Below are positions 1-51,402 of a DNA stretch of 51,402 nt, piece after piece; positions within the stretch are counted from its first letter, which is position 1; every line of letters starts with the position of its first letter. The stretch is from an uncultured bacterium (lineage in GTDB: Bacteria > Hydrothermota > Tepidihabitantia > Tepidihabitantales > DTDR01), in assembly GCA_938040315.1 (NCBI GenBank), contig CALHQW010000026.1, positions 1 through 51,402 of the forward strand, written 5' to 3'. Position numbers and translations under genes: made by a program. The notes beneath the pieces are model-generated. The model was given only the letters and a program-made list of their open reading frames with translations. It was not told the DNA's origin and searched no databases.

Positions 1-256
1 GAATTTACTCAAAATAGTAAGCAAATCCTCTCCTTTATCTTTATACATCAATGGCTCACCACCAGAAATCACAAAAAACCTCACTCCCCAGAGGGTAAAA
101 GCCTCCTTTATTATCCGCTCAAATATCTCTTTAGGCAATTTATCTGTCTCTTTCGCCGCATTCGCATAACAACCATAACACCTTAAATTGCAAGCCTTAG
201 TCGGTGAAATAACCAAAAATCCTGGGGGTCCTTCACCGTATTTTTCTCGCCATTCT
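1..256. repeat. Terminal inverted repeat, left arm
   Basis: Positions 1-256 are the reverse complement of 51147-51402 with no indels and five mismatches (at 51177, 51210, 51213, 51241 and 51261). The outermost 141 bp (1-141 against 51262-51402) are identical. The repeat lies entirely inside the radical SAM coding sequences, so it reflects two paralogous genes rather than transposon ends. Only one mismatch changes an amino acid (Asn against Asp just after the CxxxCxxC motif). Confidence 0.95.
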
Positions 257-555
257 CGTTTAATCCGCGGACCTTCCTTATTTTGGAAAATCGCTTTTAA
301 AAAGGTATTTAAAGAATTTATTGACCAGGAAACCCTGAGAGCCGAATTTAACATTGCATAAATCATATAATATAGGTCCAAACCAACTTGATAAGAAGTT
401 GTGTGCTCTTTATTTAAACAGGCTTCTTTTAGTTTTGGAGAAAAAAGAGTAAAAATAAATTTAGAAAGTCCACGAATCGGTGAAAAAGGAATTAATCTAT
501 CTATATTTGCCCCTAACTTGATTGTCTTAATTATTAAATTTTCCTCTCTTTTCAT
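1..555 (-). CDS. Radical SAM protein, 3' end cut by window edge (copy A)
   Basis: This is the first 185 codons of a radical SAM enzyme; the gene runs off the left edge without a stop. ATG is at 555-553. Residues 1 to about 97 are a helical N-terminal extension with a KEHT motif. A conserved segment follows (YGEGPPGFLVISPTKACNLR), containing the cluster motif CNLRCYGC (CxxxCxxC), which in this family binds a 4Fe-4S cluster that cleaves S-adenosylmethionine. The ISGGEP motif downstream is the usual SAM-contacting GGEP. The substrate cannot be predicted; any SPASM-type C-terminal domain would lie outside the window. From the CNLR region outward it is almost identical to the gene at the right edge, while the N-termini differ strongly. 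A leaderless-type promoter lies directly upstream. Confidence 0.93.
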   Translation of the reverse strand, partial: MKREENLIIKTIKLGANIDRLIPFSPIRGLSKFIFTLFSPKLKEACLNKEHTTSYQVGLDLYYMIYAMLNSALRVSWSINSLNTFLKAIFQNKEGPRIKREWREKYGEGPPGFLVISPTKACNLRCYGCYANAAKETDKLPKEIFERIIKEAFTLWGVRFFVISGGEPLMYKDKGEDLLTILSKF

Positions 556-562
556 CTTAAGA

Positions 563-590
563 ATTATAATAAATTTTACCTTTCCGTCAA
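563..590 (-). promoter_or_regulatory. Promoter of radical SAM copy A, leaderless type
   Basis: On the minus strand TTGACG (590-585), a 16-nt spacer and TATAAT (568-563) are followed by 7 nt and then ATG at 555. A transcript starting about 7 nt after the -10 box would begin at or next to the start codon. No Shine-Dalgarno sequence is present. Confidence 0.7.
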
Positions 591-606
591 TAATTTTAGT
601 GTCTTC

Positions 607-634
607 TTGATTTTAAAATATTTTTAATTATAAT
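607..634 (+). promoter_or_regulatory. Promoter of pstCAB
   Basis: TTGATT (607-612), 16-nt spacer, TATAAT (629-634), then 27 nt to the pstC ATG at 662. No Shine-Dalgarno is visible in the short leader. A second AT-rich box, TATAAA at 651-656, lies 5 nt before the ATG but has no good -35 partner. No clear Pho-box repeat was recognised. Confidence 0.55.
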
Positions 635-661
635 TTTCTGTTTGTAATGATATAAAAATTA

Positions 662-1543
662 ATGAAAGAAACCCATAAATTCATAAATTTCCTTCTCTTT
701 TTCTCTTCTTTACTTACTTCTTTATTAATCATTTTTATTCTATTTTTCTTATTATCTGCAGGATTAAAATTATTTAAATCAATCTCTCCAAAAGAATTTT
801 TCTTCCATCCGGTTTGGAATCCAACCGGTTATTTTAAAAATGAATATGGTCTTTTACCAAATTTATGGGGAAGTATTTTAGTAACCTTTTTAGCATTAAT
901 AATCGCTATTCCTGTGGGTATTTTCTCTGCTATCTTCTTAAGTGAAGAATTAAAGAAAATTTCTTGGTTATATAACTTAGTAAAAGGGATAATCGAACTT
1001 TTTGCTGCCTTTCCTTCAGTAATCATTGGCTTTTTTGGTTTAGTCTATTTAGCCCCTTTAATCCAAAATCTTTTTTCGCTCTCCAGTGGTTTATGTGTGT
1101 TAAACGGTGGAATTATTTTAGCCTTAATGTGTTTACCAACAATTATTTCAATTTGTGAAGCAAGTATTTCACAAGTTCCTTTAATTTATAAAGAAGCCGG
1201 ATATGCCTTAGGAGTTTCTCGCTTCCAAACTACTTTAAAAATTGTCTTACCAACAGCCAAATCAGGAATAATCGCGGGAATTTTATTAGGTTTTGGCCGA
1301 GCAATTGGGGAAACAATGGCAATGTTAATGGTTTTAGGGAATTCACCGATAACTGCTAAATCTTTATTTTCTCCTACTAGAACTCTAACAACAACTATTG
1401 CTATTGAAATGGGGGAGACAGCAAAGAATACCCCTCATTTTTTTGCTTTATTTATGCTGGGAGTTATTTTGTTTATTATCTCTTTTATTGTTAATTTAAT
1501 TGGCAATTATTTTGCCCAAAAAAGAATAAAATTAATAATATGA
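662..1543 (+). CDS. pstC: Phosphate ABC transporter permease PstC
   Basis: Inner-membrane permease half of the high-affinity phosphate importer PstSCAB. It has 293 residues with about six hydrophobic segments. The binding-protein-dependent transport signature lies in the segment around EAGYALGVSRFQTTLKIVLP, followed by GRAIGETMAM, which is typical of PstC and contacts the ATPase. Its last 4 nt overlap the start of pstA, suggesting translational coupling. The cognate binding protein pstS is not in this operon but about 20 kb away on the minus strand. The length is normal for the family and the ATG is the only good start after the promoter. Confidence 0.95.
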   Translation: MKETHKFINFLLFFSSLLTSLLIIFILFFLLSAGLKLFKSISPKEFFFHPVWNPTGYFKNEYGLLPNLWGSILVTFLALIIAIPVGIFSAIFLSEELKKISWLYNLVKGIIELFAAFPSVIIGFFGLVYLAPLIQNLFSLSSGLCVLNGGIILALMCLPTIISICEASISQVPLIYKEAGYALGVSRFQTTLKIVLPTAKSGIIAGILLGFGRAIGETMAMLMVLGNSPITAKSLFSPTRTLTTTIAIEMGETAKNTPHFFALFMLGVILFIISFIVNLIGNYFAQKRIKLII

Positions 1544-2379
1544 AAATAAAAAGTTCTTTTTATTTTTATCTTTTAGCAATCCCTCTGTTTCTCTTTCTTT
1601 TTACAATTATCTTTATCACTGTTTATTTAATTATCAATGGTTATCCGGTTTTAAATTTCCGTTTTCTTTTTTCCTATCCTGAAGAACAAATGACCCAGGG
1701 AGGTATTTTCCCAGCAATTTTTGGTTCAATCTATCTTACAATTTTTGCTTTTATTTTTGCCATTATTCCTTCTCTTTTGTCAGGAATTTATTTTGCTTAT
1801 TATGCCAAAGATAATTTTTTAACTTTTACTCTGCGAACTTTAATAAAAAGTTTAAGTGGCTTGCCTTCTATTGTTTTCGGTCTCTTTGGTTTAGCCTTTT
1901 TTGTAAGAACTTTAAATATTGGACTTTCTCTACTTGCCTCTTCTTTAACCTTATCAATCCTTTCTATCCCACCTTTAATTACTGCCGTTGAAGAAGGTCT
2001 TTTAAGCGTCCCCCATACTTTTTACGAAGCTGCTATCGCTTTGGGGGTTCCCAAATGGACAGCCATCAGAAAGATTATTTTACCAGAATCAAAACCACTA
2101 CTTCTTTCAGGAATTTTTCTTGCTTTCGCTCGATTAATTGGTGAAGTAGCGCCGATTCTTTTCACTGGTGTTGCTTTTTATTTAAAGAAAATTTCTTTTT
2201 CTCCATTAGATAGATTTATGGCTCTCCCCTATCATATTTATATTCTTGCTACTCAACACGAAAAAATTTTAAAAGTAAGACCTATTGCCTTCGCCTCTTC
2301 CCTTATCTTACTTTTCTTTGCTCTTTTTTTTGGAATTATTGCGTATATTTTAAGAATGAAAATTAAAAAATATTATTAA
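1540..2379 (+). CDS. pstA: Phosphate ABC transporter permease PstA
   Basis: Second permease subunit of the phosphate importer, 279 residues with about six transmembrane segments. The EAA-type loop appears as YEAAIALGVPKWTAIRKIIL, and the family segment GLPSIVFGLFGLAFFV is present. It begins inside the pstC stop region (4-nt overlap) and ends 3 nt before pstB, so the three genes form one transcript. No separate ribosome-binding site is seen; initiation probably depends on coupling with pstC translation. Confidence 0.95.
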   Translation: MKIKSSFYFYLLAIPLFLFLFTIIFITVYLIINGYPVLNFRFLFSYPEEQMTQGGIFPAIFGSIYLTIFAFIFAIIPSLLSGIYFAYYAKDNFLTFTLRTLIKSLSGLPSIVFGLFGLAFFVRTLNIGLSLLASSLTLSILSIPPLITAVEEGLLSVPHTFYEAAIALGVPKWTAIRKIILPESKPLLLSGIFLAFARLIGEVAPILFTGVAFYLKKISFSPLDRFMALPYHIYILATQHEKILKVRPIAFASSLILLFFALFFGIIAYILRMKIKKYY

Positions 2380-2382
2380 AAT

Positions 2383-3129
2383 ATGGAAATTAAAATTAAA
2401 TTTGAAAATTTTTCCCTTTGGTTTGGTGAGAAACCGATTTTAAAAAATATAAATTTAGAAATTCCTGAAAAAAATGTCACCGCCATTATGGGACCTTCTG
2501 GTTGCGGTAAAACTACTCTTTTACGTTGTATTAACCGGATGAACGACTTAATTCCTAACGTAAAAGTTTGTGGAAAAGTTTTAATTGACGATGAAAACAT
2601 ATACAGTGAAAATGTCAACCTTTTGAGTTTAAGAAAAAAAGTTGGAATGGTCTTTCAAAAACCCAATCCCTTTCCCAAATCAATTTATGAGAATATTGCT
2701 TTCGGTTTAAAAATTCATAAATTTAAAAATATCAAAGAAAGAGTAATTAAAGCCTTAATTGATGCCAATCTTTATGACGAAGTAAAAGATAATCTTTATC
2801 ATAGTGCTCTAAACCTTTCCGGTGGTCAGCAACAAAGGTTATGTATTGCTCGAGCAATTGCTATCGAACCAGAAGTTCTTCTTTTAGACGAACCAGCAAG
2901 TGCCTTAGATCCCATTGCTACTGCTAAATTGGAGGAACTTATTCATAAACTGAAAAAGAGTTACACGATTGTGATTGTTACCCATAATATGCAACAAGCT
3001 GCCAGAGTTTCAGATTACTGCGCCTTTATGTATCTTGGTGAACTTGTTGAATTTGGTAAAACTGAAGATGTCTTTGTCCGGCCAAAAGACAAACGAACCG
3101 AAGACTTTCTTTCGGGAAAATATGGTTAA
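2383..3129 (+). CDS. pstB: Phosphate ABC transporter ATP-binding protein PstB
   Basis: Cytoplasmic ATPase that powers PstCA. The 248 residues carry Walker A GPSGCGKT (37-44), the Q-loop in VFQKPNPFP, the ABC signature LSGGQ (145-149), Walker B LLLDE (166-170) and the switch His at 201. The [13 protein letters not shown] stretch and the insert after NRMNDL are characteristic of PstB among ABC ATPases. It starts 3 nt after pstA. All catalytic residues are intact. phoU follows after 38 nt with its own promoter. Confidence 0.97.
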
Positions 3130-3134
3130 TTATT

Positions 3135-3162
3135 TTGACAATTTTCTAAAATTTTTTATAAT
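3135..3162 (+). promoter_or_regulatory. Promoter of phoU, leaderless type
   Basis: TTGACA (3135-3140), 16-nt spacer, TATAAT (3157-3162), then exactly 5 nt before the phoU ATG at 3168. The predicted transcription start coincides with the ATG, and no ribosome-binding site exists. phoU can therefore be transcribed independently of pstCAB. Confidence 0.8.
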
Positions 3163-3167
3163 TAACC

Positions 3168-3821
3168 ATGCTTGAAGAAAAATTGACAATTTTGAAAGAA
3201 AAGATTATCGAATATGCTAATCATATTGAAAAGATGTTAGAAAAAGCAATAAAAGGATTGCTAGATAAAGAAAGGGAGACTTTAAAAACAGTAATTGAGG
3301 AAGATGAAAAAAAGGCGAATAACTTAGAAATTGAAATTGATGAAATTTGTGTTGATTTAATTGCTCTTTACCAACCAAAGGCAAAAGATTTGAGAACAAT
3401 TTTAATGATTTTAAAAATGAATAACGATTTTGAAAGAATTGGTGACCATATTGTAAATATTGCTCAAAGTGCTGAATTTCTTATTGAAAGGGAACCGGTA
3501 AAACCTTTAATTGATATTCCAAGAATGGCCAATGAAGCCAGTAAGATGTTGAAAGATGCGGTGAAAGCTTTTATGGAAGAAGATTCAATTTTAGCAAAAA
3601 ATGTTTGTGAAAGAGATTTTTTGATTGATAATCTACGTGACCAAATCTTTCGGGAACTATTCACTTATATGATTTCTGATCCCAGAACAATTGAGAGAGC
3701 TTTCCATCTAATTAGAATAACTCAAAATTTAGAAAGAATTGCTGATCTTTCTACCAATATTGGTGAAGATGTTATCTATATTGTAGAAGCCAAGGTTATT
3801 AAACATCGCAAAGAAGGTTAA
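3168..3821 (+). CDS. phoU: Phosphate transport regulator PhoU
   Basis: PhoU proteins bind metals and link the Pst transporter to phosphate signalling, damping uptake when phosphate is plentiful. The 217-residue, all-helical sequence shows two PhoU repeats, each with the metal-site pattern: NDFERIGDHIVNIA in the first half and QNLERIADLSTNIGEDVIYI in the second. Length and motifs are normal. A leaderless promoter separates it from pstB. No PhoR/PhoB two-component pair is present in the window. Confidence 0.95.
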   Translation: MLEEKLTILKEKIIEYANHIEKMLEKAIKGLLDKERETLKTVIEEDEKKANNLEIEIDEICVDLIALYQPKAKDLRTILMILKMNNDFERIGDHIVNIAQSAEFLIEREPVKPLIDIPRMANEASKMLKDAVKAFMEEDSILAKNVCERDFLIDNLRDQIFRELFTYMISDPRTIERAFHLIRITQNLERIADLSTNIGEDVIYIVEAKVIKHRKEG

Positions 3822-3834
3822 TTATAAAAATAAA

Positions 3835-3862
3835 TTGACTTTTTATTTTTTTCTTTTATAAT
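3835..3862 (+). promoter_or_regulatory. Promoter of the rpsF-ssb-pyr operon, near-leaderless
   Basis: TTGACT (3835-3840), 16-nt spacer, TATAAT (3857-3862), then 9 nt to the rpsF ATG at 3872. The predicted 5' leader is only about 2-3 nt, too short for a Shine-Dalgarno site. The downstream genes overlap or are spaced by a few nt, so this promoter probably serves all six genes through pyrC. Confidence 0.75.
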
Positions 3863-3871
3863 TTTTAAATT

Positions 3872-4171
3872 ATGAAAAATCACAATAAATATGAATGTAT
3901 AATAATTTTAAGTGAAAAAATGTCTGAAGAAGAGATAAATAAAATTGATAATGATTTAAAAAATATTTTTAAAAATTGTGGTGCTGATAATATTATACTA
4001 GATAAAAAGGAAAAGAAAAAATTTGCCTATCCAATTAAAAAATTAGAATATGGATATTATCTTTTTTATAAATTTGAGTCGCCTTCCGACACGGTGGAAA
4101 AAATTAAAGAAAATATTAAACATAATGAAAATATTTTAAGAAGTTATTTTATTAATTATGGCCGAGATTAG
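3872..4171 (+). CDS. rpsF: 30S ribosomal protein bS6
   Basis: Small-subunit protein S6, which binds 16S rRNA next to S18. It has 99 residues and starts MKNHNKYECIIIL, the usual S6 opening strand, then the DKKEKKKFAYPIKKLEYGYYLFYKF core with the family's KxKLAYPI-like motif. The 3' end overlaps ssb by 14 nt. The usual partners rpsR (S18) and rplI (L9), which follow ssb in many bacteria, are absent here; pyrimidine genes take their place. Confidence 0.93.
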   Translation: MKNHNKYECIIILSEKMSEEEINKIDNDLKNIFKNCGADNIILDKKEKKKFAYPIKKLEYGYYLFYKFESPSDTVEKIKENIKHNENILRSYFINYGRD

Positions 4172-4583
4172 ATTAGGAAGGATTAATTATGTGATTTTAA
4201 TGGGCAGGGCAACGGTTGATCCAACTTTACGCTATAATCCTAAAGGTATTCCTTTTTTAAATTTTCAGATTGCTGTTAATCGAGTCTACCGCGACAAAGA
4301 AAGTAATGAATGGAAAGAAGTAGCTAACTTTTTTACAGTAGTTACTAGCGGTCCCCAAGCGGAAAGACTACAAGATAGACTTAAAAAGGGAAGCGCGATA
4401 ATTGTGGAGGGGGAGTTAAGGAGCCGAAGTTACGAAAAAGAAAATGGTGAAAAGAGAAACATTGTAGAAATTTTTGCTCGCCGAGTTCAAATTCTTGATA
4501 AATTTGTTCCTGAAGAAATAAGCGAAGAAACACCTGAAGATATAATTTTACCCGATGATAATCTTGATGACCTACCATTTTAA
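4158..4583 (+). CDS. ssb: Single-stranded DNA-binding protein
   Basis: Protects single-stranded DNA in replication and repair. It has 141 residues: an OB-fold at roughly 8-110 (NYVILMGRATVDPTLRY, then FTVVTSGPQAERL and GSAIIVEGELRSRSYE) and a short acidic tail ending DDLPF, the conserved C-terminal hook that recruits partner proteins. It overlaps rpsF by 14 nt, so the two are translationally coupled. The linker between the OB-fold and tail is short and acidic. Confidence 0.96.
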   Translation: MAEIRLGRINYVILMGRATVDPTLRYNPKGIPFLNFQIAVNRVYRDKESNEWKEVANFFTVVTSGPQAERLQDRLKKGSAIIVEGELRSRSYEKENGEKRNIVEIFARRVQILDKFVPEEISEETPEDIILPDDNLDDLPF

Positions 4584-4585
4584 AA

Positions 4586-4801
4586 ATGACAAAAGATAGA
4601 AAAAGGGACACTAAAAAAATCAGTCAAGAACCTCTTATCTGTTTTAAAAGAAATAATTATTTACTCTTGATTTCCGGTATCGTAGCAATTATTTTGGGTT
4701 ACATTATTTTAAGCACCGGCGACATTACCTTTGCTCCTATTTTGCTTGTTTTAGGTTATTGTATTCTTATTCCTCTTGCCCTTCTTTTAAAATTTAAATG
4801 A
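4586..4801 (+). CDS. Small two-helix membrane protein (DUF3098-like)
   Basis: A 71-residue protein with a charged, Lys-rich N-terminus (about 1-22) and two hydrophobic segments (about 25-45 and 50-68) separated by a short GDITFAP loop. The FKRNNYLLLISGIVAIILGY pattern resembles DUF3098-type small membrane proteins, an assignment from memory of the pattern only. It starts 2 nt after ssb and overlaps pyrR by 4 nt, so it is a true operon member in the position where rpsR often sits. Function unknown. Confidence 0.75.
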   Translation: MTKDRKRDTKKISQEPLICFKRNNYLLLISGIVAIILGYIILSTGDITFAPILLVLGYCILIPLALLLKFK

Positions 4802-5325
4802 AATTAAAAGGTGCAAGAGAAATTAATAATAAAATAAAAAGCCTTGCCCTAAAAATCTATAAAAAATATAAAAAAAATCTTAATGATTTATGTTTTATTG
4901 GTATAAAAAGACGAGGAATAAATATTGCCAAAAGATTAAATTATGAATTAGAAAAATTGAGTAATATTAATATTCCTGTCGGAGCTTTAGATATCAGTTT
5001 TTATCGGGATGATTTACAAAAAATTGCTTTATCACCCATTGTTCGCGGCAGTGAAATAAATTTTTCTATACAAGATAAAATTATAATACTTGTCGACGAT
5101 GTCATCTATACTGGCCGAACAATCCGAGCAGCTTTGAGCGAAATCTTAGATTATGGAAGACCCAAAAAAGTAGAATTATTTGTCTTAGTTGATAGAAATC
5201 ATCGGGAACTACCTATTCAACCAGATTATGTAGGTTTTAAATTTAATGTTAAAAAAGAAGACTTAATTGATGTCTTTTTAAAAGAAGAAGATGAAAAAGA
5301 AGGAATTTATCTTAAAAGAAAATGA
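4798..5325 (+). CDS. pyrR: PyrR: pyrimidine operon regulator / uracil phosphoribosyltransferase
   Basis: Type I phosphoribosyltransferase fold of 175 residues with the PRPP-binding loop LVDDVIYTGRT (about 98-108) and the GIKRRGINIAKRL and DISFYRDDL segments typical of PyrR. Known PyrR proteins bind pyr mRNA with UMP to cause attenuation and also make UMP from uracil and PRPP. The gene overlaps its neighbours by 4 nt on each side, leaving no room for an attenuator between pyrR and pyrB, and the operon leader is almost absent. RNA-based control in cis is therefore doubtful. Confidence 0.93.
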   Translation: MKLKGAREINNKIKSLALKIYKKYKKNLNDLCFIGIKRRGINIAKRLNYELEKLSNINIPVGALDISFYRDDLQKIALSPIVRGSEINFSIQDKIIILVDDVIYTGRTIRAALSEILDYGRPKKVELFVLVDRNHRELPIQPDYVGFKFNVKKEDLIDVFLKEEDEKEGIYLKRK

Positions 5326-6248
5326 AACATTTATTATCAATTAACGATTTAAGTGAAAGAGAGATATATAAAATTTTTGAATATGCTTCTCAATTTGAAG
5401 AAGTTTTAAATAGACCAATTCCCATTGTTCCCTCTTTAAGAGGGAAAACCCTTTTAACTCTTTTTTATGAACCATCGACAAGAACTCAAATTTCTTTTAC
5501 TTTAGCGGGTAAAAGATTATCCTGCGATGTAGTAAATCTTTCCTTTTCCACTTCTTCCCTCCGCAAGGGCGAGAGTTTGTTAGATACAGTTAAGAATATA
5601 GTAAAAATGAAGGTCGAGGGAATTATCATTCGTCATTCAGTTGCTGGTGTTCCTCACTTTCTTGCTCATCATTTGGACAACGAGAATATCTTTGTAATTA
5701 ATGCCGGTGACGGAATTAATGAACATCCGACCCAAGCATTATTAGATGCTTACACAATTTATAAAAAATTTAAAAATCTAAAAAATCTAAAAATTTTAAT
5801 TATTGGTGATATTAAACATTCCCGAGTTGCTCATTCGGACATTCTTATTTTTAAAAAATTAGGTTGTGAAGTTTATGTGTCTTGCCCTTATTCTTTCTTA
5901 CCGATTGAGTTTGAAAAAACAGATATTCCTCATATTATAAATTTTCGTGAGAAATTAGATAGTTTTGATTGTGTAATTGTTTTACGAATCCAAAGAGAAA
6001 GACATGAGATAGGTTATTTATCATCTCTCAGAGAATACCATCTATTATATGGAATTAAAAAAGAAGATGTAAATAAAATGAAAAAAAATGCTCTTTTAAT
6101 GCATCCAGGACCTGTTAATTGGGGAGTAGAACTTTCTTACGATGTTTTAGAAGATAAAAGATGTGTAATATTGGACCAGGTTTTTAACGGAGTGGCAATT
6201 AGAATGGCGGTAATTTTCTCATTATTTCAGTTTCAAGGAAAAATATGA
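5322..6248 (+). CDS. pyrB: Aspartate carbamoyltransferase catalytic subunit
   Basis: Catalyses carbamoyl phosphate + L-aspartate to N-carbamoyl-aspartate, the committed step of pyrimidine synthesis. The 308 residues contain the carbamoyl-phosphate motif FYEPSTRTQISF (about 48-59), the HPTQALLDAYT motif, the ATCase-type LRIQRERHE segment and the C-terminal LMHPGPVNWGVE loop, which identify it as ATCase rather than ornithine carbamoyltransferase. It overlaps pyrR and pyrC by 4 nt each. No pyrI regulatory chain is present, matching the PyrR-associated class of ATCase. Confidence 0.96.
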   Translation: MKHLLSINDLSEREIYKIFEYASQFEEVLNRPIPIVPSLRGKTLLTLFYEPSTRTQISFTLAGKRLSCDVVNLSFSTSSLRKGESLLDTVKNIVKMKVEGIIIRHSVAGVPHFLAHHLDNENIFVINAGDGINEHPTQALLDAYTIYKKFKNLKNLKILIIGDIKHSRVAHSDILIFKKLGCEVYVSCPYSFLPIEFEKTDIPHIINFREKLDSFDCVIVLRIQRERHEIGYLSSLREYHLLYGIKKEDVNKMKKNALLMHPGPVNWGVELSYDVLEDKRCVILDQVFNGVAIRMAVIFSLFQFQGKI

Positions 6249-7537
6249 GAATTGAGGCTCTTTCTGAATATCTTTTATTAAAGAATGGCATTTTAATTGA
6301 CTTAAATAAAAAAGAAAAAAAAGAAGTTGACATATTAATAAAAAACGGAAAGATTGAAAAAATTGCTAGAAAAATTGAGAAAAAAGAGAAATTTCAAATT
6401 CTTGATGTCAAAGATTGCTATCTCTTTTCTGGTTTGATTGACCTTCATACTCATTTAAGAACACCAGGTAGAGAAGATGAAGAAACCATTGAAACTGGTA
6501 CCAAAGCTGCTATTGCTGGTGGGTTCACTAAAATATGCTGTATGCCAAATACTGACCCCCCTTTAGATAATGAATCATTAATTACTTATTTGATAGAAGA
6601 AAATAAAAAGTATAATTATTGTGATTTATATCCTGTAGCTTGTGCTACAAAAAGAAGAGAAGGGCGAGAACTTTGTAATTATTATCTTTTAAAAAAAGCC
6701 GGAGCGATTGCTATATCCGACGATGGTTTACCAATTTCTTCTTCCCGAATTTTAAGATTAGTTTTAGAATATTCCAAAACTTTTAACCTTCCTTATTTTA
6801 GTCATTGTGAAGATAAAGAACTTGCTCAAGGAGTAATTAACGAAGGTCTTATTTCTTATAAATTAGGATTGAGAGGAATCCCTGATATTTCCGAGTCTAT
6901 TATTGCTTTCCGAGATATCTTAATTGCTAATTATGTAAAAAGTAAAATTCATCTTTGTCATATTTCTTCTAAAAAGACAATCGAAGTTCTCAGATTTTTA
7001 AAAGAAAATAATTATGAATTTACTTGCGAAACCGCTCCTCATTATTTTATTTTGACTGAAAAAGATATTCAAAATTACAACACCAATTATAAAGTAAATC
7101 CACCTTTAAAAAAAGAAGAAGACAAAGAAGAAATAAAAAAGGCATTAAAAGAAGGATTAATTGAAGTTATCGCTTCTGACCATGCGCCTCATCTTTCATC
7201 AGAAAAAGAACAAGATTTTGAAAATGCTCCTTTTGGAATAATTGGCTTAGAAACTTGTTTTCTTTTATCTTATGAGGAATTGGTTTTAAAAGGTAGTTTT
7301 ACTATATTTGAATTATTAGAAAAATTTATTACCAACCCAGCAAAAATTTTAGGTATTGAAATAAATAAAATCGAAGAAGGGAAAAAAGCGGAAATAGTAA
7401 TTTTTTCTCCAAAAGAAAAATTTATTTACAGTGAAAATAAAATTTATTCAAAAAGTAAAAATACACCTTTTTTAAATAAAGAATTTTCTTGTCGAATTAA
7501 GGCAATTATTAACAACAACAAAATTTTTTATCCTTAA
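6245..7537 (+). CDS. pyrC: Dihydroorotase
   Basis: Zinc amidohydrolase that cyclises carbamoyl-aspartate to dihydroorotate. It has 430 residues. The metal ligands are visible as DLHTHLRTPG (His68, His70), SHCED, LCHISS and ASDHAPH. The SDDGLP motif carries the Asp used by the multi-domain class I dihydroorotases in place of a carbamylated Lys. TAPHYFILTE and NPPLKKEED are substrate-side motifs. It overlaps pyrB by 4 nt and closes the operon, converging on the Lon-family gene. Later pathway genes (pyrD, E, F) are not in the window. Confidence 0.96.
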   Translation: MRIEALSEYLLLKNGILIDLNKKEKKEVDILIKNGKIEKIARKIEKKEKFQILDVKDCYLFSGLIDLHTHLRTPGREDEETIETGTKAAIAGGFTKICCMPNTDPPLDNESLITYLIEENKKYNYCDLYPVACATKRREGRELCNYYLLKKAGAIAISDDGLPISSSRILRLVLEYSKTFNLPYFSHCEDKELAQGVINEGLISYKLGLRGIPDISESIIAFRDILIANYVKSKIHLCHISSKKTIEVLRFLKENNYEFTCETAPHYFILTEKDIQNYNTNYKVNPPLKKEEDKEEIKKALKEGLIEVIASDHAPHLSSEKEQDFENAPFGIIGLETCFLLSYEELVLKGSFTIFELLEKFITNPAKILGIEINKIEEGKKAEIVIFSPKEKFIYSENKIYSKSKNTPFLNKEFSCRIKAIINNNKIFYP

Positions 7538-7552
7538 ATTTTAAATTTCCTA

Positions 7553-9949
7553 TTATTCTTTTTCCTCTTCTTTTGCCGAAGTAAATTTTTTATAATTTTC
7601 AGCAAGTTCTTTTAATCTTTCTTTTACCTTTTTATGGACTTCTTCAGCTTTCATTCCAGTTAAAATTTCTATTCCTTCATCAACATTTTTAATTGCGTAA
7701 ATATGAAAAAGACCTTTTCTCACTGCTTCACAAACTTCTTCTTTAAGCATCAAATCGTCGATGTTACTATAAGGAATAATAACTCCTTGCGTTCCCGTGA
7801 AACCTCTTCTTTTACAAACTTCAAAAAATCCCTCTATCTTCTCATTAACACCACCAATTGCTTGTATTTCGCCTTTTTGATTTACTGAGCCAGTAACAGC
7901 AATATCTTGTCTTAAAGGAATATTACCAATGGAAGATAACAAAGCAAAAAGCTCCGCAGAAGATGCTGAATCCCCTTCTACACCACCATAACTTTGTTCA
8001 AAACAGATAGAAGCACTCATAATAATGGGAAATTCTTGAGCATATTTATCTCTTAAATAACCTTGTAAAATTAACACTCCTTTATCATGAATTTTCCCAG
8101 ATAATTGGGCTTCTCTTTCAATATTAATAATTCCTTTTGTTCCCAGGGACGTTTTAGCCGTTATTCTTGTTGGTCTGCCAAATACATATTCTCCAGTATC
8201 ATAAATAGAAAGTCCGTTAATCTGACCCACTATCGAACCTTGGGTATCAATTAATAATACTCCTTCATCGATCATCTCTTGAATTTTTTCTTCTATTAAT
8301 TTAGCCCGATAGTCTCTCATTTCTATTGCTTTTGTTACATGCTTTGCAAGAACTAACTCAGAATTATCCTTTTCTGCCCAATAACTTGCTTCTTTTAAAA
8401 TATCAGTAATAATTCCAAACCGAGTTGAAAGTTTATTTTTTCTACCCCCTAATCTTATTCCATATTCAACTAATTTAGCGATCGCACTAGCTGAAAAATG
8501 TTTTAAATTTTCCTTTTCTACAATTGTTCGAACAACATTCGCATATTCTCTTATTGTTGATTCTTTTAAATCCATTGTCCAATCAAAATCGGCTCGGACT
8601 TTAAATATCTTTTTAAAATCTTCATCATAGGTTGCTAACAAAGTATATAAGAAAGCATCACCAATCATTATCACTTTTACATTAATATCTATTGGTTCGG
8701 GTTTTAATGCTGTTACTCCAAAAAGAGAATAAGGGTCATAAGCAGTGATATCAACTTTTCTTGTTCTTAAACATCTTTTTAAAGCATACCAAGTACCTTC
8801 TAAAAGAACATCTAGAGCATTCAAAATCAAAAATCCACCATCGGCTTTTACTAAAGAACCAGCCTTAATCTTAGTAAAATCAGTTCGCCATTGACCTCGA
8901 GCATCCCAAACTTTTTCAATCGTTCCAAAAAGGTTTTTAAACGTTGGCGTATTTTCAAAAATGATTGGAACACCTGTTTCTTCAGCATTGTCAACTAAAA
9001 GATTTACGCGAAATTCTAAGTAAGGATCTCCTGACAAAATTTCTTTCATAAAGGGAAAAGGCGCCTCTTCTTCTTTTTTTTCTTTTTTAAAAATACTTAA
9101 ATCTTCTAAAATTGTTTCTTCCACTTCTTTTAAATATTCATTTACTTTTTCATTTTTTATTTTTTCTTTTATTTCGTTCAATCTCTCTTCTAAAATTGGT
9201 TTTACTGTCTCCTTGTCTAAAAAGATTAACTTTTCCCTTGTTTCTTTTTCTAAATTTCTAATTTCCTTGAATAAATTATTTAACTCATCTGTCAATTTTT
9301 GACTCTTTTCTTTTATTTTTTCATAATCTTCTCGGGATATTTTCCCTTCTTCCACAGCAAAGAGCAAGTCAGAAATTTTTATTGGATTCCCTTCCATCAC
9401 ATAAACAATTTCGGGCTTTACCATTGGTGCCGGTTGCTGCAATGCAAAACCCTCTTTCGCCACTTTTTTTTCAAATTCTAATACCATTCGATTACTTTTC
9501 TCTTTAAATTCATCAATAATCATCTGTCGCTTTTTTTGGTATCCCTCGCTTTCCAAAACTAAAGGAATATTTCTTTTAAGATATTCGATTAATTCATCCA
9601 TGCTATTTTTAAATATTCTACCTTTGCCCGGCGGCAAAACAATTAATTTAGGTTGATCAGGATTTTTGAAATTATTTACATAACATTTATCCGGCGGTGT
9701 CTCCATTGATTTTTCTAAAGTTTCTAAGAGATATTTTACTGTTGTTGTCCGACCAGTACCCACCGGACCTGTGACAAAAATATTATAACCACTTGCCTTT
9801 ATTTCTAAACCAAGTTTTAAAGCCTCCACCGCTCTTTCTTGACCAATAATATCTTGACATATAATTAAATCTTTTGTAGAGGAAAAACCTAAGCTTTCTT
9901 CATCAATAAAAAGTCTTAGTTTTTCGTAAGGAACTTTATATTTTTCCAT
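7553..9949 (-). CDS. Lon-family ATP-dependent protease (AAA + Lon serine protease domain)
   Basis: A 798-residue cytosolic protease of the 'Lon-related' group lacking the classical Lon N-domain. The Walker A variant GPVGTGRTTT (about 61-70), with Arg in place of the usual Lys, is typical of this subgroup. A long charged coiled-coil insert spans about 130-310. The AAA core carries DGGFLILNALDVLLEG, and the C-terminal Lon proteolytic domain has the Ser-Lys dyad: Ser661 in GDSASS and Lys704 in GGVNEKIEGF. The GTQGVIIP segment is also conserved. It is monocistronic with its own leaderless promoter. The Arg P-loop still permits nucleotide binding in known relatives. Confidence 0.93.
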   Translation of the reverse strand: MEKYKVPYEKLRLFIDEESLGFSSTKDLIICQDIIGQERAVEALKLGLEIKASGYNIFVTGPVGTGRTTTVKYLLETLEKSMETPPDKCYVNNFKNPDQPKLIVLPPGKGRIFKNSMDELIEYLKRNIPLVLESEGYQKKRQMIIDEFKEKSNRMVLEFEKKVAKEGFALQQPAPMVKPEIVYVMEGNPIKISDLLFAVEEGKISREDYEKIKEKSQKLTDELNNLFKEIRNLEKETREKLIFLDKETVKPILEERLNEIKEKIKNEKVNEYLKEVEETILEDLSIFKKEKKEEEAPFPFMKEILSGDPYLEFRVNLLVDNAEETGVPIIFENTPTFKNLFGTIEKVWDARGQWRTDFTKIKAGSLVKADGGFLILNALDVLLEGTWYALKRCLRTRKVDITAYDPYSLFGVTALKPEPIDINVKVIMIGDAFLYTLLATYDEDFKKIFKVRADFDWTMDLKESTIREYANVVRTIVEKENLKHFSASAIAKLVEYGIRLGGRKNKLSTRFGIITDILKEASYWAEKDNSELVLAKHVTKAIEMRDYRAKLIEEKIQEMIDEGVLLIDTQGSIVGQINGLSIYDTGEYVFGRPTRITAKTSLGTKGIINIEREAQLSGKIHDKGVLILQGYLRDKYAQEFPIIMSASICFEQSYGGVEGDSASSAELFALLSSIGNIPLRQDIAVTGSVNQKGEIQAIGGVNEKIEGFFEVCKRRGFTGTQGVIIPYSNIDDLMLKEEVCEAVRKGLFHIYAIKNVDEGIEILTGMKAEEVHKKVKERLKELAENYKKFTSAKEEEKE

Positions 9950-9954
9950 ATAAA

Positions 9955-9982
9955 ATTATAAATAATAAAATCAATTTTTCAA
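9955..9982 (-). promoter_or_regulatory. Promoter of the Lon-family gene, leaderless type
   Basis: Minus strand: TTGAAA (9982-9977), 16-nt spacer, TATAAT (9960-9955), 5 nt, then ATG at 9949. No Shine-Dalgarno is present. It has the same geometry as the promoters at 3135, 11541, 45748 and 50824. Confidence 0.72.
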
Positions 9983-9987
9983 ACAAA

Positions 9988-11535
9988 CTAATAAAAAATA
10001 ATTTTTTTATCTACCGGATATTCTATAAAATAAGAAAGATTAACAATAAATTTCTCATTAGATTTTAAATTTTTATAATAAGTAAAAGTTCCTAAATTTT
10101 CATCAATTTCATTGGGTTTTGGTTCAATTTTCATCAATTTTACCTTTATCTCCTCTGTTTGAGAAATTGGTATCTGTTCAACTATTTTTAATTTTCTTTC
10201 TTTTTCTGAATAATTTTCAATCTTTGTCTCATAAGTAAATTCTTGCCTTTCTTTTTTATCAAAAACGCCTTCCTTTTTTGTAAAAAATTTTACTAATTTT
10301 CTTTCTACTTTTATTCTCTCATCAATACCAAAATTCACTATCAAAGTCTCTTTTGGTGAAATAGTTTTTATATTGGTTTTCCCGGTATAACTGTTTTTTA
10401 TATAAGTTGCTGCCTCACCATTTAGAAGCACCATTTCTGAGTTGTTAAAAATTTTTGCTTGAAGATAGGCATTTTTGTCTTTTCTGGGATAGATGAAATA
10501 TTCAAATTCTGCTGGTAGATTTAATCCTTTTAAAAAAAATTTCTTTTCCTCACCACTTTTTAAACTTATTCTATAAGGCAACACATATTCTAAAGAAATC
10601 CCTGTTTCAGTAATTTTTATCTCCTCCTCTTCGGCTAAAATTGTTGACGGGGAAGGGGCCTCAACTTCTAACTTTTCTGCAAATTTTAGAGTAGGATAAG
10701 TTTTAGTTGCTACATCAAAATTTACATAATAAGGAACTACTTCCGGAGCAAAAGTAAAAGGTAAAATTTTTGCGGTATTTAAAACTATTTTGGTATTTTC
10801 CCAATCTTCACCAGTTTTTTGCTGGATTTTTACATAGCAATTTAAATTAACATATTTTCCATCGGCTTTTATTTCATAATAAGGGACAAAGGAGCAGGCT
10901 TTATTGACATTATAACTCATTTCAATTTCGTATTCGCCTCTTTTCTCAGGAATTACTTCAAAACTTACCTCCTTTTTATTTTCAATAATTGCTTTGATGT
11001 CTTGCAACTCTCTATTCAATGCTTCTAATTGTTTTTTATTTTCGTTAAGAGAATCTTCAATAACTAAACTTCTTTTTTTTAAATTTGCTAATTTGAGAGA
11101 TAAAAAATTTAATGCTCTTTCCCAATTTTCCGGTGAAATTTTCCCCATCAATAATTCTTTTGAAATAATCTCCGGCGATGCTAATTTTATTGATGATAAA
11201 AATTCTTCTTGTGATTTTATTACTAATTTTTCATTCTCCCAATTTTTAATTTTCCCGTCTAACTCCTTTATTTTCCTTTCCAATTCTCTAACTCTTAAAG
11301 GCGGCTCTTCTAAGTAACCTTTTTTAATAAGAACTTCACCAATTTTTAAATTTTCACTTTTAATCCTCACAGAATTATTATCTAAAAACCAAGAAAGATT
11401 TTTAAAACTCAGAGTTTCTTTCTTTTCTAAAAAAACCTTGGTTTTTCGGAATACCACCGCGTATTCCGGATAGATAATTATTGAATCTATTTGGGAATTT
11501 AAAGTAAAAGAAAATAAGAAAAATAAGAAACTCAT
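9988..11535 (-). CDS. DUF4140/DUF4139 protein (MuiA-like), secreted
   Basis: A 515-residue protein with a hydrophobic N-terminus (FLFFLFSFTLNS) that looks like a signal peptide. An N-terminal DUF4140-like segment follows (SIIIYPEYAVVFRKTKVFL), then a coiled coil at about 80-195 and a C-terminal DUF4139-type beta region (AKILPFTFAPEVVPYYVNFD, EFEYFIYPRKDKNAYLQAK, YKNLKSNEKFIVNLSYFIEYP). Relatives are annotated as mucoidy-inhibitor MuiA family proteins; the biochemical role is unknown and probably lies in the envelope. Its leaderless promoter overlaps the 3' end of the next upstream gene. Confidence 0.82.
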   Translation of the reverse strand: MSFLFFLFSFTLNSQIDSIIIYPEYAVVFRKTKVFLEKKETLSFKNLSWFLDNNSVRIKSENLKIGEVLIKKGYLEEPPLRVRELERKIKELDGKIKNWENEKLVIKSQEEFLSSIKLASPEIISKELLMGKISPENWERALNFLSLKLANLKKRSLVIEDSLNENKKQLEALNRELQDIKAIIENKKEVSFEVIPEKRGEYEIEMSYNVNKACSFVPYYEIKADGKYVNLNCYVKIQQKTGEDWENTKIVLNTAKILPFTFAPEVVPYYVNFDVATKTYPTLKFAEKLEVEAPSPSTILAEEEEIKITETGISLEYVLPYRISLKSGEEKKFFLKGLNLPAEFEYFIYPRKDKNAYLQAKIFNNSEMVLLNGEAATYIKNSYTGKTNIKTISPKETLIVNFGIDERIKVERKLVKFFTKKEGVFDKKERQEFTYETKIENYSEKERKLKIVEQIPISQTEEIKVKLMKIEPKPNEIDENLGTFTYYKNLKSNEKFIVNLSYFIEYPVDKKIIFY

Positions 11536-11540
11536 AATTA

Positions 11541-11568
11541 ATTATAAAAAAATTAATTCATTTGTCAA
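11541..11568 (-). promoter_or_regulatory. Promoter of the MuiA-like gene, leaderless type
   Basis: Minus strand: TTGACA (11568-11563), 16-nt spacer, TATAAT (11546-11541), 5 nt, ATG at 11535. The -35 box lies inside the last codons of the metallophosphoesterase gene (stop at 11558), so the promoter is embedded in coding sequence. Confidence 0.82.
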
Positions 11569-13126
11569 AATGTAGTTGATACCAATTTTTGACATCAAAA
11601 TCAAAGGGAATTTTTAAATAAAATACTTCTTCTCCTTTATAGAGTTTAATATTTAAATAAGAATAATTATTAGTAAGGATTTCCTTCAAAGGTATTTTTA
11701 TTTCACCTTTTTCTTTTTTTTCTTTTTTTGGAAATTTTTCTATTTTATCACCAATAATTCGAATCTGGGATATTTTTAATTTTTCTTCTTTGGCGGTTTT
11801 AAAAATTTCTAAAATGGAATCTTGATTTTTAGCAAAATAAAATAGGAGTGAATCAAATTGATAAAACTCTTCGGCTGAATAATTGATATAGAAATTTTCG
11901 TGATTATAATTAATAATAATTTTATTCCCTAAATTTGCTAAAGTACCATCATCTTTACTAAATTCTTCCAAGGAATAAAGTTCGCCTCTTTTAAGTCTAA
12001 TTTTTCTTTTCACTGGTAAAAGGAAAATTAGACTATCTTTCTCATTTTGATAGTTAATAAACAAATAAAGTTTTGGTAAAGGATAAATTTGGTGAGGTTT
12101 TTTTATTTTTACAATAAATTGATAACTTACTTCGCTTTTCCCCTCCAAAATAAAATTTCCTTTTTCCACATCAAATAAATAACTTTCTGAAGGAAAGTTC
12201 CAAAAAAAATTGCCACTTATTTTTTCTCTTAAAGGATTAGTAAGATAAAGTTTAATAGTATCCTCTTCTTTTTCTTCATTAATTACTAAGGTGGTTAATC
12301 TTATTCCTTCTTTTTTAAATCTTTCTTTAGAAATGATTTTTTCTAACATTATTTTTTCTTTAGAAAAGATTGAACCTGGCTTGATAACTGCGATAGCTAC
12401 TTGATTTTTCTCTACCTTACAAAACAAATAATTCTGGAAAGCTCCTTCTTTTTCATCAAAATAAATTTTGTATTTTGAACCAGAGGGGCCTACCTGAAAA
12501 TAGTGAATGCTATCATAAAAAAGATAAGTGTAAAAATGATCATGACCAGAGAAAACATAATTCACTTTATATTTTTTAAAAATCTGATGAAGTGGAAAAT
12601 CTTTCAATCTTTTATTTTCATATTCGTAGCGCCAAAAGGGGCGATGAAAAAAAACAAACTTCCATTGATATTTTTTATGACTTTCTAAATCTCTTTCTAA
12701 CCAATCAATCATTTCGGAAGGTATTTCAAAATAAGAGTTATACCTTGAATTATCTAAAATTATAAAATGGGCATTTGCGAAAGAAAAGGAATAGTAAGTT
12801 TTGCCAATTAAAGAAAGATAAATTTTTTCAGATAATTCTGAGAAAATATCGTGATCTCCGGGAGTAAAATACCACTTTATATTTGTTTCCTTTAGCATTC
12901 CCAAAACCTTTTCCCATTCCTTTAAAATTGCTAAACTATCTTTTTTATTACCCTCTATTAAATCGCCAACATTAATACCAAAGTCGGGCTTTAAAATCTT
13001 TATTTCCTCAATTATCTGTTTAAATATTTCATCTTTGGCTCCACTGGTCCTATCTCCCAAAACAACAAAGGTAAAAGAAAAACCAAGATGTCCAAAAATT
13101 AATAAAAAATAAAAAAATTTTTTCAT
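11558..13126 (-). CDS. Secreted calcineurin-like metallophosphoesterase
   Basis: A 522-residue protein with a signal peptide (about 1-18) followed by a metallophosphoesterase domain at about 20-255. Metal-site blocks are visible in order: VLGDRT (Asp), GINVGDLIEG (GD), FTPGDHDIF (GDHD in place of GNHD/E), FFHRPFW (His) and FSGHDHFY (GHDH). The C-terminal half, about 260-522, is beta-rich with no recognised domain. Such enzymes hydrolyse phosphomono- or diesters with two metal ions; the substrate is unknown. A strong terminator hairpin ends only 9 nt before the ATG, and no promoter or Shine-Dalgarno is seen, so its expression is unclear. Confidence 0.85.
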   Translation of the reverse strand: MKKFFYFLLIFGHLGFSFTFVVLGDRTSGAKDEIFKQIIEEIKILKPDFGINVGDLIEGNKKDSLAILKEWEKVLGMLKETNIKWYFTPGDHDIFSELSEKIYLSLIGKTYYSFSFANAHFIILDNSRYNSYFEIPSEMIDWLERDLESHKKYQWKFVFFHRPFWRYEYENKRLKDFPLHQIFKKYKVNYVFSGHDHFYTYLFYDSIHYFQVGPSGSKYKIYFDEKEGAFQNYLFCKVEKNQVAIAVIKPGSIFSKEKIMLEKIISKERFKKEGIRLTTLVINEEKEEDTIKLYLTNPLREKISGNFFWNFPSESYLFDVEKGNFILEGKSEVSYQFIVKIKKPHQIYPLPKLYLFINYQNEKDSLIFLLPVKRKIRLKRGELYSLEEFSKDDGTLANLGNKIIINYNHENFYINYSAEEFYQFDSLLFYFAKNQDSILEIFKTAKEEKLKISQIRIIGDKIEKFPKKEKKEKGEIKIPLKEILTNNYSYLNIKLYKGEEVFYLKIPFDFDVKNWYQLHFDK

Positions 13127-13135
13127 AAATTAAAA

Positions 13136-13165
13136 AAGCGGATGGAATTAAACTTCCATCCGCTT
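13136..13165 (-). terminator. Rho-independent terminator of the PQQ-propeller gene
   Basis: A perfect 12-bp stem (AAGCGGATGGAA at 13136-13147 pairing with TTCCATCCGCTT at 13154-13165) with a 6-nt loop. On the minus strand it is followed by a T-run. It lies 23 nt after the stop of the lipoprotein gene at 13189 and immediately before the metallophosphoesterase start codon. Confidence 0.88.
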
Positions 13166-13188
13166 CTCCTTTTTATTATTTTTAATTT

Positions 13189-14976
13189 TTATCTTTTACC
13201 ACCCGCTCTACCACTATGCTTTGGATCGTGTTGGAACATTGGCCAAGGGGTATTAGCCAATGGTAACCGGTTATAACCAATAATCGCAAAAAGATATTCT
13301 TCATTAGCAACGTAAACAATTCCATTATCACCTACCACTGGTGAACTAATAAAATCGGCTTGTAATTTTTTAGCAAAAGAAGGTGTAAGTCTTAATGAAA
13401 AATATTCACTACCATTAGAAGTTAACGGATCTATCGCATAAAAATCGCCGGCATCATTATTAATATAAAGAACCATAGTATCTTGTGTTCCAGCAAGACA
13501 GGGAGTTGATTTTATTGATGGATTCTTTGAATAACTATAAATTTTTCCTAAATCTTGGTCAAAGACTTCAATATAACCATTGTCGGTTGCTACTATCACC
13601 CTTCCATCCCAACCGATAACCGGTCCTCCAATAACTTCGGTAGTAGTGTCATTAAAATAAGCACTATTAGTAATTTGACCATCAAAAGAAATTCCATAGA
13701 TTTTTCCCATTACTGCGATATATATTTTATTATTGTGAATATTAATTGCTCCTTGACCATGGATCGGATCCCCAAGGTAAATTGACCAAACCATATTACC
13801 ATCAGGAGTTAATTTATAGAAATAACCGCTGTCGCTTTCGCCAAAATAGATATTTCCTTCATTATCCATTATACAAGAACCTTCAATACTTCCCATCGCT
13901 TTAAATTTCCATAAAACTTGACCATTAGTAGTAGAAAGACAATAAAGGGTATCGTTGTCCGAACCGATAAATAATTTACTTCCGTCAGCGGACAACAGCG
14001 GTGTACCAGTAATTGTGCCTAAACCCGATTCACTACTATCGGGATATACCCATTTCTGAGTAAGATTAGGATTGAAAGCATAAATCCTTCCCTCATTGTT
14101 TCCAATGTAAATTACTCCATCAGGTCCAATTACGGGTGAAGAAGCAAAATCTTCTCCAAGAGTCAAAGCTGCTCCTTTATATACTAAGTTACCAGTGCTT
14201 GCTTTTATCGCATAAATATTTCCACTATTATCACCAAAAATTACTAAGGTATCACCACCATAGATATAAATTGCTGGTGAACTCACGATTTCATCTTCGG
14301 CACGGAAATAAAAGAGAATATCACCGGATTCCAATTCTTTCTTTACTTTGAACTCAATCGGCTCAGAAGTATCTGACCAAACATATTTATTATCTTGAGC
14401 AATTACCTTAATTTTATAAATTCCTGTATCCGCATAACTTATGGATTCAGTAACTGGAGTGTTATTTGCTACCCAATCAGTAATTTTTTCTCTTCCGTCT
14501 CCCCAGATAAATTTATAACGAATACTATCGTTATCAGGATCAATAGCCTTTGCGGTAAATTTATAAAATCTATCTTTTAATCCGTAGGAAGGTCCTTCTA
14601 AAATGGGTTTGGAAGGTTTTTGATTACCAACAACTTCAATCATTAACAAAGAAGACCATTCAGAGAATGCACCTTTTGTATCTTCGGCTTGAACTTTTAA
14701 AGAATAGGTATCGGCTTCTTCAAAACGAATGGTTACTTTGGCAGTATCACCTGATTTATAATAATCAGTAGTTTTCTTTTGTCCATTCCAAGAAAAATGA
14801 TAACGAATATCATCATTATTTGGATCAGTAGTAACTGCTTTATATTCCGCCTCAGCATCTACACCAACTTTTGTTGGGCCAAAAACTTGTGGAATTTCCG
14901 GTGGTTTATTTTTCTTACAACTAATAGAAAAAAGTAAAACTAAAAAGATTAAAAAAATGGTTATTTTTTTACTCAT
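13189..14976 (-). CDS. PKD-domain / PQQ-like beta-propeller lipoprotein
   Basis: About 595 residues. The N-terminus KKITIFLIFLVLLFSISC is a lipoprotein signal ending in a Cys, followed by KKNKPPEIP. Two PKD/Ig-like domains come next (about 30-117 and 120-212, each with DPNNDxIRY or DPDNDSIRY motifs). A PQQ-like propeller built of repeats such as SSPVIGPDGVIYIGNNEGRI follows, and the end is WPMFQHDPKHSGR, as in many outer-surface PQQ-repeat proteins. It is probably a surface binding or scaffolding protein; no catalytic site is seen. Two ATGs are adjacent; the second (14976) is 5 nt from GGAGG and was chosen over 14979. Confidence 0.88.
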   Translation of the reverse strand: MSKKITIFLIFLVLLFSISCKKNKPPEIPQVFGPTKVGVDAEAEYKAVTTDPNNDDIRYHFSWNGQKKTTDYYKSGDTAKVTIRFEEADTYSLKVQAEDTKGAFSEWSSLLMIEVVGNQKPSKPILEGPSYGLKDRFYKFTAKAIDPDNDSIRYKFIWGDGREKITDWVANNTPVTESISYADTGIYKIKVIAQDNKYVWSDTSEPIEFKVKKELESGDILFYFRAEDEIVSSPAIYIYGGDTLVIFGDNSGNIYAIKASTGNLVYKGAALTLGEDFASSPVIGPDGVIYIGNNEGRIYAFNPNLTQKWVYPDSSESGLGTITGTPLLSADGSKLFIGSDNDTLYCLSTTNGQVLWKFKAMGSIEGSCIMDNEGNIYFGESDSGYFYKLTPDGNMVWSIYLGDPIHGQGAINIHNNKIYIAVMGKIYGISFDGQITNSAYFNDTTTEVIGGPVIGWDGRVIVATDNGYIEVFDQDLGKIYSYSKNPSIKSTPCLAGTQDTMVLYINNDAGDFYAIDPLTSNGSEYFSLRLTPSFAKKLQADFISSPVVGDNGIVYVANEEYLFAIIGYNRLPLANTPWPMFQHDPKHSGRAGGKR

Positions 14977-15008
14977 CATAACCTCCAGTTAAATTATTCA
15001 TTATTTTA

Positions 15009-15036
15009 ATAATAATTATTTTTTTTATAATGTCAA
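15009..15036 (-). promoter_or_regulatory. Promoter of the PQQ-propeller lipoprotein gene
   Basis: Minus strand: TTGACA (15036-15031), 16-nt spacer, TATTAT (15014-15009), then a leader of about 30 nt containing GGAGG (14986-14982). It sits directly after the stop codon of the TRAM-protein gene at 15037. Confidence 0.7.
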
Positions 15037-15597
15037 CTATTTCATTTCTTTATATTTTATTTTAGCAAAGATAACTTTGCCAATCTGGGTTTCCATTGTA
15101 CCAATTACTTCACATTCTAATTCTTTGCCCACATACCGAGCACCACCATCAACAACCACCTTTATTCCGCCATCTAAATAACCAATTCCTTCATCAGCAT
15201 CTTTTCCTTTCTTCATTATTTTTACAGTGATAATTGAACCAGGTAAAAATACCGGCTTTACTGCTGAATAAATATCATCAACCGTAATTACAGTAACTTT
15301 TCCTTCGTCATCTTTCAAGGTTGGATTGGTCGTTAGAATTATGCTATTATCCTTTTTGGCTAACTGATGAAGTTTTTCTTTGTTAAATCTTCCTTTTATA
15401 ATTTTTAATTTTCTTCCAAAAAGAGTTTTTAATTTTTCCAAATTTTCTAAAATCAAACTTTTTTTAATATCTTCTGTTACATCTTCACACACAACAATAT
15501 TACCATCGAGAATTTTTAATTTCAAAAAATTCAAAATTCTTAAATCCTCCAAACTTTTAATATCAATCAAAATATTTCTTTCTTTTTTAAAAAACAT
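15037..15597 (-). CDS. PIN-like/TRAM protein, YacL-type without membrane anchor
   Basis: About 186 residues. The C-terminal part (about 110-185) is a TRAM RNA-binding domain like that of YacL proteins: FLPGSIITVKIMKKG, GIGYLDGGIKVVVDGG and IGKVIFAKI. The N-terminal part resembles a degenerate PIN nuclease (ILTTNPTLKDDEG in place of the usual viTND.NL), so nuclease activity is doubtful. The N-terminal transmembrane helices of YacL are missing. It lies directly behind radA, as YacL-type genes often do. The chosen ATG (15597) has GGGAGG 5 nt upstream; a GTG at 15603 overlaps the ribosome site itself and is unlikely. Confidence 0.8.
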   Translation of the reverse strand: MFFKKERNILIDIKSLEDLRILNFLKLKILDGNIVVCEDVTEDIKKSLILENLEKLKTLFGRKLKIIKGRFNKEKLHQLAKKDNSIILTTNPTLKDDEGKVTVITVDDIYSAVKPVFLPGSIITVKIMKKGKDADEGIGYLDGGIKVVVDGGARYVGKELECEVIGTMETQIGKVIFAKIKYKEMK

Positions 15598-15599
15598 AT

Positions 15600-16952
15600 T
15601 CACCTCCCTTGGTCAAAATTAAGAATTTTAAATACCTCTTTTAAAGAACTCACCGGAATAATTTCTATATTATCTCCTTCTAAATAAATTGGGGTGTTTT
15701 CTTTTGGCAAAATAACTCTACTAAAACCAAGTTTTTTGGCTTCCTTAATCCTTTCTCTAATAAGTGAAACCGGTCTTATTTCGCCTAATAAACCCACTTC
15801 TCCTAAAAAACAGGTTAATTTTTTTATGGAAGTTCTTTTTATTGCCGAAGCAACCGCACAAATTATTCCTAAATCACCGGCATTTTCTTTAATATATAGA
15901 GAACCAGCAATATTCAAATAAATATCATATCGGCCGGTAGTAATATTTGCCTGAATATCTAAAACCGATAAAAGAATTGATAATCTTCTGATATCAAAAC
16001 CTTGAACTACCCTTTGGGGATAGGGAAAATAAGTAGGTGTGGCTAAACATTGGATTTCAGTAACAATTACCCTTCTTCCTTCAGATAGCGGTACAAAAGT
16101 AAGCCCAGATACTTCTTCTTTTAAATGGGGAAGGAAAAGTAAATAAGGATTCTTCACTTCCTGTAATCCAAATTCTTGCATTTCAAAAATTCCAATCTCA
16201 TTTGCTGGTCCGAAACGATTTTTTTCACATCTCAAAATTCGATAATCAGTGTTAATATCGCCTTCAAAATATAAAACTACATCTACCATATGTTCTAAAA
16301 CTTTTGGACCGGCAATCAATCCTTGTTTAGTCACGTGACTTATAATAATTAAGGGAAGGTCTTTTCTTTTTGCTAAATTTAATAATTTTAATGTCACTTC
16401 TCTTACCTGAGTCACTGAACCAGCAACTTGCGGGATTGTTTTATCTTCGATTGTTTGGATTGAATCAATAATAACAATATCTGGATTTAAATTATTTATT
16501 TGCAAAAGAATTTCTTCTAAATCAGAAGAAAATAGAAGATAAAACTTTTCATAATTAATTTTCCAAAGAGAAGAAAGGCGGTTATATCTCATTTTTATTT
16601 GAGAGGGATTTTCTTCGCTAGAAACGTAAAGCACCTTAAAACCTTTGCTAATTAGGGCTAAAGAAATTTGAAGACTTAAGGTTGATTTACCTATTCCTGG
16701 TTCGCCTCCAATTAAAATTAAAGAACCTTTTACCAAACCACCGCCTAAAACTCGGTCAAACTCTTCAATTTCGGTTTTTAACCTTTTCTCTTTGCTTTCT
16801 TTTATTTCTGTCAAATTCACTAATATTCCTTTTGTCTTTTCTTTTTCTATGGTTTCCCTTATTTCTTTAAAACTATTCCAACTACCACACATTGGACACT
16901 TTCCTAACCATTTAGAACTTTCGTAACCACAATTTTCACAAACAAAAATCAT
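15600..16952 (-). CDS. radA: DNA repair protein RadA
   Basis: RecA-like ATPase that processes recombination intermediates by branch migration. The 450 residues start with a zinc finger (Cys5, Cys8, Cys19, Cys22), followed by Walker A GEPGIGKST (about 83-91), the diagnostic KNRFG motif (EKNRFGPANEIG) and a C-terminal Lon-protease-like domain (about 340-445) lacking the catalytic Ser-Lys pair. The gene overlaps dnaB by 4 nt. Its last codons (CAA GGG AGG TGA) supply the Shine-Dalgarno for the following TRAM gene. Confidence 0.96.
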   Translation of the reverse strand: MIFVCENCGYESSKWLGKCPMCGSWNSFKEIRETIEKEKTKGILVNLTEIKESKEKRLKTEIEEFDRVLGGGLVKGSLILIGGEPGIGKSTLSLQISLALISKGFKVLYVSSEENPSQIKMRYNRLSSLWKINYEKFYLLFSSDLEEILLQINNLNPDIVIIDSIQTIEDKTIPQVAGSVTQVREVTLKLLNLAKRKDLPLIIISHVTKQGLIAGPKVLEHMVDVVLYFEGDINTDYRILRCEKNRFGPANEIGIFEMQEFGLQEVKNPYLLFLPHLKEEVSGLTFVPLSEGRRVIVTEIQCLATPTYFPYPQRVVQGFDIRRLSILLSVLDIQANITTGRYDIYLNIAGSLYIKENAGDLGIICAVASAIKRTSIKKLTCFLGEVGLLGEIRPVSLIRERIKEAKKLGFSRVILPKENTPIYLEGDNIEIIPVSSLKEVFKILNFDQGR

Positions 16953-18298
16953 TCAGTTTCAATCTCCTCTTCAAAAGTTAAATTATCAAATCTCATATAT
17001 TCATTAAGGAAGGCTAAACGAAATTGACCTGTCGGACCGTTCCTTTGTTTAGCAATAATTATTCTAGCCATCCCTTTTTCTGGGCTATTTTCATTATAAA
17101 ACTCATCTCGATATAAAAGAATTACTAAATCAGCGTCTTGTTCAATTGCTCCCGATTCTCTTAAATCGGCTAATTGGGGAATTGGTTTCTTAGGATCCCG
17201 CCTCTCCGGACTTCTTGATAATTGGGAAAGACAAATCACTGGAATATTCAACTCTTTTGCCATTGCCTTTAAAGAACGAGAAATTTCTGAAATCACTTCT
17301 TGCCGGGTCACGCTTCGACTTTCTCTCACACCTTCAATCAATTGTAAATAATCAATCACCACTAATCCCAGGGGCACTTCCGATTTTAATCTTCTTGCCT
17401 TTGCCCGAATATCCAATACTGATAATCGCGGTGAATCGTCAATAAAAAATTCAATTTCATAAAAAAGACCGCAAACCGCTGAAATTCTTTGCCAAGCATC
17501 CCGCGAGAGAACGCCGGCTCTTAATGCTCGCAACGCAATTCTTGCCTCACTACAAATCAACCTTTGGATAAGTAATTCTTTGGACATTTCTAAAGAGAAA
17601 AAAGCTACCGGTATTTGATTTCTTACTGCTATATTTATTGCTAAATTTAAGGCAAATGCAGTTTTTCCCATAGAAGGTCGACCAGCAATAATTATCAAAT
17701 CACCATTCTGAATTCCAGAAGTCATTTCATCCAATTTATCAAAACCAGTCTCCAAACCAATAAGAAGTTTTTTCTTTTGAGAAATCTCTTCAATTTTTTC
17801 CAAAGTCTCTTTTAATACATTTTTTATACTGACAAAACCTTTTCTTATCCGTGCTTCTTTAATAGAAAAAATCATTGATTCGGCTTTATCTAAAAGTTCA
17901 TCGACTGGCAATTTGTTTTCATAAGTTTCTTTAATAATTTGGGTAGCAACCTGAATCAATTTTCTCTTAATTGCCTTTTCTAAGATCAACTTTGCCCAAT
18001 CTTCTACACCGGCAGTGGTTAAAACAGAATTAACTAAATTTGCCAATTCTTGTTGCCCACCAATTTGAGCCAATAAATTTTGTCTCTCTAACTCTTCACT
18101 AACGGTCATAACATCCACCGCGGAATTCTTTTCGAAAAGATTAACAATCGCCTCAAAAATTGCTTGATGAGCTTGAGAATAAAAACAACTTTTATCTACA
18201 TATTCCAAAACCCGCGGAATTACTTCCTGATCCAGAAGCATCGCTCCTAATAATGCCCTTTCTACTTCTATTGAATGAGGTGCTTCTCTTTCAACCAT
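16949..18298 (-). CDS. dnaB: Replicative DNA helicase DnaB
   Basis: Hexameric 5'-3' helicase at the replication fork, 449 residues. The N-terminal domain (about 8-110, HSIEVERALLGAMLLD) is followed by the RecA-type motor with Walker A GRPSMGKTAF (206-215), FFSLEMSKELL, Walker B LGLVVIDYLQL, and RRDPKKPIPQLADLRESGAIEQDADLV. All motifs are intact and there is no intein. It overlaps coaBC by 31 nt at its start and radA by 4 nt at its end, placing it in a dense housekeeping operon. Confidence 0.97.
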   Translation of the reverse strand: MVEREAPHSIEVERALLGAMLLDQEVIPRVLEYVDKSCFYSQAHQAIFEAIVNLFEKNSAVDVMTVSEELERQNLLAQIGGQQELANLVNSVLTTAGVEDWAKLILEKAIKRKLIQVATQIIKETYENKLPVDELLDKAESMIFSIKEARIRKGFVSIKNVLKETLEKIEEISQKKKLLIGLETGFDKLDEMTSGIQNGDLIIIAGRPSMGKTAFALNLAINIAVRNQIPVAFFSLEMSKELLIQRLICSEARIALRALRAGVLSRDAWQRISAVCGLFYEIEFFIDDSPRLSVLDIRAKARRLKSEVPLGLVVIDYLQLIEGVRESRSVTRQEVISEISRSLKAMAKELNIPVICLSQLSRSPERRDPKKPIPQLADLRESGAIEQDADLVILLYRDEFYNENSPEKGMARIIIAKQRNGPTGQFRLAFLNEYMRFDNLTFEEEIETE

Positions 18299-19449
18299 AA
18301 TTCAATCTCTTCAATAAGTTTAAAAGCGAATTCTTTTTTATCCATTAAAGGGAATTCTTTCTTTTTGCCATTCTCAAAAAGTAAAGTTGCTTTTATCTCT
18401 TTTTTCCCGATTGTCTCGCTGGGATTTATTACACAAATAGATAAAGATTTTTCTTTTAATTTCCTTTCACCTTCCTTTAATTCATTTTCCGTATCACAAG
18501 AGAAACCCACTTTACAAAGAAATTGAGTTTCTTTCAACGCTTTCAAAATATCAATATTTCTTACTAGTTTTAACTCTAATTCTTCATCTTTTAATTTAGA
18601 GGGAAAGATCTCTTTAACTTGGTAGTCACAAGGAGCTGCATTCATAATTAAACAGGTATTTTCCGCTGCTTCTTCTTTTATTGCATTTAGCATCTCTTCA
18701 TTAGTAGAAACTCTTTTTACTTTTATCGGCAAGGCAGGATAATATTCACTTCTTCCTAAAATTAAGGTAACCTCATATCCCAATTGATGGCAAATTTCGG
18801 CTAATAGGACACTTAAAAGACCGCTTGCTCGATTAGTAATTATTCTAATTTTATCAATATTACTTTCCGTAGCACCGCCGGTAATTACAAATTTTATCCT
18901 TTTCTTTTCTTCTAATAAAAGAGATTTAACAAAATTTAGAATTTTTTCTGGTTCCGCCATTCTTCCTTTCCCTTTTTCGCCACAACCCAATTCTCCCTCT
19001 TCTGGTTCAATTATAAAAAACCCATTTCTTTTTAAATTCTCAATATTTTGTTGAATTACTTTCTTTTCCCACATATTAACATTCATTGCTGGCGCAATCA
19101 CTATTGGAGATTTACATGCTAGTACCGAGGTAGTGAGCAAATCATCGGCAATACCATGAGCGATTTTGGAGATAATGTTGGCGGTTGCTGGCGCAATAAG
19201 AAAGAGATGAATATTTTGAACCAATTCTAAATGGAGATATTTTTTTTCTTCCAAAAACATCTCCCAAAAAGTTGGATTGCCAGAAAGGGCAGAAAAAAGT
19301 AAAGGATTAATTAATTTCTTAGCATTTCTGGTCATTACCACAAAAACTTCGGCTCCTTCTCTTTTAAATAACCGAACCAGTTCTAAAGCCTTGTAAATAG
19401 CGATGCTTGAAGATACGCCAAGAAGAATCTTTTTATCTTTTAAAATCAT
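18268..19449 (-). CDS. coaBC: Bifunctional CoaBC (phosphopantothenate-cysteine ligase / decarboxylase)
   Basis: Performs two steps of coenzyme A synthesis. The N-terminal flavin-dependent decarboxylase (about 1-175) has GVSSSIAIYKAL, His73, PAMNVNMW (about 120-127) and the catalytic Cys156 in GELGCGEKGKGRM. The C-terminal ligase (about 185-393) carries VITGGATESNIDKIRIITNRASG and KLKDEELELKLVRNIDIL with the conserved Lys. The usual AAVADY motif reads AAPCDY here, a conservative variant. Overlaps: rpoZ by 4 nt and dnaB by 31 nt. Confidence 0.94.
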   Translation of the reverse strand: MILKDKKILLGVSSSIAIYKALELVRLFKREGAEVFVVMTRNAKKLINPLLFSALSGNPTFWEMFLEEKKYLHLELVQNIHLFLIAPATANIISKIAHGIADDLLTTSVLACKSPIVIAPAMNVNMWEKKVIQQNIENLKRNGFFIIEPEEGELGCGEKGKGRMAEPEKILNFVKSLLLEEKKRIKFVITGGATESNIDKIRIITNRASGLLSVLLAEICHQLGYEVTLILGRSEYYPALPIKVKRVSTNEEMLNAIKEEAAENTCLIMNAAPCDYQVKEIFPSKLKDEELELKLVRNIDILKALKETQFLCKVGFSCDTENELKEGERKLKEKSLSICVINPSETIGKKEIKATLLFENGKKKEFPLMDKKEFAFKLIEEIELWLKEKHLIQ

Positions 19450-19655
19450 CCTTTTTCAATTTTTACTTCACCACTCAAAATCTGTTTTAGAGCATAAAGG
19501 TAAACGTTTTCTTTCTGTTCCATTTTTCCTTCTCTAATTAAATCTAAATATCTTCTTGCCAGTTTCGCGGCTGCTAAAATTATTTCATATTTATTAAATT
19601 TTTTTTCCTTTTCTTCAATATGAATCTTTTCTTGAGGAATATGAGGATCACTCAC
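19446..19655 (-). CDS. rpoZ: RNA polymerase omega subunit
   Basis: A 69-residue RNA polymerase omega protein that stabilises the beta' subunit. The core FNKYEIILAAAKLARRYLDL matches the family's (N/S)KYELV..AAKRAR pattern, and ENVYLYALKQILSGEVKI matches the C-terminal (V)ALEEI..GKV helix. Its place between gmk and coaBC is the widespread gmk-rpoZ-coaBC order. It overlaps both neighbours by 4 nt. The N-terminal 20 residues are charged and poorly conserved. Confidence 0.88.
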   Translation of the reverse strand: MSDPHIPQEKIHIEEKEKKFNKYEIILAAAKLARRYLDLIREGKMEQKENVYLYALKQILSGEVKIEKG

Positions 19656-20257
19656 TTTTCACCTCCTTTTAAACTTTTTGGCATTTCTTTTAAATCCTCC
19701 ACTTTAATAATCGCCTTTAAATTTTCAACCGTTTCTTTTAAATTATCATTTAATAAATAATAATCAAAAATTTTTTTATTTTTTAAAACTGCCTTCCAAA
19801 AATTTTTGTCCGCTTTTAAACGAAAATCAACTTCCTTTTTGTTCCTTTTTTCTAATCTTTTTCTTAAACTGAATAAGGAAGGTGGTAAAATCAAAATTAT
19901 TTTACTCTCTTTTTTAAATTTCTCTTTGATTTTTTTGGCTCCCTTAATATCTAAGTCCATTAAAATTTTTCTTCCTTCTTTTAATGCCTTCTCAAAAGGT
20001 TTCCTCGGTGTTCCATAATAATTGCCATAGATAAAGGTCCATTCCAGAAGTTTTCCATCCTTAATCATCTTTTTAAATTCCTCTTCGGAAACAAAATAAT
20101 AATCCTTTCCTTCTTTTTCGCCTCTTCTTTTTTTTCGACTGGTTAGGGAAACGGAGAAAAAAATATCTTTACTATTACTTTTAAGTAACCTTTTAACCAA
20201 AGTAGTTTTACCGCTTCCCGAAGAACCAACCAAAACAAAAATCTTGCTATTCCACAT
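19652..20257 (-). CDS. gmk: Guanylate kinase
   Basis: Phosphorylates GMP to GDP using ATP. It has 201 residues with P-loop VGSSGSGKTT (about 10-19), the GMP-binding segment FSVSLTSRKKRRGEKEGKDYYFVSEEEF (R/T/S pattern with YxF), LLEWTFIYGNYYGTP and DLDIKGAKKIKEKF. Length is normal. The start overlaps the yicC stop by 11 nt, and the end overlaps rpoZ by 4 nt. Confidence 0.96.
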   Translation of the reverse strand: MWNSKIFVLVGSSGSGKTTLVKRLLKSNSKDIFFSVSLTSRKKRRGEKEGKDYYFVSEEEFKKMIKDGKLLEWTFIYGNYYGTPRKPFEKALKEGRKILMDLDIKGAKKIKEKFKKESKIILILPPSLFSLRKRLEKRNKKEVDFRLKADKNFWKAVLKNKKIFDYYLLNDNLKETVENLKAIIKVEDLKEMPKSLKGGEK

Positions 20258-21107
20258 TTCTTACCTGTTCTCGAATTTTATCCACCTCTTCTTTTATCAA
20301 AATTACCTTCTCAGAAATATAAAAATCTCTCGCCTTACTTGCCAAAGTCTCAACCTCTCTCATCATCTCGGAAAGAATAAATTCTAACTTTCTTCCCGAG
20401 GCAATATTCTCTTTTAAGGTATCTAAAAAAAGTTGGGCATGGGAACGGAGGCGACTACATTCCTCAGCGATATCAATCCTTTCTTGTAATAAAGAAATCT
20501 CTTGGAGAATTCGGTTACGGGCTTCTTCTTTATTATTGAAATCAATCCGATTAAGAAGTTCCTTTTTCTTTTCTTTTAATTTATCAGGAATCCGCTCTTC
20601 GATCAACTTTACTAATCTAATAATTCGACTAATTCTTTTTTTAAATTCCTTTTCAATAAATCTGCCTTCTTTCTCGCGCATTCTAATAAGATTATTTAGG
20701 GCTTTATTAAAAATCTTTTTTAAATTTTCATACAATACCTTATTATTTTTCTCTTTTTTCTCCACCTTTAAAATTCCGGGTAAAGAAAGCAGAAAGTTAA
20801 TATCCACCTCACCTTTTAAATTATATTTCTCCTTCAAATCCTTACAAACTTTTAAAATATTTTCTACTAAATCTTTATCATAAGTAAACTCTTCATTAAC
20901 TGCTCCTTCGCTTTCTAAATTTATTGAAACTTGTAAATAACCCCTTTTAATCCGATTTTTTATCCATTCTTTGATTTCGGCTTCATAAATTTTTAATTTC
21001 TCGGGCATTTTTATTGCCATTTCTAAATGTTTATGATTAAAAGATTTTACCTCAATATTTATTCCGTATCCTTTTCCCTCTCCTATCCCAGTCATACTTC
21101 TAATCAT
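20247..21107 (-). CDS. yicC: YicC-family endoribonuclease
   Basis: A 286-residue YicC-family protein. It starts MIRSMTGIGEGKG (family MIRSMTGFG), continues with EVKSFNHKHLEMAIKMPEKL, and ends with the conserved AEECSRLRSHAQLFLDTL and GRKLEFILSEMMREVETLASKA. Members in E. coli and B. subtilis are endoribonucleases that target small or structured RNAs. Gene order (yicC-gmk-rpoZ-coaBC) is conserved across many phyla, supporting the assignment. It starts 1 nt after the dtd stop. Confidence 0.93.
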   Translation of the reverse strand: MIRSMTGIGEGKGYGINIEVKSFNHKHLEMAIKMPEKLKIYEAEIKEWIKNRIKRGYLQVSINLESEGAVNEEFTYDKDLVENILKVCKDLKEKYNLKGEVDINFLLSLPGILKVEKKEKNNKVLYENLKKIFNKALNNLIRMREKEGRFIEKEFKKRISRIIRLVKLIEERIPDKLKEKKKELLNRIDFNNKEEARNRILQEISLLQERIDIAEECSRLRSHAQLFLDTLKENIASGRKLEFILSEMMREVETLASKARDFYISEKVILIKEEVDKIREQVRNVE

Positions 21108-21108
21108 C

Positions 21109-21546
21109 CTATTCCTCCAAAATAAAAGTTACCGGACCATCATTCTCAATTTTTATTAACATTCGGGCACCAAAAACACCTTTTTCAACTTTTAAACCAC
21201 GGTATTTTAATTCTAAAATAAACCGTTCGTATAAACTTTCCGCAATTTCTTTCTTTCCTGCCTTGGTAAAATCAGGCCGCAAACCTGATTTTAAATCACC
21301 ATAAAGAGTAAAATTAGGAATCACCATTATTTCACCACCCACTCTCTCTAAAGAATAACTCATCTTACCTTCTTCATCATCAAAAATTCTTAATTGAGGA
21401 ATCCTTTGGGCTAATTTAATACATTTACTTTCATTATCGCCTTCACCAATTCCCAAAAAAATCAAAATCCCTTTATTAATCTTAGAATATAATTGATTAT
21501 TAATATAACATTCGGCAGTTTTTACTCTTTGTAACACGCACCTCAA
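21109..21546 (-). CDS. dtd: D-aminoacyl-tRNA deacylase
   Basis: Hydrolyses D-amino acids mischarged on tRNA. The 145 residues start MRCVLQRVKTAE, aligning with the family MRAVVQRV opening. Because this Arg-x-Val-x-Gln-Arg start is conserved, the TTG at 21546-21544 must be the initiation codon even though no Shine-Dalgarno is visible. The substrate loop reads NFTLYGDLKSGLRPDF (family SQFTLyad..kG.RP.F), and the second active-site motif is NDGPVTFILE, close to the family NxGPVT. Both proofreading motifs are intact. Confidence 0.93.
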   Translation of the reverse strand: MRCVLQRVKTAECYINNQLYSKINKGILIFLGIGEGDNESKCIKLAQRIPQLRIFDDEEGKMSYSLERVGGEIMVIPNFTLYGDLKSGLRPDFTKAGKKEIAESLYERFILELKYRGLKVEKGVFGARMLIKIENDGPVTFILEE

Positions 21547-21564
21547 AGAAAAAAAGAAAAAATT

Positions 21565-22173
21565 TTATTTTTTCTTTAAATACTCTAATAGCGCTTTGGC
21601 AAATTTCTCGGCTGCCTCTGGTCCGTTAGCAGTAATTATATTTCCATCAACCACCACATCTTTATTAACATATTCCACATTAGCATTTTTAAATTCTTCT
21701 AATGCCTTCTTATCAATAAAACAAGTTGCTTTTCTTCCGTTAAGCACGCCACTTTTCACAATCGTAATCGGTGCCAAACAGATGCCTGCCAAAAGTTTAT
21801 TTTTTTCATTAAAATAACGACAAATTTCCCAAACTTTTCTATTATTCCAATAAAAAACAGAACCGGCACCACCAATTAAAATAAAACCATCATAATCCTC
21901 ATAATTTAAATTGTCTAAAGAAATATCTGGTTTTACTTTCATTCCCAACATACCAACCGCCTCAGTTGTTTCTTGCGAGACCACTGTTATCTTTACGCCA
22001 ACCTTTTGTAAATAATCATAAGGAATTTTAAACTCTTCATCACGAAAATCTTTAGGCGCAATCAAAAAGATAACCTTTTTTGTAATCTTTATTTCTTCTT
22101 TTTTTATCTCTTTCTTTTGACCACAAAAACTAAATACTAAAAACATCAAGAAAAAATATTTAAAATTTTTCAT
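21565..22173 (-). CDS. DJ-1/PfpI-family lipoprotein
   Basis: A 202-residue DJ-1/PfpI fold with a lipoprotein signal (MKNFKYFFLMFLVFSFC), which is unusual because most family members are cytosolic. The core follows from about 32: VIFLIAPKDFRDEEF (with the conserved Glu), DYDGFILIGGAGS, then LLAGICLAPITIV with the nucleophile-elbow Cys, and DGNIITANGPEAAEKFAKALLEYL. Family members include glyoxalases/deglycases, chaperones and proteases; activity here is unknown. It is the first gene of the string running to radA. A terminator lies upstream and no good promoter box was found. Confidence 0.85.
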   Translation of the reverse strand: MKNFKYFFLMFLVFSFCGQKKEIKKEEIKITKKVIFLIAPKDFRDEEFKIPYDYLQKVGVKITVVSQETTEAVGMLGMKVKPDISLDNLNYEDYDGFILIGGAGSVFYWNNRKVWEICRYFNEKNKLLAGICLAPITIVKSGVLNGRKATCFIDKKALEEFKNANVEYVNKDVVVDGNIITANGPEAAEKFAKALLEYLKKK

Positions 22174-22216
22174 AACTTATAATTTTAAGAGAAAATTAGT
22201 AAAAAATCAATAATAA

Positions 22217-22245
22217 AAAGGTGCCAGGATTAACCTGGCACCTTT
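22217..22245 (-). terminator. Terminator after pstS
   Basis: Perfect 12-bp stem: AAAGGTGCCAGG (22217-22228) pairing with CCTGGCACCTTT (22234-22245), 5-nt loop. It starts 22 nt beyond the pstS stop. Both flanks are A/T-rich, so it could work in either direction, but the only gene reading into it is pstS on the minus strand. Confidence 0.85.
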
Positions 22246-22267
22246 CTTTTTATTTAATAGTTAATAA

Positions 22268-23131
22268 TTATTTCTCTAAAAGTTTAAATACCTTCTCTTT
22301 TTCGGAAAGGGGGAGAGGTGCAAAACCAACCTCTTCAATTATTTCATCGCCCTTTTCTAATTCCCATTTGATAAATTTCTTTAAAAGTTTTCCTTTATCA
22401 GAATATAGGTATTCTTTATTCACAATATGATATAACGGTCTTGCCAAAGGATATTTAGTAATCTCCACAGGAGCATAGTACTTTCCATCTTTTTCGTTTT
22501 TGATTTTCAAAACCTTTATTCCTTTTATCTCTTTAATATATCCTATACCGACATAACCAATTCCACTTACATCTTGAGTTACTGCGTCAACAATTGCAGC
22601 GGTTCCTGCCATGTGTCTCATCTCTGGTGAATAATCACCCTTTAAAACCATCTCTTTGAAAAACTCATAAGTTCCGGAAGCAGGATTTCTACCATAAAGA
22701 GTAATCTCTTTGTCAAAAGATTTCAACTCCTTCCAATTCTTTATTTTCCTTTGATAAATATCTTTTACCTCGCTGATTGTTAGGCTCTCAATAGGATTAT
22801 TTTCATTAACAATGATGGCTAATAAATCGTAGGCAATAGGAATTTCCAAGTATTCAACACCGTTTTCCTTTAATCTATTTTTTTCCTCTTCTTTTAATTC
22901 CCTGGAAGAATTAGCACACATTATTTCCTTATCAATTAAGCCAGCAATACCAACACCACTGCCACCGCCCATTACAGTAATATTTTCTTTAGGATTTTCC
23001 TTTAAAAACTTTTCTACTAAGGCACTCACAAGATTGACCATCGTATCCGAACCTTTGATAATCAATGTCTCTTGTCTTGGACAATTTAATAATAATAAGA
23101 ATAAAGTAAATAAAAGAATCAGTTTTTTCAT
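22268..23131 (-). CDS. pstS: Phosphate-binding lipoprotein PstS
   Basis: Periplasmic substrate-binding component of the phosphate importer. The N-terminal hydrophobic stretch ends in LLLNC, a probable lipidation Cys. Ligand-site blocks are visible: IKGSDTMVNL, MGGGSGVGIAGLIDKEI, CANSSREL, NPIESLTISEVKDIYQRKIKNW and GRNPASGTYEFF. It has 287 residues. GGGAGG precedes the ATG. It is separated by 13 nt from the porin-like gene upstream and shares its promoter. The transporter genes pstCAB lie about 19 kb away on the opposite strand. Confidence 0.94.
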   Translation of the reverse strand: MKKLILLFTLFLLLLNCPRQETLIIKGSDTMVNLVSALVEKFLKENPKENITVMGGGSGVGIAGLIDKEIMCANSSRELKEEEKNRLKENGVEYLEIPIAYDLLAIIVNENNPIESLTISEVKDIYQRKIKNWKELKSFDKEITLYGRNPASGTYEFFKEMVLKGDYSPEMRHMAGTAAIVDAVTQDVSGIGYVGIGYIKEIKGIKVLKIKNEKDGKYYAPVEITKYPLARPLYHIVNKEYLYSDKGKLLKKFIKWELEKGDEIIEEVGFAPLPLSEKEKVFKLLEK

Positions 23132-23144
23132 TTTTCCTCCCTTT

Positions 23145-24128
23145 TTAGAAATAACCTTGTAATTGGAAGATGATTTTTAACAAGTTATGCTTTTTGGCAT
23201 ATTGGTAATAGGCAATGTTTGGCATTAATTTTAAGTTATCACCGAAAGCAAAGTAATTTAATCCAAAAGTAATTCCCATTTCATTATCAGCATTGCTATC
23301 TTTTTTTCTAAAATCAAATCGGAAAATGGGCTGGATTTTATCCACTTGATATCCGAAGATTCCATAAAATCCTTGTGGTTTTTTCACACTCTCTTTTCCT
23401 TCTCTACCAAATAGATATTCTAATACAATTGTGAAAGGTGATTTGGTATAACCGGCTTCCAGACCTAAACGAAAATAAGGAAGCAAGTCTTTTATTTCAC
23501 CAGTACCTGTTTTTCCGTAATAAAAGTTAGCACCGACAAAACTCTTTTCTATCGGTTTTAATATCAACCTACTTGAAACATCCTTCCATTCATTTTCATC
23601 TGTTGGTGCTGTTCTTCCAGTACCATTTATGATATTAAGATTTAACTCGTACATATTTCCCTTATAGAAAAATCCCAAGCCAAAATCCCTTGTGGCAACT
23701 GGTGCTCTTAAAGAAGAAATTAAAGAACCTTCAACAAAATGAACCTTGTGAGCCGATGTGGCGATTTCGTAGCCTAAAAGTTGCTTAAATTTGCCAAAAC
23801 GGATTTCCAACTCTTTTTTGGGTGTGAGAGCAACATATAAATCATAGGAATACCAGTCTTTGCCAGCAATATCAAAATAGACTTTCCCATAAAAGAGATT
23901 TTCGTATTCCAATTTGAAATCTAAATAGGTTTTTGGAATATAAAAGGTATTTGCTTTTTTGGTTAGATTCTCCTCTTTTTCAATGGAAAAGGAATAGGCG
24001 CTGAGAATGTGAGGGTTTAAGGTGAGTTTTAACTGGTCTTTTTGATACTCAATCGCGTAGGAAAAATTGATTAAAAAAATAAAAATAACTAAACTCATTA
24101 TTTTTTTTATTATTTTGTTTTCTTTCAT
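23145..24128 (-). CDS. Outer-membrane porin-like protein, probably phosphate-selective
   Basis: About 327 residues. A signal peptide (IIKKIMSLVIFIFLINFSYA) is followed by alternating beta-strand sequence such as FDIAGKDWYSYDLYVALTPKKEL and RFGKFKQLLGYE, an OprP/OprO-like pattern, and the protein ends IIFQLQGYF. The final aromatic Phe is the outer-membrane barrel assembly signal. Co-transcription with pstS supports a phosphate or polyphosphate porin role; this is inferred from context and general pattern. Two ATGs are adjacent behind GGAGG; the second (24128) has the better, though still short, spacing (the first is at 24131). Confidence 0.82.
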   Translation of the reverse strand: MKENKIIKKIMSLVIFIFLINFSYAIEYQKDQLKLTLNPHILSAYSFSIEKEENLTKKANTFYIPKTYLDFKLEYENLFYGKVYFDIAGKDWYSYDLYVALTPKKELEIRFGKFKQLLGYEIATSAHKVHFVEGSLISSLRAPVATRDFGLGFFYKGNMYELNLNIINGTGRTAPTDENEWKDVSSRLILKPIEKSFVGANFYYGKTGTGEIKDLLPYFRLGLEAGYTKSPFTIVLEYLFGREGKESVKKPQGFYGIFGYQVDKIQPIFRFDFRKKDSNADNEMGITFGLNYFAFGDNLKLMPNIAYYQYAKKHNLLKIIFQLQGYF

Positions 24129-24149
24129 CATCCTCCTTTGTTAACATTA

Positions 24150-24177
24150 ATTATAATAAAAATTTTTTATTTTGCAA
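24150..24177 (-). promoter_or_regulatory. Promoter of the porin-pstS operon
   Basis: Minus strand: TTGCAA (24177-24172), 16-nt spacer, TATAAT (24155-24150), then a short leader containing AAAGGAGG directly before the start codons. Confidence 0.68.
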
Positions 24178-24230
24178 GTTTTTTATTATCCCCTATTTTT
24201 CTAACACTATAAAAAGTATTAGAATATCTT

Positions 24231-25331
24231 TTAATCCTTATTTTTTATATAACTTCTTACTTCTTTAATAACCTTTTTAATTTCGCTTAACTTTAAAAAA
24301 GGATATAAAGGTAAACTCAAAACCTGTTTTGAAAATTTTTCTACTCTTTTACATTCAATTACTTTTGAATTGTTTTTAAAAATTGGATGATAATATAATG
24401 GATAAGGATAATATATCTTTGTCTCAATTCCCTTTTTATCTAAATAATCTTTTAATTTTTTATTATTATTTACCCTTATTGTATAAATATTATAGGCATG
24501 AATTTTACCATTCTCTTCTTTTGGACAAGTTAAATAGGAATTTAAATTTTGATTATAAATCTGGGCTATCTCTCTTCTTTTTCTTAATAAAAATTTTATT
24601 TTCTTTAACTTTACCCTTAAAATCCCTGCCTGAATTGTATCCAAACGGGAATTAAAACCAAGGTCATCAATAATCTCTTTTTTTAAATCCGGGTTTCTTA
24701 GTTCTTTTATTTTTTTATAAAAATAAAAAGATTTTGTTAGACATAAACCACCATCACCAAAACAGGATAAATTCTTTGTTGGATAAAAAGAGAAGCAACT
24801 AATCTCACCAAAACTGCCACAATACCTATCTTTATATTTTGCTCCAAAACTCTGACAACAATCTTCTATTAAAAAAAGTCCATACCTATTTTTTATATCA
24901 ATAATCTCTTCCAGATCACAAGGAAGCCCAAAAAGATGGACAATAATTATTCCTTTTGTTTTTTTAGATATCGCCTTTTTTATCTCTTTCGGTGAAATAT
25001 TATAGTCCTCCTTGATATCAACAAAAACCGGCTTTGCCTTTAATTTTAATATCGCTAAGGCAGTAGAAATATAAGAAAAGGAAGGAGTAATTATTTCATC
25101 ACCTTCTTTTACCTTTAATGCTTTTAATGCCAAAATTAAAGCATCTGTTCCAGAATTGACACCAATTGAATAAAAATTACCATTAGAAGAAAAAAATTGA
25201 GAAAAATCTTCCTCAAAAAGTTCTAATTCCTTTCCTAAAATATAATCACCTTTTTCTAAAAATTTGTCTATTTTTAAATCTTTTTTAAAGAATTTGTATT
25301 CCCTTTTTAAATCAATGAAGGGGATTTTCAT
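24231..25331 (-). CDS. DegT/DnrJ/EryC1/StrS-family sugar aminotransferase
   Basis: PLP-dependent aminotransferase of about 366 residues that makes amino sugars for surface polysaccharides from 4- or 3-keto sugar nucleotides. Visible are IPFIDLKREY at the start, GVNSGTDALILALKAL, DEIITPSFSYISTALAI, LIEDCCQSFGAKYKDRYCG and the cofactor-lysine motif SFYPTKNLSCFGDGG (Lys near 185), then RLDTIQAGILRVKL. No other sugar genes are adjacent. The ATG at 25331 gives the family start MKIPFIDL; a TTG just before it is not needed. It begins inside the 3' end of the preceding gene. Confidence 0.93.
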   Translation of the reverse strand: MKIPFIDLKREYKFFKKDLKIDKFLEKGDYILGKELELFEEDFSQFFSSNGNFYSIGVNSGTDALILALKALKVKEGDEIITPSFSYISTALAILKLKAKPVFVDIKEDYNISPKEIKKAISKKTKGIIIVHLFGLPCDLEEIIDIKNRYGLFLIEDCCQSFGAKYKDRYCGSFGEISCFSFYPTKNLSCFGDGGLCLTKSFYFYKKIKELRNPDLKKEIIDDLGFNSRLDTIQAGILRVKLKKIKFLLRKRREIAQIYNQNLNSYLTCPKEENGKIHAYNIYTIRVNNNKKLKDYLDKKGIETKIYYPYPLYYHPIFKNNSKVIECKRVEKFSKQVLSLPLYPFLKLSEIKKVIKEVRSYIKNKD

Positions 25332-26577
25332 CAAATAAGAAATAAACCCCTTTCTTTAAATAATTAACTCTTTGACCACTTATATTATAAAAAAATTTAT
25401 CTATTTTTTTATCTTTTAAGACAACAATCTTTCTTATCTTTCTATTTTCGCACTCTTTTTCTTTCATACCAGAAAAGGGGCGACTTTTTAAACAAAGAAT
25501 TTGATAACTATTACCATCTTGGTGGCAAACTAAAAGATAACCAAAATTATTATTATCAACAACTATCCCACCACTTATCGTCCTACCATCTACCAAAACT
25601 TCGGAATTTATCCAACGATTAGTAAAATTAGAAGCATGATAAATCATTCCCGTAGCAATATTACCACTTATCCTTTCCCAAGAGATATGGACTTTATTAT
25701 CTTTCACAAAAAAACTTCTCATATTAGCACTATTGGTATCGGTTATCAATTGATAGGGTTCCCAAATTCGGGAATTTGCTGGTCGGTGAAGATAGCAAGT
25801 TCTTTTTCTTGTTCCCCAACCATCATCACCAGAAGCACAAAGAAAAAGTTCGCCATTCTCTTTACTATAAATCGCTGAATTATAATCATAAAGATTAGCA
25901 GTTGTTAAAACTTCGTATTGAAAATTAGTATCACCCAAAAAAGAGTTTTCAGCATGATGGATATGATAATCAGGATAATTACCTCCCCGATAACTAATAT
26001 GGCAAATACCTTCAGGAGAAACTGAAATATAAGGACTGGCGCCTAACCCAAAATCACCAAGTTCACTATTCCTTATTTGATAAATATTAAAAGAATCTAT
26101 ACTACCAATAAAATAATAAAGTTTATAACCACCACCTTCTAAACTTTTTATCCAAACAATATGAGAAAGATTATTACTGAAAGAAATTGTTGGTGAAGCA
26201 TCCCATAAATTATCATTGGTTACTCTCTTCTTCCGAAAACTACCATAACGATTAGTTAAATAATAAAGTTCATTATAATTAACAATGGGTGAAGTAAAGG
26301 CAATATGAATTTTACCATTGGGTTCACAAGCAATCACACCATTAGGATTAGTGGTTTCGGCTAAAAGAATTGGTGTTGACCAATTAGAATCTGGTTTCTT
26401 ATAAGAATAAAAAAGATAATATAAATTACCAACCCTCTCATGCCAGATAGCATGTAAAGTATTAAAAGAATCAATTGCCAAAGATTGCATCGTTAAAGAT
26501 TTCGGATAACTATTATTAACAATTGTATCAATCCCAATTGTTACCCACTGAGAAAGGAGGAAAAAAAGAATTGTCAT
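25312..26577 (-). CDS. Secreted beta-propeller-like protein with type IX-like C-terminal motif
   Basis: About 421 residues. A short hydrophobic N-terminus (MTILFFLLSQW) serves as the export signal. The body holds repeats with a Trp/Tyr pattern typical of sialidase-like or propeller surface proteins (LHAIWHERVGNLYYLFYSY, SHIVWIKSLEGGGYKLYYF, VHISWERISG). The C-terminus has YNISGQRVNYLKKGVYFL, resembling a type IX secretion sorting domain, but it lacks the final KKIxV strand and overlaps the next gene by 20 nt. The ATG at 26577 was chosen because GGAGG is 5 nt upstream; a GTG at 26583 overlaps that site. No catalytic residues recognised. Confidence 0.78.
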   Translation of the reverse strand: MTILFFLLSQWVTIGIDTIVNNSYPKSLTMQSLAIDSFNTLHAIWHERVGNLYYLFYSYKKPDSNWSTPILLAETTNPNGVIACEPNGKIHIAFTSPIVNYNELYYLTNRYGSFRKKRVTNDNLWDASPTISFSNNLSHIVWIKSLEGGGYKLYYFIGSIDSFNIYQIRNSELGDFGLGASPYISVSPEGICHISYRGGNYPDYHIHHAENSFLGDTNFQYEVLTTANLYDYNSAIYSKENGELFLCASGDDGWGTRKRTCYLHRPANSRIWEPYQLITDTNSANMRSFFVKDNKVHISWERISGNIATGMIYHASNFTNRWINSEVLVDGRTISGGIVVDNNNFGYLLVCHQDGNSYQILCLKSRPFSGMKEKECENRKIRKIVVLKDKKIDKFFYNISGQRVNYLKKGVYFLFDENPLH

Positions 26578-26634
26578 ATTCACCTCCTTTCTTTAATAAT
26601 TTTTTCGCAAAAAGTCAAAGACTTCATCACAACA

Positions 26635-26662
26635 ATTATAAATTACCTAACTTTAAAGTCAA
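26635..26662 (-). promoter_or_regulatory. Promoter of the secreted propeller-like gene
   Basis: Minus strand: TTGACT (26662-26657), 16-nt spacer, TATAAT (26640-26635). The predicted leader is about 50 nt and carries GGAGG 5 nt before the ATG. Confidence 0.75.
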
Positions 26663-26713
26663 TAATCAATCTGTGCTCAGAAAATATTACAACCAATCTT
26701 TTTATAAATTACT

Positions 26714-26741
26714 TTGATTTTTCATAGATTATATGTATAAT
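26714..26741 (+). promoter_or_regulatory. Promoter of the redox/Fe-S island
   Basis: TTGATT (26714-26719), 16-nt spacer, TATAAT (26736-26741), followed by a short leader with AAGGAAG upstream of ATG 26765. It faces away from the divergent promoter at 26635-26662. Confidence 0.7.
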
Positions 26742-26764
26742 TATAAAAAATTAAAAGGAAGAAA

Positions 26765-26923
26765 ATGGCTGAAAAACAAAAACCCAGATTTATTATGTGC
26801 ATTTGCACGGGACAATGTCCGGGTTTTACGAGTTTAAATCTTTGGGAACTAATAAACTATGTGCGAACTGAACTGGATGTTGAATATTACTTCAATTGCT
26901 TAAAGAAAACGGCTGCCGAATAA
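26765..26923 (+). CDS. 52-residue CxCxxxC mini-protein, possibly a frameshifted remnant
   Basis: A short ORF with its own promoter and a GGAAG ribosome site. It reads MAEKQKPRFIMCICTGQCPG followed by FTSLNLWELINYVR. Cys12, Cys14 and Cys18 form a compact CxCxxxCP motif able to bind metal or a cluster; a fourth Cys lies at 46. The last residues look unrelated to the rest: shifting by one nucleotide near 26893 opens a frame reading QLLKENGCRIIYIKDLY to a TAA at 26944-26946. It may therefore be a truncated, frameshifted Fe-S protein gene or a genuinely short protein. No family is assigned. Confidence 0.5.
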   Translation: MAEKQKPRFIMCICTGQCPGFTSLNLWELINYVRTELDVEYYFNCLKKTAAE

Positions 26924-26958
26924 TCTACATTAAAGATTTATATTAAAGGAGATAAAAA

Positions 26959-27387
26959 ATGGGCAAAGAAAATTGGCAAAAATTACCACTCTGTCATAAA
27001 GAAGCCGAGAATTTGGATATTATTCTTGTTTGTGACGGTGCAGCGTCTGTAGGTCAGGTAGGTCATGAAGTAGGAGTAAAACTCAATAAAGAAAAACCAG
27101 ATCAAGCAAGAATGTGTTGCCTTAGTGCTATTGCCGCTGGATCTAAGATCCATATTGAGATTGCTAAGAAGGCGAAGCGGTTGATTGCCATAAATGGGTG
27201 TGGTAATAAATGTACCAGTAAGATTTTGGAAAATCTTGGTATTAAGCCAACCTATGAATTCACAATTGTGAACGAAGGAGTTGAAAAGGTTTCAACCTTA
27301 GATTTTGACTCCGCTGATGTAGAAAGAATTGCGAAAAAGATAACCGAAGCAATAGAAGCCAAGAGCAAAGAAAAAGAAGATAGTTAG
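26959..27387 (+). CDS. DGC-domain putative zinc-binding protein
   Basis: A 142-residue cytosolic protein of the DGC-domain type (PF08859-like), named for a conserved Asp-Gly-Cys. Visible blocks are ILVCDGAASVGQVGHEV near the start, ARMCCLSAIAAGS in the middle, and INGCGNKCTSKILENLGI, which corresponds to the DGCxxxC motif but has Asn in place of Asp. The cysteines suggest metal binding; the function of the family is unknown. It follows the CxC mini-ORF by 35 nt with AAAGGAG before the ATG, and precedes the SUF-like pair. Confidence 0.8.
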   Translation: MGKENWQKLPLCHKEAENLDIILVCDGAASVGQVGHEVGVKLNKEKPDQARMCCLSAIAAGSKIHIEIAKKAKRLIAINGCGNKCTSKILENLGIKPTYEFTIVNEGVEKVSTLDFDSADVERIAKKITEAIEAKSKEKEDS

Positions 27388-27489
27388 GGTATGGAATATT
27401 GAGACTCTCACAACTTGGAATAAGTTTAAGTATAAGGAGAAGAAAGAATGCCCTGAGGCAACAATTTCTGAAATAAAAAAAGAAGTATT
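27388..27489 (+). other. Spacer between DGC gene and smsC, possible decayed reading frame
   Basis: A 102-nt stretch. One frame is open from inside the DGC gene to a TAA at about 27500 and would encode IETLTTWNKFKYKEKKECPE-like sequence, but it has no start codon. An AAGGAG followed by ATG CCC TGA (27448-27456) gives a two-codon ORF. No hairpin terminator or tRNA is visible. It may be a gene remnant. Confidence 0.3.
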
Positions 27490-28245
27490 ATGGAAATATT
27501 AAGAATTGATAAAGTCTCTCTTACCTTAGAAGGAAGACAGATTTTGAAAGACCTATCGCTGGTAGTAAAAGAAGGTAGTATCCATTCTATTCTGGGGATA
27601 AATGCTGCCGGTAAATCAAGCCTTGCCTATCTTATTATGGGGTGTGCTGATTATGTTCCAGAGAAAGGTAAAATTTTTTTTGCTGGCAATGATATAACTC
27701 AGTTGCCCCTTTCCAAGAGGGCAAAAATAGGCATTACATTAGCATGGCAGGAGCCAGCAAGGTTTGAAGGGCTGACAGTCAAAGATTACATTATGGTTGG
27801 CATGAAGGAAAAAAAGGAGGCTTTAATTGAAGAGGCACTTCATCAAGTATTATTAGAACCAAAAGATTATTTAAATAGAGTGGTGGATAGGACTTTAAGC
27901 GGCGGTGAAAGAAAACGCATTGAATTAGCCGCTGTCTATGCAATGAAACCAAGATTAGCAATCTTAGATGAACCTGACTCAGGAATTGATATATTGGCAT
28001 TAGATGATATTATTAAACTGATTAAGAATCTAAAAAAGCATGGAACCACAGTCCTTTTAATCACCCACCGTGAGGAAGTTTCAGAGATTTCTGACATAAC
28101 ATCTTTGATGTGTTCTGGTCTCATTGTTAAAGAAGGAGAAACAAAAGATATAGTTAAATATTTTAAAGAAAAATGTGTTCCCTGCCCAACAAAAATCTTT
28201 CCTTCTCAACAAAATGGAGAGTTTAGAGGAGGTATAATAAATTGA
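27490..28245 (+). CDS. smsC: SufC-like ATPase of a minimal SUF (SMS) system
   Basis: ABC-type ATPase of iron-sulfur cluster assembly, 251 residues. Walker A is GINAAGKS (36-43), the signature is TLSGGERKRIELAAVYA, and Walker B is followed by the SufC-specific LDEPDSGID, with the switch His in ITHREE. The C-terminus carries CVPCPTKIF, a CxxC unusual for SufC. It overlaps a short SufB/D-like gene by 4 nt, the arrangement of the two-gene SMS (SmsCB) system described for anaerobes and archaea. No sufS, sufU or sufE is nearby. The SMS label is inferred from gene pair and length. Confidence 0.88.
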   Translation: MEILRIDKVSLTLEGRQILKDLSLVVKEGSIHSILGINAAGKSSLAYLIMGCADYVPEKGKIFFAGNDITQLPLSKRAKIGITLAWQEPARFEGLTVKDYIMVGMKEKKEALIEEALHQVLLEPKDYLNRVVDRTLSGGERKRIELAAVYAMKPRLAILDEPDSGIDILALDDIIKLIKNLKKHGTTVLLITHREEVSEISDITSLMCSGLIVKEGETKDIVKYFKEKCVPCPTKIFPSQQNGEFRGGIIN

Positions 28246-29180
28246 GAGAAGATTACGAGGCAATGTTAAAGGCATATTCCGAGGCTGGTGGCACACCAGA
28301 CATATTTAAAAATTCTAATATCGCCCATTTGATTATTCATAAAAATAAAGTAATTGGTAAGAATTTAATAAAAGGGCTGACAATCGTGCCCGAAGAGACC
28401 GCTTGGGGTATAGAGATTAACCTAAAGGTTGAGAAGGGAATAAAAATAGAAAATCCAGTCCATCTCTGTTTTGGAGTATTAACTAAAGAAGGGATTCAAG
28501 AAATTAAGATTAAAGCAAAAATAGAAGATAATGGAGGTGTTAAACTTCTTGCCCACTGTATCTTCCCTGATGCAGTCAAGATAGTCCACAAAATGGATGC
28601 GGAAATTGAAATCGGTAATGATGCCTATTATGAGTATAAGGAGGTCCATTATCATGGCAAAATTGGAGGTGTAGAAGTTATTCCTCAGGCAAAAATTAAG
28701 GTGGGCAAGAATAGCCATCTCCTCACAAATTTCTCTCTCCTTCAAGGACGGGTCGGCGTTTTTGATTTGAATTATGAAACAGAAATCTTAGACAATTCAA
28801 GCCTTAATATCACGACAAAGATTTATGGCTACGGCAATGACAAAATAAAAATCAAAGAGGTAGGTCATCTAAAAGGAAGGAATTCCCGCGGTTTACTTAA
28901 AAGCCGCATCGTTGTAAAAGATGAGGCAGAAAGCGAAATAATTAATGAACTTATCGCCACCGCACCGGAAGCAAGGGGACATGTTGATTGTGTCGAGATT
29001 ATTCAAGGTAACGCCCGGGCAAAGGCAATTCCTATCGTTAATGTGGCTAATGAATTTGCAAAAGTGACTCACGAGGCAGCAATAGGAAGATTGGATAAAA
29101 AAGAGATTGAAACGCTCATGTCAAGAGGTTTAGACGAGGAAGAAGCAATTGATTTAATAATTAGTAAAATGCTTCAATAA
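28242..29180 (+). CDS. smsB: SufB/SufD-like scaffold of a minimal SUF (SMS) system
   Basis: A 312-residue SufB/SufD-family scaffold, much shorter than SufB (about 450-500) or SufD (about 400), as expected for SmsB. The beta-helix core is recognisable (IKVGKNSHLLTNFSLLQGRV, TTKIYGYGNDKIKIKEVGHL, GRNSRGLLKSRIVVKDEAES), followed by ARGHVDCVEIIQGNARAKAI with the conserved Cys-containing cluster-site region, and HEAAIGRLDKKEIETLMSRG at the end. The start codon is TTG, overlapping the smsC stop and preceded by GAGGAGG about 10 nt upstream. It should form a cluster-assembly complex with SmsC. Confidence 0.88.
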   Translation: MREDYEAMLKAYSEAGGTPDIFKNSNIAHLIIHKNKVIGKNLIKGLTIVPEETAWGIEINLKVEKGIKIENPVHLCFGVLTKEGIQEIKIKAKIEDNGGVKLLAHCIFPDAVKIVHKMDAEIEIGNDAYYEYKEVHYHGKIGGVEVIPQAKIKVGKNSHLLTNFSLLQGRVGVFDLNYETEILDNSSLNITTKIYGYGNDKIKIKEVGHLKGRNSRGLLKSRIVVKDEAESEIINELIATAPEARGHVDCVEIIQGNARAKAIPIVNVANEFAKVTHEAAIGRLDKKEIETLMSRGLDEEEAIDLIISKMLQ

Positions 29181-29244
29181 CTAAAAAGAGTATTAATCCA
29201 CCAATATGCGGTTGTCAAATTAGACGGAAGGTTTACAAAGTAAA

Positions 29245-30027
29245 ATGGTTAAAAAATCATTGGGTTTTATTGGTGGTGGTAGGATAACAAGAATTATTCT
29301 TGGTGGACTTAAAAATGCTGGTGGAATACCTGAAGATGTTGTTGTTAGCGATATAAATTCCGAAACTCTTCAGAAATTAAAGAATGAATTTCCAGAAATT
29401 TTGATCGCTCCTCGTGATAATACGGCACCGGTTAAAAAGGAGATCGTCTTTCTTGCTGTTCATCCACCATTAATCTCCGATGTGTTAAAGGAGATAACAC
29501 CCTTCCTAAAACCAACAACCTTTCTTATTTCCCTTGCTCCCAAGGTGAGGATAAAAAATATCTTAGAAATTGTTAAAGGTTTCCCAAAAGTTGCCCGAAT
29601 GATTCCTAATGCCTGTTCAATCATAAATCAAGGTTATAACCCGATTACCTTTGCCGAGACAGTGAATGAAATAGATAAAAAATCCTTATTAGACTTTCTC
29701 TCCCTATTGGGTGAATGTCCGATTGTCTCAGAAGAAAAATTGGAGGCTTACGCAGTCATTACGGGAATGGGTCCAACTTATTTCTGGTTTCAATTCAATG
29801 AACTTAAAGAATTGGCAAAAGGGTTTGGATTAAGCGAAAAAGAAGCAGTAGCGGGAATTGAAAAAATGGTTATTGGAACAATAAAAACATTATTTAAATC
29901 AGGTTTGACACCTGAACAGGTAATGGATTTAATTCCCGTAAGACCATTTGCCGAAAAGGAGGAAGAGATTAAAAAAATTTTTCGCTCAATACTTGAAGGA
30001 TTATACAAAAAATTAAAGGGTGTATAA
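29245..30027 (+). CDS. Pyrroline-5-carboxylate reductase-like oxidoreductase
   Basis: A 260-residue Rossmann protein with the N-terminal NADP-binding motif GFIGGGRITRIILGGL and P5CR-like segments (FLAVHPPLISDVL, VARMIPNACSIINQGYNPI and AYAVITGMGPTYFWF). The C-terminal dimerisation helix normally carries GGTTxxALxxLE; here it reads SGLTPEQVMDLIPVRPFAEK, so true proline synthesis is doubtful. It stands between smsB (64-nt gap) and the thioredoxin fusion (15-nt gap), hinting at a specialised role in the redox island. Best called a P5CR-family oxidoreductase of unknown substrate. Confidence 0.82.
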   Translation: MVKKSLGFIGGGRITRIILGGLKNAGGIPEDVVVSDINSETLQKLKNEFPEILIAPRDNTAPVKKEIVFLAVHPPLISDVLKEITPFLKPTTFLISLAPKVRIKNILEIVKGFPKVARMIPNACSIINQGYNPITFAETVNEIDKKSLLDFLSLLGECPIVSEEKLEAYAVITGMGPTYFWFQFNELKELAKGFGLSEKEAVAGIEKMVIGTIKTLFKSGLTPEQVMDLIPVRPFAEKEEEIKKIFRSILEGLYKKLKGV

Positions 30028-30042
30028 ATAAAGGAGGTCCTA

Positions 30043-31050
30043 ATGAAAAAGTTTTATTTAATAATCGGTGTTATTATAGCAATTTTTATAATTGTTGTTA
30101 TAGTAAGCACAAACTCCAAAAAGCCAGAAAAAAACCAAATAGTTATTCAAGAGAGAATTGAGAAGAAAGAGAAAGATAAAGAACCGATAACTCCCAAAAT
30201 AGATACCTTTATACCAACCAAAATAGTAAAGGATACAAACCCTTCGTCCAATCTAACTGATGATGTGCTGGCAATAGTAAATAACCAGAAGATTACCAAA
30301 CAACTACTTGATAGTATTTTTAATCTAATGCCCCCCGAAGTTAAGAGATATTATAAAGATGACAAAATTGGATTTCTGGAAGAACTGATAACCAGAGAGT
30401 TATTGATTCAAGAGGCAAAAAGGCAGAGAATTGACCAAGAGGAAGATTATAAAGAATATGCCAAACAAAATCCGGATAAAAAAGAAGATATAATGATCAA
30501 TTTGCTATTAAAAAAGATTACCTCCGATGTTACCGTTAGCGAAAATGAATTGAAGGAGTTCTTCAATCAATACAAAGACCAGTTACCTAATAAAGATTAC
30601 GAATCAGTAAAAGAGCAGTTAAGGCCAATGGTAATTGAAGAAAAACAGCGTCTCATTATAGAGAAATTAATCAATACCCTTAAAGCAAAGGCAAAGATTA
30701 TCCGCAATGAGAAGTGGATAAAAGAGCAAGAAGCACTTACCTTAGATAATCCATTGACAAAGGCATTAAAATCGGGTCGACCAGTAGTTGTTGATTTTGG
30801 TCGGGGCAATTGTCTTCCTTGTAAGATGATGCAACCAATACTTGAAAAACTACAGAAGGAATACAAAGGTAAGGCAGAGATTATTATTCTTGATGTTAAT
30901 GAATACCCTTTGCTTGCTCGCAAATATAAAATAATGGTAATACCGACCCAGATTTTCTTTGACACCTTAGGAAAAGAGGTCTATCGACACCAAGGATTTA
31001 TGCCCGAAGAAGATATTAAAAGAGAATTAAAAAAATTGGGTGTAGAGTAG
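30043..31050 (+). CDS. Membrane-anchored SurA-like chaperone domain fused to thioredoxin
   Basis: A 335-residue protein with three parts. A transmembrane anchor (about 4-24, YLIIGVIIAIFIIVVIVS) is followed by a charged linker. A SurA/PpiC-type N-domain (about 70-215, VLAIVNNQKITKQLLDSIF, FLEELITRELLIQEAKRQR) comes next, without any parvulin PPIase domain. The C-terminal thioredoxin fold (about 230-335) has FGRGNCLPCKMMQP (CxxC redox motif) and the cis-Pro region MVIPTQIFFD. It probably faces the periplasm and gets electrons from the CcdA protein encoded 2 nt downstream. AAAGGAGG lies before the ATG. The fusion is unusual. Confidence 0.88.
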   Translation: MKKFYLIIGVIIAIFIIVVIVSTNSKKPEKNQIVIQERIEKKEKDKEPITPKIDTFIPTKIVKDTNPSSNLTDDVLAIVNNQKITKQLLDSIFNLMPPEVKRYYKDDKIGFLEELITRELLIQEAKRQRIDQEEDYKEYAKQNPDKKEDIMINLLLKKITSDVTVSENELKEFFNQYKDQLPNKDYESVKEQLRPMVIEEKQRLIIEKLINTLKAKAKIIRNEKWIKEQEALTLDNPLTKALKSGRPVVVDFGRGNCLPCKMMQPILEKLQKEYKGKAEIIILDVNEYPLLARKYKIMVIPTQIFFDTLGKEVYRHQGFMPEEDIKRELKKLGVE

Positions 31051-31051
31051 T

Positions 31052-31744
31052 ATGATTAAAATCTTTACCTGGTTAACAAAGGCACTCGGCGAAAATCCTT
31101 TAATCGCAATCACCGCCTCCTATCTTTGGGGTATCTTAAGTATTACCCTCAGTCCTTGTCATCTGGCAAGTGTACCGCTTATTGTTGGATATGTTAGTGG
31201 CCAGGGCAAAATAACAGTAAAAAGGGCATTTTCTCTTTCTCTAATCTTCGCTTTGGGTATCCTTATTACCATCGGTGTTGTCGGATTGATAACCGGCCTA
31301 TTGGGAAGAATGATGGGCGATATCGGTAAAACAGGAAATTATATCATCGCAATTGTATTCTTTATTATTGGATTATATTTAATTGGTATAATTCCCTTAC
31401 CCTTTTTGGGTGCCGGAGTAGGCATTAATAAAAAGGGAATATTGGGCGCCTTTATTATTGGACTTCTTTTTGGAATTGCTTTGGGTCCTTGCACTTTTGC
31501 ATATATGGCACCAATGCTTGGAGTTGTTTTTACTGTTGCCTCAAGAAACTTTCCTTACGCAGCCTCTCTTATCCTTGCCTACGCAATTGGACATTGTTCC
31601 GTAATCGTAATCGCCGGCTCCCTCACAGAAACAATCGGAAATTACCTCCGCTGGTCAGAAAAATCTAAAGGAATATCAATTGTGAAGACAATCTGCGGTA
31701 TTTTTGTAATTCTTGGTGGAATATATCTAATAATAACATCATAA
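31052..31744 (+). CDS. ccdA: CcdA-family thiol-electron transporter
   Basis: A 230-residue inner-membrane protein with about six transmembrane segments. The two functional cysteines sit in SPCHLASVPLIVGYVSG (first helix) and ALGPCTFAYMAP (fourth helix), the CcdA/DsbD-core pattern. Such proteins pass electrons from cytoplasmic thioredoxin to periplasmic thioredoxin-like partners. The gene begins right after the thioredoxin fusion, so that fusion is the likely partner. A strong terminator follows, closing the island. No cytochrome c maturation genes are nearby. Confidence 0.92.
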   Translation: MIKIFTWLTKALGENPLIAITASYLWGILSITLSPCHLASVPLIVGYVSGQGKITVKRAFSLSLIFALGILITIGVVGLITGLLGRMMGDIGKTGNYIIAIVFFIIGLYLIGIIPLPFLGAGVGINKKGILGAFIIGLLFGIALGPCTFAYMAPMLGVVFTVASRNFPYAASLILAYAIGHCSVIVIAGSLTETIGNYLRWSEKSKGISIVKTICGIFVILGGIYLIITS

Positions 31745-31746
31745 CT

Positions 31747-31773
31747 AAAAAGTTTCCTTTATGGAAACTTTTT
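31747..31773 (+). terminator. Terminator after ccdA
   Basis: Perfect 11-bp stem (AAAAAGTTTCC at 31747-31757 with GGAAACTTTTT at 31763-31773), 5-nt loop, followed by ATTTTA. It lies 3 nt after the ccdA stop. Confidence 0.88.
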
Positions 31774-31840
31774 ATTTTACTAAAATTTTATATAAGTTTT
31801 GTAAAATCAAGGACTTAGATAAAGTTAGCAATTGAGATAG

Positions 31841-31861
31841 GGGGGTATCTACTATACCGCC
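31841..31861 (+). promoter_or_regulatory. Hairpin just upstream of a ribosome site
   Basis: GGGGGTAT (31841-31848) pairs with ATACCGCC (31854-31861) around a 5-nt loop, with a single G-G mismatch. This G/C-rich patch is conspicuous in an otherwise very AT-rich gap and directly precedes the GGGAG (31863-31867) of the next ORF. It could modulate translation or be the end of a small RNA; no known riboswitch class is recognised. Confidence 0.35.
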
Positions 31862-31873
31862 TGGGAGATTACT

Positions 31874-32272
31874 TTGGCAAAGGTTTTAAATACCAATTTT
31901 ACTATTTTCTTGACTTTTTTATACATTTTTATATCCTTTTTTATGATTAATTTTATTTTAAATTCTTTTCTTCTCTTTATGGCAAATAGAAATTCCTTAA
32001 AAGTTGGCAAAAATATTAGATATTCTTTCCAAGACAAAGTTTTAAGGAATATTTTATGGAAAATAACTAAATTATTAGAGAGTGGTGCTTATGGAGAAAA
32101 CTATTTATATAATCCTGAAAAATCTACCTTAACTTTGTATCTTAATAGTGAGCGATGCTCCGATAGTAATTCTGCTTTGGGAGTGAGTGCCAATTATACC
32201 AATAATCATTGCGGATTCACTCTTTTTGGTTGTGGTTCTCAATTACTATCTAACTCAAAATTTTTTTATTAA
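31874..32272 (+). CDS. Hypothetical membrane-anchored protein
   Basis: A 132-residue ORF starting with TTG, 6 nt behind GGGAG. A long hydrophobic segment (about 8-36, FTIFLTFLYIFISFFMINF) is followed by a polar domain with FQDKVLRNILWKITKLLESG and three Cys (SERCSD, NNHCGFTLFGCGSQ). The layout of one N-terminal helix plus a small Cys-containing domain resembles minor pilin or pseudopilin-like proteins, but no prepilin peptidase motif is seen. Its stop directly abuts the SpoIID-like gene, supporting a real gene. Later ATGs at residues 25 and 37 are alternative starts. Confidence 0.55.
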   Translation: MAKVLNTNFTIFLTFLYIFISFFMINFILNSFLLFMANRNSLKVGKNIRYSFQDKVLRNILWKITKLLESGAYGENYLYNPEKSTLTLYLNSERCSDSNSALGVSANYTNNHCGFTLFGCGSQLLSNSKFFY

Positions 32273-33427
32273 ATGATGAAAAGATTAGTGAATATTAAAA
32301 TAAAGGGCATCTATCTTCTTTTCATCTTTTTATTATCCTGTGTGCCTTTTGTAAAAAGGGGAAAGATATTTGAGCCAAATATCCGCGTTTTAATTGCTTT
32401 TGAAGAAGATACTTTCTCTTTGAAGGGTTTTTTTACTTTAACCCAAAAGGATAAAAAAATTGAGATAAGAGATAAATTAATAAAAGTAAAAGATAATAAG
32501 ATTTTTCTAAAAGATTCATTATTATTTGATTTTACCCTTGAACCAGTTATTTTAACTCCTTATCCTAATACCAATCTTATTTTTAGAGACAAAACTTATC
32601 GGGGATATTTTAAAATTATTTATGCAGGAGTTTGGAAATATAAAAAACCCTGTTTAGTAAATATTTTGCCCTTAGAGGAATATCTTTTTTCGGTTGTTGC
32701 TTGTGAAATAGGTCCTATTAATGAGAAAAATTATGAGAGTGCCAAAGCCCAGGCAGTAGCCGCAAGAAGTTATGCACTATTTAGAATGCTACAAAACCAA
32801 AGAAAATTTTATGATATCTTTGCCTCACCCATTTTAGACCAAGCCTATGAAGGGAAAAAGAGAGAAACCTTCCTAACAACCAAAGCGGTAAAAGAGACAA
32901 AAGGTGAAGTTTTAATGGATAGTAAGAAGATCTATAAGGCAATGTATCATGCCAATTGTGGCGGCATTCTTCATAATGGTAAAAGAGATTCCGAAAGATA
33001 TTCGCTTGCTAAACCTCCTTTTTGTAAAAATAGTAAAAATTATAAATGGGAGAAAAATTGGGAAGTTAAAAATTTTATTGATACCTTAAAGAAGATTATC
33101 CATTATCAAAAGAATAAACCTTTAAGAATTAAAAAAATAAAATTGGAGAAAGAAAGAAAGAACCAAAGAGTAAAGAGGATAAGATTTTATACCAATGCCG
33201 GAATTTTTTATATCTCCGGCAATCAATTTCGTAATATCTTTTCCTTAAAATCAAATTTTTTTGAAATAAAGATTAGTAATAAGAAAATAAAAATAATTGG
33301 TTATGGCTATGGACATGGCAAAGGAATGTGTCAAGATGGAGCAATGGAAATGGCAAAGAATGGTTATGATTATAAAGAGATCCTTTCCCACTATTATCCG
33401 AAAAAAAAGATTAGAAAAATCTATTAA
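32273..33427 (+). CDS. SpoIID/LytB-domain lipoprotein
   Basis: A 384-residue SpoIID-like protein. A lipoprotein signal (IYLLFIFLLSC) is followed by the SpoIID core: VNILPLEEYLFSVVACEIGP with the putative catalytic Glu, KAQAVAARSYALFRM, YHANCGGILHNG, and at the C-terminus GYGYGHGKGMCQDGAMEMAKNGYDYKEILSHYYP. SpoIID of Bacillus is a peptidoglycan lytic transglycosylase acting on denuded glycans. Here two positions often Ser are Cys (GMCQ, ANCGG). Other features suggest an outer membrane, so a role in cell-wall remodelling or division is likely. It overlaps the next gene by one nucleotide. Confidence 0.9.
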   Translation: MMKRLVNIKIKGIYLLFIFLLSCVPFVKRGKIFEPNIRVLIAFEEDTFSLKGFFTLTQKDKKIEIRDKLIKVKDNKIFLKDSLLFDFTLEPVILTPYPNTNLIFRDKTYRGYFKIIYAGVWKYKKPCLVNILPLEEYLFSVVACEIGPINEKNYESAKAQAVAARSYALFRMLQNQRKFYDIFASPILDQAYEGKKRETFLTTKAVKETKGEVLMDSKKIYKAMYHANCGGILHNGKRDSERYSLAKPPFCKNSKNYKWEKNWEVKNFIDTLKKIIHYQKNKPLRIKKIKLEKERKNQRVKRIRFYTNAGIFYISGNQFRNIFSLKSNFFEIKISNKKIKIIGYGYGHGKGMCQDGAMEMAKNGYDYKEILSHYYPKKKIRKIY

Positions 33428-34875
33428 TGAAATTTCTTAAAATTCTTATATTTTTTCTAACAATTATTATTCCTTTATTCACTGGCCTCTCTTTTTATCA
33501 AAGATTTTTGAATACCAGTTCTTGTTTAGATGGGTTTTCCCATTTATATATCGCCAAAAATATTATCCATAATGGCAAATATTCAACAATTAAAAACTTA
33601 GGAACTTGTTGGCTACCTTTTTATCATCTCCTTCTTATTCCTTTTATCTTTCTTGATGAGTTATATTTTACTGGTTTTGCTGGCACTTTTTTAAATATTA
33701 TTATTCTTTTTTTAATTATTTTTTATCTTTTTAAACTCCTTCCCTATCCCTATTCCCTTTTCTCTTCCCTTCTTTTTCTATCTTATCCCTATTTATTAGT
33801 TTATACCCTCTCGCCAATGACAGAAGTTTTAACTATCCTTCTTTTAATTTTAACTTTCTATTATTTTTTGAAAGACGATATAAACAAATTAATTATCTCT
33901 GTTATCTTAGGAAGTTTAACCCGCTATGAATTTTATCCTATTGTTTTTTTTCTATTTTTCTATTATTTTAAAAAATCAAAAAAGGTATTTTTATTCTTTT
34001 CGGGCATTCTCTTTTGGCTCATCTGGAATTATCTTTTATTTTCTGATCCCTTTTATTTTTATAACCATCCAGTTACTAAAAATACCTGCGGAATATTACC
34101 TTATGCCTTTAATATTAAAGAACTTTTAAATTTTAATATAAAAATCTTAAAAAATCTTTTCTTTTATTTACCAATTATTTCTTTTTTTTCTTTCTTCTAT
34201 TTAATTTATAAAAAATCTTTTAAATTGATATTACTTACTCTTCCTTTATTTACTCATATCTTTTTAGAATATTTTAATATCAGTTTGGGCTATGCAAGAT
34301 TTTATTTATTATCTTTTCCTTTTTTTGTTATTACTCCTTTTCTTTTTTTAAAAAATATAAATAAGAAAGGATTTAAAATCGTTTTTATTTTTTTAATCCT
34401 TTTTGGCTTTCTTTTCAACCCATCAATCTTTTCAGTGTTAACAACAGGAAAAAACCATTATATTAATAAATTTCCTTATGGTCATCATTTAGATATTAAT
34501 TATCCCTTAGTTAAGGAGAAGATTCTATATTTCCAAAATCTCTTTAAAGATATTGATTTGAAGAAAAAGAAGATTTTAATTCCTTCCCGTCAAGAGTTTC
34601 AGGTATTCTCTTTTGCCTTAAAGATAAGACCCGAGGATATTTTTGATGCTTATGATGATGAGATTATATCAATAATGAAAGAGCCGGAAAAATATTGTGA
34701 AATACTTATCATTGAAAATCACCTTGATGACTTTTCTTTCCGTTTTCATAAATATTTTAAAAACAATTATTATTCAGTTCTTTTCTTTAAAAATAAAGAT
34801 TATCAAAGAAAGATTTTAAATCATTTTTACTTAGTAAAAAGTGATAGTAAATATTCAATCTATTTGAAAAAATAA
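33427..34875 (+). CDS. Multi-spanning membrane protein, probable GT-C glycosyltransferase
   Basis: A 482-residue protein with about 10 or more hydrophobic segments. After the first helix comes the loop SSCLDGFSHLYIAKNIIHNG, with an Asp in the position used by dolichol- or undecaprenyl-dependent GT-C enzymes (GT39/PMT type). GSLTRYEFYPI and GYARFYLLSFPFF also fit that fold. The C-terminal soluble part (about 370-482) follows HHLDINYPLVKEKILYFQ. The likely role is sugar transfer from a lipid-linked donor, with acceptor unknown. It shares one nucleotide with the SpoIID-like gene. Confidence 0.72.
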   Translation: MKFLKILIFFLTIIIPLFTGLSFYQRFLNTSSCLDGFSHLYIAKNIIHNGKYSTIKNLGTCWLPFYHLLLIPFIFLDELYFTGFAGTFLNIIILFLIIFYLFKLLPYPYSLFSSLLFLSYPYLLVYTLSPMTEVLTILLLILTFYYFLKDDINKLIISVILGSLTRYEFYPIVFFLFFYYFKKSKKVFLFFSGILFWLIWNYLLFSDPFYFYNHPVTKNTCGILPYAFNIKELLNFNIKILKNLFFYLPIISFFSFFYLIYKKSFKLILLTLPLFTHIFLEYFNISLGYARFYLLSFPFFVITPFLFLKNINKKGFKIVFIFLILFGFLFNPSIFSVLTTGKNHYINKFPYGHHLDINYPLVKEKILYFQNLFKDIDLKKKKILIPSRQEFQVFSFALKIRPEDIFDAYDDEIISIMKEPEKYCEILIIENHLDDFSFRFHKYFKNNYYSVLFFKNKDYQRKILNHFYLVKSDSKYSIYLKK

Positions 34876-34900
34876 TTTTTTAGAATAATAATTAAGTAAT

Positions 34901-35512
34901 ATGAATTTTTTAATTTTCTCAATAGTTTTTAATTTAGTGATTGCCCGTTTAAAATATGAAGGTGGTGGTGATTGGTATAATGACCCAGAGATAATTCCTA
35001 ATTTAGCAAAAGAGATAAATAAAAGGACAAGTGTAAAAGTGGAAGAAAAAGAAGAGGTAGTAACTTTACTTTCGGAAAATCTTTATCAGTATCCTTTTAT
35101 TTTTATGACTGGTCATGGCAATATTAACTTCTCAGAAAGGGAGGCAAAGAATTTAAGGGATTATTTATTAAATGGTGGCTTTTTATATGCTGATGATGAT
35201 TATGGAATGGATAGTGCTTTTAGAAGAGAAATAAAAAAAGTATTTCCTGATAAAGAACTTGTGGAAATTCCGCTTGATTTTCCAATTTTTCATATCTTTT
35301 ATTCTTTTAATAAATTGCCCAAAATTCATGAGCATTATGAAGGAGCGCCAAAAGCTTATGGAATTTTTCATAAAAAAAGATTAATAGTTTTCTATACTTG
35401 GAATACCAATATTAGTGATGGTTGGACTGATCGTTATAATGATCCCAAGGAAAAAAGAGAAGAAGCAATAAGAATGGGAATCAATATCTTTCTTTATGCC
35501 TTATCTCACTAA
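34901..35512 (+). CDS. DUF4159-family secreted protein
   Basis: A 203-residue protein with a short hydrophobic N-terminus (MNFLIFSIVFNLVIA) and a DUF4159-type body: RLKYEGGGDWYNDPEIIPNL, YPFIFMTGHGNINFSEREAK, LRDYLLNGGFLYADDDYGMD, and GIFHKKRLIVFYTWNTNISDGWTDRY. The fold resembles the glutamine-amidotransferase or ThuA-like group; function unknown. It lies 25 nt after the GT-C-like gene and converges with the barrel gene on the minus strand (1-nt gap). Confidence 0.82.
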   Translation: MNFLIFSIVFNLVIARLKYEGGGDWYNDPEIIPNLAKEINKRTSVKVEEKEEVVTLLSENLYQYPFIFMTGHGNINFSEREAKNLRDYLLNGGFLYADDDYGMDSAFRREIKKVFPDKELVEIPLDFPIFHIFYSFNKLPKIHEHYEGAPKAYGIFHKKRLIVFYTWNTNISDGWTDRYNDPKEKREEAIRMGINIFLYALSH

Positions 35513-35513
35513 A

Positions 35514-36875
35514 TTAAAATTGGAGATAGAGTGCTAAAACCCACCTTTTAAAAGACTCTTTTTTAAAAGGTAACAAATAACTGAAATGCCCGGTTAGAAA
35601 ATCAAAAAATTTTAATTTTAAATCAAAATAGGATTGATAATTATAAGTGATTGTATCTTTCTCAATTATAAAATAGGGAATAAATATTGGGAAAAAGGAA
35701 ATCTTGCCAATTTCAAAATTATTTCCTAAATAGAAATAAATTTCTCCTTTCTTTATTAAATCAACCCTTTCTTTAAGACCTAAAAATATTGTGTTATCAA
35801 TTTTTAAAAGCGGAAAATTATAACAAAATCCTAAACCTCCTTCCTGATAGATATTCTCTTTTCTTTTCTTTATTATCTCTTTTATCTCTGTTTTCCTTCC
35901 CTCTCCTTCCTCATAAAGCGAAGAATCCAATCGCCAACCTTCTTCTTTTGTATATCTCTTTTCCCATTCTAAAGAACTTCCATAGGTAGTATCAAAATCT
36001 TTTTGATAAAAATTTCCTTTCGTAATCTCTAAAAAATAACCTAAACGACCAAATAATATTATCCTTTCTCTTATTCCTTTAATCCTTTTTCTTAAAAATA
36101 AAGAAATATCCTCGCTCCAAACTTTAAAAGTATCTATCTTTTCTTTATAATAATGATTAAAAGTTTCTTCTTTAATAAAAGTTTCCTCTAAATTAGTTAA
36201 TAAGGTATCGCCTTCTTTTAAGTATTCATACTCCTCTTCCCTTTTTAGATAACTCTCTTTACTCTCACTTTTATTTACTACCTTTTCATAAGAATTTTTG
36301 AAATCAATACCAATATCTAAGTTTTTAAATTTAAGATAAAAAGAAAACGGAAATAAGAATAGATTACTTTTATTTTGGTAATAACTGAATTGTTGTAAGT
36401 TTGTCTTTTCTAAGGAATAATAATCTTCAAAATAGAAGTATTCGCTATTGGAATCTCCAATCGGACCCTCCCTTTCCAGATTAAATTCGCTTTTTTCATA
36501 ATTTAAAAGTTCCTCATAAAAATTCTTTATTTTATCAATTTGGAATTTAAAACCATAAGAATATTCCTTTCTTTTTCTGGCAAAGAGAAAGGCAATACTT
36601 TTTTCCGAAGAAAATTCGGTTTCAAAATTTTTAAAAATTAAAGCATAAGGAAAAATTTTATTAGGATTTACAAGATTTAGATAACTAAATTGGATATTTC
36701 CATTTTTCCCAAAAATTCCCAAACTAATAAACCTTTCTTTCAATTCTCCAAGAATTGCTGGATTAAAATAATAATCAGTATAGTAATCTTCTACAAGTTC
36801 TAAAAGCGAGGCATCCTTTCTTAGCGAAAAATTATAATAACTAAAAATAAATAAAAAACTGATTACCGAAACCAC
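35514..36875 (-). CDS. Hypothetical secreted protein, probable outer-membrane barrel
   Basis: A 453-residue protein with a hydrophobic N-terminus (VSVISFLFIFSYYNF). The rest is rich in alternating aromatic/charged strands (FYLKFKNLDIGIDFKNSY, LFGRLGYFLEITKGNFY, FDLKLKFFDFLTGHFSYLL), and it ends VLALYLQF. The final Phe and strand pattern suggest an outer-membrane beta barrel, but no family is recognised. The start is GTG (36875) with GGAGG 4 nt upstream, inside the end of the M15-type gene (13-nt overlap). It is the last of a three-gene minus-strand unit with the OmpA-family and M15 genes. Confidence 0.68.
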   Translation of the reverse strand: MVSVISFLFIFSYYNFSLRKDASLLELVEDYYTDYYFNPAILGELKERFISLGIFGKNGNIQFSYLNLVNPNKIFPYALIFKNFETEFSSEKSIAFLFARKRKEYSYGFKFQIDKIKNFYEELLNYEKSEFNLEREGPIGDSNSEYFYFEDYYSLEKTNLQQFSYYQNKSNLFLFPFSFYLKFKNLDIGIDFKNSYEKVVNKSESKESYLKREEEYEYLKEGDTLLTNLEETFIKEETFNHYYKEKIDTFKVWSEDISLFLRKRIKGIRERIILFGRLGYFLEITKGNFYQKDFDTTYGSSLEWEKRYTKEEGWRLDSSLYEEGEGRKTEIKEIIKKRKENIYQEGGLGFCYNFPLLKIDNTIFLGLKERVDLIKKGEIYFYLGNNFEIGKISFFPIFIPYFIIEKDTITYNYQSYFDLKLKFFDFLTGHFSYLLPFKKESFKRWVLALYLQF

Positions 36876-37696
36876 CTTTCCTCCTTTCCCCGAACATCTA
36901 AATGGATAAAAGGTCTTCTTTTATAATAGCCCACACCCCCAATTAAATTCGGATTTTCTTTTTTCAATTTTTCTTCAAATTCTAAGGCATAGTTATAAAG
37001 AAGCTTCTTTTCTTTTAAATCAATTTTTCCATCGCCATTTATATCTAAACCAATATCACAAGCACCACCATAGATATGGCAACTATTTCTTCCGCCACCA
37101 CCACTATAATTCTGCGCCGGTGTCCGAAAGGCTGAATAGATTTTGAATTTAGAGGTTTTTATTTCCTTACTTTTTAAATAATCAGTAAAAAGTTGAAGTT
37201 TGTAAATAAGTTCTTCCCTCAAATAAATATAAGGATTTTTATGGGTTAAAAAATCTTTCAATTGATAATCAGGAGAGAGAGGCAATTCTTTCAATTCCGG
37301 AGAAATTTTTATAAATCCTTTAACCTTTTTTAAATTAGGATGATTGCTCTCTTTGGGATATCTGCCAATATAAAACTCACCAATTCTTCTTTCTTTATTA
37401 TAGGGAATGAGAGAAAGAAAATTTATTTTTATTTCTTTTTCACCATCCGTGATAAAACATCTGGTATAAGAACTTTGCGTATTATGGATATAGTAAAATT
37501 CTTTTATGCTATCTTCACTTCTCTTTTCTATTATTTCTCCATCTTCATAAAAATAACCAATCGGCTTATAAGAAATAACCTTAATTAAAAGCGTCTCTTT
37601 CGGAAGTAAGAAATAAGAAAATATCGGCCATTCATAAGTTAAATTATTAATAACTACTTTTAAAGAAAAAAGATAAAAGATAAGATTTATTAACAT
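36863..37696 (-). CDS. Peptidase M15-like / DUF882-type protein with an EF-hand-like insert
   Basis: A 277-residue secreted protein with a signal (MLINLIFYLFSLKVV). The C-terminal M15-type zinc peptidase domain (about 170-277) shows SAFRTPAQNYSGGG, NSCHIYGGACDIGLD (His and Asp ligands) and RPFIHLDVRGKEERW (HxD), the pattern of D-Ala-D-Ala or murein endopeptidases. Between the ligands sits DINGDGKIDLKE, a textbook calcium-binding EF-hand loop. The N-terminal half is an uncharacterised beta domain. It starts 16 nt after the OmpA-family gene and has no ribosome site, suggesting coupling. Confidence 0.82.
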   Translation of the reverse strand: MLINLIFYLFSLKVVINNLTYEWPIFSYFLLPKETLLIKVISYKPIGYFYEDGEIIEKRSEDSIKEFYYIHNTQSSYTRCFITDGEKEIKINFLSLIPYNKERRIGEFYIGRYPKESNHPNLKKVKGFIKISPELKELPLSPDYQLKDFLTHKNPYIYLREELIYKLQLFTDYLKSKEIKTSKFKIYSAFRTPAQNYSGGGGRNSCHIYGGACDIGLDINGDGKIDLKEKKLLYNYALEFEEKLKKENPNLIGGVGYYKRRPFIHLDVRGKEERWFR

Positions 37697-37712
37697 GGGA
37701 TGGTAATAATTA

Positions 37713-39611
37713 TTATTCCTTTTCCTCTATTATTACAAACTCCACCCTTCTATTTAATGCTCTTCCCTCTTCGGTAGCGTTATCAGCAATTGGTTTTTCT
37801 TCACCGTATCCGACCGCTCTTAACCTTTTGATATCAATTCCGTGTTTTTGGACAAAATAATTGACTACCGCTTGCGCCCTTCTTAAAGAAAGTTTTTTGT
37901 TATACTCATCACTTCCAATATTATCGGTATGACCTTGAATTTCTACAATAATTTTAGGATTATCTTTTAAAATCTGGGCAGCCGAATCTAATACTGGATA
38001 AGATTCTGGTTTGATAGTCGCTTTATTAAATTCAAAATATATACCTCGCAAAGTTATTGCCATTCCCTTTTTCACCAAATAAAAATTCTTTTCCTGCGCC
38101 TTATCCTTTTCAATAATAATTGGCGTTATTTGAGAAATATAACCCTCACTTGCCACAATTGCTGTATAAGTACCAACTGGTAATTCTAATTTGTAAATTC
38201 CAGTTAACGAATCATTTGCTATTTTTATATTTGCTTCTTTTATTTCTATTTGGGCTTTAAGTGGTTTTCTATCTTTGTAATCAACAATTTGACCAGTAAT
38301 AATTCCCAAAGCACCCTTTTTGGCCAAGGAAATCTCTAAATTCCTAACTTCCTTTGCCTTCACTTCAACAGTATAAGTATAAGGAAAATAATTTTCTTTT
38401 ATAACTTCTAAGGTATAAATACCTACTTCAATATTATCAATCCGGAATCCACCAGTTAGGGAATCAGATAAAACTTCACTTCCCTTTTCTTTTAACACCA
38501 CTTTTGCCGAAAGCGGTTGATTAGTCTCTTTATCATATACCCTACCAGCAATTGTGCCATACTGTAAAATTGGTTTTAAATATATATCAACAGTGACTGT
38601 CTTCTCGCCCTCCACCACGACCGGAACCGCCTCTCGATAATAACCTTCTTTCTCAACATATATTACATATTGTCCTTCAGGAATTTTACTAAAATTATAG
38701 ATACCGGTAATTGAATCAGAATACACTTCTTTCATTTTTTCAATAGTCAACTTTGCAAAAAGAGGTAATTTTGAATCATAATCTAATACCCGACCAGTAA
38801 TAAACCCCTTCTTCTTAGGCGGTTTTCTTAAAAAATAAGAAGAAAAAGATAAAGATAGATTATATTGCCAATCTGGTAACTCTATTAACTCATTTAATCG
38901 TTTAGTAACACTGAAACCAATATTAAAGATATCTCCCAAGACAATATTGAATCCCGGTGTCAATCTTATCCGATTTTTATCAAAATCAAAAATCTTTTCA
39001 TCTTTTTTACCTTCAATAAATAATTCACCAAAAACTGACAAACTTTTTGCCGAAAGAAGAATGCCTAATCCTAAGGTTCGGTAGTCAATATTATTATATT
39101 TAAAATAACCATTTTCAACTAAAAGAGAAGGAAGGGAAGGTAATAAATCAGCAAATTTTAATTTAAAAAGAAAAGAATAAGTCAATTTCTTTTCTGGAAA
39201 AGGGAAAATAGGTTGCAGAGGCCAAATTGAATCACGAACTTTCAAGGGATAAGAGAAAAAGGCACCCAATTTCAAAACTGGCAAGAAAGGAATAGAAATT
39301 TTTCCCGAAATAACTCCGTCATAAAAAGAACGACCAAAACTATCCTTTTGGGCATTATAATAAAAAGTTCCGCCATAATAACCACCAATTTCTAAAAAAG
39401 AAGCAAAAGAATAAGAAATCGTTGGAAAGGGCACATCTAAATAATGCTCCTTCTCCTTGGGATAATACAAAAAATAACTTCCTAATCGCAATTTTCCACT
39501 TTCTCTAATTTCTGCATCCTTCAACAAAAAAAGACCATCCGTTGGATAAAAACTATATTGACAAAAAATTAAAGATACTGCGATAAAAAATCCCAAAAAA
39601 ACCCTTTTCAT
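37713..39611 (-). CDS. OmpA-family outer-membrane protein with three carboxypeptidase-regulatory-like repeats
   Basis: About 632 residues from ATG 39611, which is preceded by GGAGG; a further-upstream in-frame ATG (39638) lacks a signal-peptide context. A signal peptide (MKRVFLGFFIAVSLIFC) is followed by a barrel-like region (about 20-265), then three CarboxypepD_reg-like repeats beginning ITGRVLDYDSKLPLFAKL, IAGRVYDKETNQPLSAKV and ITGQIVDYKDRKPLKAQI. The C-terminus is an OmpA peptidoglycan-binding domain (GIYFEFNKATIKPESYPVLD, IQGHTDNIGSDEYNKKLSLR, ALNRRVEFVI). It links the outer membrane to the wall. First gene of the unit with the M15-type and barrel genes. Confidence 0.92.
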   Translation of the reverse strand: MKRVFLGFFIAVSLIFCQYSFYPTDGLFLLKDAEIRESGKLRLGSYFLYYPKEKEHYLDVPFPTISYSFASFLEIGGYYGGTFYYNAQKDSFGRSFYDGVISGKISIPFLPVLKLGAFFSYPLKVRDSIWPLQPIFPFPEKKLTYSFLFKLKFADLLPSLPSLLVENGYFKYNNIDYRTLGLGILLSAKSLSVFGELFIEGKKDEKIFDFDKNRIRLTPGFNIVLGDIFNIGFSVTKRLNELIELPDWQYNLSLSFSSYFLRKPPKKKGFITGRVLDYDSKLPLFAKLTIEKMKEVYSDSITGIYNFSKIPEGQYVIYVEKEGYYREAVPVVVEGEKTVTVDIYLKPILQYGTIAGRVYDKETNQPLSAKVVLKEKGSEVLSDSLTGGFRIDNIEVGIYTLEVIKENYFPYTYTVEVKAKEVRNLEISLAKKGALGIITGQIVDYKDRKPLKAQIEIKEANIKIANDSLTGIYKLELPVGTYTAIVASEGYISQITPIIIEKDKAQEKNFYLVKKGMAITLRGIYFEFNKATIKPESYPVLDSAAQILKDNPKIIVEIQGHTDNIGSDEYNKKLSLRRAQAVVNYFVQKHGIDIKRLRAVGYGEEKPIADNATEEGRALNRRVEFVIIEEKE

Positions 39612-39646
39612 TATTCCTCCTTTTTCAACTAAAATCATATGGGTAA

Positions 39647-39675
39647 ATTATACAAACTTTCCAATCTTTTGTCAA
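39647..39675 (-). promoter_or_regulatory. Promoter of the OmpA-M15-barrel unit
   Basis: Minus strand: TTGACA (39675-39670), 17-nt spacer, TATAAT (39652-39647), then a leader with AAAGGAGG before ATG 39611. It is the only strong promoter here with a 17-nt spacer. Confidence 0.78.
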
Positions 39676-39773
39676 ATTATAAATAACCTTTTTACTATCC
39701 TCATAAAAGATAAAAATAACAGCAAAATAATATTAAAACTTGTCAAGCAAATGAAATTTAAAAAATTCTTCTC

Positions 39774-39801
39774 TTGACATTTTTAAAAATCTTGTTAATA
39801 T
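39774..39801 (+). promoter_or_regulatory. Promoter of the 42-residue membrane gene, leaderless type
   Basis: TTGACA (39774-39779), 16-nt spacer, TAATAT (39796-39801), then 7 nt to ATG 39809. It lies in the 338-nt interval 39612-39949, which otherwise holds the divergent promoter at 39647-39675 and the small gene at 39809-39937. Confidence 0.68.
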
Positions 39802-39808
39802 ATTTAAT

Positions 39809-39937
39809 ATGTTTTTTAAAAGAAAATTTTTTAAAGAAAGGAATTATTTTTTACCATTGAAATATCTTTGGTATATTTTAATTATTTTAGCAATAATTTT
39901 ATTTTACTTAATTGTTAAAATTTTTAGATATTTTTAA
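39809..39937 (+). CDS. 42-residue single-span membrane protein
   Basis: A short ORF reading MFFKRKFFKERNYFLPLKYL, then a hydrophobic helix (about 21-38, WYILIILAIILFYLIVKI) and FRYF. The N-terminus is strongly basic, so it would insert with the N-terminus in the cytoplasm. Support comes from the leaderless promoter directly upstream, the lack of any competing ORF, and its position 12 nt before the next gene, whose GGAGG lies right after this stop. Homology cannot be judged at this length. Function unknown. Confidence 0.55.
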   Translation: MFFKRKFFKERNYFLPLKYLWYILIILAIILFYLIVKIFRYF

Positions 39938-39949
39938 AAAGGAGGAAAA

Positions 39950-41107
39950 ATGAAACTGCATTATAACTATAAAGACATTTTTAGAAGTTTGCGTCTTGCT
40001 TTTTCTTTTAAAAAATTAGCAATCATGACAATTGCTCTTTTTATTGCTTTTCTTTTTTACAATATTCTTTCTTACTTATCTTTTCTTTCTGCCGGTTATT
40101 CTTTTAGGGAAATTTGGCTCACTTTTAGATTTTTTCCTTTTCTAATAGGTAATTTTCCTTATTATTCTTACATTCTTTGGATTATTGGAATAGTTGGTTT
40201 TATAATTATTTTTTTCATTGCCCAAAACGCAGTTACTAAAATAACTTTTGAACAACTAAAAGGAGACGAATTTTTTGAGATCAAAGAAAGTTTAAAATTT
40301 GCTTTTAAAAATTTTAAATCTTATTTTCTTTCTCCCCTTTTCTTAATTGCTTTTATAATTTTAATAATTATCGCTGGAATTATTTTAGCCTTAATAGGTA
40401 AAATACCATATTTTGGCGATATTTTTGTAGGAATTATGAGTATCCCGGCTTTTTGTGCTTCTATATTTATATTATATCTTCTCATCATCCTTTTCTTTTC
40501 CTTTCTTCTCTCCCCTATTATTGTTGGTTGCACTTCCTCCGATACCTTTGATACCCTATTTGAGGTTTTTTCTTGCGTAAACGAACAGCCAGCCCGTTTA
40601 ATCTGGTATTCAGTTATTCTGAAATTTTTATCTTTCATTGGTTTTATTATATTTGGTTATGCTTTTTTTATATCAATAAATATTGGTAAAACAGTTTTAT
40701 CTATATTAATCTCCAATAAAATTAACGAAGCCTTTTATCTCGCTCATTATTTTATAAAGTTATCTCCACCAGAAAATACCGGATTTTATTACCAATTTTG
40801 GACCACCATTATGGAAAAACTTGGTCTCTCTTCTTTATTAGAAGCCGGATTAGATTTTATTCCAAGTAATTGGGGAGTAGCAATTCTTTCCATATTTTTT
40901 GCCTTAACCTTTTATTTACTTTATCTTTTTGTTCTCTCTTATGGAATTAATATCTGGACCACCGGTCAAACATTGGTTTACTTAAACCTTGTTAAGAAAA
41001 AGGACGATAGAGATTTGTTAGAAGAAAAAGAGGAGGAAAAAGAAGAAATAATTACTCCCGCCGAAGAAAAGAAGGAGGAAGAAAAAGAAGAACCAAAACC
41101 AGAATAA
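39950..41107 (+). CDS. Hypothetical polytopic membrane protein
   Basis: A 385-residue inner-membrane protein with about six or seven hydrophobic segments (for example LAIMTIALFIAFLFYNILSY, IVGFIIIFFIAQNAVTKI, FLIAFIILIIIAGIILALIG, AILSIFFALTFYLLYLFVL) and a highly charged Glu/Lys tail at about 352-385. No family is recognised. GGAGG precedes the ATG. It is probably co-transcribed with the small membrane ORF upstream. The stop codon abuts the parS palindrome, and dnaA follows, so it sits beside the origin. Confidence 0.8.
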   Translation: MKLHYNYKDIFRSLRLAFSFKKLAIMTIALFIAFLFYNILSYLSFLSAGYSFREIWLTFRFFPFLIGNFPYYSYILWIIGIVGFIIIFFIAQNAVTKITFEQLKGDEFFEIKESLKFAFKNFKSYFLSPLFLIAFIILIIIAGIILALIGKIPYFGDIFVGIMSIPAFCASIFILYLLIILFFSFLLSPIIVGCTSSDTFDTLFEVFSCVNEQPARLIWYSVILKFLSFIGFIIFGYAFFISINIGKTVLSILISNKINEAFYLAHYFIKLSPPENTGFYYQFWTTIMEKLGLSSLLEAGLDFIPSNWGVAILSIFFALTFYLLYLFVLSYGINIWTTGQTLVYLNLVKKKDDRDLLEEKEEEKEEIITPAEEKKEEEKEEPKPE

Positions 41108-41126
41108 ATGTTCCACGTGGAACATT
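41107..41126. other. parS: parS centromere site (ParB-binding)
   Basis: TGTTCCACGTGGAACA (41109-41124) matches the near-universal bacterial parS palindrome TGTTNCACGTGNAACA, extended to a perfect 20-bp palindrome by flanking AA/TT. ParB loads at parS to organise and segregate the origin region, and parS sites cluster near oriC. Its place 124 nt before dnaA fits. No parA or parB gene is in the window. Confidence 0.92.
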
Positions 41127-41139
41127 CTTAAAAATTTTC

Positions 41140-41167
41140 TTGACATAACTTAAAATAATATTATTCT
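41140..41167 (+). promoter_or_regulatory. dnaA promoter with DnaA-box-like sequence in leader
   Basis: TTGACA (41140-41145), 16-nt spacer, TATTCT (41162-41167). The leader contains TGTGGAAGG (41180-41188), a near-match to the DnaA-box variant seen in the origin, which could mediate autoregulation. GGAGG lies just before ATG 41248. Confidence 0.65.
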
Positions 41168-41247
41168 TTTAACAGATTTTGTGGAAGGGATTTGAAATTA
41201 TGTTTTAAAAAATATTATGAATAAAATAATTTAAATTAGGAGGAAGT

Positions 41248-42561
41248 ATGGTTAATGTAGAAAATATTTGGGGTGAAATTTTAAAATATTTAAAAGATAG
41301 GATAACTCCTGATGGTTTTAGTACTTGGATTGAGCCAATAAAGGCAAAGATGAATGGAAAAGAAATAATAGTATTAGAAGTTCCAAACCATTTTTTTGTA
41401 GAATGGATAAGTGAACATTATCTTCCGGTAATAAAAGAGGCTTGTAAGCAGTGCGGAATTTCTGATATTAAATTTGAGATTATTCCTAAAAAGTTTAAAT
41501 TTGAACCGGAGACCGAGGAAAAAAAGGTTTTTATTAATTATGGCATAAAAATTCCTGAAAGATTTACATTTGATAATTTTGTGGTTGGCGAATGTAATCG
41601 TTTTGCTTTTGCTGCTTGTCGTAGAGTTTGTGATGGATTAGGTAAGTATTATAATCCATTATTTATTTATGGTGGTGTTGGCTTAGGTAAAACCCATCTT
41701 ATTTGTTCTATCGGTAATTATGTGAGAAAACATTACCCTTATTATCGTATTTTTTATACCTCGGCAGAGAATTTTTTTCTTGAATTAATTCAAGCAATTC
41801 AAGAAAATAGTATTATTGAATTTAGAAACAAATATCGTTCCTTAGATCTCCTTTTGATTGATGATATTCATTATTTAGTAGGTAAAGAAAGGCTTCAAGA
41901 GGAACTTTTTCATACTTTAAATTACTTACAATCAAGAATGGTACAGGTAGTTTTTACTTCTGATAGACCACCTAAGGATATTCCCACATTAGAAGAGAGA
42001 CTTATTTCTCGGCTTAATCAGGGTCTTGTCTGCGATATCCAACCTCCTGATTTAGAAACAAGAATCGCAATAATTAACAAAAAAGCCGAGGAGGATAATT
42101 TTTCAATAAAAAAAGAGATAGTATTATTTTTGGCAGAGAGAATAAGAACAAATATCAGAGAACTGGAGGGAGCATTAAAAAGGGTAATTTTGGCTTCTCA
42201 ATTGAGAGGAAGGGAATTATCTTTAGAAGAAATTGAGATTTTATTAAAAGATTTATTACACAAAAGAAGGGAGATTAATGTAGAAGATATTATTAAGGAA
42301 GTAGCGAAAGAATTTAATTTTGAACCGGAAATTTTAAAATCACCCCAAAGGAATAAAAATATTTCTTTAGCGAGACAAGTAGCAATGTATTTATGTCGTC
42401 GTTACCTTAATATGAGTTTATTAGAAATTGGCTCATACTTTGGAAAAAAGGATCATACTACTGTTCTTTATGCCTGTTGCCGGATTGAGGAGTTGAAGAA
42501 AAATGATAATAATTTTTCGGAAATTTTAACAAAGATAATTAATAGAATAAATAGTGTCTAA
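41248..42561 (+). CDS. dnaA: Chromosomal replication initiator DnaA
   Basis: Binds DnaA boxes and melts oriC. The 437 residues have domain I (about 1-80, IWGEILKYLKDRITPDGFSTW), a very short domain II, the AAA+ domain with Walker A GGVGLGKT (142-149), Walker B LLLIDDIHYL, and sensor FTSDRPPKDIPTLEERLISR, then domain IV with SLARQVAMYLCRRYLNMSL and the DnaA signature GKKDHTTVLYACCRIEEL. Length and motifs are normal. The usual dnaN does not follow; instead an origin-like intergenic region does. Confidence 0.98.
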   Translation: MVNVENIWGEILKYLKDRITPDGFSTWIEPIKAKMNGKEIIVLEVPNHFFVEWISEHYLPVIKEACKQCGISDIKFEIIPKKFKFEPETEEKKVFINYGIKIPERFTFDNFVVGECNRFAFAACRRVCDGLGKYYNPLFIYGGVGLGKTHLICSIGNYVRKHYPYYRIFYTSAENFFLELIQAIQENSIIEFRNKYRSLDLLLIDDIHYLVGKERLQEELFHTLNYLQSRMVQVVFTSDRPPKDIPTLEERLISRLNQGLVCDIQPPDLETRIAIINKKAEEDNFSIKKEIVLFLAERIRTNIRELEGALKRVILASQLRGRELSLEEIEILLKDLLHKRREINVEDIIKEVAKEFNFEPEILKSPQRNKNISLARQVAMYLCRRYLNMSLLEIGSYFGKKDHTTVLYACCRIEELKKNDNNFSEILTKIINRINSV

Positions 42562-42776
42562 TTTTTTGTTAATTTTATGTGGAAAAGTTGTGGAATTTGT
42601 GGAAAAATTAGGAATTTTTCCCATTTTCCACATTGTAAAATTAGTAAAGTGTGAAAATAATATGGTTAAAAAAAGTAAATTTTTTATTAATTTTTTAACA
42701 TTTTCCACAATTTTTACACATCTAATATAAATTTCTAATATAAATTAATATATTTTTAAATTTAAATGGAGAAAAA
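42562..42776. other. oriC: Putative oriC
   Basis: A 215-nt AT-rich gap directly after dnaA. It contains clustered DnaA-box-like 9-mers: TGTGGAAAA at 42578-42586, TGTGGAATT at 42589-42597 and TGTGGAAAA at 42598-42606 on the plus strand; TTTTCCACA at 42624-42632 and 42701-42709 on the minus strand. Weaker matches are TGTGAAAAT (42650-42658) and TTTTACACA (42712-42720). A pure A/T run at about 42676-42697 could be the unwinding element. The parS site lies 1.4 kb away. This combination is the standard bacterial origin layout. Confidence 0.85.
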
Positions 42777-43883
42777 ATGGTAAATGAATATGTTAAAAAA
42801 TTAGCGCAGGTACTATGTCATTATTCTTTAAATATCAAAAAAGGTGAACTTGTAAAAATTGAGGGAAAATATAATTCTTTACCTTTGATACTATCTTTTT
42901 ACGAAGAAGTCTTAAATAAAAATGCCTTTCCTTTTGTAAAAATTATCATTGAAGAAACAATGGAAATCTTTTATAAAAAAGCAAAAGAATTTCAATTAAA
43001 ATTTATATTTCCTCATGATTGGTTAGAACTTAAAAAAGTAAATTCTTGGCTCACAATTTGGACAGATTTCAACAAAAAATATTTAACAAACCTACCTTCA
43101 GAAAGAATTGCTTTATTTAAAAAAGCAAGAAAAAATTATTATACAAAATTATTATCAAAAATTGGTAAAAAAGAAATAAAATGGTGCGGTACTGCCTATC
43201 CGGATATTGCTAATGCAATGGATGCAGAAATGTCTTTAAGAGAATATGAAGATTTTATATTTAAAGCCTGTTTTTTACACAAAGATGATCCAATAAAAGA
43301 ATGGGAAAAATTAAGTAAATGGCAAGAAAAATTAATTAAATTTTTATCAAAAAAAGAAAAAATAAAAGTGGTTGGTAAATATGTTGATTTAGAATTATCT
43401 GTAAAAGGTCGGAAATGGATAAATTGTGATGGCAAAGAAAATTTTCCTGATGGAGAAATTTTTACTTCACCGATCGAAAATTCAGTTAACGGATTTATAA
43501 AATTTAGTTTTCCTTGCGTTTATGGAGGAAAAGAAGTAGATGGAGTAGAACTTTATTTTAAAGAAGGAAAAATTATTAAAGCAAAGGCTGAAAAAAATGA
43601 AGATTATCTTTTGGCTTTAATTAATACTGATGAAGGTGCAAAAAGAGTTGGCGAATTTTCTTTTGGAACAAATTATAACATTCAACGATTTATAAAAAAT
43701 ACCTTATTTGATGAAAAGATTGGTGGTACAATTCATTTAGCCCTTGGTTCTTCCCTGTTTGAAACCGGTGGAAAAAATAAATCAAGTATCCACTGGGATT
43801 TAGTTTACGATTTAAGAAAAGAAGGAGAAATTTACGCCGATAACGAACTTATCTTTAAAAATGGTAAATTCCTTATTGAATAA
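42777..43883 (+). CDS. M29-family (thermophilic) metallo-aminopeptidase
   Basis: A 368-residue cytosolic aminopeptidase of family M29. Metal ligands are recognisable in the C-terminal half: the Glu in DGEIFTSPIENSVNG, the Glu in RVGEFSFGTN, the His in GTIHLALGSSLFETGG, and the His and Asp in SSIHWDLVYDLR. The N-terminal domain (YVKKLAQVLCHYSLNIKKGE, VKIEG) also fits. M29 enzymes remove N-terminal residues using two cobalt or zinc ions and are common in thermophiles. TGGAG precedes the ATG. It lies right after oriC, transcribed away from it. Confidence 0.93.
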   Translation: MVNEYVKKLAQVLCHYSLNIKKGELVKIEGKYNSLPLILSFYEEVLNKNAFPFVKIIIEETMEIFYKKAKEFQLKFIFPHDWLELKKVNSWLTIWTDFNKKYLTNLPSERIALFKKARKNYYTKLLSKIGKKEIKWCGTAYPDIANAMDAEMSLREYEDFIFKACFLHKDDPIKEWEKLSKWQEKLIKFLSKKEKIKVVGKYVDLELSVKGRKWINCDGKENFPDGEIFTSPIENSVNGFIKFSFPCVYGGKEVDGVELYFKEGKIIKAKAEKNEDYLLALINTDEGAKRVGEFSFGTNYNIQRFIKNTLFDEKIGGTIHLALGSSLFETGGKNKSSIHWDLVYDLRKEGEIYADNELIFKNGKFLIE

Positions 43884-43898
43884 ATATTTTAATTTGGG

Positions 43899-44114
43899 TT
43901 ATTCCGAAACTCTTTCTACCTTGATAGCTTTTTTACCTTTAGGACTATCAGCAATTTCAAATTTTACTCTTTCACCTTCTTTTAAAGTCTTAAAACCTTC
44001 ACTAATAATATCTGAATAATGGACAAAAACGTCGCCACTACCATCTTCAGTTTCAATAAAACCATAACCCTTTTTACTATCAAACCACTTTACCTTACCA
44101 AACACATTCTTCAC
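43899..44114 (-). CDS. csp: Cold-shock domain protein
   Basis: A 71-residue single cold-shock domain. RNP1 is KKGYGFI (14-20) and RNP2 is DVFVHY (28-33), with [20 protein letters not shown] at the start and GERVKFEI in the last strand. It binds single-stranded RNA or DNA and melts RNA structure. GGAAGG lies about 9 nt before the ATG. The leader folds into a long hairpin that begins at the predicted transcription start, as expected for a structured or thermoregulated cold-shock mRNA. Confidence 0.96.
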
Positions 44115-44119
44115 CTTCC

Positions 44120-44167
44120 TTTAAGCCTTGGATTAACCAGAAAATAAAATTCTGGTTAAGGCTTAAA
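44120..44167 (-). promoter_or_regulatory. 5'-UTR hairpin of the cold-shock gene
   Basis: The two stem halves are TTTAAGCCTT (44120-44129) with AAGGCTTAAA (44158-44167), and AACCAGAA (44135-44142) with TTCTGGTT (44150-44157), separated on one side by a 5-nt bulge and closed by a 7-nt loop. The total is 18 base pairs. On the minus strand it starts near the predicted +1 and ends about 5 nt before the GGAAGG ribosome site. Confidence 0.75.
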
Positions 44168-44170
44168 TTA

Positions 44171-44198
44171 AGTATAATTAAAAAAATAATAAAGTCAA
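44171..44198 (-). promoter_or_regulatory. Promoter of the cold-shock gene
   Basis: Minus strand: TTGACT (44198-44193), 16-nt spacer, TATACT (44176-44171). The predicted start (about 44164) coincides with the 5' edge of the leader hairpin. Confidence 0.7.
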
Positions 44199-44204
44199 TA
44201 ATTA

Positions 44205-44232
44205 TTGATTTTATCAAAAATATGATTATAAT
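44205..44232 (+). promoter_or_regulatory. Promoter of the kelch-type secreted gene
   Basis: TTGATT (44205-44210), 16-nt spacer, TATAAT (44227-44232), then a short leader with AAGGAGG (44244-44250) before ATG 44256. Its -35 box is 7 bp from the divergent cold-shock -35 box, so the two promoters may influence each other. Confidence 0.75.
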
Positions 44233-44255
44233 TTGAATATAATAAGGAGGTTAAA

Positions 44256-45731
44256 ATGAAAAAAATGTTTCTATTAATCATAATTTTTTCTCTTATTTTT
44301 AATCTTGACATCTCAGTAAAAAATATTATCCGACCAACAGGTATTCAAGAACCAGGTGTTTATATTCCTCGGTTACAAATTAAAAATGAGTCTGAAGAGA
44401 ATGCGACTGTTTCAGTTTTTTTAAAAATCCTTCAATTACCAGATAAAAATCAAGTTTATCTTGATTCTCAAGAAGTTACTATCAATGGTAATTCAACTCA
44501 ACCAATCGATTTTGCTCCCTTTAATGCCCAAATCGGTCTTTATTTAGTGAAATGTTCTTTATATTGTGTCAATGATGAAAATCCTATTAATGATACATTG
44601 TCAAGTTATTTAAGAATTGCGGAAATTCCTTTGAACCAGTGGATACTATGGGATAGTGCTCCCTTAGGTGAAAATAAAAAAAGAGTTAAAGATGGTGGCG
44701 GAATGGTTGACGGTTCGATTAAAAATGACAAGAAGATCTTTTTGATGAAAGGTAATAAAACAAATGAGTTTTATTTATATGATCCAATTATTAATTCCTG
44801 GACAAGAAAGTGTTCGATTCCCAACTATTTATTATCTTCTAAATATTTACCCAAAAAGGGAAGTTGTATTTCTAAAGCCGGCGATTTTATTTACTTAGCG
44901 GTCGGTAATAATACCTGTGAATTTCTTGCCTATTCTTTGACAGGAGATAGTTGGTTAAAAAGAAGAGAAATTCCTTTAGGGCCTTCTAACAAAGGTTTGA
45001 AAGGTGGTTCTTCGCTAACTAAGGGAAAAATTTTAAATAAAGATTATCTATTTCTTATTAAAGGAAGCAATACGAGGGAATTTTATGCTTATGATATTAA
45101 TAATGATACCTGGCTGGAAAAGGCAATGACGCCTTATTTAGAAAAAGAAACAAGGATTAAGAAAGGAAGTTGTCTTTGTTCCGATGGAAGAAATATTTAT
45201 CTTTTAAAAGGTGGGACAAATGAGTTATTCTTTTATAATGCTGATTCGGACAAATGGGAAGCAAGGAGAAGTATGCCTCTTTATAATAAATTAGGAATGA
45301 AAAAGAAAGTAAAAGACGGAGCTTTTATGGTTTATGAGAGAGGACATGATATTATTTTTGCTTTCAAGGGTGGTAATACAACAGATTTTTGGGCGTATTT
45401 TGTTAATGGTGATTCTTGGCATGAATTGCCATCTTTGCCGATGGCTCCTTCCAATAAAAAAGTGAAAGGTGGTGCCTCGCTTTTACTTTTTGCTGGTGGT
45501 CTTTTTGCTTTAAAAGGGAATAATACAAATGAAGTTTGGTTTTATAAATATGATTTTCCCTTACCCTTTACGGAAATAAAAGAAACAAAAGGAGAGGTAG
45601 AGAAAGGGAAAAGCAAAAAATTCTTCAATTTAAAAATCTTTAATGTTGTTGGTCAAAAAGTTAGTTATTTTAAAAAGGGAATATATTTTACCTTGATTGA
45701 TAAAAAAATAAAAAAGATTATTGTGAAATAA
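44256..45731 (+). CDS. Secreted kelch-like beta-propeller protein with type IX-like sorting tail
   Basis: A 491-residue protein with a signal peptide (MKKMFLLIIIFSLIFNLDIS) and an N-terminal CARDB/Ig-like domain (about 22-128). At least five, probably six, kelch-like repeats follow (for example NEFYLYDPIINSW, CEFLAYSLTGDSW, REFYAYDINNDTW, NELFFYNADSDKW, TDFWAYFVNGDSW). The C-terminus holds FNVVGQKVSYFKKGIYF and ends KKIIVK, which fits a type IX secretion sorting domain. It is predicted to be exported and surface-attached. The same tail motif occurs in the propeller-like protein at 25312-26577. Ligand unknown. Confidence 0.85.
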   Translation: MKKMFLLIIIFSLIFNLDISVKNIIRPTGIQEPGVYIPRLQIKNESEENATVSVFLKILQLPDKNQVYLDSQEVTINGNSTQPIDFAPFNAQIGLYLVKCSLYCVNDENPINDTLSSYLRIAEIPLNQWILWDSAPLGENKKRVKDGGGMVDGSIKNDKKIFLMKGNKTNEFYLYDPIINSWTRKCSIPNYLLSSKYLPKKGSCISKAGDFIYLAVGNNTCEFLAYSLTGDSWLKRREIPLGPSNKGLKGGSSLTKGKILNKDYLFLIKGSNTREFYAYDINNDTWLEKAMTPYLEKETRIKKGSCLCSDGRNIYLLKGGTNELFFYNADSDKWEARRSMPLYNKLGMKKKVKDGAFMVYERGHDIIFAFKGGNTTDFWAYFVNGDSWHELPSLPMAPSNKKVKGGASLLLFAGGLFALKGNNTNEVWFYKYDFPLPFTEIKETKGEVEKGKSKKFFNLKIFNVVGQKVSYFKKGIYFTLIDKKIKKIIVK

Positions 45732-45747
45732 ATAAAAATTATAAGTT

Positions 45748-45775
45748 TTGACATTATTTTCTCTTTTGTTATAAT
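45748..45775 (+). promoter_or_regulatory. Promoter of the ABC exporter operon, leaderless type
   Basis: TTGACA (45748-45753), 16-nt spacer, TATAAT (45770-45775), then exactly 5 nt to the GTG start at 45781. No Shine-Dalgarno is present. It shows that the leaderless arrangement is not limited to ATG starts. Confidence 0.82.
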
Positions 45776-45780
45776 AAAAA

Positions 45781-46713
45781 GTGGCAATAATTTTTTGTGA
45801 GAATTTAACTAAAATTTATCGAAGTGGTTTCTGGAAATTAAAAAAGGTAGTAGCGGTAAATAAACTCTCTTTAATAATTAATGAAGGTGAAATTTATGGT
45901 CTTTTAGGTCCTAATGGTGCCGGAAAGACAACCACTTTAAAGATGCTTGTTGGACTTTCTTATCCTACTGAAGGTAAAATTACTATCATGGGGAAAGAAC
46001 CCAAATCACTGGAAGTAAAAAGAAATGTTGGTTTTTTGCCTGAGCAGCCCTATTTCTATGAATATCTTAATGGTTACGAATTAGTTTATTTAACTGCTCA
46101 AATGTATGGCAAGGAAGTTACTAATAGAAAGATTTATGAAATTTTAGAATTAGTGGGCATGTTAGAAGCAAAAGATACCTATTTAAAAAATTATTCCCGA
46201 GGAATGTTACAAAGAATTGGTCTTGCTTGTGCTTTAATCACCAATCCAAAGATTTTGATTTTAGATGAACCAATGGGAGGGCTTGATCCAATTGGTAGAA
46301 AAGAAATTAGGGATCTGATACTCCAATTAAAAAAGGAAGGAAAGACAATAATTTTTTCTTCCCACATTTTATCAGATGCTGAAATGCTTTGTGATCGGAT
46401 TGGTATTTTAATAAAAGGAGAAAAAGTAAAAGAGGGAACCATTTCCGAAATTGTTGGTGAAAAAGTTAATGAATATGAAATAATTTTTTCTAATGTAGCA
46501 GAAGTTTATTTACCAGAAATAAAAAGGTTAGCAAAAGATTTAATAAAAAGTGGTGATAAACTAATGGCAATATGTGAGGACGAAAGGAAGAAGGAAGAGA
46601 TTGTTTTTTTAATTAAAAATTTTGGTGGAACTCTATTGGCTTTAATCCCACGAAGAAAAAGTTTAGAAGAATACTTCTTTTCTTTTGTAAAGGAAAAAAG
46701 CTATGCGCCTTAA
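45781..46713 (+). CDS. ABC-2 type transporter ATP-binding protein
   Basis: A 310-residue ATPase starting with GTG. Walker A is GPNGAGKT (43-50), the Q-loop is in VGFLPEQPYFY, the signature reads YSRGMLQRIGLACALI (SRGMLQ in place of LSGGQ), and Walker B is ILILDEPMGGLDP, with the switch His in FSSHILSDAEMLCDR. The C-terminal region (about 215-310) fits the CcmA/NatA-like exporter class with a DUF4162-like tail. It pairs with the permease gene starting 11 nt before its end. The substrate is unknown; such pairs handle lipids, antibiotics, ions or Tat/gliding-type export. Confidence 0.93.
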   Translation: MAIIFCENLTKIYRSGFWKLKKVVAVNKLSLIINEGEIYGLLGPNGAGKTTTLKMLVGLSYPTEGKITIMGKEPKSLEVKRNVGFLPEQPYFYEYLNGYELVYLTAQMYGKEVTNRKIYEILELVGMLEAKDTYLKNYSRGMLQRIGLACALITNPKILILDEPMGGLDPIGRKEIRDLILQLKKEGKTIIFSSHILSDAEMLCDRIGILIKGEKVKEGTISEIVGEKVNEYEIIFSNVAEVYLPEIKRLAKDLIKSGDKLMAICEDERKKEEIVFLIKNFGGTLLALIPRRKSLEEYFFSFVKEKSYAP

Positions 46714-47464
46714 AGCAATTATTTTAAATACCTTTATTGAAAGTATTCGAGATAAAATCTTAATAATCTTATTAGTGATAGGTTTTATTTTAATGGCTGG
46801 TAGTAAATTTATTAAACCTTTGGCTTTGGGCGAAGAAGCAAAGATTATTAAAGACCTATGCCTTTCGGCTATTAATTTCATATCGGTATTGATTGCAATC
46901 CTTATTGGTGGCCGGTTAATTTATAAAGAGGTTGAGAAAAGAACAATCTATTTAGTTTTATCAAAACCGGTAAAGAGATGGGAATTTATTTTAGGCAAAT
47001 ATATTGGGCAGATGATATTACTCTTTTTTGTTTTAGGGATATTAACGATTGCTTTTGGGGCGGTTTTACTTTTAACCGATACCAAAGCGGACTATCTTAT
47101 TTTGCTTCCTATTTTACTTCTTATTTTTCAATTATCGATAATTACTTCACTTGCAATATTTTTTTCCGCGTTTGCCACCCCCTTAACTGCCTCAATTTTT
47201 ACATTCATCGTATATATTATCGGTCATTTAACAAGGGATTTAAAAGTTCTATCTCAGATAACTAAATCACCGGTAGTAAAACTTATTGCCAATTTTTTAT
47301 ATTATACTTTACCCAATCTTTCTAATTTTGATATTAAAGGAAAAGTTGTTCACGAAATTCCGATTTTCCCATCCCATATTTATCTACCAATAATTTATGG
47401 ACTTCTTTGGTCCTTTGGTCTTTTATACTTTTCTTTTTTGATTTTCGAGAGAAAAGATTTCTAA
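46703..47464 (+). CDS. ABC-2 type transporter permease
   Basis: A 253-residue membrane subunit with about six hydrophobic segments. The pattern LKAIILNTFIESIRDKILII, EKRTIYLVLSKPVKRWEFIL and FILGKYIGQMILLFFVLGIL is typical of ABC-2 permeases (NosY/GldF-like). It overlaps the ATPase gene by 11 nt and is followed after 1 nt by the TPR-like gene, making a three-gene unit that could include an accessory factor. Confidence 0.88.
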   Translation: MRLKAIILNTFIESIRDKILIILLVIGFILMAGSKFIKPLALGEEAKIIKDLCLSAINFISVLIAILIGGRLIYKEVEKRTIYLVLSKPVKRWEFILGKYIGQMILLFFVLGILTIAFGAVLLLTDTKADYLILLPILLLIFQLSIITSLAIFFSAFATPLTASIFTFIVYIIGHLTRDLKVLSQITKSPVVKLIANFLYYTLPNLSNFDIKGKVVHEIPIFPSHIYLPIIYGLLWSFGLLYFSFLIFERKDF

Positions 47465-47465
47465 A

Positions 47466-48293
47466 ATGAAGATATTTAGGATAGTACTTATTTTGCTTTT
47501 TTTTGTTAGTTTTTCCTTTTTACAAATTACAATCGATAAAACAAAAAAAGTAAGTTTAAGAGAAATTTTATTACAAGAGTTAATGTATTTTCCTAGTGGA
47601 AAAATTTTAAAAGAGATGACAATCGAATATGATAATCTTATAAGTGATTTTATTTGGTTGAGAGCCATTCAATATTATGGTTTTCATTTGGTAACGGATA
47701 GAAAATTTGATTATCTTTTTCATATCTTTAACATTATAACTACTTTAGATCCCCATTTTCGAGGTGCCTATCATTTTAGTAGTTTTTGTCTTGCTTGGGA
47801 TGCTTTTAAACCAGATAGTGCTGTATATCTTTTAAAAAAGGCGCTCCTTTATGATCCTTTTCATTGGCAGCATTATTTTGATATTGGATTTGTTAATTAC
47901 ATGGTGCTTAAAAATTATGAAGAAGCGGGTTATTATTTTTATCTTGCCGCCCAATTACCCGAAACTTGGCGTATTAGTGAAAGGTGGGCCGCCTTTTCTT
48001 TTGGCAAATCACCAAAAAAAGATTTTGCCGAAATTCTTTGGCAAGATATATATAATTCCACTAATAATGAAGAGTTAAAGAAAATTGCTAAAAGAGGGTT
48101 AAAGGTATTAAAAAGAGAGAGAGATTTAGAATATTTACAAAAGGCGGTAGATAAGTTTATACAAGATAAAAAAAGGGAACCAAACTCTTTGTTAGAACTT
48201 TATAAGGAAGGATATATTGATTCTATTCCCAAAGAGCCTTTTGGTTATTATTACAAAATAAAAGATGGTAAAGTTATTTTCTCCAAAAGATAG
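47466..48293 (+). CDS. TPR-like protein with N-terminal membrane anchor
   Basis: A 275-residue protein. A hydrophobic N-terminus (IFRIVLILLFFVSFSFL) is followed by helical repeats resembling TPRs: FLHIFNIITTLDPHFRGAYH-type motifs, SAVYLLKKALLYDPFHWQHY and NYEEAGYYFYLAAQLPE. The C-terminus has DKFIQDKKREPNSLLELYKE and DSIPKEPFGYYYKIKDGKV, a segment also found at the end of pilin-like and assembly proteins. It starts 1 nt after the ABC permease. It probably acts as a periplasmic assembly or adaptor factor; no specific function is recognised. It overlaps thiE by 29 nt. Confidence 0.75.
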   Translation: MKIFRIVLILLFFVSFSFLQITIDKTKKVSLREILLQELMYFPSGKILKEMTIEYDNLISDFIWLRAIQYYGFHLVTDRKFDYLFHIFNIITTLDPHFRGAYHFSSFCLAWDAFKPDSAVYLLKKALLYDPFHWQHYFDIGFVNYMVLKNYEEAGYYFYLAAQLPETWRISERWAAFSFGKSPKKDFAEILWQDIYNSTNNEELKKIAKRGLKVLKRERDLEYLQKAVDKFIQDKKREPNSLLELYKEGYIDSIPKEPFGYYYKIKDGKVIFSKR

Positions 48294-49311
48294 GATTATT
48301 GATGTTAATTTTAATCGTTTAAAAGAAGGTTTAAAAATCTGTGAAGATCTTATAAGATTTTCTTTTAAGGACAAAAAATTACTCTTTCTTTTTCGACAGG
48401 AGGTAAAAAAGATTAGAAGAGTAGTTTTAAAAGAAGAAAAAAAATATCTACCTTATCGTAATGTTAAAACTGATTGGGGGAAAGAATATGAATATGATAA
48501 GATACCTTTAGAAATAAAAGATGAAAGAGAACTTTTATTAAGAAATTTAAAAAGATGTCAGGAGAGTTGTCGGCTTTTAGAAGAAATTTATAAATTAAAA
48601 AATGAAGGACTGTCTAAATTTTTTAAAAGAGAAAGGTTCTTCTTTTATGATTTTGAAAAAAAAGTCTTTTTAAAGTTTAAAAAAGAAATTGATATAAGAG
48701 TCTATCCAATTATTGATATTGGTACTTTTAATTTCAAAAAAATAAAGGAATACGGAGATTTTGCTATTAAACTTATTAAAAAGGGAGCAACAATTTTACA
48801 ACTTCGGGCGCCAAAGGATTTTAAAACTAGGGATTTTATTTTAATTGCCTCAGAGATTTTAAGGCGAATAAAGAAGAGAAAAGTTAAATTAATTATTAAT
48901 GACCGAGTGGATATCTGTTTAGCAGTAGATGCCGATGGCGTCCATTTAGGAAAGGATGATATGCCGGTAAAATTAGCAAGAAAGATTTTAGGTGAAGAAA
49001 AGATTATTGGTAAGACAATAAGGAGCGTGAAGGAATTGAAAAAGGCAGAGAAAGAGGGGGTTGATTATTGTTCTTGTGGTTCGGTTTACAAATCAAAAAC
49101 AAAGAGGGAGGCGAAGGTTATTGGTATAGAAACCTTAAAAAAAATACTGAAAGAGAGTGAAGTACCAATTTGTGTTATAGGGGGAATTGATTTAAGTAAT
49201 GTGAAAAGGTTATTAAAGTTAAAAATTGCTGGTATAAGTTTCATTTCGGCAATTAAAGATATCGAAAAACTTGCCAAAATTGTTAAATGGAATTTAAAAG
49301 GTTCTTCCTAA
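48265..49311 (+). CDS. thiE: ThiD2-ThiE fusion: thiamine-phosphate synthase
   Basis: A 348-residue fusion. Residues about 8-135 resemble the ThiD2 domain (IIDVNFNRLKEGLKICEDLI, LLFLFRQEVKKIRRVV). Residues about 145-340 are a ThiE TIM barrel (YPIIDIGTF, GATILQLRAPKDF, LIINDRVDICLAVDADGVHL, GKTIRSVKELKKAEKEGVDY, VPICVIGGID). ThiE condenses the pyrimidine and thiazole phosphates into thiamine phosphate. The usual YIGxGPIFxTxTK reads YCSCGSVYKSKTK. No other thi genes are nearby. The start overlaps the TPR-like gene by 29 nt and the end overlaps murJ by 25 nt. Confidence 0.9.
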   Translation: MVKLFSPKDRIIDVNFNRLKEGLKICEDLIRFSFKDKKLLFLFRQEVKKIRRVVLKEEKKYLPYRNVKTDWGKEYEYDKIPLEIKDERELLLRNLKRCQESCRLLEEIYKLKNEGLSKFFKRERFFFYDFEKKVFLKFKKEIDIRVYPIIDIGTFNFKKIKEYGDFAIKLIKKGATILQLRAPKDFKTRDFILIASEILRRIKKRKVKLIINDRVDICLAVDADGVHLGKDDMPVKLARKILGEEKIIGKTIRSVKELKKAEKEGVDYCSCGSVYKSKTKREAKVIGIETLKKILKESEVPICVIGGIDLSNVKRLLKLKIAGISFISAIKDIEKLAKIVKWNLKGSS

Positions 49312-50807
49312 AAGTTTCTTCTTTTACTGTTGGCACTTTAATCTCGCGGATTACTGGACTTTTAAGAGAAATAGTTTTTGCCTATCTTTTTGGTGCTTCC
49401 TATGCTACCGATTGTTTTAATGTGGCCTTTCGGATTCCTAATTTATTAAGAGATATGTTTTCGGAAAGTGCTCTTTCGGCTGCCTTTGTGCCTACTTTTT
49501 GTGAAAAGATGAAAAAAGAAGAGAGGAAAAATATGTCACCTTCCCTTTCTTTATTTGCTTCTAATGTTTTGAACTTTTTAATATTAATTGTAGGTGGAGT
49601 TACTTTACTATTGATAATCTTTTCTTTTTATGTCGTAAAAATTATCTCCTTTGGTTTCTCCCAAAATCCAACAAAATTTACCTTAACTTTAAATTTAACA
49701 AAAATAATGCTTCCTTTTTTATTCTTCATCTCTTTAGCCAGTTGGGCAATGGCAATTTTGATTGCCTATGGTTATTTTTTTGTTTCGGCAGTTAGCAGTG
49801 CAGTTTTTAACATTTTTTCTATTCTTATTCCGATTTTTACCTACACAATATTTTTAAAATTAAATTATGAGCCAATCTTATCCATGGCTTATGGTGTTTT
49901 ATTCGGCTCAATATTTCATTTTTTTTTCTTGTTAATATTTCTAAAAAAATTGGGTTATAAATATTATTTTTATCTCTCCTTAAAAGATTCCGCCTTAAAA
50001 AGAGTTTTTAAATTATATCTACCAGTAATTTTTGGCCTGGCTGCCTATCAAATTAATTTCTTTGTTAATACTATTTTGATAACTTTTTTAGAAGAGAAAA
50101 GTATTACTTATCTAAATTATGCCTATCGGGTGATGCATCTACCGGCTGGTCTTTTTGGTGTGGCGGTGGGAAGTGTCGCTTTGCAAGAATTCTCTCTTTC
50201 CGAAAGAGAAAGTATAAAAGATAACATCTTTGTGCCTATAAAGATAAATATCTTACTTCTATTACCGATTACATTCATTTTTATAATTCTATCATTACCG
50301 ATTACAAAAATACTTTATGAAAGGGGCAAGTTCACTTTTACTGATTCTTATCATACCGCAATCGCTCTTTCTTTATATAGTTTCTTAATATTTCCTTCCA
50401 GTTTAGTAAGAGTCTTTGCCAGTGTATTTTATTCCCTAAAAGATACTAAAACACCGGCATTAATTGGCTTTCTTTCGGTTTTCTTAAATATTTTCTTAAA
50501 TATTTTTTTAATGAAAAAAATTGGTTTTAAAGCATTTCCAATAAGTGCCTCCAGTGCGGCAATTTTTCAAGCCTCTTTATTATTCCTTTTCCTTAGAAAA
50601 AGATCCGGTATAAAAATTATTACTACTCAAACAAAAAATTTCTTTCTAAAAAATTTCTCCTTTTTAACCCTCTTTTCTTTTTCTCTTTATTTTTTTTATC
50701 ATTTTTTTAATCTATTAAAATTACCCTTGCTTTTGTCTTTTCTTTTAACCTTAATTATTAATGGATTTTTCTATTTATATTTTCTTAAAAAAAATTTCCA
50801 ATCATAA
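49287..50807 (+). CDS. murJ: Lipid II flippase MurJ
   Basis: A 506-residue inner-membrane protein with about 14 transmembrane segments that flips the peptidoglycan precursor lipid II. The family signature is clear: TLISRITGLLREIVFAYLFG, then DCFNVAFRIPNLLRDMFSES and ALSAAFVPTF. Later segments YRVMHLPAGLFGVAVGSVAL and ILYERGKFTFTDS match conserved MurJ loops. Length is typical. It overlaps thiE by 25 nt. It is followed by an unusual AAAGGATCCTTTTT sequence and the next promoter. Confidence 0.96.
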   Translation: MEFKRFFLKVSSFTVGTLISRITGLLREIVFAYLFGASYATDCFNVAFRIPNLLRDMFSESALSAAFVPTFCEKMKKEERKNMSPSLSLFASNVLNFLILIVGGVTLLLIIFSFYVVKIISFGFSQNPTKFTLTLNLTKIMLPFLFFISLASWAMAILIAYGYFFVSAVSSAVFNIFSILIPIFTYTIFLKLNYEPILSMAYGVLFGSIFHFFFLLIFLKKLGYKYYFYLSLKDSALKRVFKLYLPVIFGLAAYQINFFVNTILITFLEEKSITYLNYAYRVMHLPAGLFGVAVGSVALQEFSLSERESIKDNIFVPIKINILLLLPITFIFIILSLPITKILYERGKFTFTDSYHTAIALSLYSFLIFPSSLVRVFASVFYSLKDTKTPALIGFLSVFLNIFLNIFLMKKIGFKAFPISASSAAIFQASLLFLFLRKRSGIKIITTQTKNFFLKNFSFLTLFSFSLYFFYHFFNLLKLPLLLSFLLTLIINGFFYLYFLKKNFQS

Positions 50808-50823
50808 AGGATCCTTTTTCTAT

Positions 50824-50851
50824 TTGACACAAATTATTGAGTATTTATAAT
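50824..50851 (+). promoter_or_regulatory. Promoter of radical SAM copy B, leaderless type
   Basis: TTGACA (50824-50829), 16-nt spacer, TATAAT (50846-50851), exactly 5 nt, then ATG at 50857. It is one of the clearest examples of the leaderless module. Confidence 0.85.
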
Positions 50852-50856
50852 TTTTT

Positions 50857-51402
50857 ATGACAAAAAAAGAGAAACTTATTACCGGTGCAATCAAAGTTTT
50901 TGATAAATTTATTCATTTTTTACCAGGAAATATTTTAGCAAAATTAACTATTGAAATAATTTCACCTTTTTTAAAAAGAGTTTGTATGAATAAAGAGCAT
51001 ACCGGTTCTAAAAAGGTTGGTGAAGATATTTTTTATATGACTAAAGCAATGCTATATACCCTTTTAAGAATAGAACTTACAGATATTTCTAAAGATATTT
51101 TTATTAATGCCTTATTTCATAAAGAGAAATGGCATTTAACAAGTAAAGAATGGCGAGAAAAATACGGTGAAGGACCGCCAGGATTTTTGGTTATTTCACC
51201 GACTAAGGCCTGTAATTTAAGGTGTTATGGTTGTTATGCGGATGCGGCGAAAGAGACAGACAAATTGCCTAAAGAGATATTTGAGCGGATAATAAAGGAG
51301 GCTTTTACCCTCTGGGGAGTGAGGTTTTTTGTGATTTCTGGTGGTGAGCCATTGATGTATAAAGATAAAGGAGAGGATTTGCTTACTATTTTGAGTAAAT
51401 TC
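50857..51402 (+). CDS. Radical SAM protein, 3' end cut by window edge (copy B)
   Basis: First 182 codons of a radical SAM enzyme that runs off the right edge. Residues 1 to about 96 form a helical N-terminal region only distantly similar to that of copy A (shared KEHT, YM..AML and spacing). From EWREKYGEGPPGFLVISPTK onward the protein is identical to copy A except Asp for Asn after CNLRCYGCYA. The cluster motif CNLRCYGC and ISGGEP are intact. Substrate unknown. The pair points outward at opposite ends of the window. Confidence 0.93.
   Translation, partial: MTKKEKLITGAIKVFDKFIHFLPGNILAKLTIEIISPFLKRVCMNKEHTGSKKVGEDIFYMTKAMLYTLLRIELTDISKDIFINALFHKEKWHLTSKEWREKYGEGPPGFLVISPTKACNLRCYGCYADAAKETDKLPKEIFERIIKEAFTLWGVRFFVISGGEPLMYKDKGEDLLTILSKF
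51147..51402. repeat. Terminal inverted repeat, right arm
   Basis: Reverse complement of positions 1-256 with five mismatches and no indels. 51262-51402 (141 bp) match 1-141 exactly. See the left arm for details. Confidence 0.95.

Follow-up and report, generated by a model that had tools for sequence, protein, structure and literature searches.

In methanogens, the MtrA domain of the paralogs mtrA-1 and mtrA-2 is homogenised by long-lasting gene conversion, while the transmembrane domain stays distinct (PMC4632066). For the bacterial paralogs RF1 and RF2, conversion is limited to domain 3, whose function is common to both (PMC4530459). Recurrent concerted evolution was also reported for 26 prokaryotic genes, whose paralogs are closer within species, at silent sites as well (PMC6053082). 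Here, we describe two radical SAM genes, copies A and B, of a hot-spring bacterium of the candidate phylum WOR-3. Like mtrA-1 and mtrA-2, they appear to have a functional domain homogenised between paralogs and another region kept separate. However, mtrA-1 and mtrA-2 are tandem archaeal genes with an acquired transmembrane domain, whereas A and B are separated, inverted bacterial genes with homologous, diverged ends and another enzyme class. As in RF1 and RF2, conversion between A and B appears confined to one domain, but the former underwent two ancient isolated events, and the latter seem to convert recurrently within one genus, very recent events included. As for the genes of PMC6053082, similarity between A and B is greater within species than between species, silent sites included; the main text of that study does not contain the term ‘radical SAM’, and domain limitation was not its focus. 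We searched the literature for conversion among radical SAM paralogs and for radical SAM in WOR-3, and found no match. A and B are a new example of domain-limited concerted evolution, clear but not unprecedented.

The bin of the source genome (G000) contains 1.49 Mb in 40 contigs, the smallest retained contig having 2,673 bases. G001 and G002 denote other species of the same genus, and C numbers denote contigs. The window, that is, the whole stretch of 51,402 nucleotides analysed, is the complete contig C26 of G000, and its two ends are assembly breaks within a repeat. Copy A (555-1, minus strand) and copy B (50857-51402, plus strand) are open frames that run off opposite window ends. Read inward from the contig ends, they share 141 exactly identical bases, followed by mismatches at 142, 162, 190, 193 and 226; from position 257 onward, mismatches are nearly continuous. 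The alignment thus confirmed the abrupt junction noted in the preliminary description, after which 251/256 bases are identical with a single amino acid change (N132 in A, D in B). Before the junction, identity falls to 56% (nucleotides) and 38% (amino acids) over 97 aligned codons. The first 96 or so codons had been said to differ almost completely, which overstates the case: conserved blocks are present, the motif NKEHT..S..VG.D..YM..AML is common to both N-termini, and their alignment identifies them as homologous along the whole length, one diverged region.

In copy A, the divergent N-terminal region (codons 1-100) occupies 257..555 on the minus strand. It is 38% identical to B and 88% identical to the G001 ortholog in amino acids, and may be mostly helical, a structural prediction of low confidence. 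Codons 101-185, which open the homogenised radical SAM core, follow at 1..256, also on the minus strand, and contain CxxxCxxC and GGEP (PF04055, E 5e-11). In copy B, alignment with A places the divergent N-terminal region (codons 1-97) at 50857..51146 on the plus strand, and identity with A together with Pfam places the start of the core at 51147..51402 on the same strand. Both genes are cut there by the contig end.

We found that each contig end carries an exact 141-base overlap with the opposite end (1..141, minus strand; 51262..51402, plus strand), as expected of an assembly graph node. Comparison of all G000 contig ends revealed exact 141-base sharing in nine further pairs besides that of C26, namely eight end-to-end overlaps of 141 bases and the common 141-base prefix of C10 and C16. 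From this we infer that the assembly is a de Bruijn graph with k=141, the default maximum of MEGAHIT. Since such sharing recurs in the assembly, the truncation of A and B is a k-mer graph break at a repeat. A break of this kind can flag a recent conversion tract. Both ends of another contig, C35 (L164, L165), share exactly 141 bases in a circle-like manner. This contig carries EF-G, ribD and serS; a circular element was rejected, and C35 is probably a chromosomal segment between direct repeats.

Using the full-length G001 ortholog as the query, we located the C-terminal halves of A and B in G000. They open contigs C16 and C10, beginning at codon 393. The first 141 bases of the two contigs are identical, followed by 63% amino acid identity across the last 35-40 codons. 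On C16, the tail is of the A type and is accompanied by the convergent 818-aa neighbour that the G001 gene also has, and C10 leads into recA-recX-alaS (recX and alaS were named by reading translations). On this orthology and synteny, C16 is assigned to A and C10 to B; the pairing is based on these two criteria and not on reads. Copy B thus continues in C10 upstream of recA, by synteny with both G002 and G001. Therefore, both genes comprise about 478 codons, with a divergent N-terminus (1-100), a near-identical core (about 101-438) and a divergent tail. The full-gene assembly proposed earlier was achieved for the 3′ halves, but codons 186-392 (about 621 nt) of both G000 copies are missing from the bin. 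As expected, the missing middle fits a collapsed contig of about 0.9 kb, and identity of the core there is deduced from the graph junctions.

In G000, about 50 kb separates A and B, which are inverted copies in divergent orientation. In G001, both lie on C33, with A on the plus strand at 41.5 kb and a B remnant on the minus strand at 14 kb, so that they are inverted too, 27 kb apart. The upstream neighbour of B is the lipid II flippase gene murJ (49287..50807, plus strand; PF03023), which has the same order in G001, and the neighbourhood murJ-B-recA is conserved; in G002, recA is preceded by a B-type tail. Directly upstream of murJ, at 48265-49311, we observed a fused ThiD2-like and thiamine phosphate synthase (TMP-TENI) gene. 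The divergent neighbour of A encodes a PstC-type phosphate transporter permease (662..1543, plus strand; PF00528), which is not beside A in G001. Collinearity with G001 extends over the right half of the window but not over the left 24 kb (1-24230, including the pst operon). A rearrangement endpoint is at or near copy A, whose promoter survives. In G001, A lies behind surE, and in G000 surE is found on C10 at 31.5 kb. Among relatives, the gene is often beside tyrS, another radical SAM gene or hydrogenase genes (named by reading translations); in this genus, these neighbours are absent beside the gene.

A promoter-like site of the leaderless type precedes each copy. For A, TTGACG-N16-TATAAT (563..590, minus strand) lies 7 nt before the ATG and is conserved upstream of the G001 ortholog; for B, TTGACA-N16-TATAAT (50824..50851, plus strand) lies 5 nt before the ATG. 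The leaderless promoters of the preliminary description were thus found at both genes, but they reflect a habit of the organism and are not specific to the pair, as at least 7 window genes, A and B included, have the same arrangement. A TATAAT a few bases upstream of the start, with no Shine-Dalgarno-like sequence, was also seen at the gene starts 3168, 9949, 11535, 39638 and 45781. Leaderless transcripts look common in this organism, alongside genes with GGAGG.

We compared divergence between species along the gene. Copy A and its G001 ortholog showed no step at the junction: nucleotide identity was 83% before and 85% after it, with dS of about 1.0 and 1.25, respectively. Between A and B, by contrast, synonymous divergence along the alignment, which had been proposed as a check, was biphasic, with dN of 0.53 and saturated dS in the N-terminus and dS of only 0.08 in the core. 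Since the divergence between A and its G001 ortholog is even across the junction, the identity of the A and B cores is not due to a core that is slow at silent sites. G002, a different assembly, likewise carries two copies, on C52 and C39. Within this species, core dS was 0.087 (codons 292-392) and 0.064 (codons 393-420), whereas core dS between G000, G001 and G002 was 0.8-1.8.

The tails of G000 and G002 cluster by paralog and not by species. AU tests on these short sequences (28-46 codons) rejected paralog grouping for core codons 393-420 (p=2e-8) and species grouping for the tail (p=0.0017). Only in the tract, therefore, do paralogs resemble each other more within species than between species, and the tree of the flank conflicts with that of the core, as in concerted evolution. 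The tract reaches its right edge near codon 439 in G000 and near codons 421-431 in G002; since these edges differ, the conversion events in the two species were separate. In G001, copy B is a pseudogene with stops and deletions between recA and murJ (L128:2370-3274 of C33). This remnant is 87% identical to G001 A over 332 nt and 83% and 81% identical to the two G002 copies over 246 nt, even though it is decayed, which suggests, more weakly, that conversion took place there too before B was lost. Over codons 421-438, the G000 core has 6/54 differences from the G002 B copy and 12 from the G002 A copy, a weak hint that conversion ran from B to A in G000. The B-type tail and the linkage to recA are common to G000 and G002, and the B remnant occupies the same place in G001, indicating that the duplication is older than the species split.

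Taken together, these comparisons strongly support recent gene conversion as the source of the near-identity of the A and B cores. The proposal made from the window was borne out by the even divergence of A from its G001 ortholog against the biphasic divergence of A from B, by the repetition in G002 and by the conflicting core and tail trees. It had further held that the N-terminal domain was kept distinct; at the other side, too, the tract stops short of a divergent region, the C-terminal tail. We consider it very probable that A and B are old paralogs whose core, at about codons 101-438 only, was homogenised by recurrent gene conversion. The mosaic, both of its edges, its repetition in G002 and the B remnant in G001 were observed.

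The position of the genes at assembly breaks raises the question of whether A and B are both real, or whether chimerism or the collapse of a single gene created the shared core. The cuts in both copies do coincide exactly with 141-base graph overlaps, and the bin lacks the middle contig. However, the five differences between A and B come before the 141-mer, the repeat is joined by four separate arms whose flanks differ, and the G001 ortholog and B remnant are at distinct loci of one contig. G002 repeats the pattern in a separate assembly, and collapse explains the truncation but not the mosaic. A chimeric artefact, which had been named as a possible refutation, was thus not borne out and is highly improbable. 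Near-identical cores within species would likewise result if each species had recently duplicated the gene on its own and the N-terminus and tail had then been replaced or had diverged very fast. This scenario is even harder to sustain, since G000 and G002 share B-type tails and the recA-adjacent position, which places the duplication before the split, and the N-terminus and tail of A match those of G001 A, so that both the tail tree and synteny contradict it. The least credible explanation dispenses with recombination and invokes intense purifying selection on the core at the nucleotide level: throughout the family, conservation is higher in the core than in the N-terminus, but silent sites in the ortholog cores are near saturation (dS 0.8-1.8), so silent change is unconstrained.

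Reciprocal crossover between the inverted copies would invert about 50 kb, either N-terminus could be joined to either tail, and the arrangements may coexist. The inverted repeats are about 1 kb long, the order of the arms is left open by the assembly, and rearrangement relative to G001 affects the left 24 kb of the window, all of which would fit. Nevertheless, the parental pairings are kept (murJ-B remnant-recA in G001, the B tail with recA in G002, and the A N-terminus with the A tail in G001), and there was no sign of two forms, which makes such crossover very unlikely. We give equally little credence to the related idea that the inverted copies are an invertible pair whose layout is kept as a slow switch, in a population with hybrid enzymes. 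If true, crossover in the core would flip about 50 kb and reshuffle N-termini, promoters and tails.

The wider family bears on the limits of the converted tract. In 26 relatives outside the genus, compared region by region, conservation is lowest in the first 100 residues, with about 10-40% identity to G001 A and two longer partial matches. The 5′ core has 46-66% identity in these relatives, and the tail is lower again. Fast-drifting flanks would fall below the identity needed for recombination while the core stays above it, a sufficient explanation for the limits of the tract. Since flank drift suffices, no selection for swapped modules need be assumed. Most relatives carry one copy, and a search of G000 for further copies, as had been suggested, found two only, with homologous N-termini and with neighbours that we compared to those in G001 and G002. 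A core mosaic was looked for in two other two-copy genomes, G018 and G029, and found in neither. The G029 copies are evenly old (45-71% amino acid identity in the core, 17-26% at the ends), and those of G018 are evenly young except for the tail. The preliminary description had pictured a multi-copy family that swaps N-terminal modules. The evidence does not support this: the family is otherwise mostly single-copy, the N-termini are homologous, that of A is orthologous to that of G001 (88%), and murJ-B-recA is conserved. With two copies only, homologous N-termini and the mosaic absent from G018 and G029, the pair does not fit a shufflon-like module-swapping family, which would carry unrelated, exchangeable N-terminal modules on several copies per genome.

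To assign a function, we examined the domains of the gene. PF04055 (radical SAM) matched the window fragments with E 5e-11 and 1e-10, and the full ortholog with E 1.6e-27. C122, C126 and C129 of the CxxxCxxC cluster motif are invariant in 20 homologs; in the core after the radical SAM cluster, only C338, C359 and C414 are invariant. SPASM (PF13186), for which seven cysteines are expected, scored 15.3 bits against a cut-off of 21.5, so at most an auxiliary-cluster enzyme of the twitch/SPASM kind is predicted. Named NCBIfam radical SAM equivalogs (NirJ, AhbC, MoaA, mycofactocin maturase and others) gave a best score of 72 bits against a cut-off of 500. The closest solved structures (SkfB, sulfatase maturase and others) align to the core only, and the tetraether lipid synthase Tes (7tol) matched with E 2e-4 over about 110 residues of generic core only. 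An AlphaFold model built from three sequences (pLDDT 44) was too poor for use. The function assignable from sequence is membership of the radical SAM superfamily only.

Under recurrent conversion, the genus would have inherited two old paralogs of roughly 478 residues, each with an N-terminal region of about 100 aa, a radical SAM barrel, a three-cysteine auxiliary-cluster region and a short variable tail. RecA-type homologous recombination probably copies sequence from one gene to the other without exchange, in repeated events that are separate from species to species. The core would be kept similar enough to recombine by selection on the catalytic domain, with no module-swapping device needed, and the tract would stop where flank divergence leaves too little identity for recombination. 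A and B would share radical SAM chemistry, and any difference in partner, localisation or expression would be set by the N-terminus and tail.

The pair offers a clean natural case, from an uncultured phylum, of a catalytic core homogenised while the flanks of the paralogs separate. The stages caught are very recent (G000), recent (G002) and after the loss of one copy (G001). Core-based phylogenies and annotations of this family would mistake old paralogs for recent duplicates.
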